Source: Gari tellinella
Lineage: Eukaryota > Mollusca > Bivalvia > Cardiida > Psammobiidae
Assembly: GCA_922989275.2 (NCBI GenBank)
Contig: OV277869.1
Coordinates: 25,182,189 to 25,246,188 of the forward strand
Length of the DNA stretch: 64,000 nt
Reading direction: 5' to 3'
Shown here: piece by piece, positions 1 through 64,000 of the stretch
Numbering within the stretch: the first letter of the stretch is position 1
Layout of the letters: the number at the start of each line of letters is the position of its first letter
Notes under the pieces: model-generated
Told to the model about the DNA's origin: nothing
The model's input: only the letters and a program-made list of their open reading frames with translations
The model's database searches: none
Translations under genes and position numbers: made by a program

Positions 1-831
1 TTACCCTATTAAATTAGAAAGTGTAAACGGTATTCAGTTATATGGTTGTTGAATAAAATTAATGTTTAAAATTAATAAAGACTGCACTGTTCACGATCGA
101 TAAAAGTTGCAAAGAAAGCTCATCCAGGAGCTTTATTTGTTACCTTTGACATGAACTGTGCATCTGGTTTAACTGTCTTCATAAAGACTGGTTAAAAGAG
201 TTCAATCGTATGGTTATCTAATGCCTTAGTGTGTGTGTTAAGACAGAAAATTTCACACATAACAAAGCGATATAGCAATGGCCACACGTTTTGTTTTCAC
301 ATTTTCTTTTTTCCTAAAGAATTACGACTCAGCATATCTAATAGTGTGGCAAGTTATTATTTAAACAATCGTTCTTTGATCATCAGTTATACAACCGTCC
401 TTAGGAAGACATAATTAAAGTGCAAATTGCCTTTGTGATATATCATTTTAAAGAAAATTTCTGTGCCGACACGGTGGTATAATGCACGATAAGATCCGCA
501 TTACTTGATCATTCCTATCATGAACTTAAATGACACCTCCTCGCGAACACATGACCTTATTGTGTGTGTATTGTTGAGTTTACACAATTTGATACTATAC
601 TTATTATTACGGCTTTTTTTTTTTTTTATCTTGAATGAGTTTATGAAATTTTCTGTCAAATAAAATCAGACAATTATGCAAACACTGAAACAGTTTGAAT
701 ATCTTTTTTTTCTTCACAAAATATTAAACATAGAACTAATACTAAACACGTACCGAAAACATTATTAAAAATAATCTACTGTTATGTATGCAAGTATTTA
801 GTGAAATCACAAACTTATTTTTATATTAAAC

Positions 832-1024
832 CAGGGCTCCAGATAAGAGGTAGTTTTTTCAACAAATCCCACATTTTCTCACTATTTTTAGCACCAAATT
901 CTATGGTGTTACTACTCATTAGAATCGTCTCGAAGAGACGATTCTAATGAGTAGTGACACCATAGGGTTTAATTCTGAAATAAAGATTTTAGTTTTTGAA
1001 AAACTACCCTTATCTGGTGCTCTG
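832..1024. mobile_element. hAT-like MITE, copy 1
   Basis: Ends CAGGGCTCCAGATAAG and CTTATCTGGTGCTCTG, with a central 44-bp hairpin on AGAATCGTCTCGAAGAGACG. Flanks repeat TTAAAC imperfectly, consistent with the 8-bp duplications of hAT elements. A near-identical copy is at 30092-30283. Confidence 0.8.
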
Positions 1025-1399
1025 TTAAACCAAACTATAATTGAAGCCATTGAAGTAGATTTTCATGTTTTAAAATCAAAATGTAGATGTATTGAGCTAG
1101 AACATTTTCATAGCGTTCAAAACAACATGTCCACTTTTGTCATAAGCAAAAAAAGAAATGTTAGTTTTGAAAAATGAGATTTTAGACACTTAACCCTTTC
1201 AATAGGAATACCATTTAAATTACATTACAATTTATACATAAACTGATATATTTCAAAAATAAGTTTGGGAAATTAAACTCTTTAAGAAGTTATTACGTCA
1301 AAACAAATGTCTGAAAAGTGCTATGTTCCAGTGTCCTCGAGTAGGGTTTATTTAGGTTCATGCTGTGACTTTTTGAGTTATGTGATTTCATCGTGCTTA

Positions 1400-1545
1400 A
1401 TACCATTTTGTAGGCGAATACTTTTCCTACAGGAGTTTTCTTTATACATTTGCACCTTGCTTTAAACAACCACCCGCATTAAACACCTAATAATGAACAC
1501 ATTTCAGTGGTCGTAATCGTGAGGTTTTTCTATACCTCATGGTAC
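1400..1545. mobile_element. Decayed TA-MITE fragment
   Basis: Contains CTTTAAACAACCACC, AACACCTAATAATGAACACA and GTGGTCGTAATCGTGAGG, the right half of the 11102-11310 family. The left half is not recognisable. Confidence 0.5.
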
Positions 1546-1592
1546 ATTTTTTACATGTTATGTCTGGTTTGCTCATTGCACCATCATATTTT

Positions 1593-1843
1593 TTAACTCA
1601 TTGAGCCCGAGTGACGCAGATATGCGTCCTTAACCAAAACTGTACCTGTGTAGAGTACATTTGTCAAATGCAAACAGTGAAGTCCCTGATTAGAGGGCTC
1701 CTGAAGGAGCCCTCTAATCAAGGCCTTAACTGTTTGTCATTTTGTAATATATTATGAAAAACAACCCCAAATAGTCTAAAATGGAACAGCCAATGTTGTA
1801 AACTGGATTTGTCCATTGGAAGTTTCAGGGGATTATTAGTTAA
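1593..1843. mobile_element. TTAA-flanked MITE with CAAACAG hairpin
   Basis: TTAACTCATTGAGCCC at the left and TTAA at 1840-1843. The central hairpin runs GCAAACAGTGAAGTCCCTGA to CTGTTTGTC with GAGGGCTCC/GGAGCCCTC. Related copies are at 10374-10613 and 15472-15722. TTAA targets suggest the piggyBac superfamily. Confidence 0.7.
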
Positions 1844-2359
1844 AAGGCGTCAATTGAAGGACAAAAGTAAAACAGGAAACTCTCTGCTGAAATATGTCCG
1901 TGTTCTTTATTTACGCTATTATTTATGTCAGTGACAATTTTACATCAAATGTACAAATTGACTTTCTAATTAAATCTAGTATGTGTTATTGCCTTTATGG
2001 TTGTTTTTACAATGTGATGCAAAGTGACAAATATGGCCTGGTCAGCCCTTTTACCTGGATCTAGGTTAATCGCATATGAAATGTATACTCTTAAAGCGAA
2101 TCGCAACCGGATAGTGTATTTGCAAAAAGAAAAGAAAATGCTCAAACAAACTCAAATGTGTAGTATTATCGTGCACCTGGCATTAGAAAAATATGAGTCT
2201 AAAAACATCCTTAAGGAAAGTCTTCAAATCTTCATATTTTTAGATATTTTCCTTCGTTTTTTTCCGTTGCGTCGAAAGACGCATCAGAAATTGACACGGG
2301 CTCAGACATAAACCCGAGCCCAATTGTGTACTCTCCATCGCTACACACTGAAGTACGTT

Positions 2360-2440
2360 AAATCGATTCCAAAGATATGATTAACCCGTGATTAGTCCCG
2401 GCATGGAGGGTCATGGGTTCGAATCCCACCAGAGTTTGTT
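2360..2440 (+). repeat. tRNA-like SINE head fragment
   Basis: GGTCATGGGTTCGAATCCCA is a perfect pol III B box in T-arm context. The A-box half is weak, so it is called a SINE remnant rather than a tRNA. It lies in DNA private to segmental copy A. Confidence 0.45.
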
Positions 2441-3005
2441 TTTTTGCAATGCATTTTTAAAAAGAATTTCTTATAATAAACTAATTTTTACCCATTTGTA
2501 CAAGCATTTGACATATATTTACAAATTACTATTTTTAATGCTAAATCTGGTTGCGAGCCTCTTTAACAGATACAATGTTTACTTAGGACACGTATATGCG
2601 TCAACATGTTAAATGGGCTAAGTTTCTACATGTTTTGATTCTATTTTGGGGTTTTCGTTGAATTGATAATAAGCAAATATATATGAAGGATTGGGATTTT
2701 AAACAATTGTTCTGTTTTAGTACTTGACACACTTTGAATATTTATTTTACTATCTACAATATAAAAGAGAAAAGGATATACAGAGGGAATGGAACTTTTA
2801 GTCTAAACTGTCTACTTGAACTGCTGCTAAAATCGACAAGATCACTGAAGTTCGCTTGTGGTGCCCGCGTGAAATTGTTCCTTTTTTAAGATTTACTTTT
2901 TATTTGATGAACTTCAGCTCACACTTCTTGTTCGATTCCCGCTGTATACCTATTCTCTTTTATATGGTAGAAAGTAAAACAAAAAGTTTCAAGTACCTGT
3001 GTACA

Positions 3006-3215
3006 ACAGAAGCCCTGTAGTACGGCCTCTAAAAGAAATATATTTAATACTTATAAAGACAAGTAACAGCTTTAAGCAAGGTGAAAGAAAAGAGGAAAGC
3101 TCCTGAAGGAGGAACTTTCTGCTTTACTTTCATCTTGAGTTATGCAGCCATCTGTCTTAAACACGGAAAACACAGCCTCAAGAACAGGTCGTAATAGAGG
3201 GGTTCTACAGTACAC
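3006..3215. mobile_element. TA-MITE (CAGTAGAACC family), diverged
   Basis: Left ACAGAAGCCCTGTAGTACGG, right TCGTAATAGAGGGGTTCTAC; centre CTTTAAGCAAGGTGAAAG...CTTTCATCTTGAG with the hairpin GGAAAGCTCC/GGAACTTTC. The same element at the equivalent place in the other segmental copy is 61496-61925, so insertion predates the duplication. Confidence 0.65.
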
Positions 3216-3236
3216 GATTTGCACTCGTCGGTTTGC

Positions 3237-4806
3237 ACAGACTGATTTTATTCAACTGGCAGGGCGCAGCTAACCTTTGGCAAAGATAAACTAATTTCGT
3301 TTTTTGATTTAAGGTACTTCGCATATGCGCGTAGTTTCCATTCGATTGTTATGAAACTTTTCATGAAGAATGATAATAACCTAAGAAACAATGTGTGTAA
3401 ATATAGGCAAAATTTAATGTGTGGTTTGTCTTTAAGGTCTTTTTTCTGACAAAAACCTAGAATTTTGATGATTTTATTTTTCTTAAAAATGAACAAAGCT
3501 AATGACTATAATTCTCGCCCAATAAGTAGTCCACAACATTCATTACAAGAAAAGCTAAAAACATTTTGAATAAAGGTGTTCAGAAAGATGTTATCAGCTA
3601 TTTAAATTTTGCAAAATGCTAAAAAATTGAATTACAAAAAACTGACTCATTTAATGTATGTTTGTTTTCATTTTATTCAAATATATGGTTGATGAACTAG
3701 TCAGTCTGAAAAAATTAGAAAATATTACAGTCAGGATTTGTTGTAATAACATATTTTCTTATTAAAATGTGGGATATCTGTTGTTTAGATACAGTTACAT
3801 ATCTTAGAATTAAAACTTTGTCATTAAAATGCATTATTATTTATTCATGGACTTGCATACAAGGTTTATTATATTGTTTGAACATAATTATAATGGGCAA
3901 TATCGATCTTGAAAAGGTTAGCGTATTGATAAGCTTCAAGGTGTGGCTTTATAGTTCGATCAAATCATTTACATGTATACCGATTTAATTGACCTGTAAG
4001 TCATTAAACTAAAATGTACAGGTAAGTGGACATATACTTGGACCGTAAACATCACTAGTACTAATCAACGAAGACTAAACATAATATGTCTCTTGATTAC
4101 TGCGTTATGGATTGACAAGTCAATAAATCGGACACTTAAAAAAAATATTTGGATCAGATGGGTCTCGAACCTATGACCTTTGGATTGCTAGTCAACCACT
4201 ATGCTAACTGCGCTATGAAGGATTATACTAATTCGTATCAACATTTCCTTTATATAAATTTTCTAGTATAAACACGTACGAAAAAAGTCTGTGTCGTCCA
4301 GACGCATATCCGCTCGCCCGCAATACCGACTTCCGGTAGCGAAAGGCCTTAAGGGTTTTGATACGTATAGTTCTGTATGATATCGTTACTGTCCGATACT
4401 TTCAACTTGAAGAAACACAATTTATGCGTGCACCAATATCCACGTGAAATTGGTTAATATAGTTCTCCCTCTCTAATGCAACAGCCAATGGAAGACTTAG
4501 ATTGCGTGTAAAGTTCGTAGGTAATTGTTATAGGGAAAAAAATAAGACTTTGTTTACATTTGCAAACAGCTTGAATCCGGATCAGACGCCGCGTAACGCG
4601 GCGTCTAATCCGGAATCAAGCTGTTTGTCATTCATCATTATATATATTCCTACTGTCAACATGTCCACTTATATGTAATGCTGATAAAAAACCGACAGAC
4701 GACAACGGTGAATTCTTATAATAAAAGAGCGAGCTGCCGCCCGCAAAGTTGAAATGCAAAGGTCCGTATCGAAACTCCGCCCTGCCAGGTCAATAAAATC
4801 GGCCTA
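3237..4806. mobile_element. Non-autonomous DNA element with GGCAGGGCGGAG ends, copy A
   Basis: The left end (TTTTATTCAACTGGCAGGG, then GCTAACCTTTGGCAAAGATA) and right end (GGTCCGTATCGAAACTCCGC, then CCTGCCAGGTCAATAAAATC) are inverted repeats, also found at 10812-11533. About 1 kb of extra DNA (3350-4370), including a tRNA-like stretch, is inserted. The hairpin at 4563-4628 has CAAACAGCTTGAATCCGG...GCGTAACGC. It supplies most of the 3' UTR of gene A. Confidence 0.65.
4150..4230 (-). repeat. tRNA-like SINE head, minus strand
   Basis: On the minus strand TAGCGCAGTTAGCATAGTGG resembles an A box/D arm, CTAGCAA an anticodon loop and GGTTCGAGACC a B box. The acceptor stem does not close and stems have mismatches, so a functional tRNA is unlikely. 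Confidence 0.5.
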
Positions 4807-4819
4807 TACGAGCATTCGG

Positions 4820-5175
4820 TTAACCAGCGCAGCAGTCCCACGACAATTTCGCTTCTTTCACGCCTCGGCCGGTCCTCAAGCTCCCTGCTTTGATTACCTT
4901 GTTGAAGCTAACGAAGAAATCTAGGTCATTAGGGCCATCTAGCTGAGGGTCATGATTCCCAAACAAGTTGAAGAAACAGAGTGTGTCGCACTTAGGCTTC
5001 TCGTCCTCTATGCGGTAATATCCCGAGGCTATTCTAATGGTTACTGTGGAATCAGTGGCGCCTACATTCTGGGGCCAAAAGCCTACAGTGCAGTTGTCGT
5101 TAGCGTGGGCCTTAATGGTTTCGTTAACAATCAAGATATTTGCGTCAAAGAAGTGAGTGTCAGGATCATCACCTT
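4820..5175 (-). CDS. Gene A exon 4 (terminal coding exon)
   Basis: 356 nt, acceptor CTTATTTACAG, stop TAA at 4822-4820. It encodes 117 residues containing the family-defining stretches VTIRIASGYYRI, CFFNLFG and a C-terminal LSWDCC. The intron end just upstream of the acceptor is also similar to that of the paralogue at 62385 onward, which supports common descent of the whole exon-intron boundary. The coding part ends only about 13 bp before the end of a repeat element (3237-4806), so the 3' UTR is largely transposon-derived. The paralogue runs 17 residues further after its CC pair. Confidence 0.85.
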
Positions 5176-8100
5176 CTGTAAATAAGTAAAGGAAAATATT
5201 GTTTTAGGCTAAATATAAACAGATTTAATTCTAGTTATCGCTGAAACTTAGAGCAGGTTAAGGAGCATTCTGTTTTACCACAATATCAGCCTGTTTTAAA
5301 ATTTAAGTTATCATCTGTTAGGATATCAAACCTTGGGCCCGTTTCATAAATTTTCGTACGACAAAAACGATCGCAAGTCAAAAAAAGCAACAATTACTCT
5401 CTAATTTTCTATCTAATCCTGGCTTGTGACATCTCTTTGGAATCGTCTTTTCAAGACGATTCCAAAAAGATTTTTCAAGACGATTCTAAAAAGATGTCAC
5501 AAGACAGGATGAGACGGAGAAATAAATAATAATTGAGACTTTTATAATCTGACTTACGACAACATTTGTCGTACGAAGTTTTATGAAACGAAGCCCTGTT
5601 TCTTCAGGGGCATACTAATGACAGTATAAATTGGAACTATTTTCTTCAGTGGGAAAATAAATTTAAGACGTAAAGACGTGTATATCTACTAGCAATGAGA
5701 AATATATTACTCCACTGAGGAAAATAGTTCCAATTTATAATGTAACGAATAAGTACCATCCGAAATATTATTTATATCCTATCAAATGTTAGCTCAAATT
5801 TGAACTATCACTAAAGGTGATTCTACTATCATCACTATATTTGACACGGATATGGGATCATTAGTATATATACACAACTTAACCAATGAATGAAACTACG
5901 CTTTGTAAAAGTACTAAAAAGAGAGATAATTCTAGATCGAATAGATAAACACAACCACAATAACTACATGTGGTGCTTAACCCTTTCCCACATAGCATAT
6001 CTCTAGTATTGAATATAGGTGTCCACTTAAAGCAGGTAGAAAGTAAAGCAGAATGCGCTTTAAGCGCATTCTGCTTTACTTTCAGCCTGCTTTAAGCTAT
6101 CATCTGCTAGAATATAGAACATATTTTGTATTATACATATTTATGAATGTATAAATTGGAACTATTTTCTTCAGGGCAAGAATAAACTGAATGCGCTAAA
6201 AGGCGCTTCTATTGGGTAAAGGGTTAAGTTAACGTTTTCTTGTTGTACTCCGGCAATATACGTACGGTGACGGACGCCCCGATCTATTATGAGCGCGTAA
6301 TTAAGGCCTCCTTCCGAGTTCTCACGCGCGGTCCTGGTGCCCGTTTCATAAAACTTCGTACGAGAAATGTTTTCGTTAGTAAGATTATAAAAGTTTCAAT
6401 TTTTATTTATTTCTCCATTTAATTCTGTCTTGTGATGTTTCTTTGGAACCGTCTTGAAAAAACGATTCCAAAGAGATGTCACAAGACATGATTAGAAAGA
6501 GATATCAGAAATTAGGCGTATTTTAAGTTTTGACTTACAACCGTTTTTATCGTACGATCGTACGACGTTTCGTAAGACAGGTCCGGGGCGATCCTAGATT
6601 AACCGTGTCGATCTGACTCCCACCGGAAAGTAACCACGGATGCTTAGAAATATTTAATAAAGGGGTCACCGGGAGTCACCGGGACAGATAACCTGAGCCG
6701 ACTGAATCCGGGCAATACCGGTGAATGTCAAAGCGATGTCAGAGCTATAACAGTAGCGTTTTCAGTAAATATGGAGAAAACGTAATTCTTTCGTTCAAAC
6801 GCAAACGCATCGCAATGAAATATAGAAAATGTCAACATTTTGACAATTCAGACGAACAGTTCTAATCTGAGTGGCAAACAGTTTGGCACCAGAGCAGACG
6901 CCGGGTGCCGGGTTACCCGGCGTCTGATCTGGCTCCAAACTGTTTGCAATAAAAATAATAGTTAAAGCGTAACCGGAGTTATTTGGAAGGAAAACACTAT
7001 CTCTACTGTACTCTGCACTCTGCACATTGGGCACATACTACAAGATAAAAAGGGTCGTAAGTCAAAACTATAAAATACATCTAGATTCTGATTAAATACT
7101 TTAGAGCTTTTGAATCTGACTTCCGACAATATTTGTTGTACGACTTTCGTAAAACGAGTCCCATGGGTCTTACGAAACGTCGTACGATAAAAACGGCCGT
7201 AAGTCAAACTTTAACAAGACATTATTCTTTCCCGTTTAAACGCAAACGCAATGCACTAAAATGTGGTAATGTACTTTTAGAAGTTTCTAACTATCATTTC
7301 ACTCTGTTTTGCAAACATGTTGGAGCCTGATCAGACGCCGGGTTATCTGGCGTCTGATCAGGCTCCAACCTGTTTGAAATGGAAATAATAGTTTTAGCGT
7401 AAATGGGTTTAATGGATAAGAATAACATATCAGTAAAGTTAGCGCACCGGTCTCGTGCAGCACCATAGAACATGCTTATCTTAACCCATTACCCCATAAA
7501 TACGCTTTTTTACGCCTCTGATTTATTCCTCCTTTGAAAAAAATAGTTGAAATGTATACAATCATAAATGTGCATTATAAGAAATATTTTCTATATTCTG
7601 GCAGATGGTAGTTTAAAGCAGGCTGAAAGTAAAGCAGAATGTGCCTTAAGGCACATTCTGCTTTACTTTCAACCTGCTTTAAATAATCACCTATATTCAA
7701 TAATAGAAATATGCTATGGGATAATGGGTTAAGTGGGAAAGTGTACGAATATATATCTGATGTTACCGTGCCTACCTATTTACCATTATAAACTATTCTT
7801 TTTTTTAAAAAAACCCCTCGGATAAGTCAGAAAAATCGGATTATGATCAAATTTGCAGGAAACTATTACGTCAAATACTAATGGCAGCGCCATTTAAAAT
7901 CTAAACATCATATCTAATTAGCGTTACGAAAGCTCTAAAAAATGTTACACACAATCGTCTGGTCGTTCTTCTTCGGCCTACACAATCCCAGCGTCTATAA
8001 CTGTTTTTCAGTTTTTTTTTAAATCGACACCCTTCGTCTGAAACTCACTGTCACATGTCCCGATGTGATTGTGCCCCGTGTAACCAAATTCTGAATGTTT

Positions 8101-11100
8101 TTTTGGGAGAAATACTGATGCTCTGGTAAATTGCCTTTTATTTGAAAAAAGGAAATGAAAGGGAGATAATTCAAGAACAACGAATAAAACCGCAATCGCA
8201 CCATTTCAAATGATGTTCAAAAATAACCGGTTGCATTCTCAGTGATAGAGCGTACGCTTGCAGTGCGGGAGGTTGCGGGTTCAGTCCCCGGCCGGGTCAA
8301 ACAAAAGAGTTAAAATTTGGTAGTAATGGCTCCCCTCCTTGGCGCTCAGGATTTCGGGGTAGCATTACGACTGGTTCGTCGGTTTCAGGATAAAGTGACC
8401 GACCGGGTACAGTCCCAATGGTGCACCTAAAAAGTGCCCCTTCTGATAATCGTATTCATTGATGCTGCATTTACACTCAGCCACGATTGCTGCGATGTCC
8501 ACGATTGACAGAATCGTGGTGAGCGTAGTGGGTCGTGGGATCGAATCTTGGTGATCGTGAGGGAGCTTGGACGAATCGTGGAGAGCGCAAGGATCGTGGC
8601 CAAATTTTTGACGTTCACAAATTTTGCCACGATAGTCCCGATTGGTTTTATATCTTGAGATAGCGTTAGAGAACGTGGGAATCTTAGTAGGGCGTAGTAC
8701 AGCTCCACAGAGCTTATCATAACTTAATAGAACGCATCAAATCGTGAAGCCCAAACATAGGGGATCTTTGTAAACATTGAAAGGCGATTCTTGAAGTTTG
8801 TATTATTAAATTTATATAGTACTCCCTGCCTACAACGACCCTCCCAATAACGACTCCCTCTTTACAACGGCACTTACCGCAGTCACCTATAAACAAAACA
8901 ATTACCGTATTTCAAGCGCTTTCACTACTGCAATTTTGTCTGCTTAAAATATTTTCGTCTGCTTTTTTCCTCAAAATTACATATAAGTGAGAAAGAGAGG
9001 TTGTTGTTGGTGTTCCTGATAAAGTGAATCTTCCCAGGAAGCATTTTCAGATGCGTTATTCCAATGTCATCAGAGTTTGACACCAACATCCAGATAATGA
9101 GCGGATGGTCCATGCCTCCTTTTCATACCTTAGTCGTGCTCAAAACGCATTACTCTTGGTGAAATCGTTGCCATAAATCGCAGGAGAGCTTAACAGTACG
9201 TTTTATCGTAATAGATCTTAATAGCACGTGATAAAACGTGAAAGTGTATCGTGGTTACCGTAAGAGAGCTTGAGAGAACGTGGTGAAATCGTGGCAGGTC
9301 TTCATAAGAATCTTGTTGGGTTCGTAACAAACCGCTACAGGAAGTAACAAGACACATAGAGAGCGTAAGGAAGCGTAGTACAGCGTAGAAAAAGAAAATT
9401 TATCGTGAAGCGCTGCGTTTTTTCTAAATTGTGGACATCGTAGCTATCGTGGCTGAGTGTAAACGCAGCATGAGATAAGTTATAAATAGAAAAAAAAATA
9501 CTGCAACATTTAAGAACGTTCTCTTGAAACACAACAGAAACACGCTACGGACAAGTTACATTTAATAAAATCAAAAGGGGTGTGTAGTAGAACCTCTCTA
9601 TTACGACCACAAAATTGTGTCAACTATAAGTCGTTTAAGACAGGTGACTGCTTAAAGCAATGTGAAAGTGGAACAGTCTCCATTTCACATTGCTTTAAGC
9701 TGTCACCTGTACTTTATGTAGGCAATAAGCCTTCTTTATAGTGGTCGTTATAGAGAGGTTCTACTGTAATTCAAGAAAAAAACAAATCAAAGTGCCGAAT
9801 GAAAACCACAACTTCTATTGGTTATCAACGTTATTGCACAATTCACAAAAACTGAGTTTTTCCAGTATCCATCTAGCATCGTGGGGTACGTATTATAAAC
9901 AGGATAGTAAGTCTTGAAGGGCATTCAGTTGTACTTTCTACCAGTTTCAAGTTCTATGTAGAAACAAACAACTATGGGGAAATTGATTAGTATTTTTCTG
10001 TGGTTGTAAAGAGAGATTTTACTGTACACATATACGTACTGTCTCCGTCGTTCGTTGGACTGTTGCCAAAGTTAGCAAGATATCCCTCTCTGTCGTCATC
10101 TATCCGCATGAAAATGTTCAACATGCGCCTGTGGCATGTGGCAGTGCATTTATCTCTGCAATATCCCGGAGGATCAAACGTGACCTGTGGAAAATACAGT
10201 TAAATCTTTTTTAACCCTTTCATCACCAATAAAATATTCGGGAGTGTTCAACCCCTCCACCGCTTTAGTCGTTTGTTTCAGTAGTGTTGTCTGCAAGACA
10301 CATTTCAAAGTAAGATTTAAGATAAGAGTCGTCAAACAATTTGGGTCGACACATTCCAGAATATTTTGAACATTGACTCATTGAGCATATATATGCGTCC
10401 TTTACAAAAATATATCTGTAAAGAGTACACTTATCTTATGCAAACAGCGAAGTCCCAGATCAGAGGGCTCCTACGGGAGCCCTCTGATCAGGGACTTCTC
10501 TGTTTGTCATTTTTCAATTTATTGTAAAAAACAACCCAAAATAGTCTAAAATGGACCAGCCGTTATTGCAAACAGGAATTGTCCATTGGAAGTTTCAGGG
10601 AATAATGGGTTAAAGAATAAATATAATTACCTTAAATACAACTCGCCAATCGTTCTCAGCAGCGGGACCATCGGTAAAGTTTTCATATATCTCCATTCCA
10701 AAACTTGCGAGATCGGTAGTACTGGTGTAGTTTCCATGATTCAAATCAACTGTTACTGAATTGTTGTCACAGCAAGGATACTGCCCAGCTATAAAAAAAA
10801 CAAAGAATCAAGATATGGGCCGATTTATTTACCTGGCAGGGCGGAGCTAACCTTTGGCAAAGATAAACTAATTTATTTTTGATTTTAGGGATGATAAGTC
10901 GATATTTCCATATTAAATAATTGTTGTCCGATACTTTCAACATGGAGAAACACATAGGCGTGCAGCCATTTAAACATGAAAAAGGTGTGTGCATTGCTCC
11001 CTCTCTACATAAACTGCAAACGGGAGACGCATATTTGCGTGTGTTGTTCGGAGGGAGGTGTTATAGGGAGAGAAAGCTCAGACCTGGTTTACATTTGCAA

Positions 11101-14100
11101 ATACAGTAAAACCTCGCTATTACGACCACTAAAACGAAGGCTAATTGAGTGTATAATAGACAGGTGACAGCTTAAAGCAAGGTGACAGTGAAACAGAAAG
11201 CTCCTATAGGAGCTTTCTGTTTTACTGTCACCTTGCTTTAAGCGGTCACCTATCGTAAACACCCTAATAATTAACATAATATGTGGTCGTAATAGAGAGG
11301 TTTTACTGTAGCTTAAATCCAAACCAGACGCCGCCTGATCTGGATTCAAGTTGTTTGTCATTCTTCATTACATTCCTTATGTCAAAAATGTCCACTAATA
11401 TGCAATGTTGTGAAAAAACGGCAGACGACAACGGTGAATCCCGATAATAAAAAAGCGTGGTGCCGCCCCAAAAGTTGGACTGCAAAGGTCCGCATCGAAA
11501 CTCCGCCCTACCAGGTCAATAAATTCGGTCTATACTGTACGTTTACACGGTATTCTATAACCAGTCATTACTATCATTACGACGAAAAGATTACCGGCAC
11601 GATTATCGTCTGCTTATATTTTTCGACTGTTTTTATTTATAAGATTTTGATTTTTATTCGTTGTTTGATTTAAAATGCATTGCTATTGAGTGTCAAAAAG
11701 TTTGGATCTTGATCCGACGACGCGTTACATGTCTTGTGGCATCTCTTTAGAATCGTCTTGAAAAACAATGTCACAAGACAGGGTTAGATGAAGAAATCAG
11801 AAAATAGACGTATTTTAAAGTTTTGACTCACGACCGTTTTTTTCGTATGACATTTCGTCAGACGAGACCCTGTGCCGCATTGCTTTGGGGGATGCATTAA
11901 CATTTATCGAGTAGACGTAGAAACTTCTTATGAACAACAACAACCAAAACAACAACAAAATGATTTAGAACTACATTATTAAGCCCGCTCTAGGCACTCA
12001 ACAGTTTTATCCTCTTCACGTCCTTGCCTCGAATACAATTATCACAGTGCTCCCTCTCTTCAACGCATTACATACATATTTATTATATGCCTTCGAGTGA
12101 TATCGAGCGTTTCCGCGTGTATTTGCAGAGTAAAATACAAGAGTCTGTATCAGCCACCTTGTATCAGCACTTTTGTATTTTACTCTGACCTCGCTTTCGA
12201 TTTGACGTGACGTCATTTACGTACATGTACGAGTGCCGCGTTATTCTTTGTGACATACAAAAAATCTTGTTCTGCTTCAAATAACTAATAAATTTTGGAT
12301 ATAAAATGATTTAAACAACTATTTAGTTGTTTCTGGTTTGTATGCAAGGCATATAATAAACACATCACCAGTTGGCAGTGCGCAACAGAGTGTTGCATTT
12401 AGCTCTCGACGTTTTTGGCGGAAACAACCGATCAGACTCGCGCCAAGGCGCTCGTCAGATCGGCTATTTCCGCCAAAAACGTCTCGAGGTAAATACATCA
12501 CTCTGTATCGCGCTGTCAACTGGTAATGTGTATATATTGATAATTAAACTGTTCACATGTAAACTGTTTCAAAGGACGTGTATATACGCGCTACTAGAGG
12601 GTAGTGGGTTTACCTTCATCACACTACGTATTTGATGTCTACAAACATAGTCGACTGCAGCATTCGTCTGATTTAATTAACCTCCTATTTCTAACAGAAA
12701 ATGACAAATAAGAGTAACAAATAAGCTGGGGCCCGTTTTACTAAACTACTTACGCAAAAGTTTTGCGTAAGTCAACATTTTAAATTTTCATTTATATTTT
12801 TTATTATTACTTGCTACAAACAGCAAATAGCCAGATCAGAGACCGCGCTAAAAGCGCGTCCTCTGATCTGGCTATTTGCTGTTTACAAACGTTTATGATC
12901 GAAAAATAAGAGTTAAACGATTTTGACTTACGCAAAAATTTTGCATAAGTTGTTTAGTAAAACGGCCCCCAATTGATACGCAGAGATAATTCGGCGTCCC
13001 ATCTGGTATCCGTTTCAAACATGTATAACTTCGTACGGCAAATATTGTATAAACTTGTCTAGTGACATCCATTTGGAATCGTCTTGAAAAGACGATTCCG
13101 AAGAGATGTCACAAGACAGGATTAGATAGAGAAATCAGAAATTAACTGTGTTTAAAAGTGTTGACCTACTACCGTTTTTGTCGTACGAAGTGTTTTTGAA
13201 ACGGGCCCCTACATCCTAACAGATTGTGACAGTTATAAATTCGTCCGAAGCGTGAAGGGGGTCTAAACTATACTAGAGGCTAAAGGGTGTATTAAACCCA
13301 TATGCAAAATCTTCAAAGTATCAAACTTTTTTCTTCATATCTATTTTGGAAGAGCTTTATATGCTCAATTAAAAAGAAAGAAAAGAAAGGTATATGTTTG
13401 TGTGCATTCATTTCCACTTCGACAATTTGGGAAAGATGTGTTAAATTCGTTTTTTATCTTATTTGGTCAAATTTTAAGTATAGGCTTTGGTAAAATATAT
13501 TTTAAACAAAAATACTCATGGTAATGTTATTTTTCATTATGTAGTTCATGTCTATGGAAGTATTTTTACATAACGAAACTAAATCAAGACCACCAGGCAC
13601 TAGTGGTGAAAAATATGAATTTCTGAATAAACAATATGGCTTTCATGCGAAATGATATTTTAAAACAAAAACACATTTTATGAAAAATTATAAAACACAT
13701 GTTTCTAGTATCTAACTGTTTCTTATATTATACAAAATGAAAGCCTATACAAAGGCAATTCAAAATATAAAAATATAATTTTTTTTTTATATGTAAGTGT
13801 TGAAAATTTTGAGATATTTAAGAAAAAGAATTATCCCCCTTTACAAAATAATTTACAAACTAGTACAATATCAATGATATTAAGGGCTTCATAAATATCA
13901 CATTTGGTGACTGTTTGTCTTTAAGTAGTCGTTCTATAAGGAAATACTACCATAGACATGGTATAATACTACAAAACCAAATTACAATGTTTGTTTTCAT
14001 TTGATATATAATTTATTGAAGCGGGTTGTTTAAAAAGGACACAATAAGAAAAATCAAATCCTAAACTGACACAACTTTTACAGTCAAAAATTGAACAAAT

Positions 14101-14351
14101 AGATATGTAAACTATTTTTCTCTTTTTCCAATCATTTTTAATACATGTAGCTCTTAAAAAAAACCATGATATATAAAGGATAATAAATTCCTTTGGATTG
14201 ATATGAAAATATATATCACGATAATGGGTTGTTATCTGGTTGCAAAACGAGTCCGCAGGAGTTTGATATAACCCTCAATTAATTACTCACCAACTTGCGA
14301 AACAAGAGTGTATCCAAGAACCACTAACAGGTATTGTACAACGGCCATCAT
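4820..14351 (-). CDS. Gene A: four-exon secreted cysteine-rich protein, function unknown
   Basis: The gene joins 14351-14291, 10788-10631, 10184-10040 and 5175-4820 on the minus strand: 720 nt, 239 residues plus TAA. Every junction has GT donor and AG acceptor, and the phases (1, 0, 1) agree throughout. The product starts with a signal peptide (MMAVVQYLLVVLGYTLVSQV, then AGQYP). Ten cysteines follow, at about 26, 27, 82, 86, 90, 150, 184, 188, 236 and 237; CC pairs lie near both ends of the mature chain, and a CxxxCxxxC cluster sits in the middle. N-glycosylation sequons occur near residues 29, 40, 57, 139 and 149. There is no transmembrane segment after the signal peptide, so the protein is probably secreted. 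I do not recognise the family; shell, byssal or haemolymph roles would be guesses. The last exon has a clear paralogue at 61972-62384. Introns are 3502, 446 and 4864 bp and full of MITEs. Confidence 0.82.
5338..5600. mobile_element. GGGCCCGTTTCATAAA MITE (gene A intron 3)
   Basis: Long inverted ends: GGGCCCGTTTCATAAATTTTC with CGTACGAC, against GTCGTACG then AAGTTTTATGAAAC. The central hairpin has TGTGACATCTCTTTGGAATC and its complement, with part of one arm duplicated. Same family as 6338-6585, 13008-13208 and 50090-50332. Confidence 0.8.
5977..6227. mobile_element. piggyBac-like TTAA MITE (gene A intron 3)
   Basis: TTAACCCTTTCCC...GGTAAAGGGTTAA: TTAA flanks and CCCTTT ends as in piggyBac elements. 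Central hairpin GCAGGTAGAAAGTAAAGCAG, AATGCGC, loop, and its complement. At least five further copies in the window. Confidence 0.85.
6262..6750. repeat. GC-rich repeat interrupted by a MITE
   Basis: 6262-6337 (GATCTATTATGAGCGC) and 6586-6750 (GGGAGTCACCGGGACAGATA, AATCCGGGCAATACC) correspond to one unit at 63530-63850; the MITE 6338-6585 sits between. The repeat stands out by its GC content. No coding. Confidence 0.6.
6338..6585. mobile_element. GGGCCCGTTTCATAAA MITE, nested in GC-rich repeat
   Basis: GCCCGTTTCATAAAACTTCG at the left, CGTACGACGTTTCGTAAGAC at the right; hairpin TTTGGAACCGTCTTG/AACGATTCCAAAG. Confidence 0.75.
6769..7013. mobile_element. CAGTGGAGAA-family MITE, diverged
   Basis: GGAGAAAACGTAATTCTTTC at the left and a decayed ACTATCTCTACTGTA at the right. 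The middle holds GGCAAACAGTTTGG...CCAAACTGTTTGC around GACGCCGGG. Confidence 0.7.
7020..7432. mobile_element. Partial GGGCCC-type and CAGTGGAGAA-type MITEs, juxtaposed
   Basis: 7020-7210 carries the GTCGTAAGTCAAAA/TTTCGTAAAACG ends of the first family. 7215-7432 carries TATTCTTTCCCGTTTAAACG, the GGAGCCTGATCAGACGCC hairpin and AATAATAGTTTTAGCGTAAA of the second, without its terminal CAGTGGAGAA. Confidence 0.65.
7481..7732. mobile_element. piggyBac-like TTAA MITE
   Basis: TTAACCCATTACCCC...GGGATAATGGGTTAA. Hairpin GCAGGCTGAAAGTAAAGCAG, AATGTGCC and complement. Confidence 0.85.
7733..8228. other. Intron 3 stretch without recognised features
   Basis: AT-rich intronic DNA. I see no repeat end, exon or RNA in it. 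Confidence 0.4.
8229..8430 (+). repeat. tRNA-derived SINE
   Basis: The head TCTCAGTGATAGAGCG (A box) and GGTTGCGGGTTCAGTCCCCG (B box) flank an anticodon-like arm CGCTTGCAGTGCGG. The body GGCTCCCCTCCTTGGCGCTC follows. The tRNA-like head plus a conserved body is SINE structure; family not assigned. Confidence 0.65.
8459..9475. mobile_element. About 1-kb non-autonomous DNA element with 42-bp ends
   Basis: GATGCTGCATTTACACTCAG, CCACGAT at the left mirrors ATCGTGGCTGAGTGTAAACG, CAGCA at the right. The interior consists of degenerate CGTGAGAGAGC-like words on both strands. A fragment of the TACAACGACCCTCCC family lies within it (8819-9110). No transposase is seen. Confidence 0.65.
9585..9768. mobile_element. 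TA-MITE (CAGTAGAACCTCTC family)
   Basis: TAGTAGAACCTCTCTATTAC at the left, GTTATAGAGAGGTTCTACTG, TA at the right. Hairpin TTAAAGCAATGTGAAAGTGG and complement. A TA target and TIRs of this type fit Tc1/mariner. Confidence 0.85.
10040..10184 (-). CDS. Gene A exon 3
   Basis: 145 nt in phase with exon 2 and leaving one base for exon 4. The acceptor is TTTTCCACAG, the donor A|GTACGT. It encodes VTFDPPGYCRDKCTATCHRR followed by a polar stretch (IDDDREGYLANFGNS). The three evenly spaced cysteines suggest an intramolecular disulphide or metal site. No ATG is needed and both flanks carry splice signals, so this is an internal exon. Confidence 0.78.
10374..10613. mobile_element. TTAA MITE with CAAACAG hairpin (gene A intron 2)
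   Basis: ACTCATTGAGCATATATATG to ATGGGTTAA. Hairpin GCAAACAGCGAAGTCCCAGA...GGGACTTCTCTGTTTG. It occupies more than half of the 446-bp intron 2. Confidence 0.75.
10631..10788 (-). CDS. Gene A exon 2
   Basis: 158 nt. The acceptor has a long T tract ending TTTTTTATAG and the donor is AAG|GTAATT. It encodes about 52 residues starting GQYPCCDNNS and ending RVVFK, with three N-x-S/T sequons. Signal peptidase cleavage probably lies at the exon 1/2 border. The end of a DNA transposon (10812-11533) lies about 22 bp upstream of the acceptor, so branch-point sequence may now be transposon-derived. Confidence 0.8.
10812..11533. mobile_element. Non-autonomous DNA element with GGCAGGGCGGAG ends, copy B
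   Basis: Left GGCCGATTTATTTACCTGG, CAGGGCGGAGC; right TCGAAACTCCGCCCTACCAG. Contains a nested TA-MITE (11102-11310), which splits the CAAACAGCTTGAATCC-type hairpin. Its left end lies about 22 bp upstream of the exon 2 acceptor of gene A. Confidence 0.75.
11102..11310. mobile_element. TA-MITE, nested
   Basis: TACAGTAAAACCTCGCTATT...AATAGAGAGGTTTTACTGTA. Hairpin TTAAAGCAAGGTGACAGTGA, AACAGAAAGCTCC and complement. Inserted in 10812-11533. Confidence 0.9.
11720..11875. mobile_element. Decayed GGGCCC-type MITE
   Basis: TGTCTTGTGGCATCTCTTTA, a shortened hairpin and ACTCACGACCGTTTTTTTCG of the 5338-5600 family. Confidence 0.55.
12048..12190. repeat. MITE fragment and hairpin
   Basis: CAGTGCTCCCTCTCTTCAAC is the end of the 30413-30772 family. 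Further on AGAGTAAAATACAAG pairs with CTTTTGTATTTTACTCT (12127-12188). Confidence 0.5.
12338..12540. mobile_element. Long palindromic MITE
   Basis: Symmetric about 12444: CACATCACCAGTTGGCAGTG and CTCGACGTTTTTGGCGGAAA on the left mirror TTTCCGCCAAAAACGTCTCG and CTGTCAACTGGTAATGTG on the right. No other copy found in the window. Confidence 0.65.
12728..12969. mobile_element. GGGGCCCGTTTTACTAAA MITE
   Basis: Inverted ends GGGGCCCGTTTTACTAAAC with ACTTACGCAAAAGTTTTGCG, and complement. Hairpin ACAAACAGCAAATAGCCAGA, TCAGAG...CTCTGA, complement. Other copies at 44570-44744 and 50785-51026. Confidence 0.85.
13008..13208. mobile_element. GGGCCCGTTTCATAAA MITE, diverged
   Basis: CCGTTTCAAACATGTATAAC, CGTACG at the left; GTCGTACGAAGTGTTTTTG, AAACGGGCCCC at the right. 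Hairpin TTTGGAATCGTCTTGAAAAG. Confidence 0.7.
13213..14284. other. Intron 1 stretch without recognised features
   Basis: Very AT-rich intronic DNA. No transposon end, exon or conserved motif was recognised. Confidence 0.45.
14291..14351 (-). CDS. Gene A exon 1 (signal peptide)
   Basis: Starts with two adjacent ATG codons (14351-14349 and 14348-14346). It codes for 20 residues, a short start followed by a hydrophobic core typical of a signal peptide, plus one base of the next codon. The donor GTGAGT (14290-14285) is close to consensus. The first ATG is chosen because no upstream in-frame ATG precedes it before AT-rich sequence. A possible acceptor (ttgcag) ends at about 14362, so an untranslated exon further upstream is possible. 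Confidence 0.8.
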
Positions 14352-14397
14352 GCTCAGTCGTCTGCAAATATCACAATACTTAAAGTATTGTCGATGC

Positions 14398-14404
14398 TTA
14401 TAAA
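14398..14404 (-). promoter_or_regulatory. Candidate TATA box upstream of gene A exon 1
   Basis: TTTATAA on the minus strand, about 50 bp upstream of the first ATG. A transcription start about 30 bp downstream would give a 5' UTR of roughly 20 nt. This competes with the distal promoter/exon candidate at 27735-27840. Such AT-rich motifs are common in this DNA. Confidence 0.35.
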
Positions 14405-14719
14405 GTGATTGAGATAAGTCTAAGATCGTTGCCTACGATAGGTCAGATTTGTTCATATGTTCAAATCTGATCGACCAAACGTTTCAGAACGATTTCAGAC
14501 TCATAGTAAAAGGTTTATGAGCATAAGTTACATCATAAATGAATAAAATACCTTTAATTTTGTTTTTTACTCTTTAACTTTTAGACTTCAACAATGAACA
14601 TAAACTACGAATTTATATTTTGATTATGGTCGAATTGTTTTGCGCTTAAAGTAATAAACTTAACGCTTTAATCGGAATATGCGATTGTAGTCGACTTTGC
14701 AAACAGTTTTGACCGAGAT

Positions 14720-15830
14720 AAGAGGCCATGTTACGCGGCGTCTGACCAGGATTCAAACTGTTTCGTGATTGTATTACTATTACTTTACTCATAACTTCAA
14801 AAGAATGAATTTGCATAAAATCGGAGACGACGTTACCTCATCAAATGGGTTAAATTAAATGATTGAATAAGACAATGTAAAGGTTCTACGAATACGTTAT
14901 GGCAAATGAGTTTTTTGAAGTGGGTGAACATATTTAGCGATTTCATATTTCAGTTCTATTTCAATTTTAAGGCAGAAACTGTTTTGTCTAGTTGTAGCAT
15001 GGATTTGAAAATAGCATGACTCTGCGATGCCATCAATTAATTAGGCTTGTTCACATACGCTTGTATACTTATTTGGTTGAATTAATATAGATTTAAGATG
15101 GACAAAACTTAATTAGAAAATGGAATAGTCCATTTGAAGATTCAGGGGTGGATAATTAAACATATCACGACTACGGACACAGTATTTCTCACTATCGCGT
15201 TTGGACGATCTTTGAGGGCCACAAGGGAGATTAGTTGCTTGTGTGTTCTAATTGTGTTACCCTCTTGAAATGAAGTCTTTATTATTATTATTTCATCTTT
15301 CAGATTCAATTTCAAATTTGTGGGCAGAAACGGCGTCTGACCAGGATTCAAACTATTTCGTGACAATAACTTCAAGAGAATGATTTGGCATGCCATTGCA
15401 TACGACATTACTTCATGAAATTGGTTAAATCAAATGATTGAGTTAGGCAATAAAAGGGTTCTTCTAATACGTTAACTCTTTCCTCCCTAAAACTTTAAAT
15501 GGACAATCCCAGTTTCCATTTTAGTCTAGTCCATTTCTGACTTTTAAGGGTTATTTTTGTCAATGTTTTGCATTATGACAAACAGTGAAGACCCAGATCA
15601 GAGGGCTCCTGCAGGAGCCTTCTGATCAGGGACTTCACTGTTTGCAATTGGACACGTGTACTATTTATATGTACACTGTTTGAAAAGGACGCCTATATGC
15701 GGGACTAGGGCTCAAAGGGTTATGGCAAATGAGTAATTGGAAGTAAGTGAAATTAATTAGCGATTTCATGTTTCAGTTTCAATTTCGAATTTGAAGGCAG
15801 AAACTCTTTTGTCTAGTTGTATCTTTCCTA
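14720..15830 (+). repeat. Local tandem duplication with empty and filled MITE site
   Basis: Unit 1 (about 14720-15000) and unit 2 (about 15325-15830) share GTCTGACCAGGATTCAAACT, AAATGATTGA and TGGCAAATGAGT...GGCAGAAACT...TTTTGTCTAGTTGTA. Unit 2 contains a MITE (15472-15722) where unit 1 reads ACGTTATGGC without interruption. Confidence 0.8.
15472..15722. mobile_element. TTAA MITE in tandem-duplicated unit
   Basis: TTAACTCTTTCCTCC at the left, GGGCTCAAAGGGTTA at the right. Hairpin ACAAACAGTGAAGACCCAGA...GGGACTTCACTGTTTG. The sister unit at 14897 shows the site without it. Confidence 0.8.
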
Positions 15831-16415
15831 AAATATTTCTATAAAGTGTATCTAAGTTATATTTGCATCTAAATTTTAGTAACAAACAATTACTTTATCT
15901 GCCAGACTTGAAAAATACATTTTTTTTAAAAAAAAATTGTGGGGGTCGGAGTGGGGGTGTTAAATCACCGTGTATAAGCGTTCAATTTGTTGTGCGGTGC
16001 ACAACGCTGTTGTGCGGTGCAGACAACGCCGCATTGCGGTATTTCTTGTTTACATTTGACCTAGAACACACAGGTGAGTAAACAAATCGCTTTGTTTAAA
16101 AGGATATGAAGAACCATTCTGCAAAAGACTTGGTCGATACGAGGCACAAATGATTCCAGTTTCCAATCGTAGTACGTTTATATGCCTATATTTTGGAGAT
16201 TTGTCAAACATTAATGAAAACAAACCCGCGAAGTGAGTTCAGCGTATATTCGGGTTGTTCAAAAGCCAATTTAGGGCATAAAACACTCCTTCAGGTTGAC
16301 TTTTGGTATATAATTTGGCCCATATAGCTTTATAAAAGCATTAAATGTGTTGATTTTTAACCAAAAACGTACACTGAAATGTTTTAAGCTTAAAGTTTAA
16401 TTGAACGTTGATGAC

Positions 16416-17193
16416 CGCGGTGCTTTGAAAAAAACACGTATGTGCCGGCGGTGTTACAAGTGAGTCGTATTCGATGCCATAACGTCCACAACGAATATTT
16501 AAAGTCCGATTTCCGTGCAATCTTTTTTAGACATGTTCTCATAATAGTAACTTTGGAATCAGAGTTGTCACAAACGTAGGTGCGGTGACAAAGCCCAAAC
16601 TGTAGAATGGCAGGCCCTTGTCCAGTTACTATAGCAGAACTGATATATATTCATCACGTTAGTGAGACCGAAAGCACCAATACAACGACGCCAGAACGTT
16701 TTTATTATTGGGGATGGAGGTAGGGGGACAATGTCTGTGAACATTTTTGAGATGGTCGATCTTTATATGATTTTGAGAAAAAAAATCATGCGGGAGCCAA
16801 TTAATGTGAGAAGATCTCCGAAATAGTTCACTACAACAGCAACAACAAAAACATGTTCAGTCACGTTTTGTCTGATTTAATGTAGAATTTATAAGGTTTT
16901 GAAAAAATTGTTCGGGGCTTAAGCATATATTGCCCCCTCAGTGTAAGGGGACTGTCCCCACTGCCCTCCCCCTTTTTCAGACGCCTATGTACTAATATTA
17001 ATATTCCGAACAAAGGGTAAATGGTGTGGTGTCCATGCCTTTTCTTCAGAAAAAAATCTATTTCAAGACCCTGGCAGCTTTTCCATTGTTGGGAGTAGGC
17101 AATTGTTTTGATGTTCAAAGTCGGAGACAAAAATCTGTGGGGCAATAGTTAGAGGGCGGGGGCAAAACAGAATATGTTGTCTCCACATTTTAT

Positions 17194-17227
<34 letters not shown>

Positions 17228-18995
17228 GGGGGGGGGGACAAGTTGTGCTCTGACGTTAATGTTTATACGATATTTTCTAGTTTCGATAATTCATTGTATT
17301 GCTGATAACAACTATTTGATATCACTCAGTCGTGACTAGAGCATTGGCTCCACTGCTGTCACACAAACAACAGTGTCAATATCTATGTTCGTCTTATTAA
17401 TATTTATTATTATTGTTCTTCTTCTTCTTCTTGGCAACGAGTTTGAACCATTATTAACGTATTTAGCTCAGTGAAGGTCATATCGTACACCATGGCGGTC
17501 AGTCGTACTCGAATATACAGTTAAAATGAGACTTCAAAATAATATTTTGTTAAGAAGTTTCTTGTTGGTACGCATAAGGATCTCCAGGGGTTCTCTGGAA
17601 GGACTCCGATGAGTCTGCGGATCTGACGCATGCAACTTAAGGTAAGTTCCAGTCATTCAATGTTCATATGGAGAAAGCGTAATAAGACTTTTTCTGTGTA
17701 GAAGTTGTACAACAATTTAATTTAATAGTTATTTTAAGATCACACGAATATAGAAACAACGGACCCACTTGATTTGCATGAACTTTAAAGCTATCCAAAG
17801 CAGCACGTATTTGGCCAAGGTTAGTTGCTTTTGAGTCATTGCCGTATAGGAGAACAAAGTTTTAAGTTTTCTGTCAGTATAAGGAAATGGTCACACCCTC
17901 TGACGGATCAAAGTTATTTCTTTAAAACTTGTATGGGAAACTTTAGGGTTTAACATATATTTAATTCAATGTTTAATTTCTGGACCAAATAGGTCATTGG
18001 ATACACACAAACATATATATCGGAAACGTTTCTTATCTCTGAAATCTTTTCGATAATCTTATTGTTTTTAACGTATATTAACCTTGATTGAATTGTAATT
18101 TTTTTGATGACATTTCAAGCTCTTTTTGATGATTGTGGATTGAGCGCTGCAAAAATACTACGGTATCGGTTAAATGTAGAACCAGGATGTAGCACACATC
18201 AATGGCGTGATGAGCCCGCACAGTTGTAAAGCACTGGAAACAATTATGATAATATTATTTCAATTAAAAGCATCCCCGTTCCCATATATTAGCCACAATT
18301 CCACTTAAACAATAAATAAATCCACAATGCGGTATTCTTTTTTGTCTGGGTACCAATGTTGTATGGCCCTTTACCTCTGGAGGTTAGTGTTTTTTTTGCA
18401 TAACTTAAATCTAATGCGTCTTTATACCAAACATTTTTTTCTATAAACATTTCCCGGGGGAATTGTTATATATGGTTCAAATTGCAATGTTTACGGGTCA
18501 CAACGATAAAACAACATCGTTAAAATTGATGTTTAAACTGGTATCACTTTCCTCCAATATGTTTTGTATCTTAGTTGTAATTAGAGCATCTGATTCAGTA
18601 TTCTGGTAATCTTTCACACCTTACATTGATCTCTGAAACGTATTGTTGAAAGTTTTTTGCGTTTTTTCTCGAACGTCTTATTTCTACAAAGGAGTATAAA
18701 TGTTAAATGTTGGTCTTTATATATCTGTGAAATGATTTATTTTTTATAATTGTTTCTAAAGAATACACATGTACAAAGACGCCTAATTAGAAGACAACTG
18801 GTATCAAACGAAAAAGGGTTATCTTCTTGCCAACGCTCTAACTCTTACGCTCTAACTCTCATTAGTGGTAACCTTAACATATTTAAATAAGTTAGCAAGG
18901 GAATCCGACTATATGCACGACTACATTAGTTATAAGCTTACATACATTGAATAAGAATACCCTGTTTACACCGCATTCACTAACTTGTTTTTGCT
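16416..18995. other. Arm-specific insertion without recognised genes
   Basis: This interval is present only in the left arm. It contains a (GT)n(G)n microsatellite (17193-17237) and otherwise AT-rich sequence. I found no coding exon or recognisable transposon end in it. Confidence 0.5.
17193..17237. repeat. (GT)n(G)n microsatellite
   Basis: About 15 GT units followed by 12 G. Confidence 0.95.
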
Positions 18996-19009
18996 AAAGC
19001 ACCGCCGGT

Positions 19010-19145
19010 ATAACGAAGTATTTTGACCCCCATCGAAAAGTGACCCCGGTCAAAATTCGACGTCGTAGAATGACCTCCCATCGTCGAATTATGACCCCCC
19101 ATCGTCGAATTATGACCCCCCCTGTCGAAATATGACCCCCTTTAA
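19010..19145. repeat. Minisatellite block (GACCCCC/TCGTCGAA type)
   Basis: Short repeats of CATCGTCGAATTATGACCCC type at the outer end of the left arm, mirrored at 25265-25400. The two blocks lie at equivalent outer positions of the palindrome. Confidence 0.75.
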
Positions 19146-19249
19146 AAATCCTTGATATTTTGTTTAAAGTCAGTTTTGCATATTATATGTTAAAGTTGTT
19201 TTAAACCTAACTAAGTTTTGAGTGAATAAATTATATTGATTGAATTGTA

Positions 19250-19350
19250 AGTGTGTATGCCTATCAATGGACAGCCTTATGGGTATCGAACCCAGAACCG
19301 TTTACCCTTTTACAAGTATACATTTACGATCTACCAATTACTCTTGTTCG
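19250..19350 (-). repeat. tRNA-like SINE head (also at 42120-42220)
   Basis: On the minus strand TGGGTTCGATACCCATAAGG is a B box/T arm and AATTGGTAGATCG an A-box-like stretch. It is present in both direct copies of this arm. Confidence 0.5.
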
Positions 19351-20029
19351 ATTATTGATTTAATTTCGACGTAGCAGGCTGAGTAAACCCCAATCACACA
19401 TGCACCACGTCTCCGAGAAAGCGTATGATCAGAATTTACAATACGCTCGTATTGACATTAATTCCAAGAAATCTTCCTATCTTGCCGCGGTTTCTTTGGT
19501 TTAACCAACTACCCCACATCTTTTTTCTAGCTTTAAAAACAGATGACCACTTAGAGCAGGTTAAAAGTAAAGTAGATTGGGCATTCTGCTTTACTTCAGC
19601 CTGCTTTAAGGTACATTTTGCTAGGATATAGAAAATATTTTCTTATGGTATATATCCATGACTGTATAAATTTGATCTTTTACCTCCAGTAGAGGAATAA
19701 AAAGATCAAAGGCGTAAAAGTCGTATTTATTAGGTAATGTCTTAACATATTTTCATAGAGGATGTTTTGATTTGTCGGAACTTATCACTTTTGTCAAGAA
19801 ATAAGAAGAATGTAGGTCGGTTGTTTTGAGTGGGCTTTTTTGTCTTTTGTCAACACTTGCTATGCTGTGCGTTTATAGTTTACCATTTTAAGTGTAAAGT
19901 TAATTGCATTTACTAAACAAACAAGCAAACAAACAAACAAGCAAACAAAAAGCGATCAAAATCGGAAGCTGTGTTATGTTGCCTCATTGCACATCACACC
20001 ATTCAGTGTCGTAGAAAGACTCCGGTCAT

Positions 20030-20350
20030 TATTCTAGCTCGTATTTTGACACCTCGGCCATTATTCCATATCATAGTTTGACTCGCCGGTCATTATTCGA
20101 TGTCGTAGAATGACCCCGGTCATTATTCGATGTCGTAGAATGACTCCCGGTCATTACTCGATATGTAGAATGACTCCCCGGTCATTATTCGATGCCGTAG
20201 AATGACCTCCGGTCATTATTCGATGTCGTAGAATGACCCCCTGATATCATTTTATTTCATAGAATGCCACCCCTGCCCCGATATGGTAATTACCGTATTT
20301 GATGTCAAAGAAAGACCCCTTGTCATTTTTCAATGTCGTAGAATAACCCC
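20030..20350. repeat. Minisatellite with palindromic units
   Basis: About ten units of 28-32 bp, consensus like GTCATTATTCGATGTCGTAG followed by AATGACTCCCCG. Each unit reads similarly on both strands (GTCATT...AATGAC, TCGA). The mirrored block is at 23880-24060 and a further copy at 42850-43260. Confidence 0.85.
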
Positions 20351-22039
20351 ACCATGGTTGCGATCAGCTCCCTGAGGATAAATTCATATCAGATTGCTAA
20401 TTACCTAAATCATTGGATGCTTCTATGTTGTACAATATACTGCCAATAATCTAATCAATTTTCATAGTCACATGCCGCAATGTTTCTGTTGCGACACATT
20501 GTTAGATGACGAATGTCATTGGAACCGATGTAAATATTACATATACATGTTCTGTAAAAGGGGGATACATATTTGCACTCGTTCACGTAACGTTTATTGG
20601 TATGGAGTACCACTGATAGACTGTAAACTACGTTCAATAAATTGTCACATATCTTCAAGAATAGAAACAGGCTAAGGAGTAAAGGGTTAAATAATCAGGT
20701 CTGACATAATGCATCTAACAGACAATGTATTTGAAACTTTAATGATGTTATGTGCAACAGTAACATTAATACATTTTGTCTTGGTAATTAGCAGTAATTC
20801 AATTAAGAAGTATACAGGCAAAAAAGACATGCCATTTCATATAACAGGTTTAATATGTATCAAGCACTTCAAAGAGCTTGGTACAAAACTTTTGGTCTGT
20901 ATTTACCCTTTGCTCAATAGGCAAGCTTGCAAATTAGCTACGTTTAACTGTGATTAAGCCAGGACAATGCATACAGCAATATGAATTTTATGCAGAAAGC
21001 ATATATATGCTTTCTGCTTTACACTCATTTTGTTGTAAATGTAGCTGACGCCTGTAATTAAAACTATTATTGGATTGTATTAGTGTATCTTAATCTTATT
21101 TGCAGATGTAGGTGCAGGCGGCCTGAGGCGCTACTGTGGAGGAAAGGGTTAAGGGCTCACTTGCTTACAAAAGTATACTTCCTTACCCAGGGGGCACTAT
21201 AAAAAGTCTGTGACTTTTCAAACTGTAAACTTGCATCCATGTATTCTTAAGTTTAGAATCTTTGATTATTTAGTTGACAAAGAACTTGTAAATGATAACC
21301 TATCAGTTATATATGATATGCTAATTAGTTAGTTTTCAGTAATGTTTTTGACTGTTATCAAAATGTAATGTGTGATGTAATGCATTACTTTGCCAACGTA
21401 CTTGTAATTTAATACATTACTAATCTAAACGTAATAATAATTGTAATATAATACACTCTTTAGCAATGTAATTGGTGACACTTGTAATGTAATGTATAAC
21501 TTTCTCAAGTAATTCACACCATGCCTGTTTCCGGCCCACCGGCCTGCATACTCCATGACTGAATTACTACCTTAACTTATTTATAAATAAGCTGTTCATG
21601 AATTATACCACAGACCCGCAGCCACGTTGTTTCCCTACCATCAGTATCCAACAGATAGGCACAAGGTTAACGTAACCCATCGGGAACAGCATTTAGTATA
21701 CTGTACGTTTCCATGGCGCGCTTATTTTGACTTGTTTATCATCTAAATTTTATATATCTTTTAACTTATTCACACCTGAAACTTCAAGTGGACAATGCAA
21801 TTTTTTCTAGTTATGTCAAGTCAACTCTTGACTAGCTAGAGTTGTTTTATACAATATATTTCAAAACTGATATATATTGCAAAAATATCAGAGAGCTCCT
21901 TTAGGATTAGTCTGATCTGGGTCTACACGGTTTACAAAGGACACATGTACTATTGCTAGGTAGACTATTTGTAAATGACTAATATACTCGTCGCAAGGAT
22001 CCAATGGGTTAAACTGTGTCTGTTAATTGCTAAAGAGGG

Positions 22040-22290
22040 GTGGGGTCATTTTTCGATGGGGGTCGATATTTTTCAGGAGGGGTCAAAACACTTCATGAGG
22101 GGAGTCATAGGGTCAAATTTCGACGTCGTGGAATGACCCCCGGTCATTTTTCGATATCGTACAATGACCCCCCGGTCATAATTCGACGTCGAAATTTGAC
22201 CCCCGGTCATAGTACTATGACTCCCCTCATGAAGTATTTTGACCCCTCCTGAAATATATCGACCCCCATCGAATAATGACCCCCTACCCT
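22040..22290. repeat. Minisatellite at the palindrome centre
   Basis: Left and right halves are reverse complements (GGGGTCATTTTTCGATGGGG... against ...CCCCATCGAATAATGACCCC) and both contain CGACGTCG cores. The symmetry axis is about 22155-22165. Confidence 0.85.
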
Positions 22291-23416
22291 CTCCAGCAAT
22301 TAAGCCCACAGTTTAACCAATTGGACCCTAGCTACGAGTATATTAGTTATTTACAAACAGTGTTCATGTTAATAGTACACTTGTCCTTTGTAAACAGTGT
22401 AAACCCAGGTCAGACTTTACCCACAGGAGCCCTCTGATATGTGTCAGTTTTGAAATGTATTGTATAAAACAACTCTAGCTAGTCGAAAATTGACTTGACA
22501 TAACTTGAATTGTTCACTTACATTTTCATGTGTGAATGCGTTAAAAGATACATAAAATTTAGATGATAGACAATTTAAAATGATAAGCACGCCATGGGAA
22601 CGTACAGTATACTAAATGCTGATCCCGAGGGATACCGTTACATGTAACCTGGTGCTTATATGTTGGATGCTGATGGTAGGGATTGCCCGATCTCTTTGAT
22701 ACAAGCTGGTTGCAGGTCTGAGGTATAATTCGTGAACAGCTTATTTATAAATAAGTTAAGGGTGTAGTTCAGCCATGGAGTATGCAGGTCGGTGGGGCGG
22801 GACCAGGCATGGTGTGAATTACTTGAGAAAGTTATAAATTACTTTACAAGTTTACAATCACATTACTAAAGAGTTATATTACAATTACCATTACGCAACG
22901 TTTACATAAAATTTTGTAATGCATTAAATTACAACTTCATTGGCAAAGTAATGCATTACATCGATCGTACATTACATTTTGATAACAGTCCAAACATTAC
23001 TAAAAAATACTAATAAGCATATCCTATATAACTGATAGGTTATCATTTACAAGTTTTTTGTCAACTACATAATCAAAGATGCAAAACTTAAGAATACATG
23101 TATGCAAGTACATTGGATACAGTTTAAAAAGTCAAATCCTTTTTAGCTGTACATTTCTTGGTTGAATTACTGCTATAGAGGGGTTCAACTGTACCAATAC
23201 AAAATGTATAAATGTCACTGTTGCATATAACATCATTAGAGTTTCAAATTGTCTGTTAGATGCATTGAGTCAAACATGAATACTTAACCCTTTACTCCAT
23301 AGCCTGTTTATTCTTGAAGATATATGACCACTTATTGAACGTAGTTTAAAGTATATCGGTGATACTCGATATCAATACACGTGAACAAGTGAAAATATTT
23401 ATCCCTTTTTTACATG

Positions 23417-23624
23417 TACAGTAGAACCTCTCTAATACGACCGCTAAAAAGAAGGCTAATTGTCTGTATAAAAACAGGTGACAGCTTAAAGCAGTGTAAA
23501 AGTGAAACAGAAAGGTCCTGTAGGAGCTTTCTGTTTCACTTTCACATTGGTTTAAGCAGTCACCTGTCTAAAACGACTAATATTTGACACATTTTAGCGG
23601 TCGTATTACAGAGGTTCTACTGTA
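23417..23624. mobile_element. TA-MITE in the right palindrome arm only
   Basis: TACAGTAGAACCTCTCTAAT...TACAGAGGTTCTACTGTA with hairpin CTTAAAGCAGTGTAAAAGTG, AAACAGAAAGG. Its absence from the left arm dates it after the inverted duplication. Confidence 0.9.
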
Positions 23625-23879
23625 CATATAATATTTACATCGATTCCAATGACATTCGTATTCTTGCAATGTGTCGCAACAGAAACATTGAAGCATGTGT
23701 CTATGAAAATATTGATTAGATTATTGACAGTATATTGTACAACATAGAAGCATCCAATGATTTTTAAAAGTAATTAGCAATCTGACATGAATTAATCCTC
23801 AGGGTGCTGCTCGCGACATTGCATAATGAGAAGGGGCCTTTGTTTGATACCAAATACGTGGCTTTCTATGAAATAGAAT

Positions 23880-24060
23880 AATATCAGGGGGGTCATTCTA
23901 CGACATCGAATAATGACCGGGGAGTCATTCTACGACATCGAATAAAGACCGGGGGTCATTCTACGACATCGAGTTATGACCGGGGAGTCATTCTACGACA
24001 TCAAATAAAGACCGGGGGTCATTCTACGTCATAGAATAATGACCGGAGTTATTCAACGAC
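23880..24060. repeat. Minisatellite, right arm
   Basis: Units of GGTCATTCTACGACATCGAA with TAATGACCGGGG, the reverse complement of the 20030-20350 unit. Confidence 0.85.
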
Positions 24061-24254
24061 ACTGATTGATGGCAAGGGTAATGAGGCAACATTAAGCAGC
24101 GTCCGATCTGGGTATAAGTTGTTTGTAGATGGTGTTAAATGTACACATAAACATGATAAACTGTTAAATCATATCAGCAAGAGTTGGCAGAACACAACAT
24201 AGCCCGCTTGTAGTGGCTTTATTTGAATGATGGCAATTTGATAGGTACTTCAGG

Positions 24255-24365
24255 GCCCAAGGTTATAAAGAGTTTGAGTCGAGTCTGGGCGTTTGCGCTA
24301 ATCTGACCAATCAAGCGCCTGACAACGATCTCAGACTCAACTCAAACTCTTTTTTATCTTGAGCT
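24255..24365. mobile_element. GGTTATAAAG hairpin MITE
   Basis: CCAAGGTTATAAAGAGTTTG, AGTCGAGTCTGGG mirrors CTCAGACTCAACTCAAACTC, TT. Relatives at 26480-26600 and 59883-60028. Confidence 0.6.
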
Positions 24366-25010
24366 TTGGTCACTACATAATTCAAGGTCAAACTGAGGCA
24401 ACATATATCACGATACTCACAATATTGGTCACTTGCTAAATACGACAAGGGTACATTTCGCAGTTGCTAAGGTATGCAGGGTAAATAGTTTTACAAGTAA
24501 ACATTACTATAATACTTAAGTCATTCGAAGTGACACTACCTTATTAAAATGTAAAGCCGGAGAATACTAAAACACAAGGAATGGTAATAAATAGATGACC
24601 AGTGCAGCTTAATAAAGGCTTTACAGTTGTTTTGATACCAACTTTACTTCAGATTTAACGACCGAGATCAAACTCGAGTCAGTGTCTTGATACTAGAACA
24701 GTTGAAACGAACCCCGCAACCAAAGCACATATTAGATCAAAGTTTGTTGGCCTAACTGAGATACTTTTCAACAGTACTGTTGTGTTTTCGAAAAAATAAA
24801 TGTAAACCTTTAGTCATGTTTGAAAAGAAACGCATTAAGAAAATTCCAAAGCTTTTGTCACGGAGCCCCCTCAAAATCTCCCAACTTTGGGCACTGACGT
24901 ATTGACTTGCCAACTGACAGGTATCCTTCTAAACCAATAGAAAGTACATGTATGAGCGCCGTGGTACCAAATAAACGCCATAAAAGTTGCTTATCGAAAA
25001 ATAATGTAAA

Positions 25011-25031
25011 AGGTCAAGGTCACAGTGACCT
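25011..25031 (+). promoter_or_regulatory. Perfect palindromic nuclear-receptor half-site pair in a repeat
   Basis: AGGTCA is followed directly by AGGTCACAGTGACCT, which is the consensus oestrogen response element (AGGTCA, three bases, TGACCT). It lies in the right palindrome arm in DNA that looks repetitive, with no gene next to it, so function is unproven. Confidence 0.4.
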
Positions 25032-25264
25032 GAAAAGCTATGTTATAGGCCACTTTGCCATGGCAAGCTGTATTCACACACCAACTTTGGTAAATCTTGT
25101 TGATGTAATAAAGAAAATATGGTCTAACCAAAAGGTACATGTGAAGACGGAATCAATTCCAGACACGCGCAATTTTGTCACTACATACGCCCAAAATTGA
25201 GCTTTGGGGTATAAATACACATTTAGCACTTGCAAAACTAACTTTAAACCAAATATAAAGGTAA

Positions 25265-25400
25265 GTATAAAGGGGTCATTTTTCGACAGAAGGGGGTCAA
25301 TATTCGACGATAGGTGTCCTTTTTCGACGACAGGGGGTCATTCTACGACGTCGAATTTTGACCGGGGGTCACTTTTCGATGGGGGTCAAAATACTTCGTT
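25265..25400. repeat. Minisatellite, outer right arm
   Basis: Units of GGGGTCATTTTTCGAC/CGACGTCGAATTTTGACC; reverse complement of 19005-19145. Confidence 0.8.
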
Positions 25401-26134
25401 ACACCGCACCAACGTTCAATTCATTATTTTGCTTTCAATGTAGATTTTTTCCTCAAATTCAACACACTAAATGCTTTATTATAGCTAAAAGGTCCAAAGT
25501 GTATACCAAACGTCATCATGAGAAATGGCTTTTGAACACCCCAAATCTACGCTGAGCTCACCTCCAGGGTTGGTTTTCATGAATGTTTGAAAAATATAAA
25601 CAATATAGGCAAATAAATATAGAAAGACCGTAAACCGAAATCATTTGTGGCTCGTATCGACCGGTCTTTTATAAATTGGTCGATTATATGCTTTGAAACA
25701 AAGCGATTTGTTTACTCACCTGTGTGTGCAAGGTCAAATATAAACAAATGTAAACAGGAAATACCGCAATTCGGCGTTGTCTGCACCGCACAACAAATTG
25801 AACGCTTATACACGGTATAAATAAATACGAAAGACTGCGATACTGCGATATTGATCAGGGTTCCCAACATTGAAAATAATTTGTCGTTAGACTTTTCGTA
25901 AGACGGGCTTAGAAGACTGAAATCTGTTCTAAACATATCCTTCAATGTTATTGGTGAATATAAATCCTCGATATTTAAAAAAGATTTCTCGGCCATGTTA
26001 AGCGAAAATGTTTTCACAACATAACTATTTCTGACGAGTGATCTAGATCTATCAATATTTCAAAAGTTTAATAAAATCTTAACACGTCGAATCTCGATAT
26101 CTTGAACCTGTTTTTGTCGAATTGACTCATATAA

Positions 26135-26440
26135 CTACAGTTGAATTATCATAAGTTAGTAGCCTAATGCGAACATACCTATATTCCAAATAATGACTTG
26201 TATTTCTAAAGTTGAATTATAATAACTAATAGTAAGGTAGATGAAGGCGAACATTTCCGTATTCCAAACATAAACTTTTCTATAGTTGACATAAAATAAC
26301 TTTTAACTAATTGTAAGGTGGCTAAAGGCAAACATACTGTATTCCAAACATTGACACGTATTTTACAGTTGAACTATAATAACTTGTAACTAGTTCTAAG
26401 GTATTTAAAGGCGAACATACCATATTCCAAATATTGAAAG
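26135..26440. repeat. Tandem repeat, about 85-bp unit, four copies
   Basis: Each unit has CAGTTGAATTATAATAACT-like, then TAAGGT, then AAAGGCGAACAT, then TATTCCAAA. Copies are roughly 80 percent alike. Confidence 0.75.
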
Positions 26441-26619
26441 CAATTTAAACCGTATATAGATACTGTACAACATGGTACAAGGTGGTAAAGCGTTTGAATT
26501 GAGTCTGAGATCGTTCTATATCATTAGATTGGTGACAGTTGAGCAAAATCTCAAACCTAACCAATGCAATGATTGAGACTCAACTCAAAGGGCTAGGCGA
26601 AAATTAAGCAAAGTCTTTG

Positions 26620-27730
26620 GTCTAAAGTGTCTCTACTGTTTATAAAATCTCTTTAGATTGTATTATATTATAATCAGTACAGTACAATACTTTATATTAT
26701 ATTTACATTGTATACTTCTTAATTACCGAGAAATAGTATTTTCTATCGACGATAATCAATATATTAGAACTGAACTTTTAAAGAAGATAAAAACTGGAAC
26801 TAAACACAATTAGAACAATCGGCCTTGATAATCATGTTAAACAATACAAAGTCAAACTAATACAAAATATGTTAGCATCAAAAATGAAATTGTTTAAATG
26901 TAAATTTGATCCTAATTGTAAAAATGTTCATGTATTAGAAGATTATGAACATTTTTTCAAAACTGTTCAGTAGTTTCGCAATTATGGTAAATTCTACTCA
27001 AAGTCTTCAAATTATGCTGCTTCCAAAATAATATATAATCCTTAAAAGTTTCCATACTAGGATATTTGAGTAATAACACTCGTTTTAATGATCTGAACAT
27101 GGTTCTCAACGTTTTATGATTTTGTATTTACAAAGGATATTATATAAGCAAAATAGAGAAGAAATATAAACAATATGGATCAATATTTGTTAGAGAATAC
27201 AATTCATACTATATGTAAAAGAAACACAGACTGTCAATATTTCTAATCAAATTTAATAAGCATTTTACTACGTATATGAACTGATAGTCTTTACTATATT
27301 GACCATGTGTTGTTTTATTTGAACATTTTGAGAATCTATATACAATGAAAATACGTAAAAAAAGAAGTTGAAAAAAACTTCATCAAGAAATCGAAATAGT
27401 TACATAATAGAGGCGTTGACATAATTTTACTTGAAGAATAAAACTATTTTGTATTTTTATTGACAAGAACATTTCTGTTATCTTTATATAAAGTTCCGCA
27501 CATAAAAACCCTTAATATACTCATATGCGTACTCTTCTACAATTATAAAAACAAAAAGGTCAGAATCGAAATGTTTTCGGTTTTCTATTGTATACTTTCA
27601 TATACTGTGTCTGTTTAAAGATGATAAATTAAGCTTTTCTTCTGGACGAAATAACTAAGTTTAAAAGCCAATCTTAAAGAAGGCTTCTTGAGTTAAACCA
27701 TTACTGAAAATATAACAAAGTACTTAGTAC
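26620..27730. other. AT-rich stretch without recognised features
   Basis: I see no repeats, exons or RNA genes here. Confidence 0.45.
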
Positions 27731-27734
27731 TTAC

Positions 27735-27840
27735 AGTGTGTCTTCTGAAGCGTAGACTGTGTTTCTGAAGCGCAGACTGCTCAGATGCTGATAGTCTGTT
27801 ACAAAGACGAGAATTAAGGCAGCCCTAGCCTCTTATATAC
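27735..27840 (-). promoter_or_regulatory. Candidate distal TATA promoter and untranslated first exon
   Basis: On the minus strand TATATAAG (27839-27832) is followed about 95 bp later by a good splice donor, CACACT|GTAAGTAC (donor GT at 27734-27733). Between them lies DNA without an ATG that includes a doubled unit of about 21 bp (CAGTCTGCGCTTCAGAAACA and CAGTCTACGCTTCAGAAGAC). This is what a TATA promoter with a 5' UTR exon looks like. The nearest coding exon downstream on this strand is gene A exon 1, which has a plausible acceptor just before its ATG; that would imply a 13.4 kb first intron. The link is inference. Confidence 0.35.
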
Positions 27841-27914
27841 AGTTTAGGTGCCGTTCTACGATTGTATCTTAACGGCTGATCAACGATGAACTCTACGCAT
27901 GCTAGCCGCGAAAC

Positions 27915-27998
27915 AATGCTTACCTTTGCAAACAGTTTACATCCTGATGAGACGCCGCAACATGCAGCGTCTCATAAGGATGCAAAACTGTTTTATAC
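27915..27998. mobile_element. CAAACAG hairpin remnant
   Basis: GCAAACAGTTTACATCCTGA, TGAGACGCCGC, loop, GCGTCTCATAAGGATGC. Termini of the carrier MITE are not recognisable. Confidence 0.55.
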
Positions 27999-28089
27999 TC
28001 TGATCCTAATTTGAAAAGAAAATTTGAAAATTCATTTATAAAACAGTAGCAGACGACAATTGTTTCAGACGAAAATACATACAACCAGT

Positions 28090-30090
28090 ATTCAAAGAGT
28101 TATATATAAAATTATTATCCTTTTTATTATAACAATTTTATTACCCTTTGTCACATAACAATGATACTATTTTCAGGGTACAATGTAACTGTGGCAATTG
28201 TTGATAAACTTGACATTCTTATATTTTGCTTTGACGACGAAGCCAGAAAACACACAGAATAAAATAGAATATAACCTTTGTTATGCAAAAAATCTAATAA
28301 GAGCCATAAGCATAGAAACCACAAATACAAATCAAGGAAAACGGTATGGTAAGATGGTGTTTGGCAGAATATTCTTTTATCTACATGACTGTGTAGCCGA
28401 ATATGTTACAACAAATAATTCAGGCTTGAATCAATATCTCAAACTTTAAAATATAAATTCTACTCGTGATCTTTTCTGAATACGGGAGAGACATGCCGAT
28501 ACATCAATAGCCTTTTGCCGAAAGTAAACGTGCATGTATCAAATCATATCAGTTTTAATAATAATGTTTATCAAAACTCCTGTTTAAATGGATTTCTGGA
28601 CAAGCATCTTAAACAGGGCAATGCAATTTTTTCAAATAGCATTTGAGCCCCATAGTTAGGTATTAAGTATAGTTGTTGAAGTGTGGTATAGCAATGTGTT
28701 GTATATAGCACAGTACAGTACGGGGCGTTCATTTAATTGTGTCACTCTTGCAGTTTTCTGCCCTCCAACTAATAATAGCGCATTGAAATTTTTGTCTGCT
28801 TCACAATAAAATGATTGTACATATTGACTGAAAATTTCGATTGAATCCGTCAAGCAGTTTAGATATTATTTAAGATTTAAGTTGGTCAATTCATAAACAC
28901 TGGCTATTGTAGTGTATGTAATGGCGTACGTTGAAATACGGGCTTACGGTAAAGGTCGAATAATTTTTAAAATGTCGATTTCATTGATATACCTTGACAT
29001 TTATATGAAAAATTGAAGATGTTCAGTGTCATAAATGCCATTTTCTAATCAAATGAAACAATTTAAAGATTACTAATTGTACTTATTAACGGCAACTATC
29101 CAATTTGGCGGGTGCCAAAGTTTAAGCTGCTGCTGTGGTAAATCTACTAAAACAGCACGCAAGAAAAGCATTTGAATATATAACTGACGGTATAGGTAAA
29201 ATATCGGGTTCAGATCATATGTTTTTGATACGCGAGTGTAAAGTTAGAAGTTGTTTTGTGTGGTGGATCCTTTATCCTTTCATTGAGAATAAAACTACAT
29301 ACTCATGTAATACGTTGTAAAATACTTGTCTAAAAGCAGAAATATATACAAATTACACCTTTCTGTGCTGCTTAAAAGTGATTTATAATTATAAGCAACA
29401 CATATAAATAATTTTATCGCCAGAAAATGTGTAAAGAAAAATTTATATTGGTTATTGCGAAATACAAAAATGCGCGGGAAAAAGTTTTAAATGCATTTAC
29501 GTTCGAAATCCGATCACGCTTTACTTAAATTTAGAAACCAGTCTACTTAAATTTCCGAGGAGGGTTTATACAGTCAATATACTGAAAAAAAAGAAGAATT
29601 GTTATGCAAAACACAAACCTGCAATCCTAATTTAAAGCTATGCCTCATAAATCAAATTGTAGATTTTCCCCACATATATAATGGTAAATGATTTTCTGTA
29701 AAATTAAACGATAACCCAGCTACCCCGTCTGTATTATTCACCGCAATATGGTTTTTATATTTGATTTTCGTTCCTTTTATCGAAGAAAGCTGACTTTTTA
29801 TGCCGAGGCATCTCTCAATGTAAGCCGGACTGTGCCGATTTACAGTGTTTGGTGGGTACACCTATAGGGGGCTATTTTCCCACTTTTTACATTCAAATTT
29901 TAATACTAAAATGATATATTTCTGTCAAAGAGAAATTTTTCTAAGGGTTGGACTGAACGAAGTTTGCACGAATCTCATATTGCGCCTTTAATGATCCCGG
30001 TGACAAGATTAAATGAACGCCCGTCGTACAGTTTATTTCAAAGTACAGCACAGTATAGTATATACATGTAGTACATTATAGTACAGTATA
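28090..30090. other. AT-rich stretch without recognised features
   Basis: Several short open frames occur, but none has splice signals, domains or similarity that I can see. Confidence 0.45.
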
Positions 30091-30091
30091 G

Positions 30092-30283
30092 CAGGGCTCC
30101 AGATAAGAGGTAGTTTTTTCAACAAATCCCACATTTTCTCACTATTTTTAGCACCAAATCCTATGGTGTTACTACTCATTAGAATCGTCTCGAAGAGACG
30201 ATTCTAATGAGTAGTGACACCATAGGGTTTAATTCAGAAATAAAGATTTTAGTTTTTGAAAAACTACCCTTATCTGGTGCTCT
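30092..30283. mobile_element. hAT-like MITE, copy 2
   Basis: Over 95 percent identical to 832-1024 by eye. AGTATAG flanks both sides (left one base away from the CAGGGC end). The high identity suggests recent activity of the family. Confidence 0.85.
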
Positions 30284-30338
30284 AGTATAGTATGGTACGA
30301 TAAATCACAATATACTATTATCATTTCTATCATCATTA

Positions 30339-31145
30339 TTAAGATTTATATAGCGCTATTTTCACACAGGAGTTGTGCGTGTAACAGCGCTTCGCATGAA
30401 ATTATACAAATGTACAGTTTTCCCTCCCTACAACGGCCCTCCCAACAACGACTCCCTCCTTAGAACGACACTTTTCGCAATTCCCTAGACAGGATGATTA
30501 TGTCTAACGAATTTACTGCTGCAATGTCGTCTGCTTAAAATTGTCGTCTGCTTTTTTTCTCAAAGTTACATATTGGACATTTTGACAAAAACACTTAATG
30601 ACGAATGACAAACAGCTTGAATCCAGATCAGACGCCGCGTTACGCGGCGTCTGATCTGGGTTCAAGCTGTTTGCAAATGAAAGCCAATTTCCCTCTCTTT
30701 AACGACTCCCTCCGAACAACGCACACAATCTCTGTCTCCCATTGGGTGTCGTTGTAGAGAGGGAGCGCTGTACCTACAAAGCGAGAAAAAATAAATAACT
30801 ACATTTAGATCTACACGGAAACATACTACCTTATGAATTTACATAGAAACACATTCCAAACAAGGTTAACTCTTTTGTAAAATCAATTTTACATTGAGTC
30901 AAGTATTTAAAAAGATCTATAAATAGTAATTTTATTGTCAGTTTTGTCCCAAGAACTCCGGGACCTACATTATCCAAAGCTGAATTATACCCTTCATCTA
31001 TGAAATAAACTACCCAAGAATCATGCAATAGACCGTATCCAGCTTGTTTCAAAGAGATCAGAGTCATTATCCCTACCATCAAGATCCACCAGACAGGCAC
31101 CGGGTCGACAGTACAACTCCAGGACTCCAATCTAGACCATATGAA
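30339..31145 (-). mobile_element. LINE 3'-UTR copy, interrupted by a MITE
   Basis: The segment matches the 3' UTR of the LINE at 53.0-53.9 kb: the tail region TATATAGCGCT followed by TTTTCACACAGG, the block near 30780, and CCCTACCATCAAGATCCACC near 31075. It is split at 30413-30772 by a TA-flanked MITE; the 53-kb copy shows the uninterrupted site. A 142-codon open frame across it (30831-31259 minus) has no recognisable domain and is not considered a gene. Confidence 0.75.
30413..30772. mobile_element. TA-MITE (TACAACGACCCTCCC family), with empty-site control
   Basis: TACAGTTTTCCCTCCCTACA...GTAGAGAGGGAGCGCTGTA. Hairpin GACAAACAGCTTGAATCCAG, ATCAGACGCCGCG and complement. Flanks read ATG|TA|CCTA; the LINE copy near 53090 reads ATGTACCTA uninterrupted, so TA was duplicated on insertion. 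Confidence 0.9.
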
Positions 31146-31539
31146 TGTATGTTTAAACTCTACCTTCTTAGAAGTTGCTAACAAACATGCAGCTATCAAA
31201 AGGAAATAGCAATTTCCCAAAGCAGACCCGTTTATGAAAATGGAATTAAGGAAACCCACTTTTAAGAAAATACTGCTTCATAACAAACATATTTACACAG
31301 GTCAGGCAAATGTATAAGAACTTCAGGTGTGGCGATTTGCAAAACGAAACGAGATGCCATAGTCATTGTACCAAGTAATTATTTTGGATCAAATGAATGA
31401 ACTTGTGCGATTATAGTGATATGTGTCCTAATAAGGTTAACATATTGAGTTGGGTTTTACGGCACGGTGACACATAAATGGTCATATGACGCTGAATTTT
31501 CAATAAAATATTCTAAAACTCTCAATTATTAGTTATTTC

Positions 31540-31665
31540 TCCATCTAATCCTGTCTTCTGACTGCTCAAAAGAGACAAAATTAGATCGAGAAACTAGATG
31601 AATTTTAAGGTTTTGACTTGCGACCGTTTTTGTCGTACGGCGTTTGGTATGACAGACTGGCCCCA
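31540..31665. mobile_element. Decayed GGGCCC-type MITE
   Basis: TCTAATCCTGTCTTCTGAC and TTTTGACTTGCGACCGTTTT, TGTCGTACGG of the 5338-5600 family; central hairpin mostly lost. Confidence 0.5.
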
Positions 31666-31901
31666 GTTTCGTTGTAGTGCCGTTGTGCTTATCACATGGC
31701 CAGAATATGTTATCTTATTTGAATTCTTGTTTCATTTGTATTATCTAGATCAATAATACAGAATGTATTTGCATGTAGATTGGATTAAGATTATGACAAT
31801 TTGTATGGAATGTTTTGGCTTTTTTTTTCCAAATTTCACACTGATGGTTTTCCTATTGATGCTGATTGTAAAATGTATCCGTTGCCTATTGATTGAGGTA
31901 A

Positions 31902-32108
31902 TACAGTAAACCTCTCTATTACTATCACTATATTGTGACAATTATTAGTCGTTTAAAACAGGTGACTGCTTAAAGCAATGTGAAAGTGAAACATAAAGCT
32001 CCTTTAGGAGCTTTCTGTTTTATTTTCACATTGCTTTAAGCTCTCACCTGTCTTTTATACAGACAATCAGCCTTATTCTTATTGGTCGTAATAGAGAGGT
32101 TCTACTGT
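31902..32108. mobile_element. TA-MITE (CAGTAGAACC family)
   Basis: TACAGTAAACCTCTCTATTA...AATAGAGAGGTTCTACTG. Hairpin TTAAAGCAATGTGAAAGTGA, AACATAAAGCTCC and complement. Confidence 0.9.
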
Positions 32109-32257
32109 TGTGATGTTTTTGTGTCTGAGTAGGACACGCTTATGTCTCCATTGTCTATTGATTGAGGTTACTTGCAGTGTTATTTTGTTCTTAAGTAGGA
32201 CGTACGTCCGTTCAAGGCCATGCAAGGCCATATAAAGCTGCCTCATCTTTTTATCAC

Positions 32258-32463
32258 TACAGTGCTCCCTCTCTACAACGACCCTCCCTACAACGAGCTT
32301 TGTCGCAGTTCCCTAAACAGGCCACTTATTTCTAACGCTTTTACTGCTGCAATTTCGTCTGTTTAAAATTGTCGTCTGTAGTTTTGTCTCAAAGTCACAT
32401 AGTGGATATTTTTACAGAAAAATACTTGAAGTTGAGTGACAAACAGCTTGGGGGAGCGCTGTA
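32258..32463. mobile_element. TA-MITE (TACAACGACCCTCCC family), internally deleted
   Basis: TACAGTGCTCCCTCTCTACA at the left; ACAAACAGCTTG joins directly to GGGGGAGCGCTGTA at the right, so the hairpin and most of the right half are lost. It lies about 230 bp upstream of the Naiad frame. Confidence 0.8.
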
Positions 32464-32791
32464 CATGACTCTGAGCGGACGAAAATTCTTCTAAAGCAGT
32501 AATGTATGCATTATATTCCAAAGCAAAAACACCTCAGTACTCATCATGGAAAAGTATATATACGAATGTCAGCTTGAATATGTCGAAATATAAAACTACA
32601 CTTTGCAATTGTTAAGTAGACCTAAGTTATTCGGAAGCATAATCTATGCAATTATCAGTATCTTGAGACAATGAGTATCTGTAAAGTTTCAAACTTTATA
32701 TTCTATTCAACGCAATAATTCTGTTTTATTACGACCACTGAACAAAAAACGTAGAGTGCATCCTATTATTGAAAAGTGCAATGCTAAGAGG

Positions 32792-32920
32792 TGAGCGTGT
32801 TGCAATTTTTTATTTTGCAAGTCTACTATACAATCAACAGTAAACGGTAGATTATTTAGTGTTGTCATAGATTCAGACATCAACTGACGAACTAACCATA
32901 TTGTATACGTGTTAACTTGA
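32792..32920 (+). other. Three in-frame TGA codons in the endonuclease zinc/GIY region
   Basis: TGA at 32792-32794 (AKR-TGA-AC-C), 32885-32887 (DIN-TGA-RTN) and 32918-32920 (VLT-TGA-KAPGCGIQYVG). The first matches the RC..C pattern that precedes GIY-YIG domains of Penelope-like elements. The third is the LTC cysteine of the CCHH ligand set. Protein similarity continues through all three without a frame change. Confidence 0.7.
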
Positions 32921-34491
32921 AAAGCACCAGGTTGTGGTATCCAGTATGTTGGGCAAACCGGTCGTCCTCTAAAAACTAGGTTTAATGAACATCTTCGTAC
33001 TTGTAGGAACAAAAAACTGAGGAACTTTCTGTATCAACATTTTCGGAAACCTGGACATGGATTAGATTTGATTTCAATTCAACCTGTTGAACATGTTACG
33101 TATGATATAAATGCTACTAATAGTTTCAAATGTAAGGCTAGATTTATAACGGAATTAAAATGGATTAAAAATTTACAGACACCCTTTCCTTTAGGCTTGA
33201 ATGATAATATATACCAATCTGGCAATATTTCTAAAGAACCTTCAATTGATATTTTTTCGATTTATTCTACACGAAAGCGTAAATCTAGATCGCATGGTAT
33301 TCGTATAAATGGAAATATTAAACGTAAATCACGTCAGTCGATTTCTATTACAGATTTGCATAATCTGCTGTTACATTCTGGTAAACATAAAATGCTTTCT
33401 CGGCTTTCTTCGTTGTCATTGTCGTCTTTAAAAGATATTGACGACAAGGCTGATGGAATAATTTTACGCACAGATCCTCTGTATTATACTGCAGGTTTAA
33501 TACAAAGTTATACTCAGCATGTTCTTAGACCTCATATTGATTCTTTAAACGATCACAAAAGATATTTCATTAAGGTCCCTTTTATAAATAAAGGTATTGA
33601 TTTCATAGATTTACAAAGTATTCTCCGTAACAAAAATGTGATGAATGCTATTCCAAATTATTTCAAAAATCTTGTACCACCTATTATTTGTTATAAGTAT
33701 AATAAATCTGTTAGAGGGTTAATTTTTAACTACAATAAAATTGTTTCTGATCTTAAAATTCTCGAAAACACACCAGATACATGAGACTGTCCCTCTTCTA
33801 AATTCTGTTACGCTCCAGCGGGTCATATAATAACTGGCAATTTTGATATCATTAAAGATAAACGCATTAGAGCGCTTTTGAGTAAGGGACCTAAATTTAG
33901 ATTACCTGCCTTAATTGATTTCGATACTTGTCGCAATCATATTTCTGAAGCTTTGAATAAGTATAGTACCAACTGGTGCCGCAGAGAACATGCTGAAAAT
34001 GACGCTCTTACAAAATGGAAAGATTTTATTTTTGATATTATCGATACCCGGATTTCGTTCTATTTATCCAATAACCATCTTTTACCACCTAAACCTAAAT
34101 TTAACATTCGTCACTTAAAGAAGGGCATACAAGACTTTCATTCCTAATATGTACTCGTTCCTGCAGACAAAGCATCCAATAATGTGATAATTGTATGACG
34201 ATTACATTATGTTGATGCTTTAAACCAGGAACTTGTGAATACTAATTCCTATACAACGACTAATTTAACGGAGCATAATGTAGTATCTGATCATCTTGAT
34301 ACTTGTAAACAATTAAAGCTGACGTCAACATTACATGTCATAAACTTCCTACTATGTACTGGATACCAAAACTCCACAAAACACCATATAAGTCTCGTTT
34401 TATTGCTAATTCAAGTGCATGTACTACTACTAAGCTTTCCAAACTTTTGACATCGTCTTTAATTAAAATCAAAGAACATGTTCAAAGGTAT

Positions 34492-34575
34492 TGTGACAAG
34501 ACTTACGAAAATTCTGGACTTAATCTGTTTTGGTGTGACAAGACTTACGAAAATTCTGGACTTAATCTGTTTTGG
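34492..34575 (+). repeat. Perfect 42-bp tandem duplication inside the RT frame
   Basis: 34492-34533 and 34534-34575 are identical and duplicate 14 residues (CDKTYENSGLNLFW) in frame. It lies between the WIPKLHKTP motif and the YDFSTLYT motif. The lack of any divergence implies a recent event, either in this copy or carried by its source element. Confidence 0.95.
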
Positions 34576-35691
34576 TCTATCAAAAACTCGAATGAAATTT
34601 TGACGAAGTTTGAACATAGAAAATACCAAGCTTGCAATATTAGTACGTATGACTTTTCAACACTATATACTACCTTACCTCATAATTTAATAAAAGCTAA
34701 ACTTATACAACTTATTGAAAAGACTTTTGCCAGAGAAAGGAAACTATTTCTGGCGTGTAATACTGATCGTGCATTTTTTACAAATGACACGGTTAAGCAT
34801 TACACTATGTGGACTTGCACCGATGTCTGTAAATCACTATCATTTCTTCTGGATAATATTTATGTACGTTTTGGGAGTACCATATACCGCCAAGTGATTG
34901 GTATCCCTATGGGTACAAACTGTGCGCCCCTTGTCGCAGACCTATTTTTGTACTGTTATGAGAGGGACTTTATGCTAAGTCTAAAACCTGATACACAGGC
35001 AGATATGATCGAAGCCTTTAACAACACATCGCGCTATCTAGATGATATTTTTAATATAGACAACCCATTTTTTGATACGTTGTTTCCTTTTATTTACCCA
35101 AAAGAATTACGCCTTAATAAAACAAACGAGTCAAATTTATCGGCACCATTTTTAGATTTGGATCTTTTAATAAATAACGGTATTGTTTCTTCTAAGATTT
35201 ACGATAAACGAGATGATTTTGATTTTAGTATTGTAAACTATCCTCATCTAGATGGCGATGTTCCCCGTTCTACATCTTACGGGGTTTATATTTCACAACT
35301 TATTCGTTTTGCTAGGGCTTGTACCTCTGTTGAGGACTTCCACATTCGTAATAAAACTATTACTGAAAAGCTTCTTAAACAGGGGTACAGATTTCATAAA
35401 CTTCGTAAAACATTTTCTAAATTCTTTTATAGAAATCTTCCTCTCATTAACAAGTATAAATGTAACTTAAAGTCTTTTCTGCGGCAAGGTATTTCACATC
35501 CGGAGTTTTATGGTGATGTGATTTACAGACTTCGTAAGATTCTTGGACATATGCATTTTCAAAACCTATTTGTGAAACGTATTAGATTTTTCCTCAAAAA
35601 AGATTATGATCCAACTATTTTGCTGCGCACTTCACGTTTGGTTATCGATTAATCTACAATTGATAACTATGCTTTCCTCTTTGGTTGTGCG

Positions 35692-35800
35692 ACGACAGAC
35701 AGGGCTTAGCACTACATGATGATGTATCTCTAAAACCGTCCTTAACCGGGAGAGTTATGTCGGATTTTCGTGCTTTGGTTTTTCTCTCCCTCTCTGTCGT
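35692..35800 (+). promoter_or_regulatory. SECIS element (type 2) in the Naiad 3' UTR
   Basis: The hairpin begins 40 nt after the stop codon. Lower stem: 35692-35704 pairs with 35788-35800 (12 of 13), then AGCAC (35708-35712) with GTGCT (35770-35774). The quartet is ATGA at 35716-35719 facing GAT at 35763-35765, giving the required A.G, G.A and U.U pairs. Helix II is 12 bp (35720-35731 with 35751-35762, one mismatch, G.U pairs included). Then comes an unpaired AAAA (35732-35735), 12 nt from the ATGA as in known SECIS elements, and a short helix III (CCG/CGG) with an 8-nt loop. Such elements recruit SBP2 and the Sec-specific elongation factor, so that UGA is read as selenocysteine. Confidence 0.85.
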
Positions 35801-36100
35801 ACCCCATGTCTTACAGTTACTCGTGACTACAGACTATTCGCTTGAGTACAATTTGACCGTTGCCATAGTGGGTTATTTTTAACACGGGCTTGAATGTTTA
35901 ATTCTTTCCCGTGTTACTAATAATCCTGTCAGAGAATTTTGTTAGATGTTTTACATGTATTTACTTACTGTGCTGGCGGTCTTGTTATGGTATGACTGTG
36001 TGTGTGTTCTGCTTTAGAGATGGGTGTATTGTTTGTGTTGCGTTTCCGGCTTGAGTCTTCTTTCGTATTTATAATTTGATACGATATTTTCACTGAATGT

Positions 36101-37200
36101 ATATAACTCCATTTAATTGTGTGAGATGTTGGAACTGCTACAGTTTAATATTTTTTAAGGGAAATAACTCTTTTTTACTCAAACAATCCATTTTTTAACA
36201 CTTGCCTTTCAATTTCTTTTTATATTTTGAACTGCCTTAGCATGATCTTTTATTTGGTAGAATACAAGAAAAAGTTTCTAATATATTTGAATAAAACTTC
36301 AAGTTAAATTAGTACCTACAAAATCCATAATGTTGATATTCAAAGATTCACTTTTTAAAAGCTGATGCCTGTTTGTTTTGATTTAGTTGCTTTTGCGCAA
36401 AAAACACCATAAACATGAATAAAATGGTGAAAAGCAAAATTATCATGTTTGCTTGCCTTTGAAATAAATTTCCTGAAGCTCGTACTTTGAATGGATAAAA
36501 TTGGAAAAAAGACCTAATTTGACACACTTTTTTCCAAATGGCTGTGGTTAATAAATTGACACCGACATATGATTTTTTCGTATTTCTTTACCTTAAACAG
36601 CGCTATCAAAACATACATTTATAGAAGGAAAGTTTGATCTTTTGAAAATTTAGCTCATGGGTTTAAAACATATTTAACTCTTTCAACTCCATGTGCCTGT
36701 TTAAAATATACATTTGCAAGATACGATGGCTCCTTGTGGAGCGCTCTGATCAGGTTCTACACTGTTAGTCAACTTAGAGAAGTATTTATTAAACTACCCA
36801 TAATTCCAAGTACACCAGCTCCAAAGGGACCTAATAGACACTAGAGTTACTTAGTGTTGAACAGCTATAATGACTGTGATTGTGGGACAGGGGTATTTAC
36901 GTCATAATGTCAGCTGATAGCTGGTCGGCTTCAAAAACTTTCATTTGCCAGATTATTAAAGTGTTGATCAGTGTTACTACACACGAGTATCGAAAAAGCT
37001 TGGATTTGAATCAATCGCTAACAATTTCTGAAAATATTAGTCAAACATGTTAACCAAGATATCGGTAACTAGTTTGTGGTATTTAAGGAGAATAATAAAA
37101 CAGCAGCCAACAGCTTGGATTATTACAAACACAATGTGTCACAGTAAGATTGACCCGTGTTTGATGTTGAATACAGCTAACTCTTTAAACATATATTATT
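36101..37200. other. AT-rich stretch without recognised genes
   Basis: After the Naiad 3' UTR I see only AT-rich DNA and, at about 36676-36780, a decayed relative of the MITE at 1593-1843 (hairpin remnant TGGCTCC...GGAGCG near CTCTGATCAGG). The true 3' end of the Naiad copy may lie in this interval. Confidence 0.4.
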
Positions 37201-37205
37201 GTTAT

Positions 37206-37606
37206 TACAGTCAAACTTCGATACTTACCGGTATTTAACCATTTCCCTTATAGAAGCGCCTTTTAATGCATTCAGTTTATTCCTCCGCTGAAGAAAGTAG
37301 TTCCAATGTATACAGTTATGAATATGTATCATAGGGAATAGTTTCTTTATTCTAACAGGTTAAAGCAGGCTAAACGTATTAAGCAGAATGCGCCTTAAGG
37401 CACATTCTGCTTTACTTTTAACCTGCTTTAAATATCACATATTTTCAAAAATAGAAACAGGTTATTTGGTAAAGGGTTCAAACGTTAAATGTCGATAAAT
37501 CGATCTCTCTCAAGTCACACATACCCATATTTCAAAGTGAAAACGTGGCTAAGCCAAATTTTCACTTTGAAGTATGGGTGTGTTCGAATATCGAATATCC
37601 ACTGTA
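37206..37606. mobile_element. TA-MITE (CAGTCGAACTT family) with nested MITE
   Basis: TACAGTCAAACTTCGATAC at the left, CGAATATCCACTGTA at the right. Hairpin TTTCAAAGTGAAAACGTGGC/GCCAAATTTTCACTTTGAA. A TTAA MITE (37235-37480) is inserted. A full relative lies at 62533-62730. Confidence 0.75.
37235..37480. mobile_element. piggyBac-like TTAA MITE, nested
   Basis: TTAACCATTTCCCTTATAGA...GGTAAAGGGTTCAA. Hairpin GCAGGCTAAACGTATTAAGC, AGAATGCGCC and complement. Confidence 0.8.
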
Positions 37607-38167
37607 TAATACCACATATAGAGACTACAACGAATTTGCATAAAGTATGTGTATATGTATGTATGTCATATATTTAATTTTGATAAAACAAGGTTGAACG
37701 TTAAGCAAAATGCACAATGAGGTGCATTAACTGACCGCATGTCTTCCAAATTAGAAACAAGCTACGTTTTAACTAAACATATGGGTGAGTCCGTAGTATC
37801 GAATATCCACTTAATTATCCCAAATGTAGGAACTTACGACTAATATACATAAAATATGTTTATATGTATGTTTGTCATATGTTTATTTTCGATAAATCGA
37901 TTTGCTTAAGTCACACATATTTGTATTTCAAAGTAAAAACATAGCTATAAATATGGGTATGTTCGAACTAAAACGAGTTCGAAGTATAGAGTTTCCACTG
38001 CATTATAACAAAAATTGGAAACTACGACGTACTTACTTAAAGTAGGTCACTCCAACGTTGGGTAATAAGAAATGAATAAACAGTGTATCACTGATAGTCT
38101 CTACATAAAAAGATAAACAACCCTTAACTCAAAAGCTTCTTTCTAGTTTTGAAGACATGTGGTCACT
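37607..38167. repeat. Diverged relatives of the CAGTCGAACTT element
   Basis: ATCGAATATCCACTTAATTA, CGATAAATCGATTTGCTTAA and GTTCGAACTAAAACGAGTTC recur, so another decayed copy is likely; ends not definable. Confidence 0.45.
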
Positions 38168-38420
38168 TTAACCCTTTACCTGATAGCCTATTTTCTAGAA
38201 TTGAAGATATGTGACTACTTAAAGCAGGTTGAAAGTAAAGCAGAATGCGCCTTAAGGCGCATTCTGCTTTACTTTCAATCTGTTTTAAGCTATCATTGGC
38301 TAGAATATAGAAAACATACGCTATAATATATATTCTTGACTGATTAAATTGGAACTGCTCTCTTCAGCGGAGGGATAAATATCATTCGCTAAAAGGCGCT
38401 TCTATGGGAGAAAGGGTTAA
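38168..38420. mobile_element. piggyBac-like TTAA MITE
   Basis: TTAACCCTTTACCTGATAGC...GGGAGAAAGGGTTAA with the GCAGGTTGAAAGTAAAGCAG hairpin. A decayed relative follows to about 38610. Confidence 0.85.
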
Positions 38421-38819
38421 GGAGGTTTAAAGTTAGAAAAATGCACCTCAATGTGCATTTTACTTTACACTCAGCCTTGTTAAGCGACCATATGTTAAGA
38501 TATTGAAATATTCCTCAAGGTGCGTATTCACGACGACTGTATAAAATGAAACTGTTTCCTTCAGGGAATGATTAAGTTAACTGCGTAAAAGGCATACCTA
38601 AAGAGTTGAGGTTCAGAAAGATAATTGTAATACCAATGCTAGACACAAACTAACTTCTTTCAAACAAGTTTTAAGACACTAAAAGACAAAAAGCGGTATT
38701 CTTATGCACCAATTACAGAATGGTTATATGAAAGCATGCAGCCCTTTCATCAAATCAGAGTAAGTAGGATTGACAAAGACAAAAAGAATGATCCTGAATG
38801 TTTGCAAAAGCAAAACTTA

Positions 38820-39000
38820 CATTACAGTAAAACCTCTCTATAACGATCACTAAAATAATGTTAATTGATTGTTTAACAGACATGTGATAGCTGAAATTAA
38901 GGTTACAGTAAATCAGAAAGCTCCTAAAGGAAAGCCTGGTCTGAAGGCTCCTGAAACCTCTGATATGTATCTACAGTGTTTGCAAATGTAATGTGTACAT
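38820..39000. mobile_element. Decayed TA-MITE
   Basis: TACAGTAAAACCTCTCTATA, ACGATCACTAAA and AATCAGAAAGCTCC of the 11102-11310 family; the right end is lost and joins GGTCTGAAGGCTCCTGAA of another family. Confidence 0.55.
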
Positions 39001-39990
39001 TTTAAACAGGTCAATGCTGTTGAAAGACTTAACAGCATATGCTAAGTATCATAAGGGGAAGACGACTATAGAATCGAATCATTAAAATCAGAGTTATCTG
39101 CCCTTGAATTATCATAACGGTCATATTTGACCATGTTTACACTCTAGCAACCTTATTTATCCACCAATTCTAATAATATTTTGACAGAATGTGTACCAAT
39201 ATAAGATCTTTTTAAAGCTTGGTAATTTACTTCAATAAGAATTTACTGTAAAGCGTTATTGCCACTGATTTATGAAAAACAGTAGATTTAGCCTTGATTA
39301 CATTATTGTAATCTTATTATAAATCTAGGTCGCTTATATATGGACAGTCGTCGGTAAGCCTTGCTACGTTGCTGTATATCAACTAGACACAGATCAAGTT
39401 GGAATATAGAACAATTATGCGCTTTTTATTAGATGATCTTTGCTCTGACTGGTTTTTGGTTGATCCACTATATAGATTGTATTTGTTGATGGAATTTGAT
39501 GATACTTGGTATGAAGCTTTATATCAATTAGATCAATGTATTGCAATTGGGTTATATTGGCTCTGATTGACTTATTTTTATCAAGTGTAATAGTAGATTG
39601 ATTTTGATGATACTTCTATTTAGTGTTATATCAATATGTCACATGTTGTTTTCCAAAGTTTCTACATAAGAAATTAGGGAGACAGGACGGGTATCTGTCC
39701 ATTTCTGAGAATTAATTGTAATGAGGCCCGAAGGGGTCGAGTCCTCATTATTTCTCAGGAATCGACATATGACTTCTCTCTCTCACTTAAAATACACATT
39801 AAATGAAGTAAATGATTGTTTTCATAACAAATTGTAAGAATATCTTCTAAAAAGAAAAGTGACTGAAATTTTTTCTAACATGAATCCCCACTGGTACCAT
39901 AAGCTAAATACTATGTGTTTGCGCCTTTACTGATACTCTGGTTGATGATCAGGCATTTTAGAGAAATTCATGTGTAGTGTTTTCTGGCAT

Positions 39991-40240
39991 TACAGTGGAG
40001 AATCTGTTGTTCTTTCCCAATAAAGGCGTTCACGCTAAATCTATGTTTTCCATTACAAACAGTTTGGAGCCAGATCAGACGCCGGGTAACCCGGCGTCTG
40101 ATCAGGCTCCAAACTGTTTGCCACCAAGATAAACAAGAATTATCAGACTTGTCCAAAAGTTGTTCTTTTCTACACTTTAGTGCTTTGCGTTTGCGTACGT
40201 TTGCGTTTAAACGGGACAGAATAACAGATTCTCCACTGTA
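39991..40240. mobile_element. TA-MITE (CAGTGGAGAATCTG family)
   Basis: TACAGTGGAGAATCTGTTGT...ATAACAGATTCTCCACTGTA. Hairpin ACAAACAGTTTGGAGCCAGA, TCAGACGCCGGG and complement. At least eight copies in the window. Confidence 0.92.
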
Positions 40241-40809
40241 GCTGTTGTACTATTTACATGTATAACAATGTCATTTACTTCGCTTTTAATGAAAGAATCA
40301 TGACCCATGTAGTTCAAATGGGATCCCAAACACCTGTTTTATGGAAATTTCCCAAAAATGCAATGCGGCTCTTAAAGAAGGTCTTCTGAGTAGAGGGTCA
40401 TATAAAGAAGTTCATATGGAATATATAAACGTGGTGGTAGAATGAAGAAGTTGGCGCTGTAATACAGAGAAAGAAGAGAAGCTACAACCCTGGAAGAAGG
40501 GAAACATCAGAGACAAGTACACACAGGCCAGACGTGTTGCTAAAAATATTCTCAGCCATGCTGGCATTACGCGAAGTTCAGCCACATTGACCCTTAAGCT
40601 ACTGGTATTTCCAAAGTTTGCGAAGCAGATGAGGAGAGAGAATACGGTGAATCCCAGAATATTATAGATGAAAATGTATATAAGATGATGATTGGCAACT
40701 GTCTTTAGACAATAGAGCAAAATATAGGACCTGAAACCAACTCTACTATATACTACCCCCAATTGAATATACCTTGAAACCCTGACTACCCAATAAAAAT
40801 GAGTACAAT

Positions 40810-40910
40810 GCCCTTCAAATAAATACGAAAGACTCAAGCAGGAAACGCAACACAAACAATACACCCACCTCTCAAGCAGAACACACACACAGTTATACCT
40901 TAACAAACAC
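40810..40910 (-). mobile_element. Second Naiad 3'-UTR fragment
   Basis: The minus strand here matches about 35975-36080 downstream of the Naiad frame (TGTGTGTTCTGCTT, then TGGGTGTATTGTTTGTG, then TTGAGTCTT). It shows that this part of the 3' UTR is repeated and belongs to the element. No SECIS is seen nearby. A (CA)n tract adjoins it at about 40910-40945. Confidence 0.6.
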
Positions 40911-41340
40911 ACACACATACACACACACACACCAATCCACACACGCGCAATACCATTCCTTCATCTACACACTAAATAGAAAACAACACGCAATACAAAC
41001 ATAAAGCAAAGTGAATATAGGACCCCGCCTTGGTACGGTCAGTAGCAATCAGTCCTGAAATAATAAACATGGCTTAAAAGAAATTGAAAAACGGTAAGAC
41101 AGCTTGACCGTGATTAATTGTGGCAGAAATGTTGAAAGTATAGGGGAATGTAGTCAGTCAGATCATGTCAGGCTTAGCTAATGATATCATAAGAGAACAG
41201 CGAGTGCGAGAGCGCTTTATCATCAACTGTTATAAGGTAACGCTAGGATTATCGGCAGCTTAATAGGTCTGAAGATTTAGAACATGCAACGAATGTTATC
41301 GAGCAAGTAGTAGATCGAACCATAATACAGCAAGTTGACA

Positions 41341-41593
41341 TTAACCCTTTCCCTTATATAAGCGACTTTTAGCACATGTATTTTATTCATCCGCTGAAAA
41401 AAATAGTTCCAAATTATACCGTAATAAATATGTGTCATATGTAATACTTTCCTTATTCTAACAGGTAAAAGCTTAAAGCAGGCTGAAAGTAAAGCAGAAT
41501 GCGCCATATGGCGCATTCTGCTTTACTTTCAACCTGCTTTAAATAGTCACCTATCTTCAATACTAGAAATAATGCTATCAGGTAAAGGGTTAA
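41341..41593. mobile_element. piggyBac-like TTAA MITE
   Basis: TTAACCCTTTCCCTTATATA...GGTAAAGGGTTAA. Hairpin GCAGGCTGAAAGTAAAGCAG, AATGCGCC and complement. Confidence 0.9.
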
Positions 41594-42076
41594 TGAAATG
41601 CAATTTTGCTACATATCTGGAAGTTGCACATTGATGCTTTTTGAGACGTGTTCCAAAAGAGGTGCTATGCTTGGCAATTCTGAGTATACGTATGGCTCGT
41701 CCGATTGGTACAATGCATGTGCACTAATGTCAGAAACAGAGTACGAGTAGGTGACACATACAGTGATGAATTCAGTGTTAAATTCGGGAGTCTTAACCCC
41801 TCTACTATTCACCATTATTGTTCTTGAAGTCTTTTTAGAGAGTGTGGCTTAGGATGTCCATGGGAGTTAATGTATGCAGCTGGTAATCATAACAGAACTT
41901 ATGGAATTATTACTTGAGATACTGAAAAAGTGGTGTGGTAGCCAAAGGGTTCAAAGTGATTGTTTGTGGCTCAGAATTACTGCAATTTAAAAAGAAAAAC
42001 ACCTTTATTTAAAAAGCAGTGGATTATCACTTGATAATCCACTGCTTCAAGCAGTGGGATTATCGTCGCTCGTGCT

Positions 42077-43260
42077 TCTAAGTTTTGAGTGAATAAATTA
42101 TATTGATTGAATTGTAAGTGTGTCCGCCTATCAATGGACAACCTTATGGGTATCGAACCCAGAACCGTTTACCCTTTTACAAGTATACCTTTACGATCTA
42201 CCAATTACTCTTGTTCGATGATTGATTTAATTTCGACGTAGCAGGCTGAGTAAACCCCAATCACACATGCACCACGTCTCCAAGAAAGCGTATGATCAGA
42301 ATTTACAATACGCTCGTATTGACATTCATTCCAAGAAATCTTCCTATCTTGTCGCGTTTCTTTGGTTTAACCAACTACCCCACAGCCTTTTTCTAGCTTT
42401 AAAGACAGGTGACCACTTAGAGCAGGTTAAAAGTAAAGCAGATTGAGCATTCTGCTTTACTTCAGCCTGCTTCAAGGTACACTTTGCTACGATATAGAAA
42501 ATATTTTCTTATGGTATATATCCATGACTGTATAAATTTGATCTAATATCTCCAGTAGAGGAATAAAAAGATCAAAGGCGTAACATTCGTATTTATTAGG
42601 TAATGTCTTATCATATTTTCATAGAGGATGTTTTGATTTGTCGGAACTTATCCCTTTTGTCAAGAAATAAAAAGAGTGCAGGTCGGTTGTTTTGAGTGGG
42701 CTTTGTTGTCTTTTGTCAACACTTGCTATGTTGTGCGTTTATAGTTTACCATGTTAAGTGTAAAGTTATGCATTTACTAAACAAACAAGCAAACAAAAAG
42801 CGATCAAAATCGGAAGCTTTGTTATGTTGCCTCATTGCACATAACACCATTCAGTGTCGTAGAGAGACTCCGGTCATTATTCTAGGTCGTATTTTGACAC
42901 CCCGGCCATTATTCGATATCATAGTTTGACTCGCCGGTCATTATTAGATGTCGTAGAATGACCTCCGGTCATTATTCGATATCGTAGAATGACCCCAGGT
43001 CATTATTCGATGTCGTAGAATGACTCCCCGGTCATTATTCGATGTCGTAGAATGACTCCCCGGTCATAATTCGATGTCGTAGAATGACCCCCGGTCATTA
43101 TTCGATGTCGTAGAATGACTCCCCCGTTCGTTTTTCAATGTCATAGAATGAAGCCATCGGTCATTATTTTATGTCGTAGAATGACTCCCCCGTAAATTAT
43201 TCGATGCAGTAGAATGAAGCCATCAGTCATTATTCGATGTCGTAATATAACCCAAGGCTC
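42077..43260 (+). repeat. Direct copy of the left palindrome arm (19211-20350)
   Basis: The sequence follows 19211-20350 in order: AAGTTTTGAGTGAATAAATT, a tRNA-like stretch, an H2-type hairpin remnant, CAAACAAGC repeats and then the minisatellite. Differences are scattered substitutions and minisatellite copy number. It lacks the right arm, so only a half unit is here. Confidence 0.85.
42850..43260. repeat. Minisatellite, dispersed copy
   Basis: At least ten units of the GTCATTATTCGATGTCGTAG family, decaying toward 43300. Confidence 0.85.
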
Positions 43261-43269
43261 ATAGTATGA

Positions 43270-44560
43270 TGTCGTTTAATAATCTAATCCCGCCAGGGTT
43301 TATTCAATATGTTAGAAGCACATGTACTCTTCTAGTACTTCTACCATTCTCCGATCTCGTAAAATGATGCTCGGAAATAATTCGATGCCAAATATATTAA
43401 ACAAGTCATGATCTGTTCGACAAACGCGAGTTTGCATTGCAAATGCTACCTCAGATTACAGTGAAAACATTTATGTAATACTAGACCTTTCATTGCCAAA
43501 TTAATAGTTGGCGTTGGTAAAACAAAAAAGTTTGAGTGTTATGCTAAAATGAAAGTGTGGATTAAGTGTTTAAATGCAGTAAACATGTGTCACTCTCATT
43601 TGCTTATATTCTGTTTAGGTTCAAAATTGAGCCATGACACTCGTTTTTCACATGTCGAACGCTTTTTGCTCGTAAGCTACGTCGGGTCAGAAATTTTAGG
43701 TTTAGGGACAGATAACGTCATTGAAATGGAGACTGAGCATGTAGACTACCATAAAACATTGAGGCCCTGACGAAAGGAACTTTGATGATAAATTGGATAA
43801 AGAGAGTGTAAGGGATAAGACACAGGATGTAGGGTATGCATCTTAGATGCTTTCTAAAGATTAATCTCGCTTTTAATAAACTAACCAGCTGCTTCTATAA
43901 TAGGCTGTGTAGCGTTTTGTTACTCGTACTTCCTTGCTGTTTGAAAGCTGTCTGTCTATCCCCCCCTTTCAATTAAGTTATAATTTTAGAATCACGAAAG
44001 CGTTCTTTGTTTTATACGAACAGTACGGAAAGTTTCCTCTCTGAAGTCTGCTTTCATTTTCTATACTAGATTTACCATTATTAAATGCTCATTGTCATTT
44101 TCTTCTGAATAACCGTGATAAATGCATTCGCAATATTTCAGGCACTGATGCACATTAACTGTGAGTGACCTGCATAACGTTCATTGTTTTAAAACTCACA
44201 TACCATGTTTGTTGGTAAAGTGCACCTGCTGCAGGTCAATTAATTACTGTTTTGAACATTGTTATTGGCCCAATCCTCATCCCATTTGTTACACATGTCT
44301 TCAATTGTTTTTGGAACTCTAATGTTCTAATAAGATATACCTTAAGGCCGCGTTTGTAAACAAACACTGTTGCGGTTTGATCACAAAGTAAGGACTATTC
44401 TTTACACATCAAATGAACCACTTCTAGATCTTAAGTGTTCTTGAATTTGACAATATTTCATTTCTAGCATGTTTGTTGTTGTTTTTATGTTACATGTTTA
44501 TTGGCTACAGTATCTCATTCGATATTCTACATGAACAATCTAACCAGGAAAAAATGTCAA
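43270..44560. other. Stretch without recognised features
   Basis: No repeat ends or coding exons were recognised apart from short open frames without support. Confidence 0.4.
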
Positions 44561-44569
44561 AAATCTTCA

Positions 44570-44744
44570 GGGGCCCGTTTTACTAAACAACTTTCTCAAA
44601 ATTTTTGCGTAAGTCAAAATCGTTGAACTTTTATTTTTCGATCATAAACATTTGCAAACAGCAAATAGCTAGATAATAAAAAATATAAATTAAAATTTTG
44701 ACTTACGCAAATTTTTGCGTAAGTAGTTTAGTAAAACGGGCCCC
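44570..44744. mobile_element. GGGGCCCGTTTTACTAAA MITE, hairpin deleted
   Basis: Intact ends GGGGCCCGTTTTACTAAAC and GTTTAGTAAAACGGGCCCC; of the hairpin only GCAAACAGCAAATAGC remains. Confidence 0.85.
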
Positions 44745-44959
44745 TGACTCGGCACTATACTTAATGATACCAACACTCCCTTTCACTTCTAGCATCACTG
44801 TCGATTTCTACGTCTTCTTTCATTAACTATACAAGAGCCAATTGGCCCATCAAGAAGGTCATGGTATTTCTTAATTACTCACCAGGCATGGTCAGTGGTT
44901 TAAGACAATATAAGATAAATCTTTTAAATGTTTCACTATAAGCCATCAAAGCTTAGATT

Positions 44960-46270
44960 GCTTAAATTTCAAATTCCAAATTGATTTCTCTCAGTTCATG
45001 ATTTACATGAAAACCCATTAGTGGATATATTTATTTATCTAGCACAATACTTATAAGACATTTAACAGAGAGTTTCCCATAAATCATTAGTGATTTTCAA
45101 CTCAGAAGTAGTATCCGAGAAGAAGATTTTTAAAGTTTTTACTGTACAAAAGTACATGTACAAGGAAATTTGCGCCATTCACTGGCGTTCATGTTGTTTA
45201 GTTGGAAATACAATATTAGGATTTATTTATGCTTTTCGGTGGATTACCACGATATAGCAGTGGATGATCACTTGGTAATCCACTGCAGTGGATTATCACC
45301 AATCGCTTTTATTATGAATTTTCCCCGTAGGGCTCCCCAAGAATCGTAGTCAATCGTGTCTTATCGTTAAATTCCGGCAGTCCGATTTGTCGCGAACTAC
45401 TCACCGGAAGAGCACGAATCCAAACTCGGGAGCAACGAAGTCATTCGGATGACGTCATTATACCGCCAACTGTCACGCACATGTGTTCGACATAAAACGT
45501 GGGGCTCAACACGGGATAAATAATGTACGTTCGCTTTCAATTTTTAAACAATTTCGTTTAAAAAGTGGCTTAAAAGCATAAATAAATAGAATAACTGTGT
45601 TTTTTCAGTGTAATATCGAATTTAATCCATTTCGTGAACATCAGACTGTTATATTTTCACTCGTGGCTTCGCCACTCGTGAAAATATAACGTCTGATGTT
45701 CACTCAATGGATTAAATTTCGATCTTTCACTGAAAAAAACAGTTATCCTCTATATCTTGTAGAGGGTTATCGATAGATCATTTGTTGGGAATTATTTTCA
45801 AGTTGGACCAGCAATTTCAGAGTATTTCTTTGAATTTTCACTTTAAACCATCATAGGTAAACCTACCCCAACCATCGTCGGTCATAGCTTTTGAGAAAGG
45901 AAAATTATTAAAAGAAATCTGGCAGATGATCACCAAATGAATCATTTGTTTAATATTATTTATAATACAGACCAGTAGTTTCAGAGGAGAAGTTTTTAAA
46001 GGTTTTTACTATACATTAATATGAGGCAAAATTGCCCTTCCCACTGGCGGTCATATGTATTTAGCTAGCAAATTTATTTTTAAGAAGTCTGATAGAGGGT
46101 CACAAATGGGTCATTCATGTGATTTTTTTCATTTCGGATCAGTAGTTTTTTTCAACTGGTTGCCATGGCAACCACAGTTTCAGTTAGATAATGTAAAGTG
46201 TTACATAGAAGGCACAATGCTATGCGGTTTGGGTCAAAATATCCAAGTGGCTTCCAAGATTGAAGTAAAT
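44960..46270. repeat. Diverged repeat, two units
   Basis: About 45060-45220 and 45930-46080 share GAGAAGAAGATTTTTAAAGT-like text, a T-rich stretch, CACTGGCG and GTCAT. The second unit continues to GGTTGCCATGGCAACC. It resembles a dispersed non-coding repeat; the 73-codon frame at 46055-46276 is not supported as a gene. Confidence 0.5.
45600..45740. mobile_element. Near-perfect 130-bp palindrome
   Basis: TTTTTTCAGTGTAATATCGA, ATTTAATCC and GAACATCAGACTGTTATATT mirror their complements about the axis at CTCGTGGCTTCGCCACTCG. It looks like a compact foldback MITE; no second copy in the window. Confidence 0.7.
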
Positions 46271-46279
46271 CTTTAAAGA

Positions 46280-47295
46280 CAAAAGTTAACAACAGACGGA
46301 ATACAACGGACGATGTACACAGGGCGATCACAATAGCTTATTTTGGCACTTTTTCCACGTGAGCTACAAATTATTTAATAAAGACTTTTCATTGCTAGTC
46401 CTTAGGGTCGTGTTAAGGCCACACAATAATGCCACGATTTGTATCTTTTCTGTAAAATCCCTCCATACAAAAATCCATTGATGAAAGATGCATTTATTCA
46501 CACGTGAATTATTCTTTTAAAATCGGTTTTTATGTGGCATTTGGTATATGTTCTTCCATTTTTCACGCCAATGCAGAAGTAAAATTGTTTCAACGTACTT
46601 TTGAATTCTAAACAATATTCTAATTGTATTCGGATTTTTATCATCCGCGGAAACCAATGACACTAAATATTTTTAGCCATCGTCTTCTTGTTAACATGTT
46701 GGCTTTGGTAAAAGCTTGAATTTCTTAAATAACTCTCATTATAATTGAATAAAATGTCGATAAAATATAACATTAGCTCATGATGTTATCCCATTGTTGG
46801 TTATAAACATAAGAAAAGCATATGGCCTTCGTCATGATCATCCGAACGATTGTAAGGTATAGTGGAAATTTTATGCCATTTGAATTAAAGGGAATTTATC
46901 ATTTTTAAATTGCCTTTTTATCCAGTTTCCGGTTTATAGATTTGTCTAGACTTTTATAGTATGTTATTAACTTATGATTCAAGCTAAATATTAACAGCTT
47001 TTCGCCAACTCATTTCTGTTGCAATTTGTTTGAGGTTCAATTACATATTGACTGAACTAAATATCATTATATATCATATCTGGGTCTAGTTAACATTCTT
47101 GATTCCAGCCAGCTTTGGAAAAGATCTAGATCTCTTGGTTAAAGCCAAAAATTTGGTATAAACATTTATAGGAGAACTGTTAACTTGTGGGTAAAAACTG
47201 TCAACCAAGCGGACTCAAAGGTTGACAGCATTCTCAATATGGCAATTTTACTGTCTCCCTGTCAGACATGTAATATTTATATATAATTGAATAGT
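46280..47295. other. Stretch without recognised features
   Basis: AT-rich; nothing recognised. Confidence 0.4.
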
Positions 47296-47300
47296 ATATG

Positions 47301-47923
47301 TGTCACAGTGTGTAGGTTTATCATGACTTGTACGGTCTCGTTGTACAAGCGCGCTTTTATGGCGACGTGGTAGAGTGCATGACTGCGAACCTGGCGACCC
47401 GGGTGTAAACCCGATTCGGAGCGAGTGCTTCTTTATAAGAACACCCGGCTACATTTGGCGCCAAACGTGATTTCTGTGACTGTGTATGATCCGAGTTCGA
47501 CCCCCAGTGGTTCTCATACCTATTATAGATATTCGGGACGAATTTCAAGTTGTCGGGGGAGTATGTCACAGTGTGTAGGTTGTTGTTTTACTTTCTGGTC
47601 CTTTGGAATCATTGATTTCAGCGCATTTACAGTTGAAAGTTGAATTCCGCTTAAGCTGGTTCTAGGGGGCGTGAGCACTGTTGCATATTCTAGTATTGCT
47701 CATGAACAGACTCAATTAAACCGAGTCTGCAATTTTCAGTATTTGCTTTGTTTTCTGTGCTTTCAAAGGATCTCCCCTTATTCAGATTTATCATTACTTG
47801 TACGACCTTGCTGTACAGGCGCGCTTTTATGGCGACGTGGTAGAGTGCTTGACTGCGAACCTGGCGACCCGGAGTCAAAACCGGGTCACGGCAAGTGTTT
47901 CTTTATAAGAACACCCGGCTACA
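47301..47923 (+). mobile_element. Candidate TRIM (miniature LTR retrotransposon)
   Basis: Two direct repeats both start TGTCACAGTGTGTAGG and end ACACCCGGCTACA: 47301-47453 and 47564-47923. Immediately after the first is a primer-binding-like site, TGGCGCCAAACGTG (47456 on); immediately before the second is a purine tract, CGGGGGAGTA. The internal part is only about 110 bp and non-coding. LTR-PBS-PPT-LTR in 623 bp is the TRIM layout. The 5' repeat lacks about 205 bp that the 3' repeat has. Each repeat holds a tRNA-like stretch (TGGCGACGTGGTAGAGTGC). A matching 5-bp target duplication is not clear. Confidence 0.55.
47577..47785 (+). repeat. 205-bp dispersed block inside the 3' LTR
   Basis: The segment from TTTCTGGTCCTTTGG to GATCTCCCCTTATTCAGA is absent from the 5' LTR of the same element but present, inverted, at 51690-51885 inside the Ty3 remnant. 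Either the 5' LTR lost it and a fragment moved, or the block is itself mobile. No clear terminal inverted repeat is visible. Confidence 0.6.
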
Positions 47924-48522
47924 TATAAAATAATATATTATAATATTACAGTGTTCGACGTTGCAATATACGACATTGCAATATACGACACTGCAGTATC
48001 TTCCTCGCAATGTTCTCACACAGAAGGGAAGATGTTATTGTTTCTCGTAACTTGACCTTAATCGGGTGGCTACACAATGTCGGGTCGAAAATTTGCAAAT
48101 AAGCACGCAATGTCAGCTGAATGTATTTGCAAACAATAGGTAACTCGTTTCATTGTGAGGACGGTTTCTTATATTTGATAGTTTATTTGAAAAAAGCCCT
48201 TGCGTTTGAGTATTTCAAGACCTTCTAGACAGAATACGAAAATTTTACCGCTTTTTGCACAAATCTAGTTTTGTGATTTTACAGTTACTTTACTCAAGTT
48301 ACTACAGCCTGAAGACAATGGGGGCGAATCACACAAAATACCGGGATAATGTCTTAAAATTAAAATTTAGCGAAAGCGCAATGAATTATATAATTAGCAC
48401 CTTGAATTTCTTGAAAATATGTAATTTTTGTTTGGCAACGAATTTGGTCACCTGGGGTCTGTTTTGCTTCAAACTGTTTGCAATGGACATAAGGAATTTA
48501 AGCACAAATGTTTTGATGGAGG

Positions 48523-48736
48523 TTAACCCTTAGCCCGCCAAATAAATTGTCGTCTGCTATATTTCTCGTCTGCTTCAAGTTTCAAAGTGCTTCAAAGTTG
48601 CTCAAAATTGCTGAAAATGTTGTCCGAGTGTCAAACAGCTTGGATCCGGATGAGACGCCGAGTTACTCGGCGTCTCATCCGGATCCAAGCTGTTTGCATA
48701 TGGAGCTATAGTCGTGAGTGGCAGGCTAAGGGTTAA
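48523..48736. mobile_element. TTAA MITE with GACGCCG hairpin
   Basis: TTAACCCTTAGCCCGCC...GGCAGGCTAAGGGTTAA. Hairpin GTCAAACAGCTTGGATCCGG, ATGAGACGCCGAG and complement. It combines piggyBac-like ends with the hairpin class also carried by TA-flanked families. Confidence 0.85.
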
Positions 48737-48949
48737 GTGTCTTCTCTACTGTAGCAGTGTGTTCTGGATACAAGGTATAAGTTTGTAACACCACATGTCA
48801 CTATAGCATTGTAAACTGGAAACAAGGTACAGCATATTTCTCTAGCTTATCAACCAAATACTTAGACATTTTATGTGGTTGCTTATGTAAAGATAAAGCA
48901 TTAATGACGGTGTTTACAGTGATGAACATGCACCAGATGGATTTGATTT

Positions 48950-49203
48950 GTTATGATTTTACGTCGCTTTTAACAGTATTTCAGTCATATCGCGACGTCC
49001 AGCTAATTACAGGTAGAGGAAGACACAACAAGCCCTTTATGCACTGTTTCAGACACTTATCGACAACTGGGTAGAACCATCGACCTTCCTCAAGCCAGCT
49101 GAAAGGCTTCCCCGAACGGCCCTACTGGGATTCGAACTCACAGCGGTGAGGAGCTTAGTGATGTAAGTCATAGTGACTAAACCACAAGACCACGGAGGCC
49201 CCT
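48950..49203 (-). repeat. tRNA-derived SINE, minus strand
   Basis: On the minus strand GGCCTCCGTGGTCTTGTGGT (A-box region) and GTGAGTTCGAATCCC (B box) are followed by a conserved body (AGGTCGATGGTTCTACCCAG) and a tail TTAAAAGCGACGTAAAATC. Length about 250 bp and head-body-tail order are those of a full SINE. Confidence 0.75.
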
Positions 49204-49204
49204 G

Positions 49205-50085
49205 CACCAAATGGAGTGGTTTCTATATCCTAACAGATGATAGCTTAAATTCTTTTAAGGAGCACTCTGCTTTACTTTTAACTTTGCTTTTAACAACCAC
49301 CTGTCTGTAAAAGGTTTAACAAGTTATATCATAAAATGATTAAAAGGCAATTTATTTAGTTAAATTCAGTGGCTTGTATTATTATATCCCAACTGCTAGA
49401 TGTGGAATCACGCATGTTCGTCTCTCCGCTCTCACGTGTGGATACATGTGTTGCTACAAATCATATCACTGAAAACAACATTTACTAAGCCATCTCTTGT
49501 GATATTAATCTGGCTTTCTGTTTTACCTTTGACCTGCATTGTGCAATGCTGTTATGAAAGACTAAGTAAGCAGTATGGTGGTTGATTTAAGAAATAATAA
49601 ATTCATACCGGTATTTTATCGTGGCAATAAAACACGGGTAGGAGTTAAGATGCGTAGTAATTAAATGACGAGGCCGAAGGTTCACTAACCAATTGCCAAA
49701 AAATGTAAGGTTTAACGAGAGTTAATTCCCCTGCTTGCCAATTATTTGTTTTCCGCCTAACTGTATAAATCGATTATGTATATGCTTAAATAGTTTTTTA
49801 TAAAAATGCATACATATTATAATGGTAGGAAACAAAAGACAAACAATTAAACAGAGAACACTTTTATGCATGTTCAAAACTTTTTATCCGGAACAGCGTT
49901 CTCCGCCGATTCCCGGGGACGACGATCACTAGCGTTCACACAACTATCTTCAGGCACTATCCAAGCTACCAAGGGGGACCAACGTTTCATCAAACGTCAG
50001 AAAACGTTGACCAGAACGTCAAGGTGTGACGGTCCCATTAATGATAAATTCTGACGCGGTAAGTTGCACGCGACGTATGAACCTG
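49205..50085. other. Stretch without recognised genes
   Basis: Only a hairpin-family remnant (49230-49300, TTTACTTTTAACTTTGC) was noticed. Confidence 0.4.
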
Positions 50086-50089
50086 TCCT

Positions 50090-50332
50090 GGGGCCCGTTT
50101 CATAAAACTTCTTACGACAACTGTTGTCGTAAGTCAAAACTTTAAAATACATTTAATCTCTGATTTCTCTATCGAATCCTGTCTTGTGACATCTTTTTGG
50201 AATCGTCTTTTCAAGACGATTCCAAAAAGATGTCACCAGACAGAATTAGATGGAGAAATAAATACTTATTGAGAGTTTTATAATCTGACTTACGACAACA
50301 TTTATCGTACGAAGTTTTATGAAACGGGCCCC
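50090..50332. mobile_element. GGGCCCGTTTCATAAA MITE, best copy
   Basis: GGGGCCCGTTTCATAAAACT...AAGTTTTATGAAACGGGCCC. Hairpin GTGACATCTTTTTGGAATCG, TCTTTTCAAGACGATTCC and complement. Possible CCTG flank repeat. Confidence 0.9.
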
Positions 50333-50784
50333 TGGGGTTGTGAAGGAACGCGCTGACACTCAGACCTAGATCTGTCAGCTACCCGCCCAGTTTGCCTTTG
50401 ACATCTATTAAGACGGTGTTTAGTGCAAACATAGCTATCAAAATGTATGTTAACCTGTATTTGACTTTGATCTGGAATAAGCATCGCAAGTGTTTGACCC
50501 CTCTGAACCTCTGTCAGTCATAGTGGAAAATGGAGTGTCTGTATGAAGGCGATCAAATGGTATGATGCGCTGTGAAGCTTACTGTCACAACCCTGTTTGT
50601 ACGGGGTTTTGTGTTTTGTGCTCATATTGGAAGATAGCGTTTTGCAATCCCATTTATGTGACTTTGGAGATTGAAATCGATCGATGCAATGTAATATAGA
50701 GAGTGACTTAACCGAATTTCATTGATTTTTAACAATGCGTTGGCAAAATATTACAAACATTGTTACCCACTGTTTAGAGACCAG

Positions 50785-51026
50785 GTGCCCGTTTTACTAA
50801 ACAACTTACGCAAATTATTTGCGTAAGTTAAACTTTTAAATTTTAATTTATATTTTTTATTATCACTTGCTACAAACAGCAAATAGCCAGATCAGAGGAC
50901 GCGCTTTTAGCGCGTCATCTGATCTGGCTATTTGCTGTTTGCAAACGTTTATGATCGAAGACTAAGATTTAAACGATTTTGACTTACGCAAAATTTTTTC
51001 GTAAGTTGTTTAGTAAAACGGGCCCC
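50785..51026. mobile_element. GGGGCCCGTTTTACTAAA MITE in the Ty3 remnant
   Basis: GTGCCCGTTTTACTAAACAA...GTTTAGTAAAACGGGCCCC. Hairpin ACAAACAGCAAATAGCCAGA, TCAGAGGACGCGC and complement. Splits the integrase upstream of the MPGV motif. Confidence 0.88.
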
Positions 51027-51358
51027 TGTTTTATATGCCCGGAGTAGGTTCGGACATTGTACATAGGGTTACCAATTGTGAAAGATGTATCAGAAGAAAT
51101 TAACAGTGGTCAAAGAACCCTGGTGAATGCTGACAGCCAATACCCATTAGATCATGTGTGTATGGACTATTTAAGAGTGAAACCATCGAAGGGAAAATAG
51201 GGAACATTCTGATAATCACGGATCAGTATACACATTTTTTAAAAAGCAGTTCCAACAAAATTCAAACAGCTGAAGTAGTCGCCGATACACTATACAAACA
51301 TTTCTTTCTTCAAATCGGAATACCAACGCGACGTCATTTGGATCAAGGCGCGATTTTG

Positions 51359-51608
51359 TAACCCTTTACCTGATAGCCTATTTCTAGTACTTAAGATAGG
51401 TGACTACTTAAAGCAGGTTGAAAGTAAAGCAGAATGCGCCTGAGGGCGCATTCTGCTTTACTTTCTGCCTGCTTTAAGCTATCATGTGCTATAATATAGA
51501 AAATATTCCCTAAAATATATATTCATGACTGATTAAATTGGAACTATTTTCTTCAGCGGATGAAAACATCATATGCGCTAAAAGGCCATTCTATTGGGGA
51601 AAGGGAAC
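51359..51608. mobile_element. piggyBac-like MITE in the integrase core
   Basis: TAACCCTTTACCTGATAGCC...TGGGGAAAGGG. Hairpin GCAGGTTGAAAGTAAAGCAG. It interrupts the core right after the DQGA motif. Confidence 0.85.
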
Positions 51609-51689
51609 CATCAGCAAACTTTGTGAACTTATGAACGTACGGAAATTTAGAACCACACCATACCATCAACAGGGAAACGCTGGATAAAT

Positions 51690-51885
51690 CTGATAAGGGG
51701 AGATCCTTTGAAAGCACAGAAAGCAAAGCAAATACTGAAAATTGCAGACTCGGTTTAATTGAGTCTGTTCATGAGCAATACTGAAATATGCAACAGTGCT
51801 CACGCCCCCTAGCACCGGCTTAAGCGGAACTCAACTTTCAACTTTAAATGCGCTGAAATCAATGATTCCAAAGGACCAGAAATTA
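51690..51885 (-). repeat. Inverted copy of the 205-bp block within the Ty3 remnant
   Basis: The minus strand matches 47590-47780 nearly base for base, including GGGGGCGTGAGCACTGTTGC and GAACAGACTCAATTAAACCG. It splits the integrase between the TTPYHQQGNAG motif and the following frame near 51910. Confidence 0.75.
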
Positions 51886-52241
51886 TAACAATACTGAGAA
51901 TGAAGTACAAGTTCGCTATAATAGAACACTTCTAAGCATGTTAAGAACCTTAGAGGAAGATCAAAAGAGTAATTGGAGAAAGGAGGTTAACTTTTTAGTG
52001 TATGTTTACAACTGCACACCGTATGAAACAAAAACATATTACTTTTTGAACTCCTTTTTCAGAAGAAAGTCCATACTCCTAATTTATACACACTTGAAGA
52101 TGCTAGAGAAAGTATAAAGAAATCTCACGATTCCTATTTACAAGACCTAAAGAAGAAACATCATGGCAGAAAAACCAAAATAATTCCAGTGACAATTGGA
52201 GATAAAGTACTTGTTAAGAGAGTGTCATTTGAAGGAAAGTA

Positions 52242-52555
52242 CAGTGAAACCCCTCGAAACCGGAACCTCTAAACACCGGAATTCTCTCTAAACCGGACAA
52301 AAACGTTGATCCCGTTTTAAACTCTTCTTTTCACGTCTTTGGTTTATATATACACGGTAGAAAATAGTTCCACTTTATACATTCTGGCAGAAGATAAGGC
52401 GCATTCTGCTTTTAACCTGCTTCAAGCGGTCAGCTATCTTCCATACTAGAAACATTCTATGGGCTAATGGGTTAATACCCCTCTAAACCGGAAACCCCTC
52501 TAAACCGGACATTTATTTTGTCCCCACACATGTCCGGTTTAGAGGGGTTTCACTG
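52242..52555. mobile_element. TA-MITE (CAGTGAAACCCCTC family) with nested fragment
   Basis: CAGTGAAACCCCTCGAAACC...GGTTTAGAGGGGTTTCACTG between TA dinucleotides. A partial piggyBac-like MITE (about 52350-52475) is nested inside. Inserted directly after the codons for VSFEGK of the integrase tail. Confidence 0.85.
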
Positions 52556-53118
52556 TACAAGATTCAGGACAATTTTTAGACTGATACCTATGTTATCATA
52601 GATCAGCCAAGGCCAGACATACCCGTGTAAAATGGACGCCCATTTTCCAGATAAAGAAGCAAAATTTTAAGATTTTAAGATTGAAGCATTACATGCTTTA
52701 ATTAAGCCAGGCGTGTTAAATTAAGTTGACAGTAACAAAGATCATTATAGTCTATGTTAAGGTAAGTATTTTATAGTATTCTTAGTTGAAATTAGTTGTA
52801 ATGTAAAAGTTACCATGTCTGTATTATGTAATGGATTCTACACTTTCACATTATATTGCTAATAAGTATAAACTTGTCATGTCACATTTCTTTGGGCAAG
52901 GGTAGGAAATATATCAAGAAACAATTTCAAAATAATACAATGAAGTTTGTATATATATATACATTGGCGAAACATGTTTGTTAGTAGATTATTATTATTA
53001 TTATTATTATTATTATACCAGATTTATATAGCGCTCTTTTCACACAGGGAGTGTGCGTTCAAAAGCGCTTTACATGAAATAACACATATGTACCTATAAA
53101 TCGTGAAAAGACAAAATA

Positions 53119-53375
53119 ACTACAATTAGATCTGAAATAAAACATGAATAAACATATAAAAGACAGTCCCCCAAAACGGCGATCACATTACCCCCATCAA
53201 TCAGCAATGAACCGACCGGCTAAGTATTGCCGACTGATATAAAACACAAATAACTATAATTAGATCTAAAATAAATAAGAATAAACATACAAAAGACAGC
53301 CCCCAAAACGGCAATCACACTACCCCCATCAATCAGCAATGAACCAACCGGCTAAAGATTGCCGACCAATAGAAA
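53119..53375. repeat. Tandem duplication in the LINE 3' UTR
   Basis: Two adjacent units of about 128 bp both run from an AATTAGATCT-like start through CCCCATCAATCAGCAATGAA to GATTGCCGAC. The LINE copy at 30.8-31.1 kb does not show the doubling. Divergence is low, so the duplication is fairly young. Confidence 0.7.
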
Positions 53376-53934
53376 TAATAGCAGAGCGCCCAATGCAGGC
53401 CATCTAATGTAACATAACTATGAATAATAGCATGCGACCATAACTAAAAACTCTATAGAAGATCAATAACATTATTAAAAATGGTGAAAGCTGTCCACGA
53501 ATTGTACCACAGACCACGCCAGCTGGTTTCAAAAGAGATCAGAGTTGTATCCCTACCATCAAAGATCCACCAGACAGGCATTGGTCAACAGTACAACCCC
53601 AGAACTAAAAATTAGACCCATAACATATACAGAATGAACACAGCCCTAGGGTAGCAGTCATCTACCCTCTCCACCCCACACCCGCGGGACCTACATGTTC
53701 CATGGCTGAAATTACACCCTTACTTTATAAAACATCAAGATAAGAAGCTGTCCTTGAATTATACCGCAAACCCCAAGCCAGTCGGTTTCAAAGAGATCAG
53801 GGGCAATCCCTACCATCAAGATCCACCGAACAGGCATGGGCAAACAGTACAATTCCAGAACTCCCATTTAGACCCACAATATCTACAGCAAGAACATGGC
53901 CCGGAGGTAGCAGTCATCCATTTCCTAATGTGTT

Positions 53935-54470
53935 CTAATAATAAATATTAAAGAAGTGTGTTTTCAGACGTTTTTTGAAGACTGCAACTGAGCTCGCATC
54001 TCTGATGTCTGATGGTAGAGAGTTCCAGAGCTTTGGGGCTGCATGCATGAAACTTCTATCTCCAAACTTCACTAAACGACTTCTCGGCACAACCAGCGAT
54101 ACTGATTTACTCGCAGACCGCAACTCTCTTCGAGGTCTATACACGTCCAGCATACTAACAATGTACCTTGGAGAATCATTGAACATGGCTTTGTATGTGA
54201 GTGTCAGAATTTTGAATTCAACTCTGTGTTGAACTGGAAGCCAGTGAAGCTCCATCAAGACTGGAGTGATGTGATTGTACCGAGGAGTCCTGGTAATGAT
54301 GCGGGCTGCTGTATTTTGCACACGCTGTAGTTTTCGTAGTGAGTTTTGGGGAATCCCATATAGCAGTGAGTTGCAGTAGTCAATGTTTGATGTGACCAGA
54401 GAATTGACCAAAGTCGTTGTAGCTTCTGGAGAAAGGTACTGTCTAATATGACCTATTTGCCGCAGATTAT
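53935..54470 (-). pseudogene. LINE reverse transcriptase C-terminal fragment
   Basis: About 178 residues remain open. They include LVTSNIDYCNSLLYGIP, LQRVQNTAARIITRTPR, LMELHWLPVQHRVEFKI, YRPRRELRSAS and AAPKLWNSLP..IR, ending FKKRLKTHFFNIYY-stop. These are the hallmark C-terminal motifs of CR1/L2/Rex-type non-LTR polyproteins, after the catalytic palm, which is missing. Reading continues upstream of the first internal ATG (54411) as LRQIGHIRQYLSPEATTTLV, so the break is a 5' truncation near 54470. It cannot be autonomous. Confidence 0.85.
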
Positions 54471-54479
54471 CACATTAAA

Positions 54480-55150
54480 ACTTACATATCAAGGCATGTG
54501 AAGTCATTTATTTAATTTTTCATATATATTTATATTAAAAATGCATGAATATTAATTTGCAATTTTTGTATAAGAAAGTAAAACATAGGTATGATATTTA
54601 GAGTTAAAATGCCTGAAGCTATTATGTCTTTTGACATTATACAAGGACAAAAGACTGTTGACATATACATTTACAGCGGGCGGAAACTTGGTTTTGGTGG
54701 AATGTTTGTTTTGAATTGTGTTGGTCAATGACTGATCGTCATTTTAGAAAGAGGGGAAGTATATGATCATGTTGTGTTTTTTGGTCATTTCGGTAGTTTT
54801 ATCATCTCAATAATTTTAACCAAAGTTTGATAGTTTATTAGCTCGTTGACGCCGTTCCGCACGGTTTTCAGTTGTCAGATAATTATTGAAAAGAAACATC
54901 TCCGAAGAAATTACATTTCAACTATTTTAGTACATTCATAAAGTCAAATAAAGATTTGTATCGTTACTTTTAATTAGCAACGAATTGACACAGCTTGTAA
55001 TGAGATTCTGCTCTATTGTTTTTGACGCGTAGTGAAGATATTTCACTCCGACTTGTCTGTAGCGGCATGTATTTTCGTGAATCGAAAAGGCAGCAATTGT
55101 CATTTCTGTATCTTCTGTTTATAATATTTAACTATTATTACTTGCAGTTT
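54480..55150. other. Stretch without recognised features
   Basis: AT-rich; nothing recognised. Confidence 0.4.
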
Positions 55151-55157
55151 AAGCATC

Positions 55158-55407
55158 TACAGTGGATAATCTGTTATTCTTTCCCGTTTAAACGCAAACG
55201 TACGCAAACGCAAAGCAATAAAACGTAGAAAAGAACAACTTTTTGACAATTCTTATAATTCTTGTTTATCTTGGTGGCAAACAGTTTGGAGCCTGATCAG
55301 ACGCCGGGTAACCCGGCGTCTGATCTGGCTCCATACTGTTTGCACTGCAAATAATAGTTTTAGCGTAAACGCGTTTATTGGGAAAGAATAACAGATTCTC
55401 CACTGTA
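55158..55407. mobile_element. TA-MITE (CAGTGGAGAATCTG family)
   Basis: TACAGTGGATAATCTGTTAT...ATAACAGATTCTCCACTGTA with the GGAGCCTGATCAGACGCC hairpin. Confidence 0.92.
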
Positions 55408-55409
55408 CA

Positions 55410-56415
55410 ATGAGTTGGCAGAGTTGTTGAGAAGAGGAATCTGCGTTTAGATCCTACAACTAGTAAGTTGGTGGAGTATTGTGTATTTGTTGATAAGTTT
55501 GTACTGTAAAGCTCATTACCAAACCTGTATTTAGGAAGCAATTTATGTTATTATGTTACATTAACATAACAGAACAGCATGTTCTGGAATATTTTTCTAT
55601 TGGCAACCACATAAATTTACTTTTTTTACCTTTATAAGTGTTCATGCACTTTTTCATACGGAATAGTAAGGCGGTTATATACATGTTGTTGTTATTATCA
55701 TGTTGCATGTTTGATATTCATGCCAGCAGGATATAGGTTTTTTTGGCATGCTTTCTCATGTATTTGTTTACTTTCAGATTACAGTTGGTTGTCAACTGGC
55801 GGTTGGGTTGTATTGTACTTTACCTATCATCATCCCATATCCATTATCATCATTGAATTTGCATGTAACATCAGGAATGAGGAGTCAACCTACTTCAGAC
55901 TTCGCCTTGTTGTAATGGACCCAAAGTGCTAGGCTACAAATGTTTTGATTTATCAAATCAGTCTTTAGAAAATAATAAAATCCAGGCTTGTCGAGGTGTT
56001 ATATCCTTTTCTAAAAGACGAGGTTTATAAATGAAATAAATGATTTACTCGAATGTTATATTCTATTGATTTATAAATACTCATCCAAGTGAATAAACAT
56101 TCACAAACTAGTATTCCGATTTATTCAGAATGAATCTAGAGAAAAATATTCCATGTCCCTTCTCATCTATAGCAACTCGATTGCCGACAGAAATATCGTT
56201 TTACGCCATAATTGTTAACAAACTATGACAGCATGTAGGGATACGCTAGAATACTCATTTCTATAGTTGAACTACTGGATATATACGAGAAATAAACAAT
56301 GACTGTATTTTTCACCGCTCGAACCGTAGGGTATGTTATAAACGAGACTTCACAAAAAGACAATACAATAAAATGAAGATAAACCAATTTTATAAAAGTT
56401 AAACAATGCATTTAA
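55410..56415. other. Stretch without supported genes
   Basis: A T-rich tract and AG precede an open frame at about 55780-55932, but it has no similarity or partner exon, so it is not called. Confidence 0.4.
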
Positions 56416-56419
56416 TATG

Positions 56420-56550
56420 ATAAGTAACCTGTTTAGAGCCAAGTCAGACACCAGGTTACCCGGTGTCTGATCAGGCTCCAAATGATTTGCAACAGAAAAA
56501 AAAAATCATAAACGCGTTTATTGTGAAAGAACAAAGTCTTTTTCACTGGA
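56420..56550. mobile_element. CAGTGGAGAA-family fragment
   Basis: GAGCCAAGTCAGACACCAGG, TTACCCGGTGTCTGATCAGG and AAACGCGTTTATTGTGAAAG; the left half is missing. Confidence 0.6.
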
Positions 56551-56681
56551 TATTTATTTATCATTTCAATAGTTACCGGACCTTGTAGACACATAATAAA
56601 GAACGATCACCTGTTGCGTGTTCAGTTAGCACTGTTTGCTGTTAAGGTTAGCAGTGTGTGCCCCGTGTGCAGCATGTAGAG

Positions 56682-56913
56682 TACAATAGAGAAAATGTTC
56701 TTTCCAAATAATCCCGGTTACGCTTAAACTCTTTTTTCATTGCAAACAGTTTGGGGCCAGATCAGAAACCGGGTAACCCGGTGTCTGATCAGGTTCTAAA
56801 CTGTTTTCCACTCAGATTAAAACTGGTAGTATGAATGGTCAAATGTGTAATTTTCTATATTTCATTTTAATGCGTTTGCGTTTAAATGGAAGGATAACTT
56901 TTTCTCCACTGTA
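56682..56913. mobile_element. CAGTGGAGAA-family MITE, diverged
   Basis: TACAATAGAGAAAATGTTCT...AACTTTTTCTCCACTGTA with the hairpin GCAAACAGTTTGGGGCCAGA. Confidence 0.75.
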
Positions 56914-57076
56914 TTTCGGACCGGTAGCCAACTCGCAATTGATGGTCATCGACGGCAATCGGTTTCTTTACTGAACTAACCACAGTGCAGTTGTTTATTG
57001 GTTCCATTTCAGTTCATAATATAGTTTCAAATGCAATTTATTATGCCGTATACTGACAAAGAATTGGCATACCTAT

Positions 57077-57200
57077 TTGTTTTTAAAGATAACACTCATA
57101 TTTGTTTGTAAAGATAACACACATATGTGTATGTAAAGATAACACTCATATTTGTTTGTAAAGATAACACACATATTAGTTTGTAAAGATAACATTCATA
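57077..57200. repeat. Minisatellite, about 29-bp unit, five copies
   Basis: Repeats of TTTGTTTGTAAAGATAACAC with CTCATA or ACATA endings. Confidence 0.85.
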
Positions 57201-57224
57201 AACGTCTCATAAAGTATTTCCAAA

Positions 57225-58080
57225 AAATTTGAATCCTGATCAGACGCCGTGAAATGCGGCGTCTGATCAGACTCAAAATAGTTTGACACTCGTTTGGTAC
57301 GTCATAAATCATACTACATTGAGGACTTTGAAACTATTTTGCAAACGACACTATTGAAGCAGACGAAAATTAAGCGGTGAAGGGGTAAAAACATTTGGAT
57401 AATGTGACGCCGAAATGTTTATCCGCACATTGTGAAAGTCTTTATCACATAAGTATTGAAACAAAAATGTCAAACTTATTGTAAAAATTACAGTCATGTA
57501 CAACGAACATTACTGTATCTAAAGGTGGTGATGTTATAAAATCGCATGGATGCCAAAAGTCTTGTCCTATGCAAACAACATAGACCCAGATCAGAAGGCT
57601 CTGACTATCGTCTACACTGTTTGTCATTTTACAATACATTGTAAAAATACCATCCTAAAATGTCAAAATTGGACTATATTAAATTTTACTTTGGAATTGT
57701 CTAGTTGAACTTTAAGCGAAAGGGCTAATGCATGGTAAATATATATTTCACAGCTCTACCTCACTTCAAAACACCTTTAAAAGAACTCGATCGATAAATG
57801 CAAGAACTCTCTCAATACATGGAAAAAGGATAGCAAAATCTTTAAAATGCATGCTGTTTTAACCGGTTCACAGCTAATGTCGTCAAAAGGCGTGTTTTCA
57901 GTCTGTTTGTATCCTGATAAGACGCCACGTGACACGGCGCCTGATCAATATCCACACATTTTACTTTGGTTTCAAAATTTTGTCAGTCATGCTGCCTTAA
58001 GTCTTACTTCGACAAAATCTTGCCGACAACAGTATTGAAGCAAAAGACAAAATTGCGGTGTAGGGGTAAAAACCCACATT
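57225..58080. repeat. Decayed hairpin MITE remnants
   Basis: 57230-57300 has CCTGATCAGACGCCGTG and complement. 57570-57730 has CAAACAACATAGACCCAGAT. 57890-57960 has TCCTGATAAGACGCCACG. All belong to the CAAACAG/GACGCC hairpin class; borders are lost. Confidence 0.6.
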
Positions 58081-58218
58081 AAATAGGGAACTGAAAGGGT
58101 TAAGATATGATTTGACCTGTTTAAACAATTTGATTATATATGCTGATGTAACGAGATACAATGTGTATAAGTTACCAAATAAACAATGTCTATGTCTATG
58201 TCTATGTTAAAACATAGT

Positions 58219-58468
58219 TACAGTGGAGAAAACGTTATTCTTTCCCAATAAACGCGTTTACGCTAAAACTATTATTTGCAGCGCAAACAGTTTGGAGCCA
58301 GATCAGACGCAGGGTAACCCGGCGTCTGATCAGGATCCAAACTGTTTGCCACCAAGATAAACATGAAATATCAGAATTGTCCAAAAGTTGTTCTTTTCTA
58401 CGTTTTAGTGCTTTGCGTTTGCGTACGTTTGCGTTTAAACGGGAAAGAATAACAGATTCTCCACTGTA
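58219..58468. mobile_element. TA-MITE (CAGTGGAGAA family)
   Basis: TACAGTGGAGAAAACGTTAT...AACAGATTCTCCACTGTA. It abuts the next MITE. Confidence 0.9.
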
Positions 58469-58827
58469 AGTGCACTCTCCAAACAACGGCCCTCCAAATA
58501 ACGATTCCCTCCATACAACACTATTTGCCACTATTCTTCAAACAAGTAATTGCTGCAATGTCGTCTGCTTATAAGTGTCGTCTGCTGTTGTCTCTATAGG
58601 TTACATATTAGTGGACACTTTGACAGAAGGAATAAAAAACGAGTACCAAATAGCTTTAATCCGATTATATGACGGGCTATGCGGGGTCTGATCTGGTCTG
58701 ATCTTGATTCAAATTGTTTGCAAATGTAACCCGAGTCTTATTTTTTCATCCATATAACAACTCCCTCCCAACAACGTCAACAATCTTTATTTCCAATTGA
58801 GTGTTGTTGTAGAAAGGGAGCACTGTA
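58468..58827. mobile_element. TA-MITE (TACAACGACCCTCCC family)
   Basis: AGTGCACTCTCCAAACAACG...GTAGAAAGGGAGCACTGTA with a decayed hairpin (ACCAAATAGCTTTAATCCG). Confidence 0.8.
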
Positions 58828-58869
58828 GTTTAGTAATTCAGTATCGTTGTAGAGAGGGTTTATGGTAAA

Positions 58870-59117
58870 CAGTGGAGAAAACGTTATTCTTTCCTAATAA
58901 ACGCGTTTACGCTAAAACTATTATTTGCAGCGCAAACAGTTTGGAGCCAGATCAGACGCCGGGTAACCCGGCGTCTGATCAGGCTCCAAACTGTTTGCCA
59001 CCAAGATAAACATGAAATATCAGAATTGTCCAAAAGTTGTTTTTTTTCTACGTTTTAGTGCTTTGCGTTTGCGTACGTTTGCGTTTAAACGGGAAAGAAT
59101 AACAGACTCTCCTTGTA
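58870..59117. mobile_element. TA-MITE (CAGTGGAGAA family)
   Basis: CAGTGGAGAAAACGTTATTC...AACAGACTCTCCTTGTA. Nearly identical to 58219-58468, so the pair may be a local duplication or two young insertions. Confidence 0.9.
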
Positions 59118-59882
59118 TCATCTTTCTGCATTATCTATATCTTCAGTAAACCTTTCACCGCTAAATGCGACCTACGTTGATCTCTCTGTTTGGAACCAGA
59201 TCAAACCTCGCGTAACGGTAAAGCAAAGTTCAACAGTTTGTTTCTTTACATGATACAATAGATTGATATACATGTACATTTTTACATGTTTTCTTATGGT
59301 ACGGGTTATTTGATTTAACAAGCGTCAACATGGAGGTTTGTTTACTGAAAGGACAAAATTAAAAGCAAAAGTCTTCCTGTTGGAATATATGTCTGTGTTA
59401 TTTATTTCAGCTTTTCTTCAAGTCACTGACAATTTTACACAATGTACAAATTGATTTTCTAATTAAATCTAGTCCGTGGTATAGCCTTATGGTTGTTTTT
59501 ACAATGTGTCGCAAAATGACAATATGTCCTGATCAGCCCTTTGATCTTGATCCACACTAACCGCATATGACATGTGTACTCTTAACAGATACACTGTTTG
59601 TTAAGGACACTTTTATGTGGCAACATGTTAAATGGCTCAAATTTCTTCATGTTTTGAATCTGTTTTGGGGTTGTCGTTGAATTGTTAGTAAGCAAATATA
59701 TATGAAAATTTGGGATCTATAACAAGACTGTTCGGTTAAGAGGTTCTGCTTCAGGCACAGGTACTTGACATATTTTGGAGAAAAAAACCTTTTTTACTAT
59801 CTTCCATATGAAAGAGAAAATGTATTAAACGGGAATCTAACAGTTAGTCTAAACAGTCAACTTGAACTGCTGCAAAATCGAC

Positions 59883-60028
59883 CAGGGTCCAAGGTTATAA
59901 AGCTTTTTAGTTGAGTCAAAAGTTCGCCCAAGTATTTGATTGGTCAAATTTGAGCCTAGGCTTAAATCTGACTAATCAAATGCTTGAGAACACACTCAGA
60001 CAGCTCAAACGCTTTATAACCTTGGACC
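59883..60028. mobile_element. GGTTATAAAG hairpin MITE with empty-site control
   Basis: AGGGTCCAAGGTTATAAAGC mirrors GCTTTATAACCTTGGACCT. The other segmental copy reads AAATCGACAAGATCACTGAA near 2832-2850 with no insertion. Confidence 0.8.
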
Positions 60029-60895
60029 TAGATCACTGAAATTCGCTTGTACTCTCGTGAAATTATTTTTTGTTCAAGACTTACCTTTTATCTGATGAAT
60101 GCCATAGTACGTGCATTTATAACGAAAATATGCACAAAAATTACCCATGTCGCTTCTGACGTCCGTACGAAAGTGCCTAAATATAGGGGAGGTTTCTAGT
60201 CGGTGTACGCCATAAACGTCCTTTACGGCTGAAACTTTCAGCTTATCTTATTAAAAGTAACACTTTTCTCTCAAATCAGGACATTTTTAGCACTCATATA
60301 TCTTAAATATGCACGAGATTCCTCCATTTTATGCAGATGAAAAAGTTTTGTAACATTTACGAGCGGATGTAAGGTTTAGTTCTGCATACAATATAGGTAC
60401 TCTGATTAGCTGGTTAAATTTTTTACCAATGAGTGTTTGTTATGAATTCACGTATGGTGGCGTTTTTGACGGAATTTTATCAAATAAAAAGTAAATCTGA
60501 AAAAAAAAATCTTTTCACGAGGGCACTACGTGTACATTTCTGTGATCTAATCGATTTTAGCAGTTCGAGTGACAGTTTTGACTAGCTATTCAATTCCGTT
60601 GTACACCTTTTTATCGTTTATATGGTACAGTCAGTCAAGGTGTTCCGGATCAGTTTTGCCTGTAAATACCATAAATTCAATCAACTATTTCATTCAAGCA
60701 AACCCAAATAGCTTCCATATACGTGATTTTCTTTAAAAAAAATGGAGAATACTAGTTACAATTTTACATTTGTTTGACAGTTTAAAACATTAAAACATCT
60801 TGAATTGTCCGCGCCCCTTATTTTTAGCAAGGGTTTACCCGATTGGTCAAAGCGTTACGTGATGCAGAATACACGCAACCCGCGCACAGAGTGTG

Positions 60896-61228
60896 TACAG
60901 TGGAGAATCTGTTATTCTGACGTCATTGGTGACGTCATACAGTGGAGAATCTGTTATTCTGACGTCATTGGTGACGTCATACAGTGGAGAATCTGTTATT
61001 CTTTCCCGTTTAAACGCAAACGTACGCAAACGCAAAGCACTAAAACGTAGAAAAATACAACTTTTGGACAATTCTGATAATTCATGTTTATCTTGGTGGC
61101 AAACAGTTTGGACCTGATCAGACGCCGGGTTACCCGGCGTCTGATCTGGCTCCAAACTGTTTGTAAAAGAAAAACTAGTTTTAGCGTAAACGCGTTTATC
61201 GGGAAAGAATAACACATTCTCCACTGTA
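60896..61228. mobile_element. TA-MITE with a tandemly amplified end carrying CRE motifs
   Basis: The full MITE is 60980-61228. It is preceded by two 42-bp units (60896-60937, 60938-60979), each TACAGTGGAGAATCTGTTAT plus TCTGACGTCATTGGTGACGT plus CA. Each unit has two perfect TGACGTCA sites around TTGG. Confidence 0.9.
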
Positions 61229-61495
61229 TAGAGTGTGTTTAGAAAACTTTCGAGACACAGTGATCCTAAACCAAGTGTGGAATGTGACAAATACCTGAAT
61301 GGTTTCAATAGTGAGACAACTGACCTTAAGAATAAGGATAGTTTTCTCAATGTGTACATCGTCAGAAGAAACTGACAACATTTTCATTCTTAGTGATCCG
61401 AAACACCTATATAAATTGTTGATAATAAAAAATTAAAAAAAAAGTCAAAATACGTCAAATATCAGTAGTTGCAGGGGGCTACACTGCACAACAAA

Positions 61496-61925
61496 AGCCC
61501 TGTATTACAGGCCTCTAAAAAGAAGTCTATTTAAGAGTTACAGTGGGGAAAAGGTTATTCTTTCAAAATAAACGCGTTTACGCTAAAACTATTATTTCTA
61601 TTACAAGCAGTTCGGAGTAAGATTACCAAGCGGGTTACCCGGCGTCTGATCCGACACAAAACTGTTTGCCACTGGTATAAAAATGAATAGTCAGATTTGT
61701 CAAAACGTTTTTTTGTACATTTTATTGCAATGCGTTCGCGTTTCGTTTGCGTTTAAACGGGAAAGAATAACGTTTTCAGACAAATGACAGATTTCAGCAA
61801 TATGAAAGAAAGGAAGAAAGTTCCAGAGGGAAGTTTCTGCTTTACTTTCATCTTGAGTTTCGCATCCATCTGTATTAAACAAGGAAAACATAACCTAAAG
61901 TAGTGGCCGTAATAGAGAGTGTCTA
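61496..61925. mobile_element. Older TA-MITE (copy in segment B) with nested MITE
   Basis: AAGCCCTGTATTACAGGCCT at the left, AGTGGCCGTAATAGAGAGTG at the right; equivalent to 3006-3215. Interrupted by 61539-61778. Confidence 0.7.
61539..61778. mobile_element. CAGTGGAGAA-family MITE, nested
   Basis: TACAGTGGGGAAAAGGTTAT...GGGAAAGAATAACGTTTTC; the right terminus is damaged. AATAAA on the minus strand at 61726-61721 could serve as a poly(A) signal for gene B, about 250 nt after its stop. Confidence 0.75.
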
Positions 61926-61971
61926 CTGTGCAGGAAAAACATTTTACAAAAGTTCGAGCTTTTAGTCATCC

Positions 61972-62384
61972 TTACGGCTGTTTGGGCACTGCCGTTACTT
62001 GGGTTACTACCGGCGGCCCCTGGTCCATCTCGCAGCACTCCCACGACAGTCTGGCCCCACAGACCCCTTTGCCGATGATCCTTGCGACCCCTGGGTCGAT
62101 AAGTCTGTTGAAACCAACGAAGAGAAAGAAGTCATTCTGGCCACTAAACTGAGCGTCATTCTTTCCAAAGAAGTCGAAGAAACATTTTTTATTGCAGACA
62201 GCCTCGTCCAAGCCCATATTGTTCCGTATGCGGTAATATCCGGAGGCGATCCTTACTGTGACGACAGATGCAGTGGCGTTTATATACTCGGTCGATATAT
62301 TGCAATTGTCGTTAGAGTGGACAGTAAGGTCTTCGTTGAACATCGCCATGTTGGAATCATAGGTGTGAGTATTAGCATCGCTCT
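61972..62384 (-). CDS. Gene B: terminal exon of a paralogue of gene A (partial gene)
   Basis: 413 nt in phase 1, acceptor TTTACTGATTAACAG, stop TAA at 61974-61972, 136 residues. It aligns along its length with gene A exon 4: VTVRIASGYYRI, CFFDFFG and LSWECC match at the same spacing, as does an upstream DNC. Identity by eye is about 40 percent. It has two sequons (NIS, NAT) and one cysteine that gene A lacks, in GKGVC. The C-terminus extends to VPKQP, 17 residues beyond the CC pair. The earlier exons are not recognisable between 62385 and 64000 and presumably lie beyond the right edge, as intron 3 of gene A is nearly 5 kb. Confidence 0.8.
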
Positions 62385-62532
62385 CTGTTAATCAGTAAAG
62401 AAAAAATTGTTTGAGGTTGACCATACAGTAAAGTTCGCTTATGACGAACACTTCGGGGCCTCCTGAAAGTGTACGCTTTAGCAACCCACATTTTACTATT
62501 AACGTCTAACTACTATGTTATAGACGAAGAGG

Positions 62533-62730
62533 TACAGTCGAACTTAGATATCTCAAACTCGTTTAACTCGACATAACCGATATTTCGAAACATGCATTTG
62601 CTTCATTTTATGATCGGTTTAAGTGAACATATCCGTGTTTCAAAGTTAAAACGCGGCAAAGCCGCGTTTGAACTTTAAAAATCGGGTGTGTTCGACTTAA
62701 CCGAGTCTGAGATACCGAATTTCGACTGTA
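62533..62730. mobile_element. TA-MITE (CAGTCGAACTT family)
   Basis: TACAGTCGAACTTAGATATC...GATACCGAATTTCGACTGTA. Hairpin TTTCAAAGTTAAAACGCGGC/GCCGCGTTTGAACTTTAAA. In the intron upstream of the gene B exon. Confidence 0.88.
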
Positions 62731-62896
62731 CAACGTACTGCTTGGACTTAAAGGATCATAAAACTTAGTTATGTAGACATGTATGTGTATTAACCTATTT
62801 GTTTAGATGAAACATAAATTAGAAATAAAAACAAATATTTATGTTTTAATGAAATAGTATTTCAATAATGTGCATTACGTTAACCATCAACATACT

Positions 62897-63145
62897 ACAG
62901 TGGGGACTTTGTTATTCTTTCCCGTTTAAACGCAAACGTACGCAAACGCAAAACACTAAAACGTAGAAAAGAACAGCTTTTGGACAATTCTGATCATTCT
63001 TGTTTATCTTGGTGGCAAACAGTTTGGAGCCTGATCAGACGCCGGGTTACCCGGCGTCTGAACTGGCTCCAAACTGTTTGCGCTGCAAATAATAGTTTTA
63101 GCGTTAACGCGTTTATTGGGAAAGAATAACAGATTCTCCACTGTA
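62897..63145. mobile_element. TA-MITE (CAGTGGAGAA family)
   Basis: TACAGTGGGGACTTTGTTAT...AACAGATTCTCCACTGTA with the GGAGCCTGATCAGACGCC hairpin. Confidence 0.92.
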
Positions 63146-63430
63146 TAACGTGCGGGATCGTCTTTAATTAACATGATTTGTTAAAACAGAACTTGACGAC
63201 TGGTCGCCATTTGCATTCATAGGTTAATTACGGGTTGGGCTAAATATACACACACATTCGAAAATTCCTAACTTGCAGGTGACTGAAATACCGAATAGAG
63301 GCTCTTATATTTCCGTACATCGGCTGACGAAGAATTAATATCATAGTTGAGAAATAATGTTTTATATTGAAACAGTCTACCACATTTCTAGGGAGCAAAA
63401 AAAGAGCAATTCTAGACCTCTTTAACCTAT

Positions 63431-63850
63431 TCAACCCTAGCGACGAGTATACTCGTCATTCACAACCAAAGTTCTTGTAAGTATTACACTTGTCCTATGG
63501 AAACAGTGTTGACACTGATCAGAGGGCTCCTTAACGGGCGACCCGGCGATTATGAGCGCACATTTAAAGCCCCATGATAACGGTCCCCGGTTGGTCCCGG
63601 ATAAGTGACATTTGAGTCACTGCCAGTCACCAGGAGTACAACCTTGGCGACACCGCTGTCGTCCAGTGTTGATCCGGCTTGCACTGGAGAGTAGCCCCGG
63701 ATACTTCCAAGTATTTAATACAACCGGGTATCACCGTGAGTCACCGGGACAGATAAATAACCTAATGAATCCGGGCATTACTGGGGAATGCCGGAGCCAT
63801 GTCGGAGCCATGTCGGAGCCAAGCCGGGACAATCTGAGCAGGTCAAGGTC
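63431..63850. repeat. MITE fragment joined to GC-rich repeat
   Basis: 63431-63530 resembles the left half of the CAAACAG/GAGGGCTCC MITE. 63530-63850 is the GC-rich repeat also seen at 6262-6750 (GATTATGAGCGC, GTGAGTCACCGGGACAGATA). Short GGAGCCATGTC repeats occur near 63795. Confidence 0.6.
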
Positions 63851-64000
63851 TCTACACTGTGTCTACCGTGATAAACTGGGTTATTGGGGAGCTTAGAAAT
63901 CGAAAGACATTTTTAAAATTGGATCAGGATCCAAACAGTTTGCAAACGCGCTTTTTAGCGTCATTGAGAGTGCAATGGTTAACGAATTAGGTCTTTGCAT

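Follow-up and report, generated by a model that had tools for sequence, protein, structure and literature searches.

The window analysed here, 64,000 nucleotides of the genome of the bivalve Gari tellinella, contains on its forward strand a truncated copy of a Naiad-type Penelope-like element, with an endonuclease, a linker and a telomerase-like reverse transcriptase (RT). Its features are given below, the five in-frame TGA codons being numbered S1 to S5. Counts of relatives refer, among the 93 proteins aligned to the window, to those having a letter at the site, and counts of copies to the readable ones among 59 other copies of the same genome.

32698..35900, forward strand: Naiad-type Penelope-like element copy, 5'-truncated, compared with genomic copies as far as 35900
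32699..34198, forward strand: frame of the endonuclease, the linker and the RT start, with five TGA, one TAA and no TAG
32777..32779, forward strand: conserved Cys codon TGC just before S1 (TGC in 52 of 53 copies, TAC in one)
32792..32794, forward strand: S1, TGA (Cys in 39 of 40 relatives; TGA in 53 of 53 copies)
32801..32803, forward strand: conserved Cys codon TGC between S1 and S2 (TGC in 53 of 53 copies)
32885..32887, forward strand: S2, TGA before the GIY half-motif (Cys in 46 of 47 relatives, Trp in the other; TGA in 57 of 57 copies)
32918..32920, forward strand: S3, TGA at the first Cys of a pair flanked by the two GIY-YIG half-motifs, a presumed CCHH zinc ligand (Cys in 41 of 45 relatives, Trp in one; TGA in 57 of 58 copies, AGA in one)
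32933..32935, forward strand: conserved Cys codon TGT paired with S3 (TGT in 59 of 59 copies)
33782..33784, forward strand: S4, TGA at the first Cys of the CxC linker, which reads UxC (Cys in 82 of 85 relatives, Trp in three; TGA in 54 of 59 copies, TGT in five)
33788..33790, forward strand: second Cys codon of the CxC linker, TGT, paired with S4 (TGT in 59 of 59 copies)
34145..34147, forward strand: TAA, nonsense in the window copy (58 of 59 copies have a Lys codon, AAA or AAG, and the copy L054 has TAA)
34196..34198, forward strand: S5, TGA for the Cys that follows ADKASNN where the RT starts (Cys in 87 of 93 relatives, Trp in four; TGA in 58 of 59 copies, TTA in one)
34199..34309, forward strand: region where the window copy shifts its reading frame (26 of 48 copies scored with a Cys-form query have a continuous frame with five TGA and no further stop)
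34309..35649, forward strand: open frame of the telomerase-like RT part, recognised by homologues and by the fold of a relative
34420..34422, forward strand: tenth conserved Cys column, TGT, in the RT (TGT in 57 of 59 copies, TAT in two)
34492..34575, forward strand: exact 42-bp tandem duplication within the RT frame
35650..35652, forward strand: TAA, premature end of the window copy (all 52 readable copies have a sense codon)
35707..35709, forward strand: TAG, stop shared by the family (TAG in 51 of 52 copies, GAG in one)
35708..35774, forward strand: SECIS-like hairpin with a complete AUGA / AAAA / GGAU core, matching Rfam RF00031 (SECIS_1)

An earlier note, made from the sequence alone, had counted five TGA, one TAA and no TAG in frame between 32702 and 34200, and the same positions were found here. 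Homology to the other copies starts at 32698 in 37 of the 39 closest ones and, on the 3' side, 36 of these 39 still match at 35900, where the compared stretch ends. Beyond the position corresponding to 32698, 34 of the 39 close copies have an upstream peptide in common, which contains a stop in one of them (L047). A sixth TGA of the window, at 32672, precedes the region of homology with the copies and was therefore not counted as a site of the element.

The order of the domains in the window element is the permuted one of the Naiad clade, with an N-terminal GIY-YIG endonuclease followed by a CxC linker and the RT. The canonical EN+ elements, such as Penelope/Poseidon and Neptune, share the GIY-YIG endonuclease with its CCHH and the telomerase-like RT but differ by the C-terminal position of their endonuclease and by the lack of a CxC linker. 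The GIY-YIG domain PF01541 was detected at the N-terminus of the read-through (E 5.6e-05; 23.8 bits for a Pfam cut-off of 22.6). As for the CCHH of the Naiad definition, S3 and the Cys codon at 32933 lie between the GIY and YIG half-motifs, and C100, H119 and H134 of the Cys-containing relative P0246 hardly vary across the family alignment, one of the ligand codons being TGA in the window. The linker is represented by TGA-GAC-TGT at 33782-33790, where relatives have CxC, and a telomerase-related RT occupies the C-terminal side. The structure model of a Cys relative combines an I-TevI GIY-YIG domain, a comparison resting on two I-TevI rows for this endonuclease part, with a telomerase-like RT. 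No Pfam match of its own was found for the RT frame 34309-35649, and a phmmer search with the endonuclease half found no match at E 1 among solved structures. A Naiad-type architecture is thus supported by the homologues and by the model of a Cys relative, both of which agree with the identity proposed in the earlier note. The definition of Naiads also includes an insertion-in-fingers domain, pseudo-LTRs, a preference for microsatellites and the absence of a hammerhead ribozyme; in this truncated copy, a scan of the window positions 30000-38000 gave 31 Rfam matches with E 5 as the limit, and no hammerhead was among them. Database relatives amount to 4726 for the RT half and 543 for the stretch between S3 and S4, the best 120 being listed in each case, and to 93, all listed, for the whole read-through.

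The cysteine assignments of the earlier note all hold when the five TGA sites are compared to the 93 relatives, most of which have Cys there, even with a few N-terminal rows that are visibly chance alignments (e.g. P0266, P0316 and P0324) kept in the counts. The Trp residues found at S2 to S5 in some relatives probably represent TGA codons translated with table 4 by the gene caller; one of these proteins, P0268, has Trp at S2, S3, S4 and S5, Cys at S1 and its four other Trp elsewhere. At the position of the TAA 34145, the relatives have Lys (43 of 92) or other polar residues, and never Cys. Among the 888 columns with at least 20 letters, 10 reach the threshold of 80% Cys in the relatives and all five TGAs are among them, which has a probability of 5.5e-11 under random placement. 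The ends of database proteins provide a further view of the sites: of 333 aligned proteins, 61 stop immediately ahead of S4 and 40 immediately ahead of S5, no other position gathering more than four ends (ends were counted where the alignment reached to within 4 residues of them), and many database RT proteins begin just after S5, which indicates that the clade commonly has stops there. In a set of 18 aligned sequences, 11 run on to S5, and S4 is Cys in all 11.

Copies of the element were examined in the same genome, of 1.598 Gb in 80 contigs, the 19 contigs bearing the examined copies adding up to about 1.595 Gb. At least 136 similar copies were scored out of 1184 first-look candidates. The 59 copies retained comprise 39 close ones, from a DNA search in which the best 40 of 947 candidates were scored (one of these being the window copy), and 20 more diverged ones picked from the 136 matches; they share a recent ancestor and are consequently not independent. 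TGA is present at 279 of their 286 readable site codons, and all five sites have TGA in 47 of the 53 copies in which the five are readable. The exceptions are five TGT, all at 33782, a single AGA at 32918 and a single TTA at 34196, and neither TAA nor TAG was found at the five sites in the 59 copies. The alternation of TGA and TGT at S4 constitutes direct DNA evidence of an exchange with cysteine. According to the earlier note, sense codons other than TGT or TGC at these sites in further copies, or TAA and TAG as frequent as TGA, would refute its reading; in the 59 copies, TGT is the sole alternative to TGA that recurs, and the reading was not refuted. Other in-frame stops total 31 in 53,856 codons (15 TAA, 9 TGA and 7 TAG, counted over 32693-34199 and 34309-35704, the frame-change stretch 34199-34308 being set aside); no position has one in more than two copies, and 38 of the 59 copies are free of them. 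A separate search with the Cys-form protein P0246 as query revealed 229 TGA, 14 TAA and 3 TAG in frame in the best 48 of 5222 candidates, with exactly five TGA in 38 of the 48, 26 of these 38 lacking TAA and TAG; among the same 48, no copy without an in-frame TGA was found.

Selection was estimated by dN/dS between the 39 close copies and 14 of the more diverged ones (L060-L073; L054-L059 were left out). The ratios, which come from non-independent pairs and are given without confidence limits, are 0.51 between S1 and S3, 0.37 between S3 and S4, 0.17 between S4 and S5, 0.13 over 34309-34600 and 0.26 in the rest of the RT. Being below 1 after each TGA, they suggest that selection seems to act on the protein beyond every one of these codons. 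These data bear on the possibility that the copies form a non-autonomous family, dependent for its amplification in trans on a helper that codes for Cys, in which the TGAs were fixed by drift in a founder. Since close copies are 98-99% alike, a single founder could explain the uniformity of the subfamily; yet more diverged relatives end or read Trp at the same sites, the ratios stay below 1 downstream, TGA alternates with TGT at S4, a SECIS-like hairpin (described below) is present and the Cys-form query retrieved no TGA-free copy among its best 48 of 5222 candidates, so that we regard this scenario as very unlikely.

The window copy is itself unable to make the protein. Its two in-frame TAA codons, at 34145 and 35650, belong to its decay; at the second position, the readable copies have 49 CAA, 2 CAG and 1 CAT. 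As a separate observation, L054 shares the TAA at the Lys codon 34145 of the window and nevertheless belongs to the group with TGT at S4, which could reflect either a recurrent change or a shared history. One could consider the five TGAs as nonsense mutations of an ordinary pseudogene, a dead element, in view of the real damage constituted by these two TAAs, the frame change and the 5' truncation. This damage is, however, private to the window copy or nearly so, whereas the five TGAs recur in almost all copies, on conserved Cys, with TAA and TAG absent from the 286 readable site codons; many database relatives moreover stop at the same places and the dN/dS ratios are below 1 after each TGA. 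The pseudogene explanation is extremely improbable on these grounds.

The family terminates with a codon other than TGA, the TAG at 35707, on which a hairpin follows that has the plan of a SECIS element, with AUGA, an A-rich loop, the GA side and two stems, and a score below the gathering threshold. In the window it obtains 29.7 bits with RF00031, for a gathering score of 35, and E 0.011 in a scan of 8 kb against 4227 families; in 301 bases, SECIS_1 reaches E 0.00042 and is the sole Rfam match at E 0.1. The core is located at 35716-35719 (AUGA), 35732-35735 (AAAA) and 35762-35765 (the GGAU side), and its bases are unchanged in 52 copies, except one C for T at 35717. Sixteen other copies (part of the 59, with L019 left out) were searched at E 1, and 15 of them have SECIS_1 at the corresponding position, with 26.7-32.2 bits, all below the gathering score of 35; it was not found at this threshold in L056, and no other Rfam family matched any of the 16 copies at E 1 or better. 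With the limit set at E 0.01, no Rfam family matched in 17 copies, since E grows with the number of bases searched. In the 8-kb scan, nine microRNA-family rows have a better E than SECIS_1 but fall far short of the gathering scores of their families; three of the microRNA-family alignments are plain inverted repeats. Free folding lends weak support: the 67 bases fold into a hairpin of the SECIS plan with z -1.75, and a wider stretch of 101 bases folds otherwise (z -0.62).

The window copy uses TGT or TGC for its 25 Cys codons and TGG for its 7 Trp codons, and four conserved Trp columns have TGG in the window, as do 231 of the 233 codons readable there in the copies (the others being one TGA and one TGT); TGA is therefore not the Trp codon of this element family. 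A decoding of TGA without selenium, as cysteine or tryptophan in a variant code or by plain readthrough, is accordingly hardly credible: reading TGA as Cys would restore the conserved residues of the family, but this codon usage and the SECIS-like hairpin oppose it, and plain readthrough of five stops in succession would be inefficient.

The window thus very probably holds the truncated, decayed remains of a Naiad-type Penelope-like retrotransposon that was active recently and encodes several selenocysteines (Sec). Its in-frame TGAs are found where homologues have Cys, and the nearly exclusive TGA in the copies, the TGT at S4 and the SECIS-like hairpin fit the selenocysteine-encoding Naiads to which the earlier note had likened it. 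The recent activity may be deduced from the copies that are 98-99% alike. In intact members of the family, a single transcript would be translated with its five UGAs decoded as selenocysteine, one SECIS hairpin right after the UAG stop would guide the five recodings, and the product would be one uninterrupted protein with endonuclease, linker and RT, in which five of ten conserved cysteines would be replaced by Sec, one in each neighbouring pair. That Sec is actually inserted at the five UGAs is what these comparisons of sequences lead us to infer. A UGA terminator beside the SECIS would probably risk recoding; the family uses UAG. Besides the hairpin and the copy-specific TAA at 35650, a feature that goes beyond the earlier note is that each TGA retains a conserved Cys neighbour.

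The ten conserved Cys columns read in order C-U C-U U-C U-C U-C in the window family, the grouping into neighbouring pairs being our own; the members of the S3 and S4 pairs are adjacent in sequence. No TGA was found at the partner Cys columns in the 59 copies. All ten columns are Cys in 27 of the 93 relatives, and most of the remaining ones are incomplete; with its Trp taken as U, P0268 gives CCC U U C U C U, the tenth column being uncovered. This pattern would fit a tolerance, or a preference, for a single Sec in each pair. The alternation of Sec and Cys, one of each per pair, with the presumed zinc-ligand pair and the CxC linker among the pairs concerned, is the less expected part of the picture. 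Binding of zinc by the Cys/Sec pairs and formation of a Se-S bond are two candidate functions of Sec here. We tentatively raise the possibility, which we hold for less likely than its converse, that the mixed pairs are natural zinc sites with selenolate ligands or Se-S redox switches, in which case transposition would depend on the selenium supply of the host. Selenocysteine is normally limited to a few enzymes, mostly redox ones. The numerous copies offer natural replicates within one genome to study why Sec replaces Cys and which sites revert, a reversion which, among the 59 copies, is seen only at S4 and to TGT. They also make it possible to ask if metal sites tolerate Sec and if transposition is limited by selenium.

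Among known systems, selenoprotein P likewise has several UGAs decoded in one mRNA with 3' SECIS elements, but it is a host gene and not a retroelement, with two SECIS and a Sec-rich C-terminal tail. Naiads of spiders and clams have reportedly evolved independently to encode several selenocysteines. Retroelements with multiple selenocysteines have reportedly been described before (Craig et al. 2021), and the window element would be a further member. The Naiad clade of Penelope-like elements is the subject of Craig, Yushenova, Rodriguez and Arkhipova (2021, Mol Biol Evol 38:5005-20), which is cited in PMC11167929 and PMC11846391. Among the titles and abstracts retrieved in literature searches, none concerned selenocysteine in Naiads.

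Three relatives (P0086, P0232 and P0297) were found in MAGs of lucinid-clam symbionts. No relative was found in viral contigs by the protein scans, and the scanned prokaryote genomes provided a single distant element, located in a MAG (L001), which has Cys at S5. Some Cys-form Naiad relatives (P0245, P0247 and L001:1-2640) have a C-terminal ubiquitin hydrolase (UCH, PF00443) fused to the RT, with E 1.1e-33 in P0247 and 5.6e-27 in L001, this domain being also present in the precomputed annotation of P0245 and P0247.

Elsewhere in the window, two exon-like frames on the reverse strand, 4823-5203 and 61975-62391, contain cysteines and are related to each other (45% identical over 118 positions) at a distance of 57 kb; no Pfam match was found for them at E 0.1. 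The open frame 53938-54474 on the reverse strand, likewise with no Pfam match at E 0.1, presumably resembles the end of a non-LTR retrotransposon polyprotein. Near-perfect short palindromes flank the element at 30156-30230, 30609-30673, 31955-32054 and 38218-38289, with arms 88-97% complementary, and account for matches to microRNA families of Rfam.
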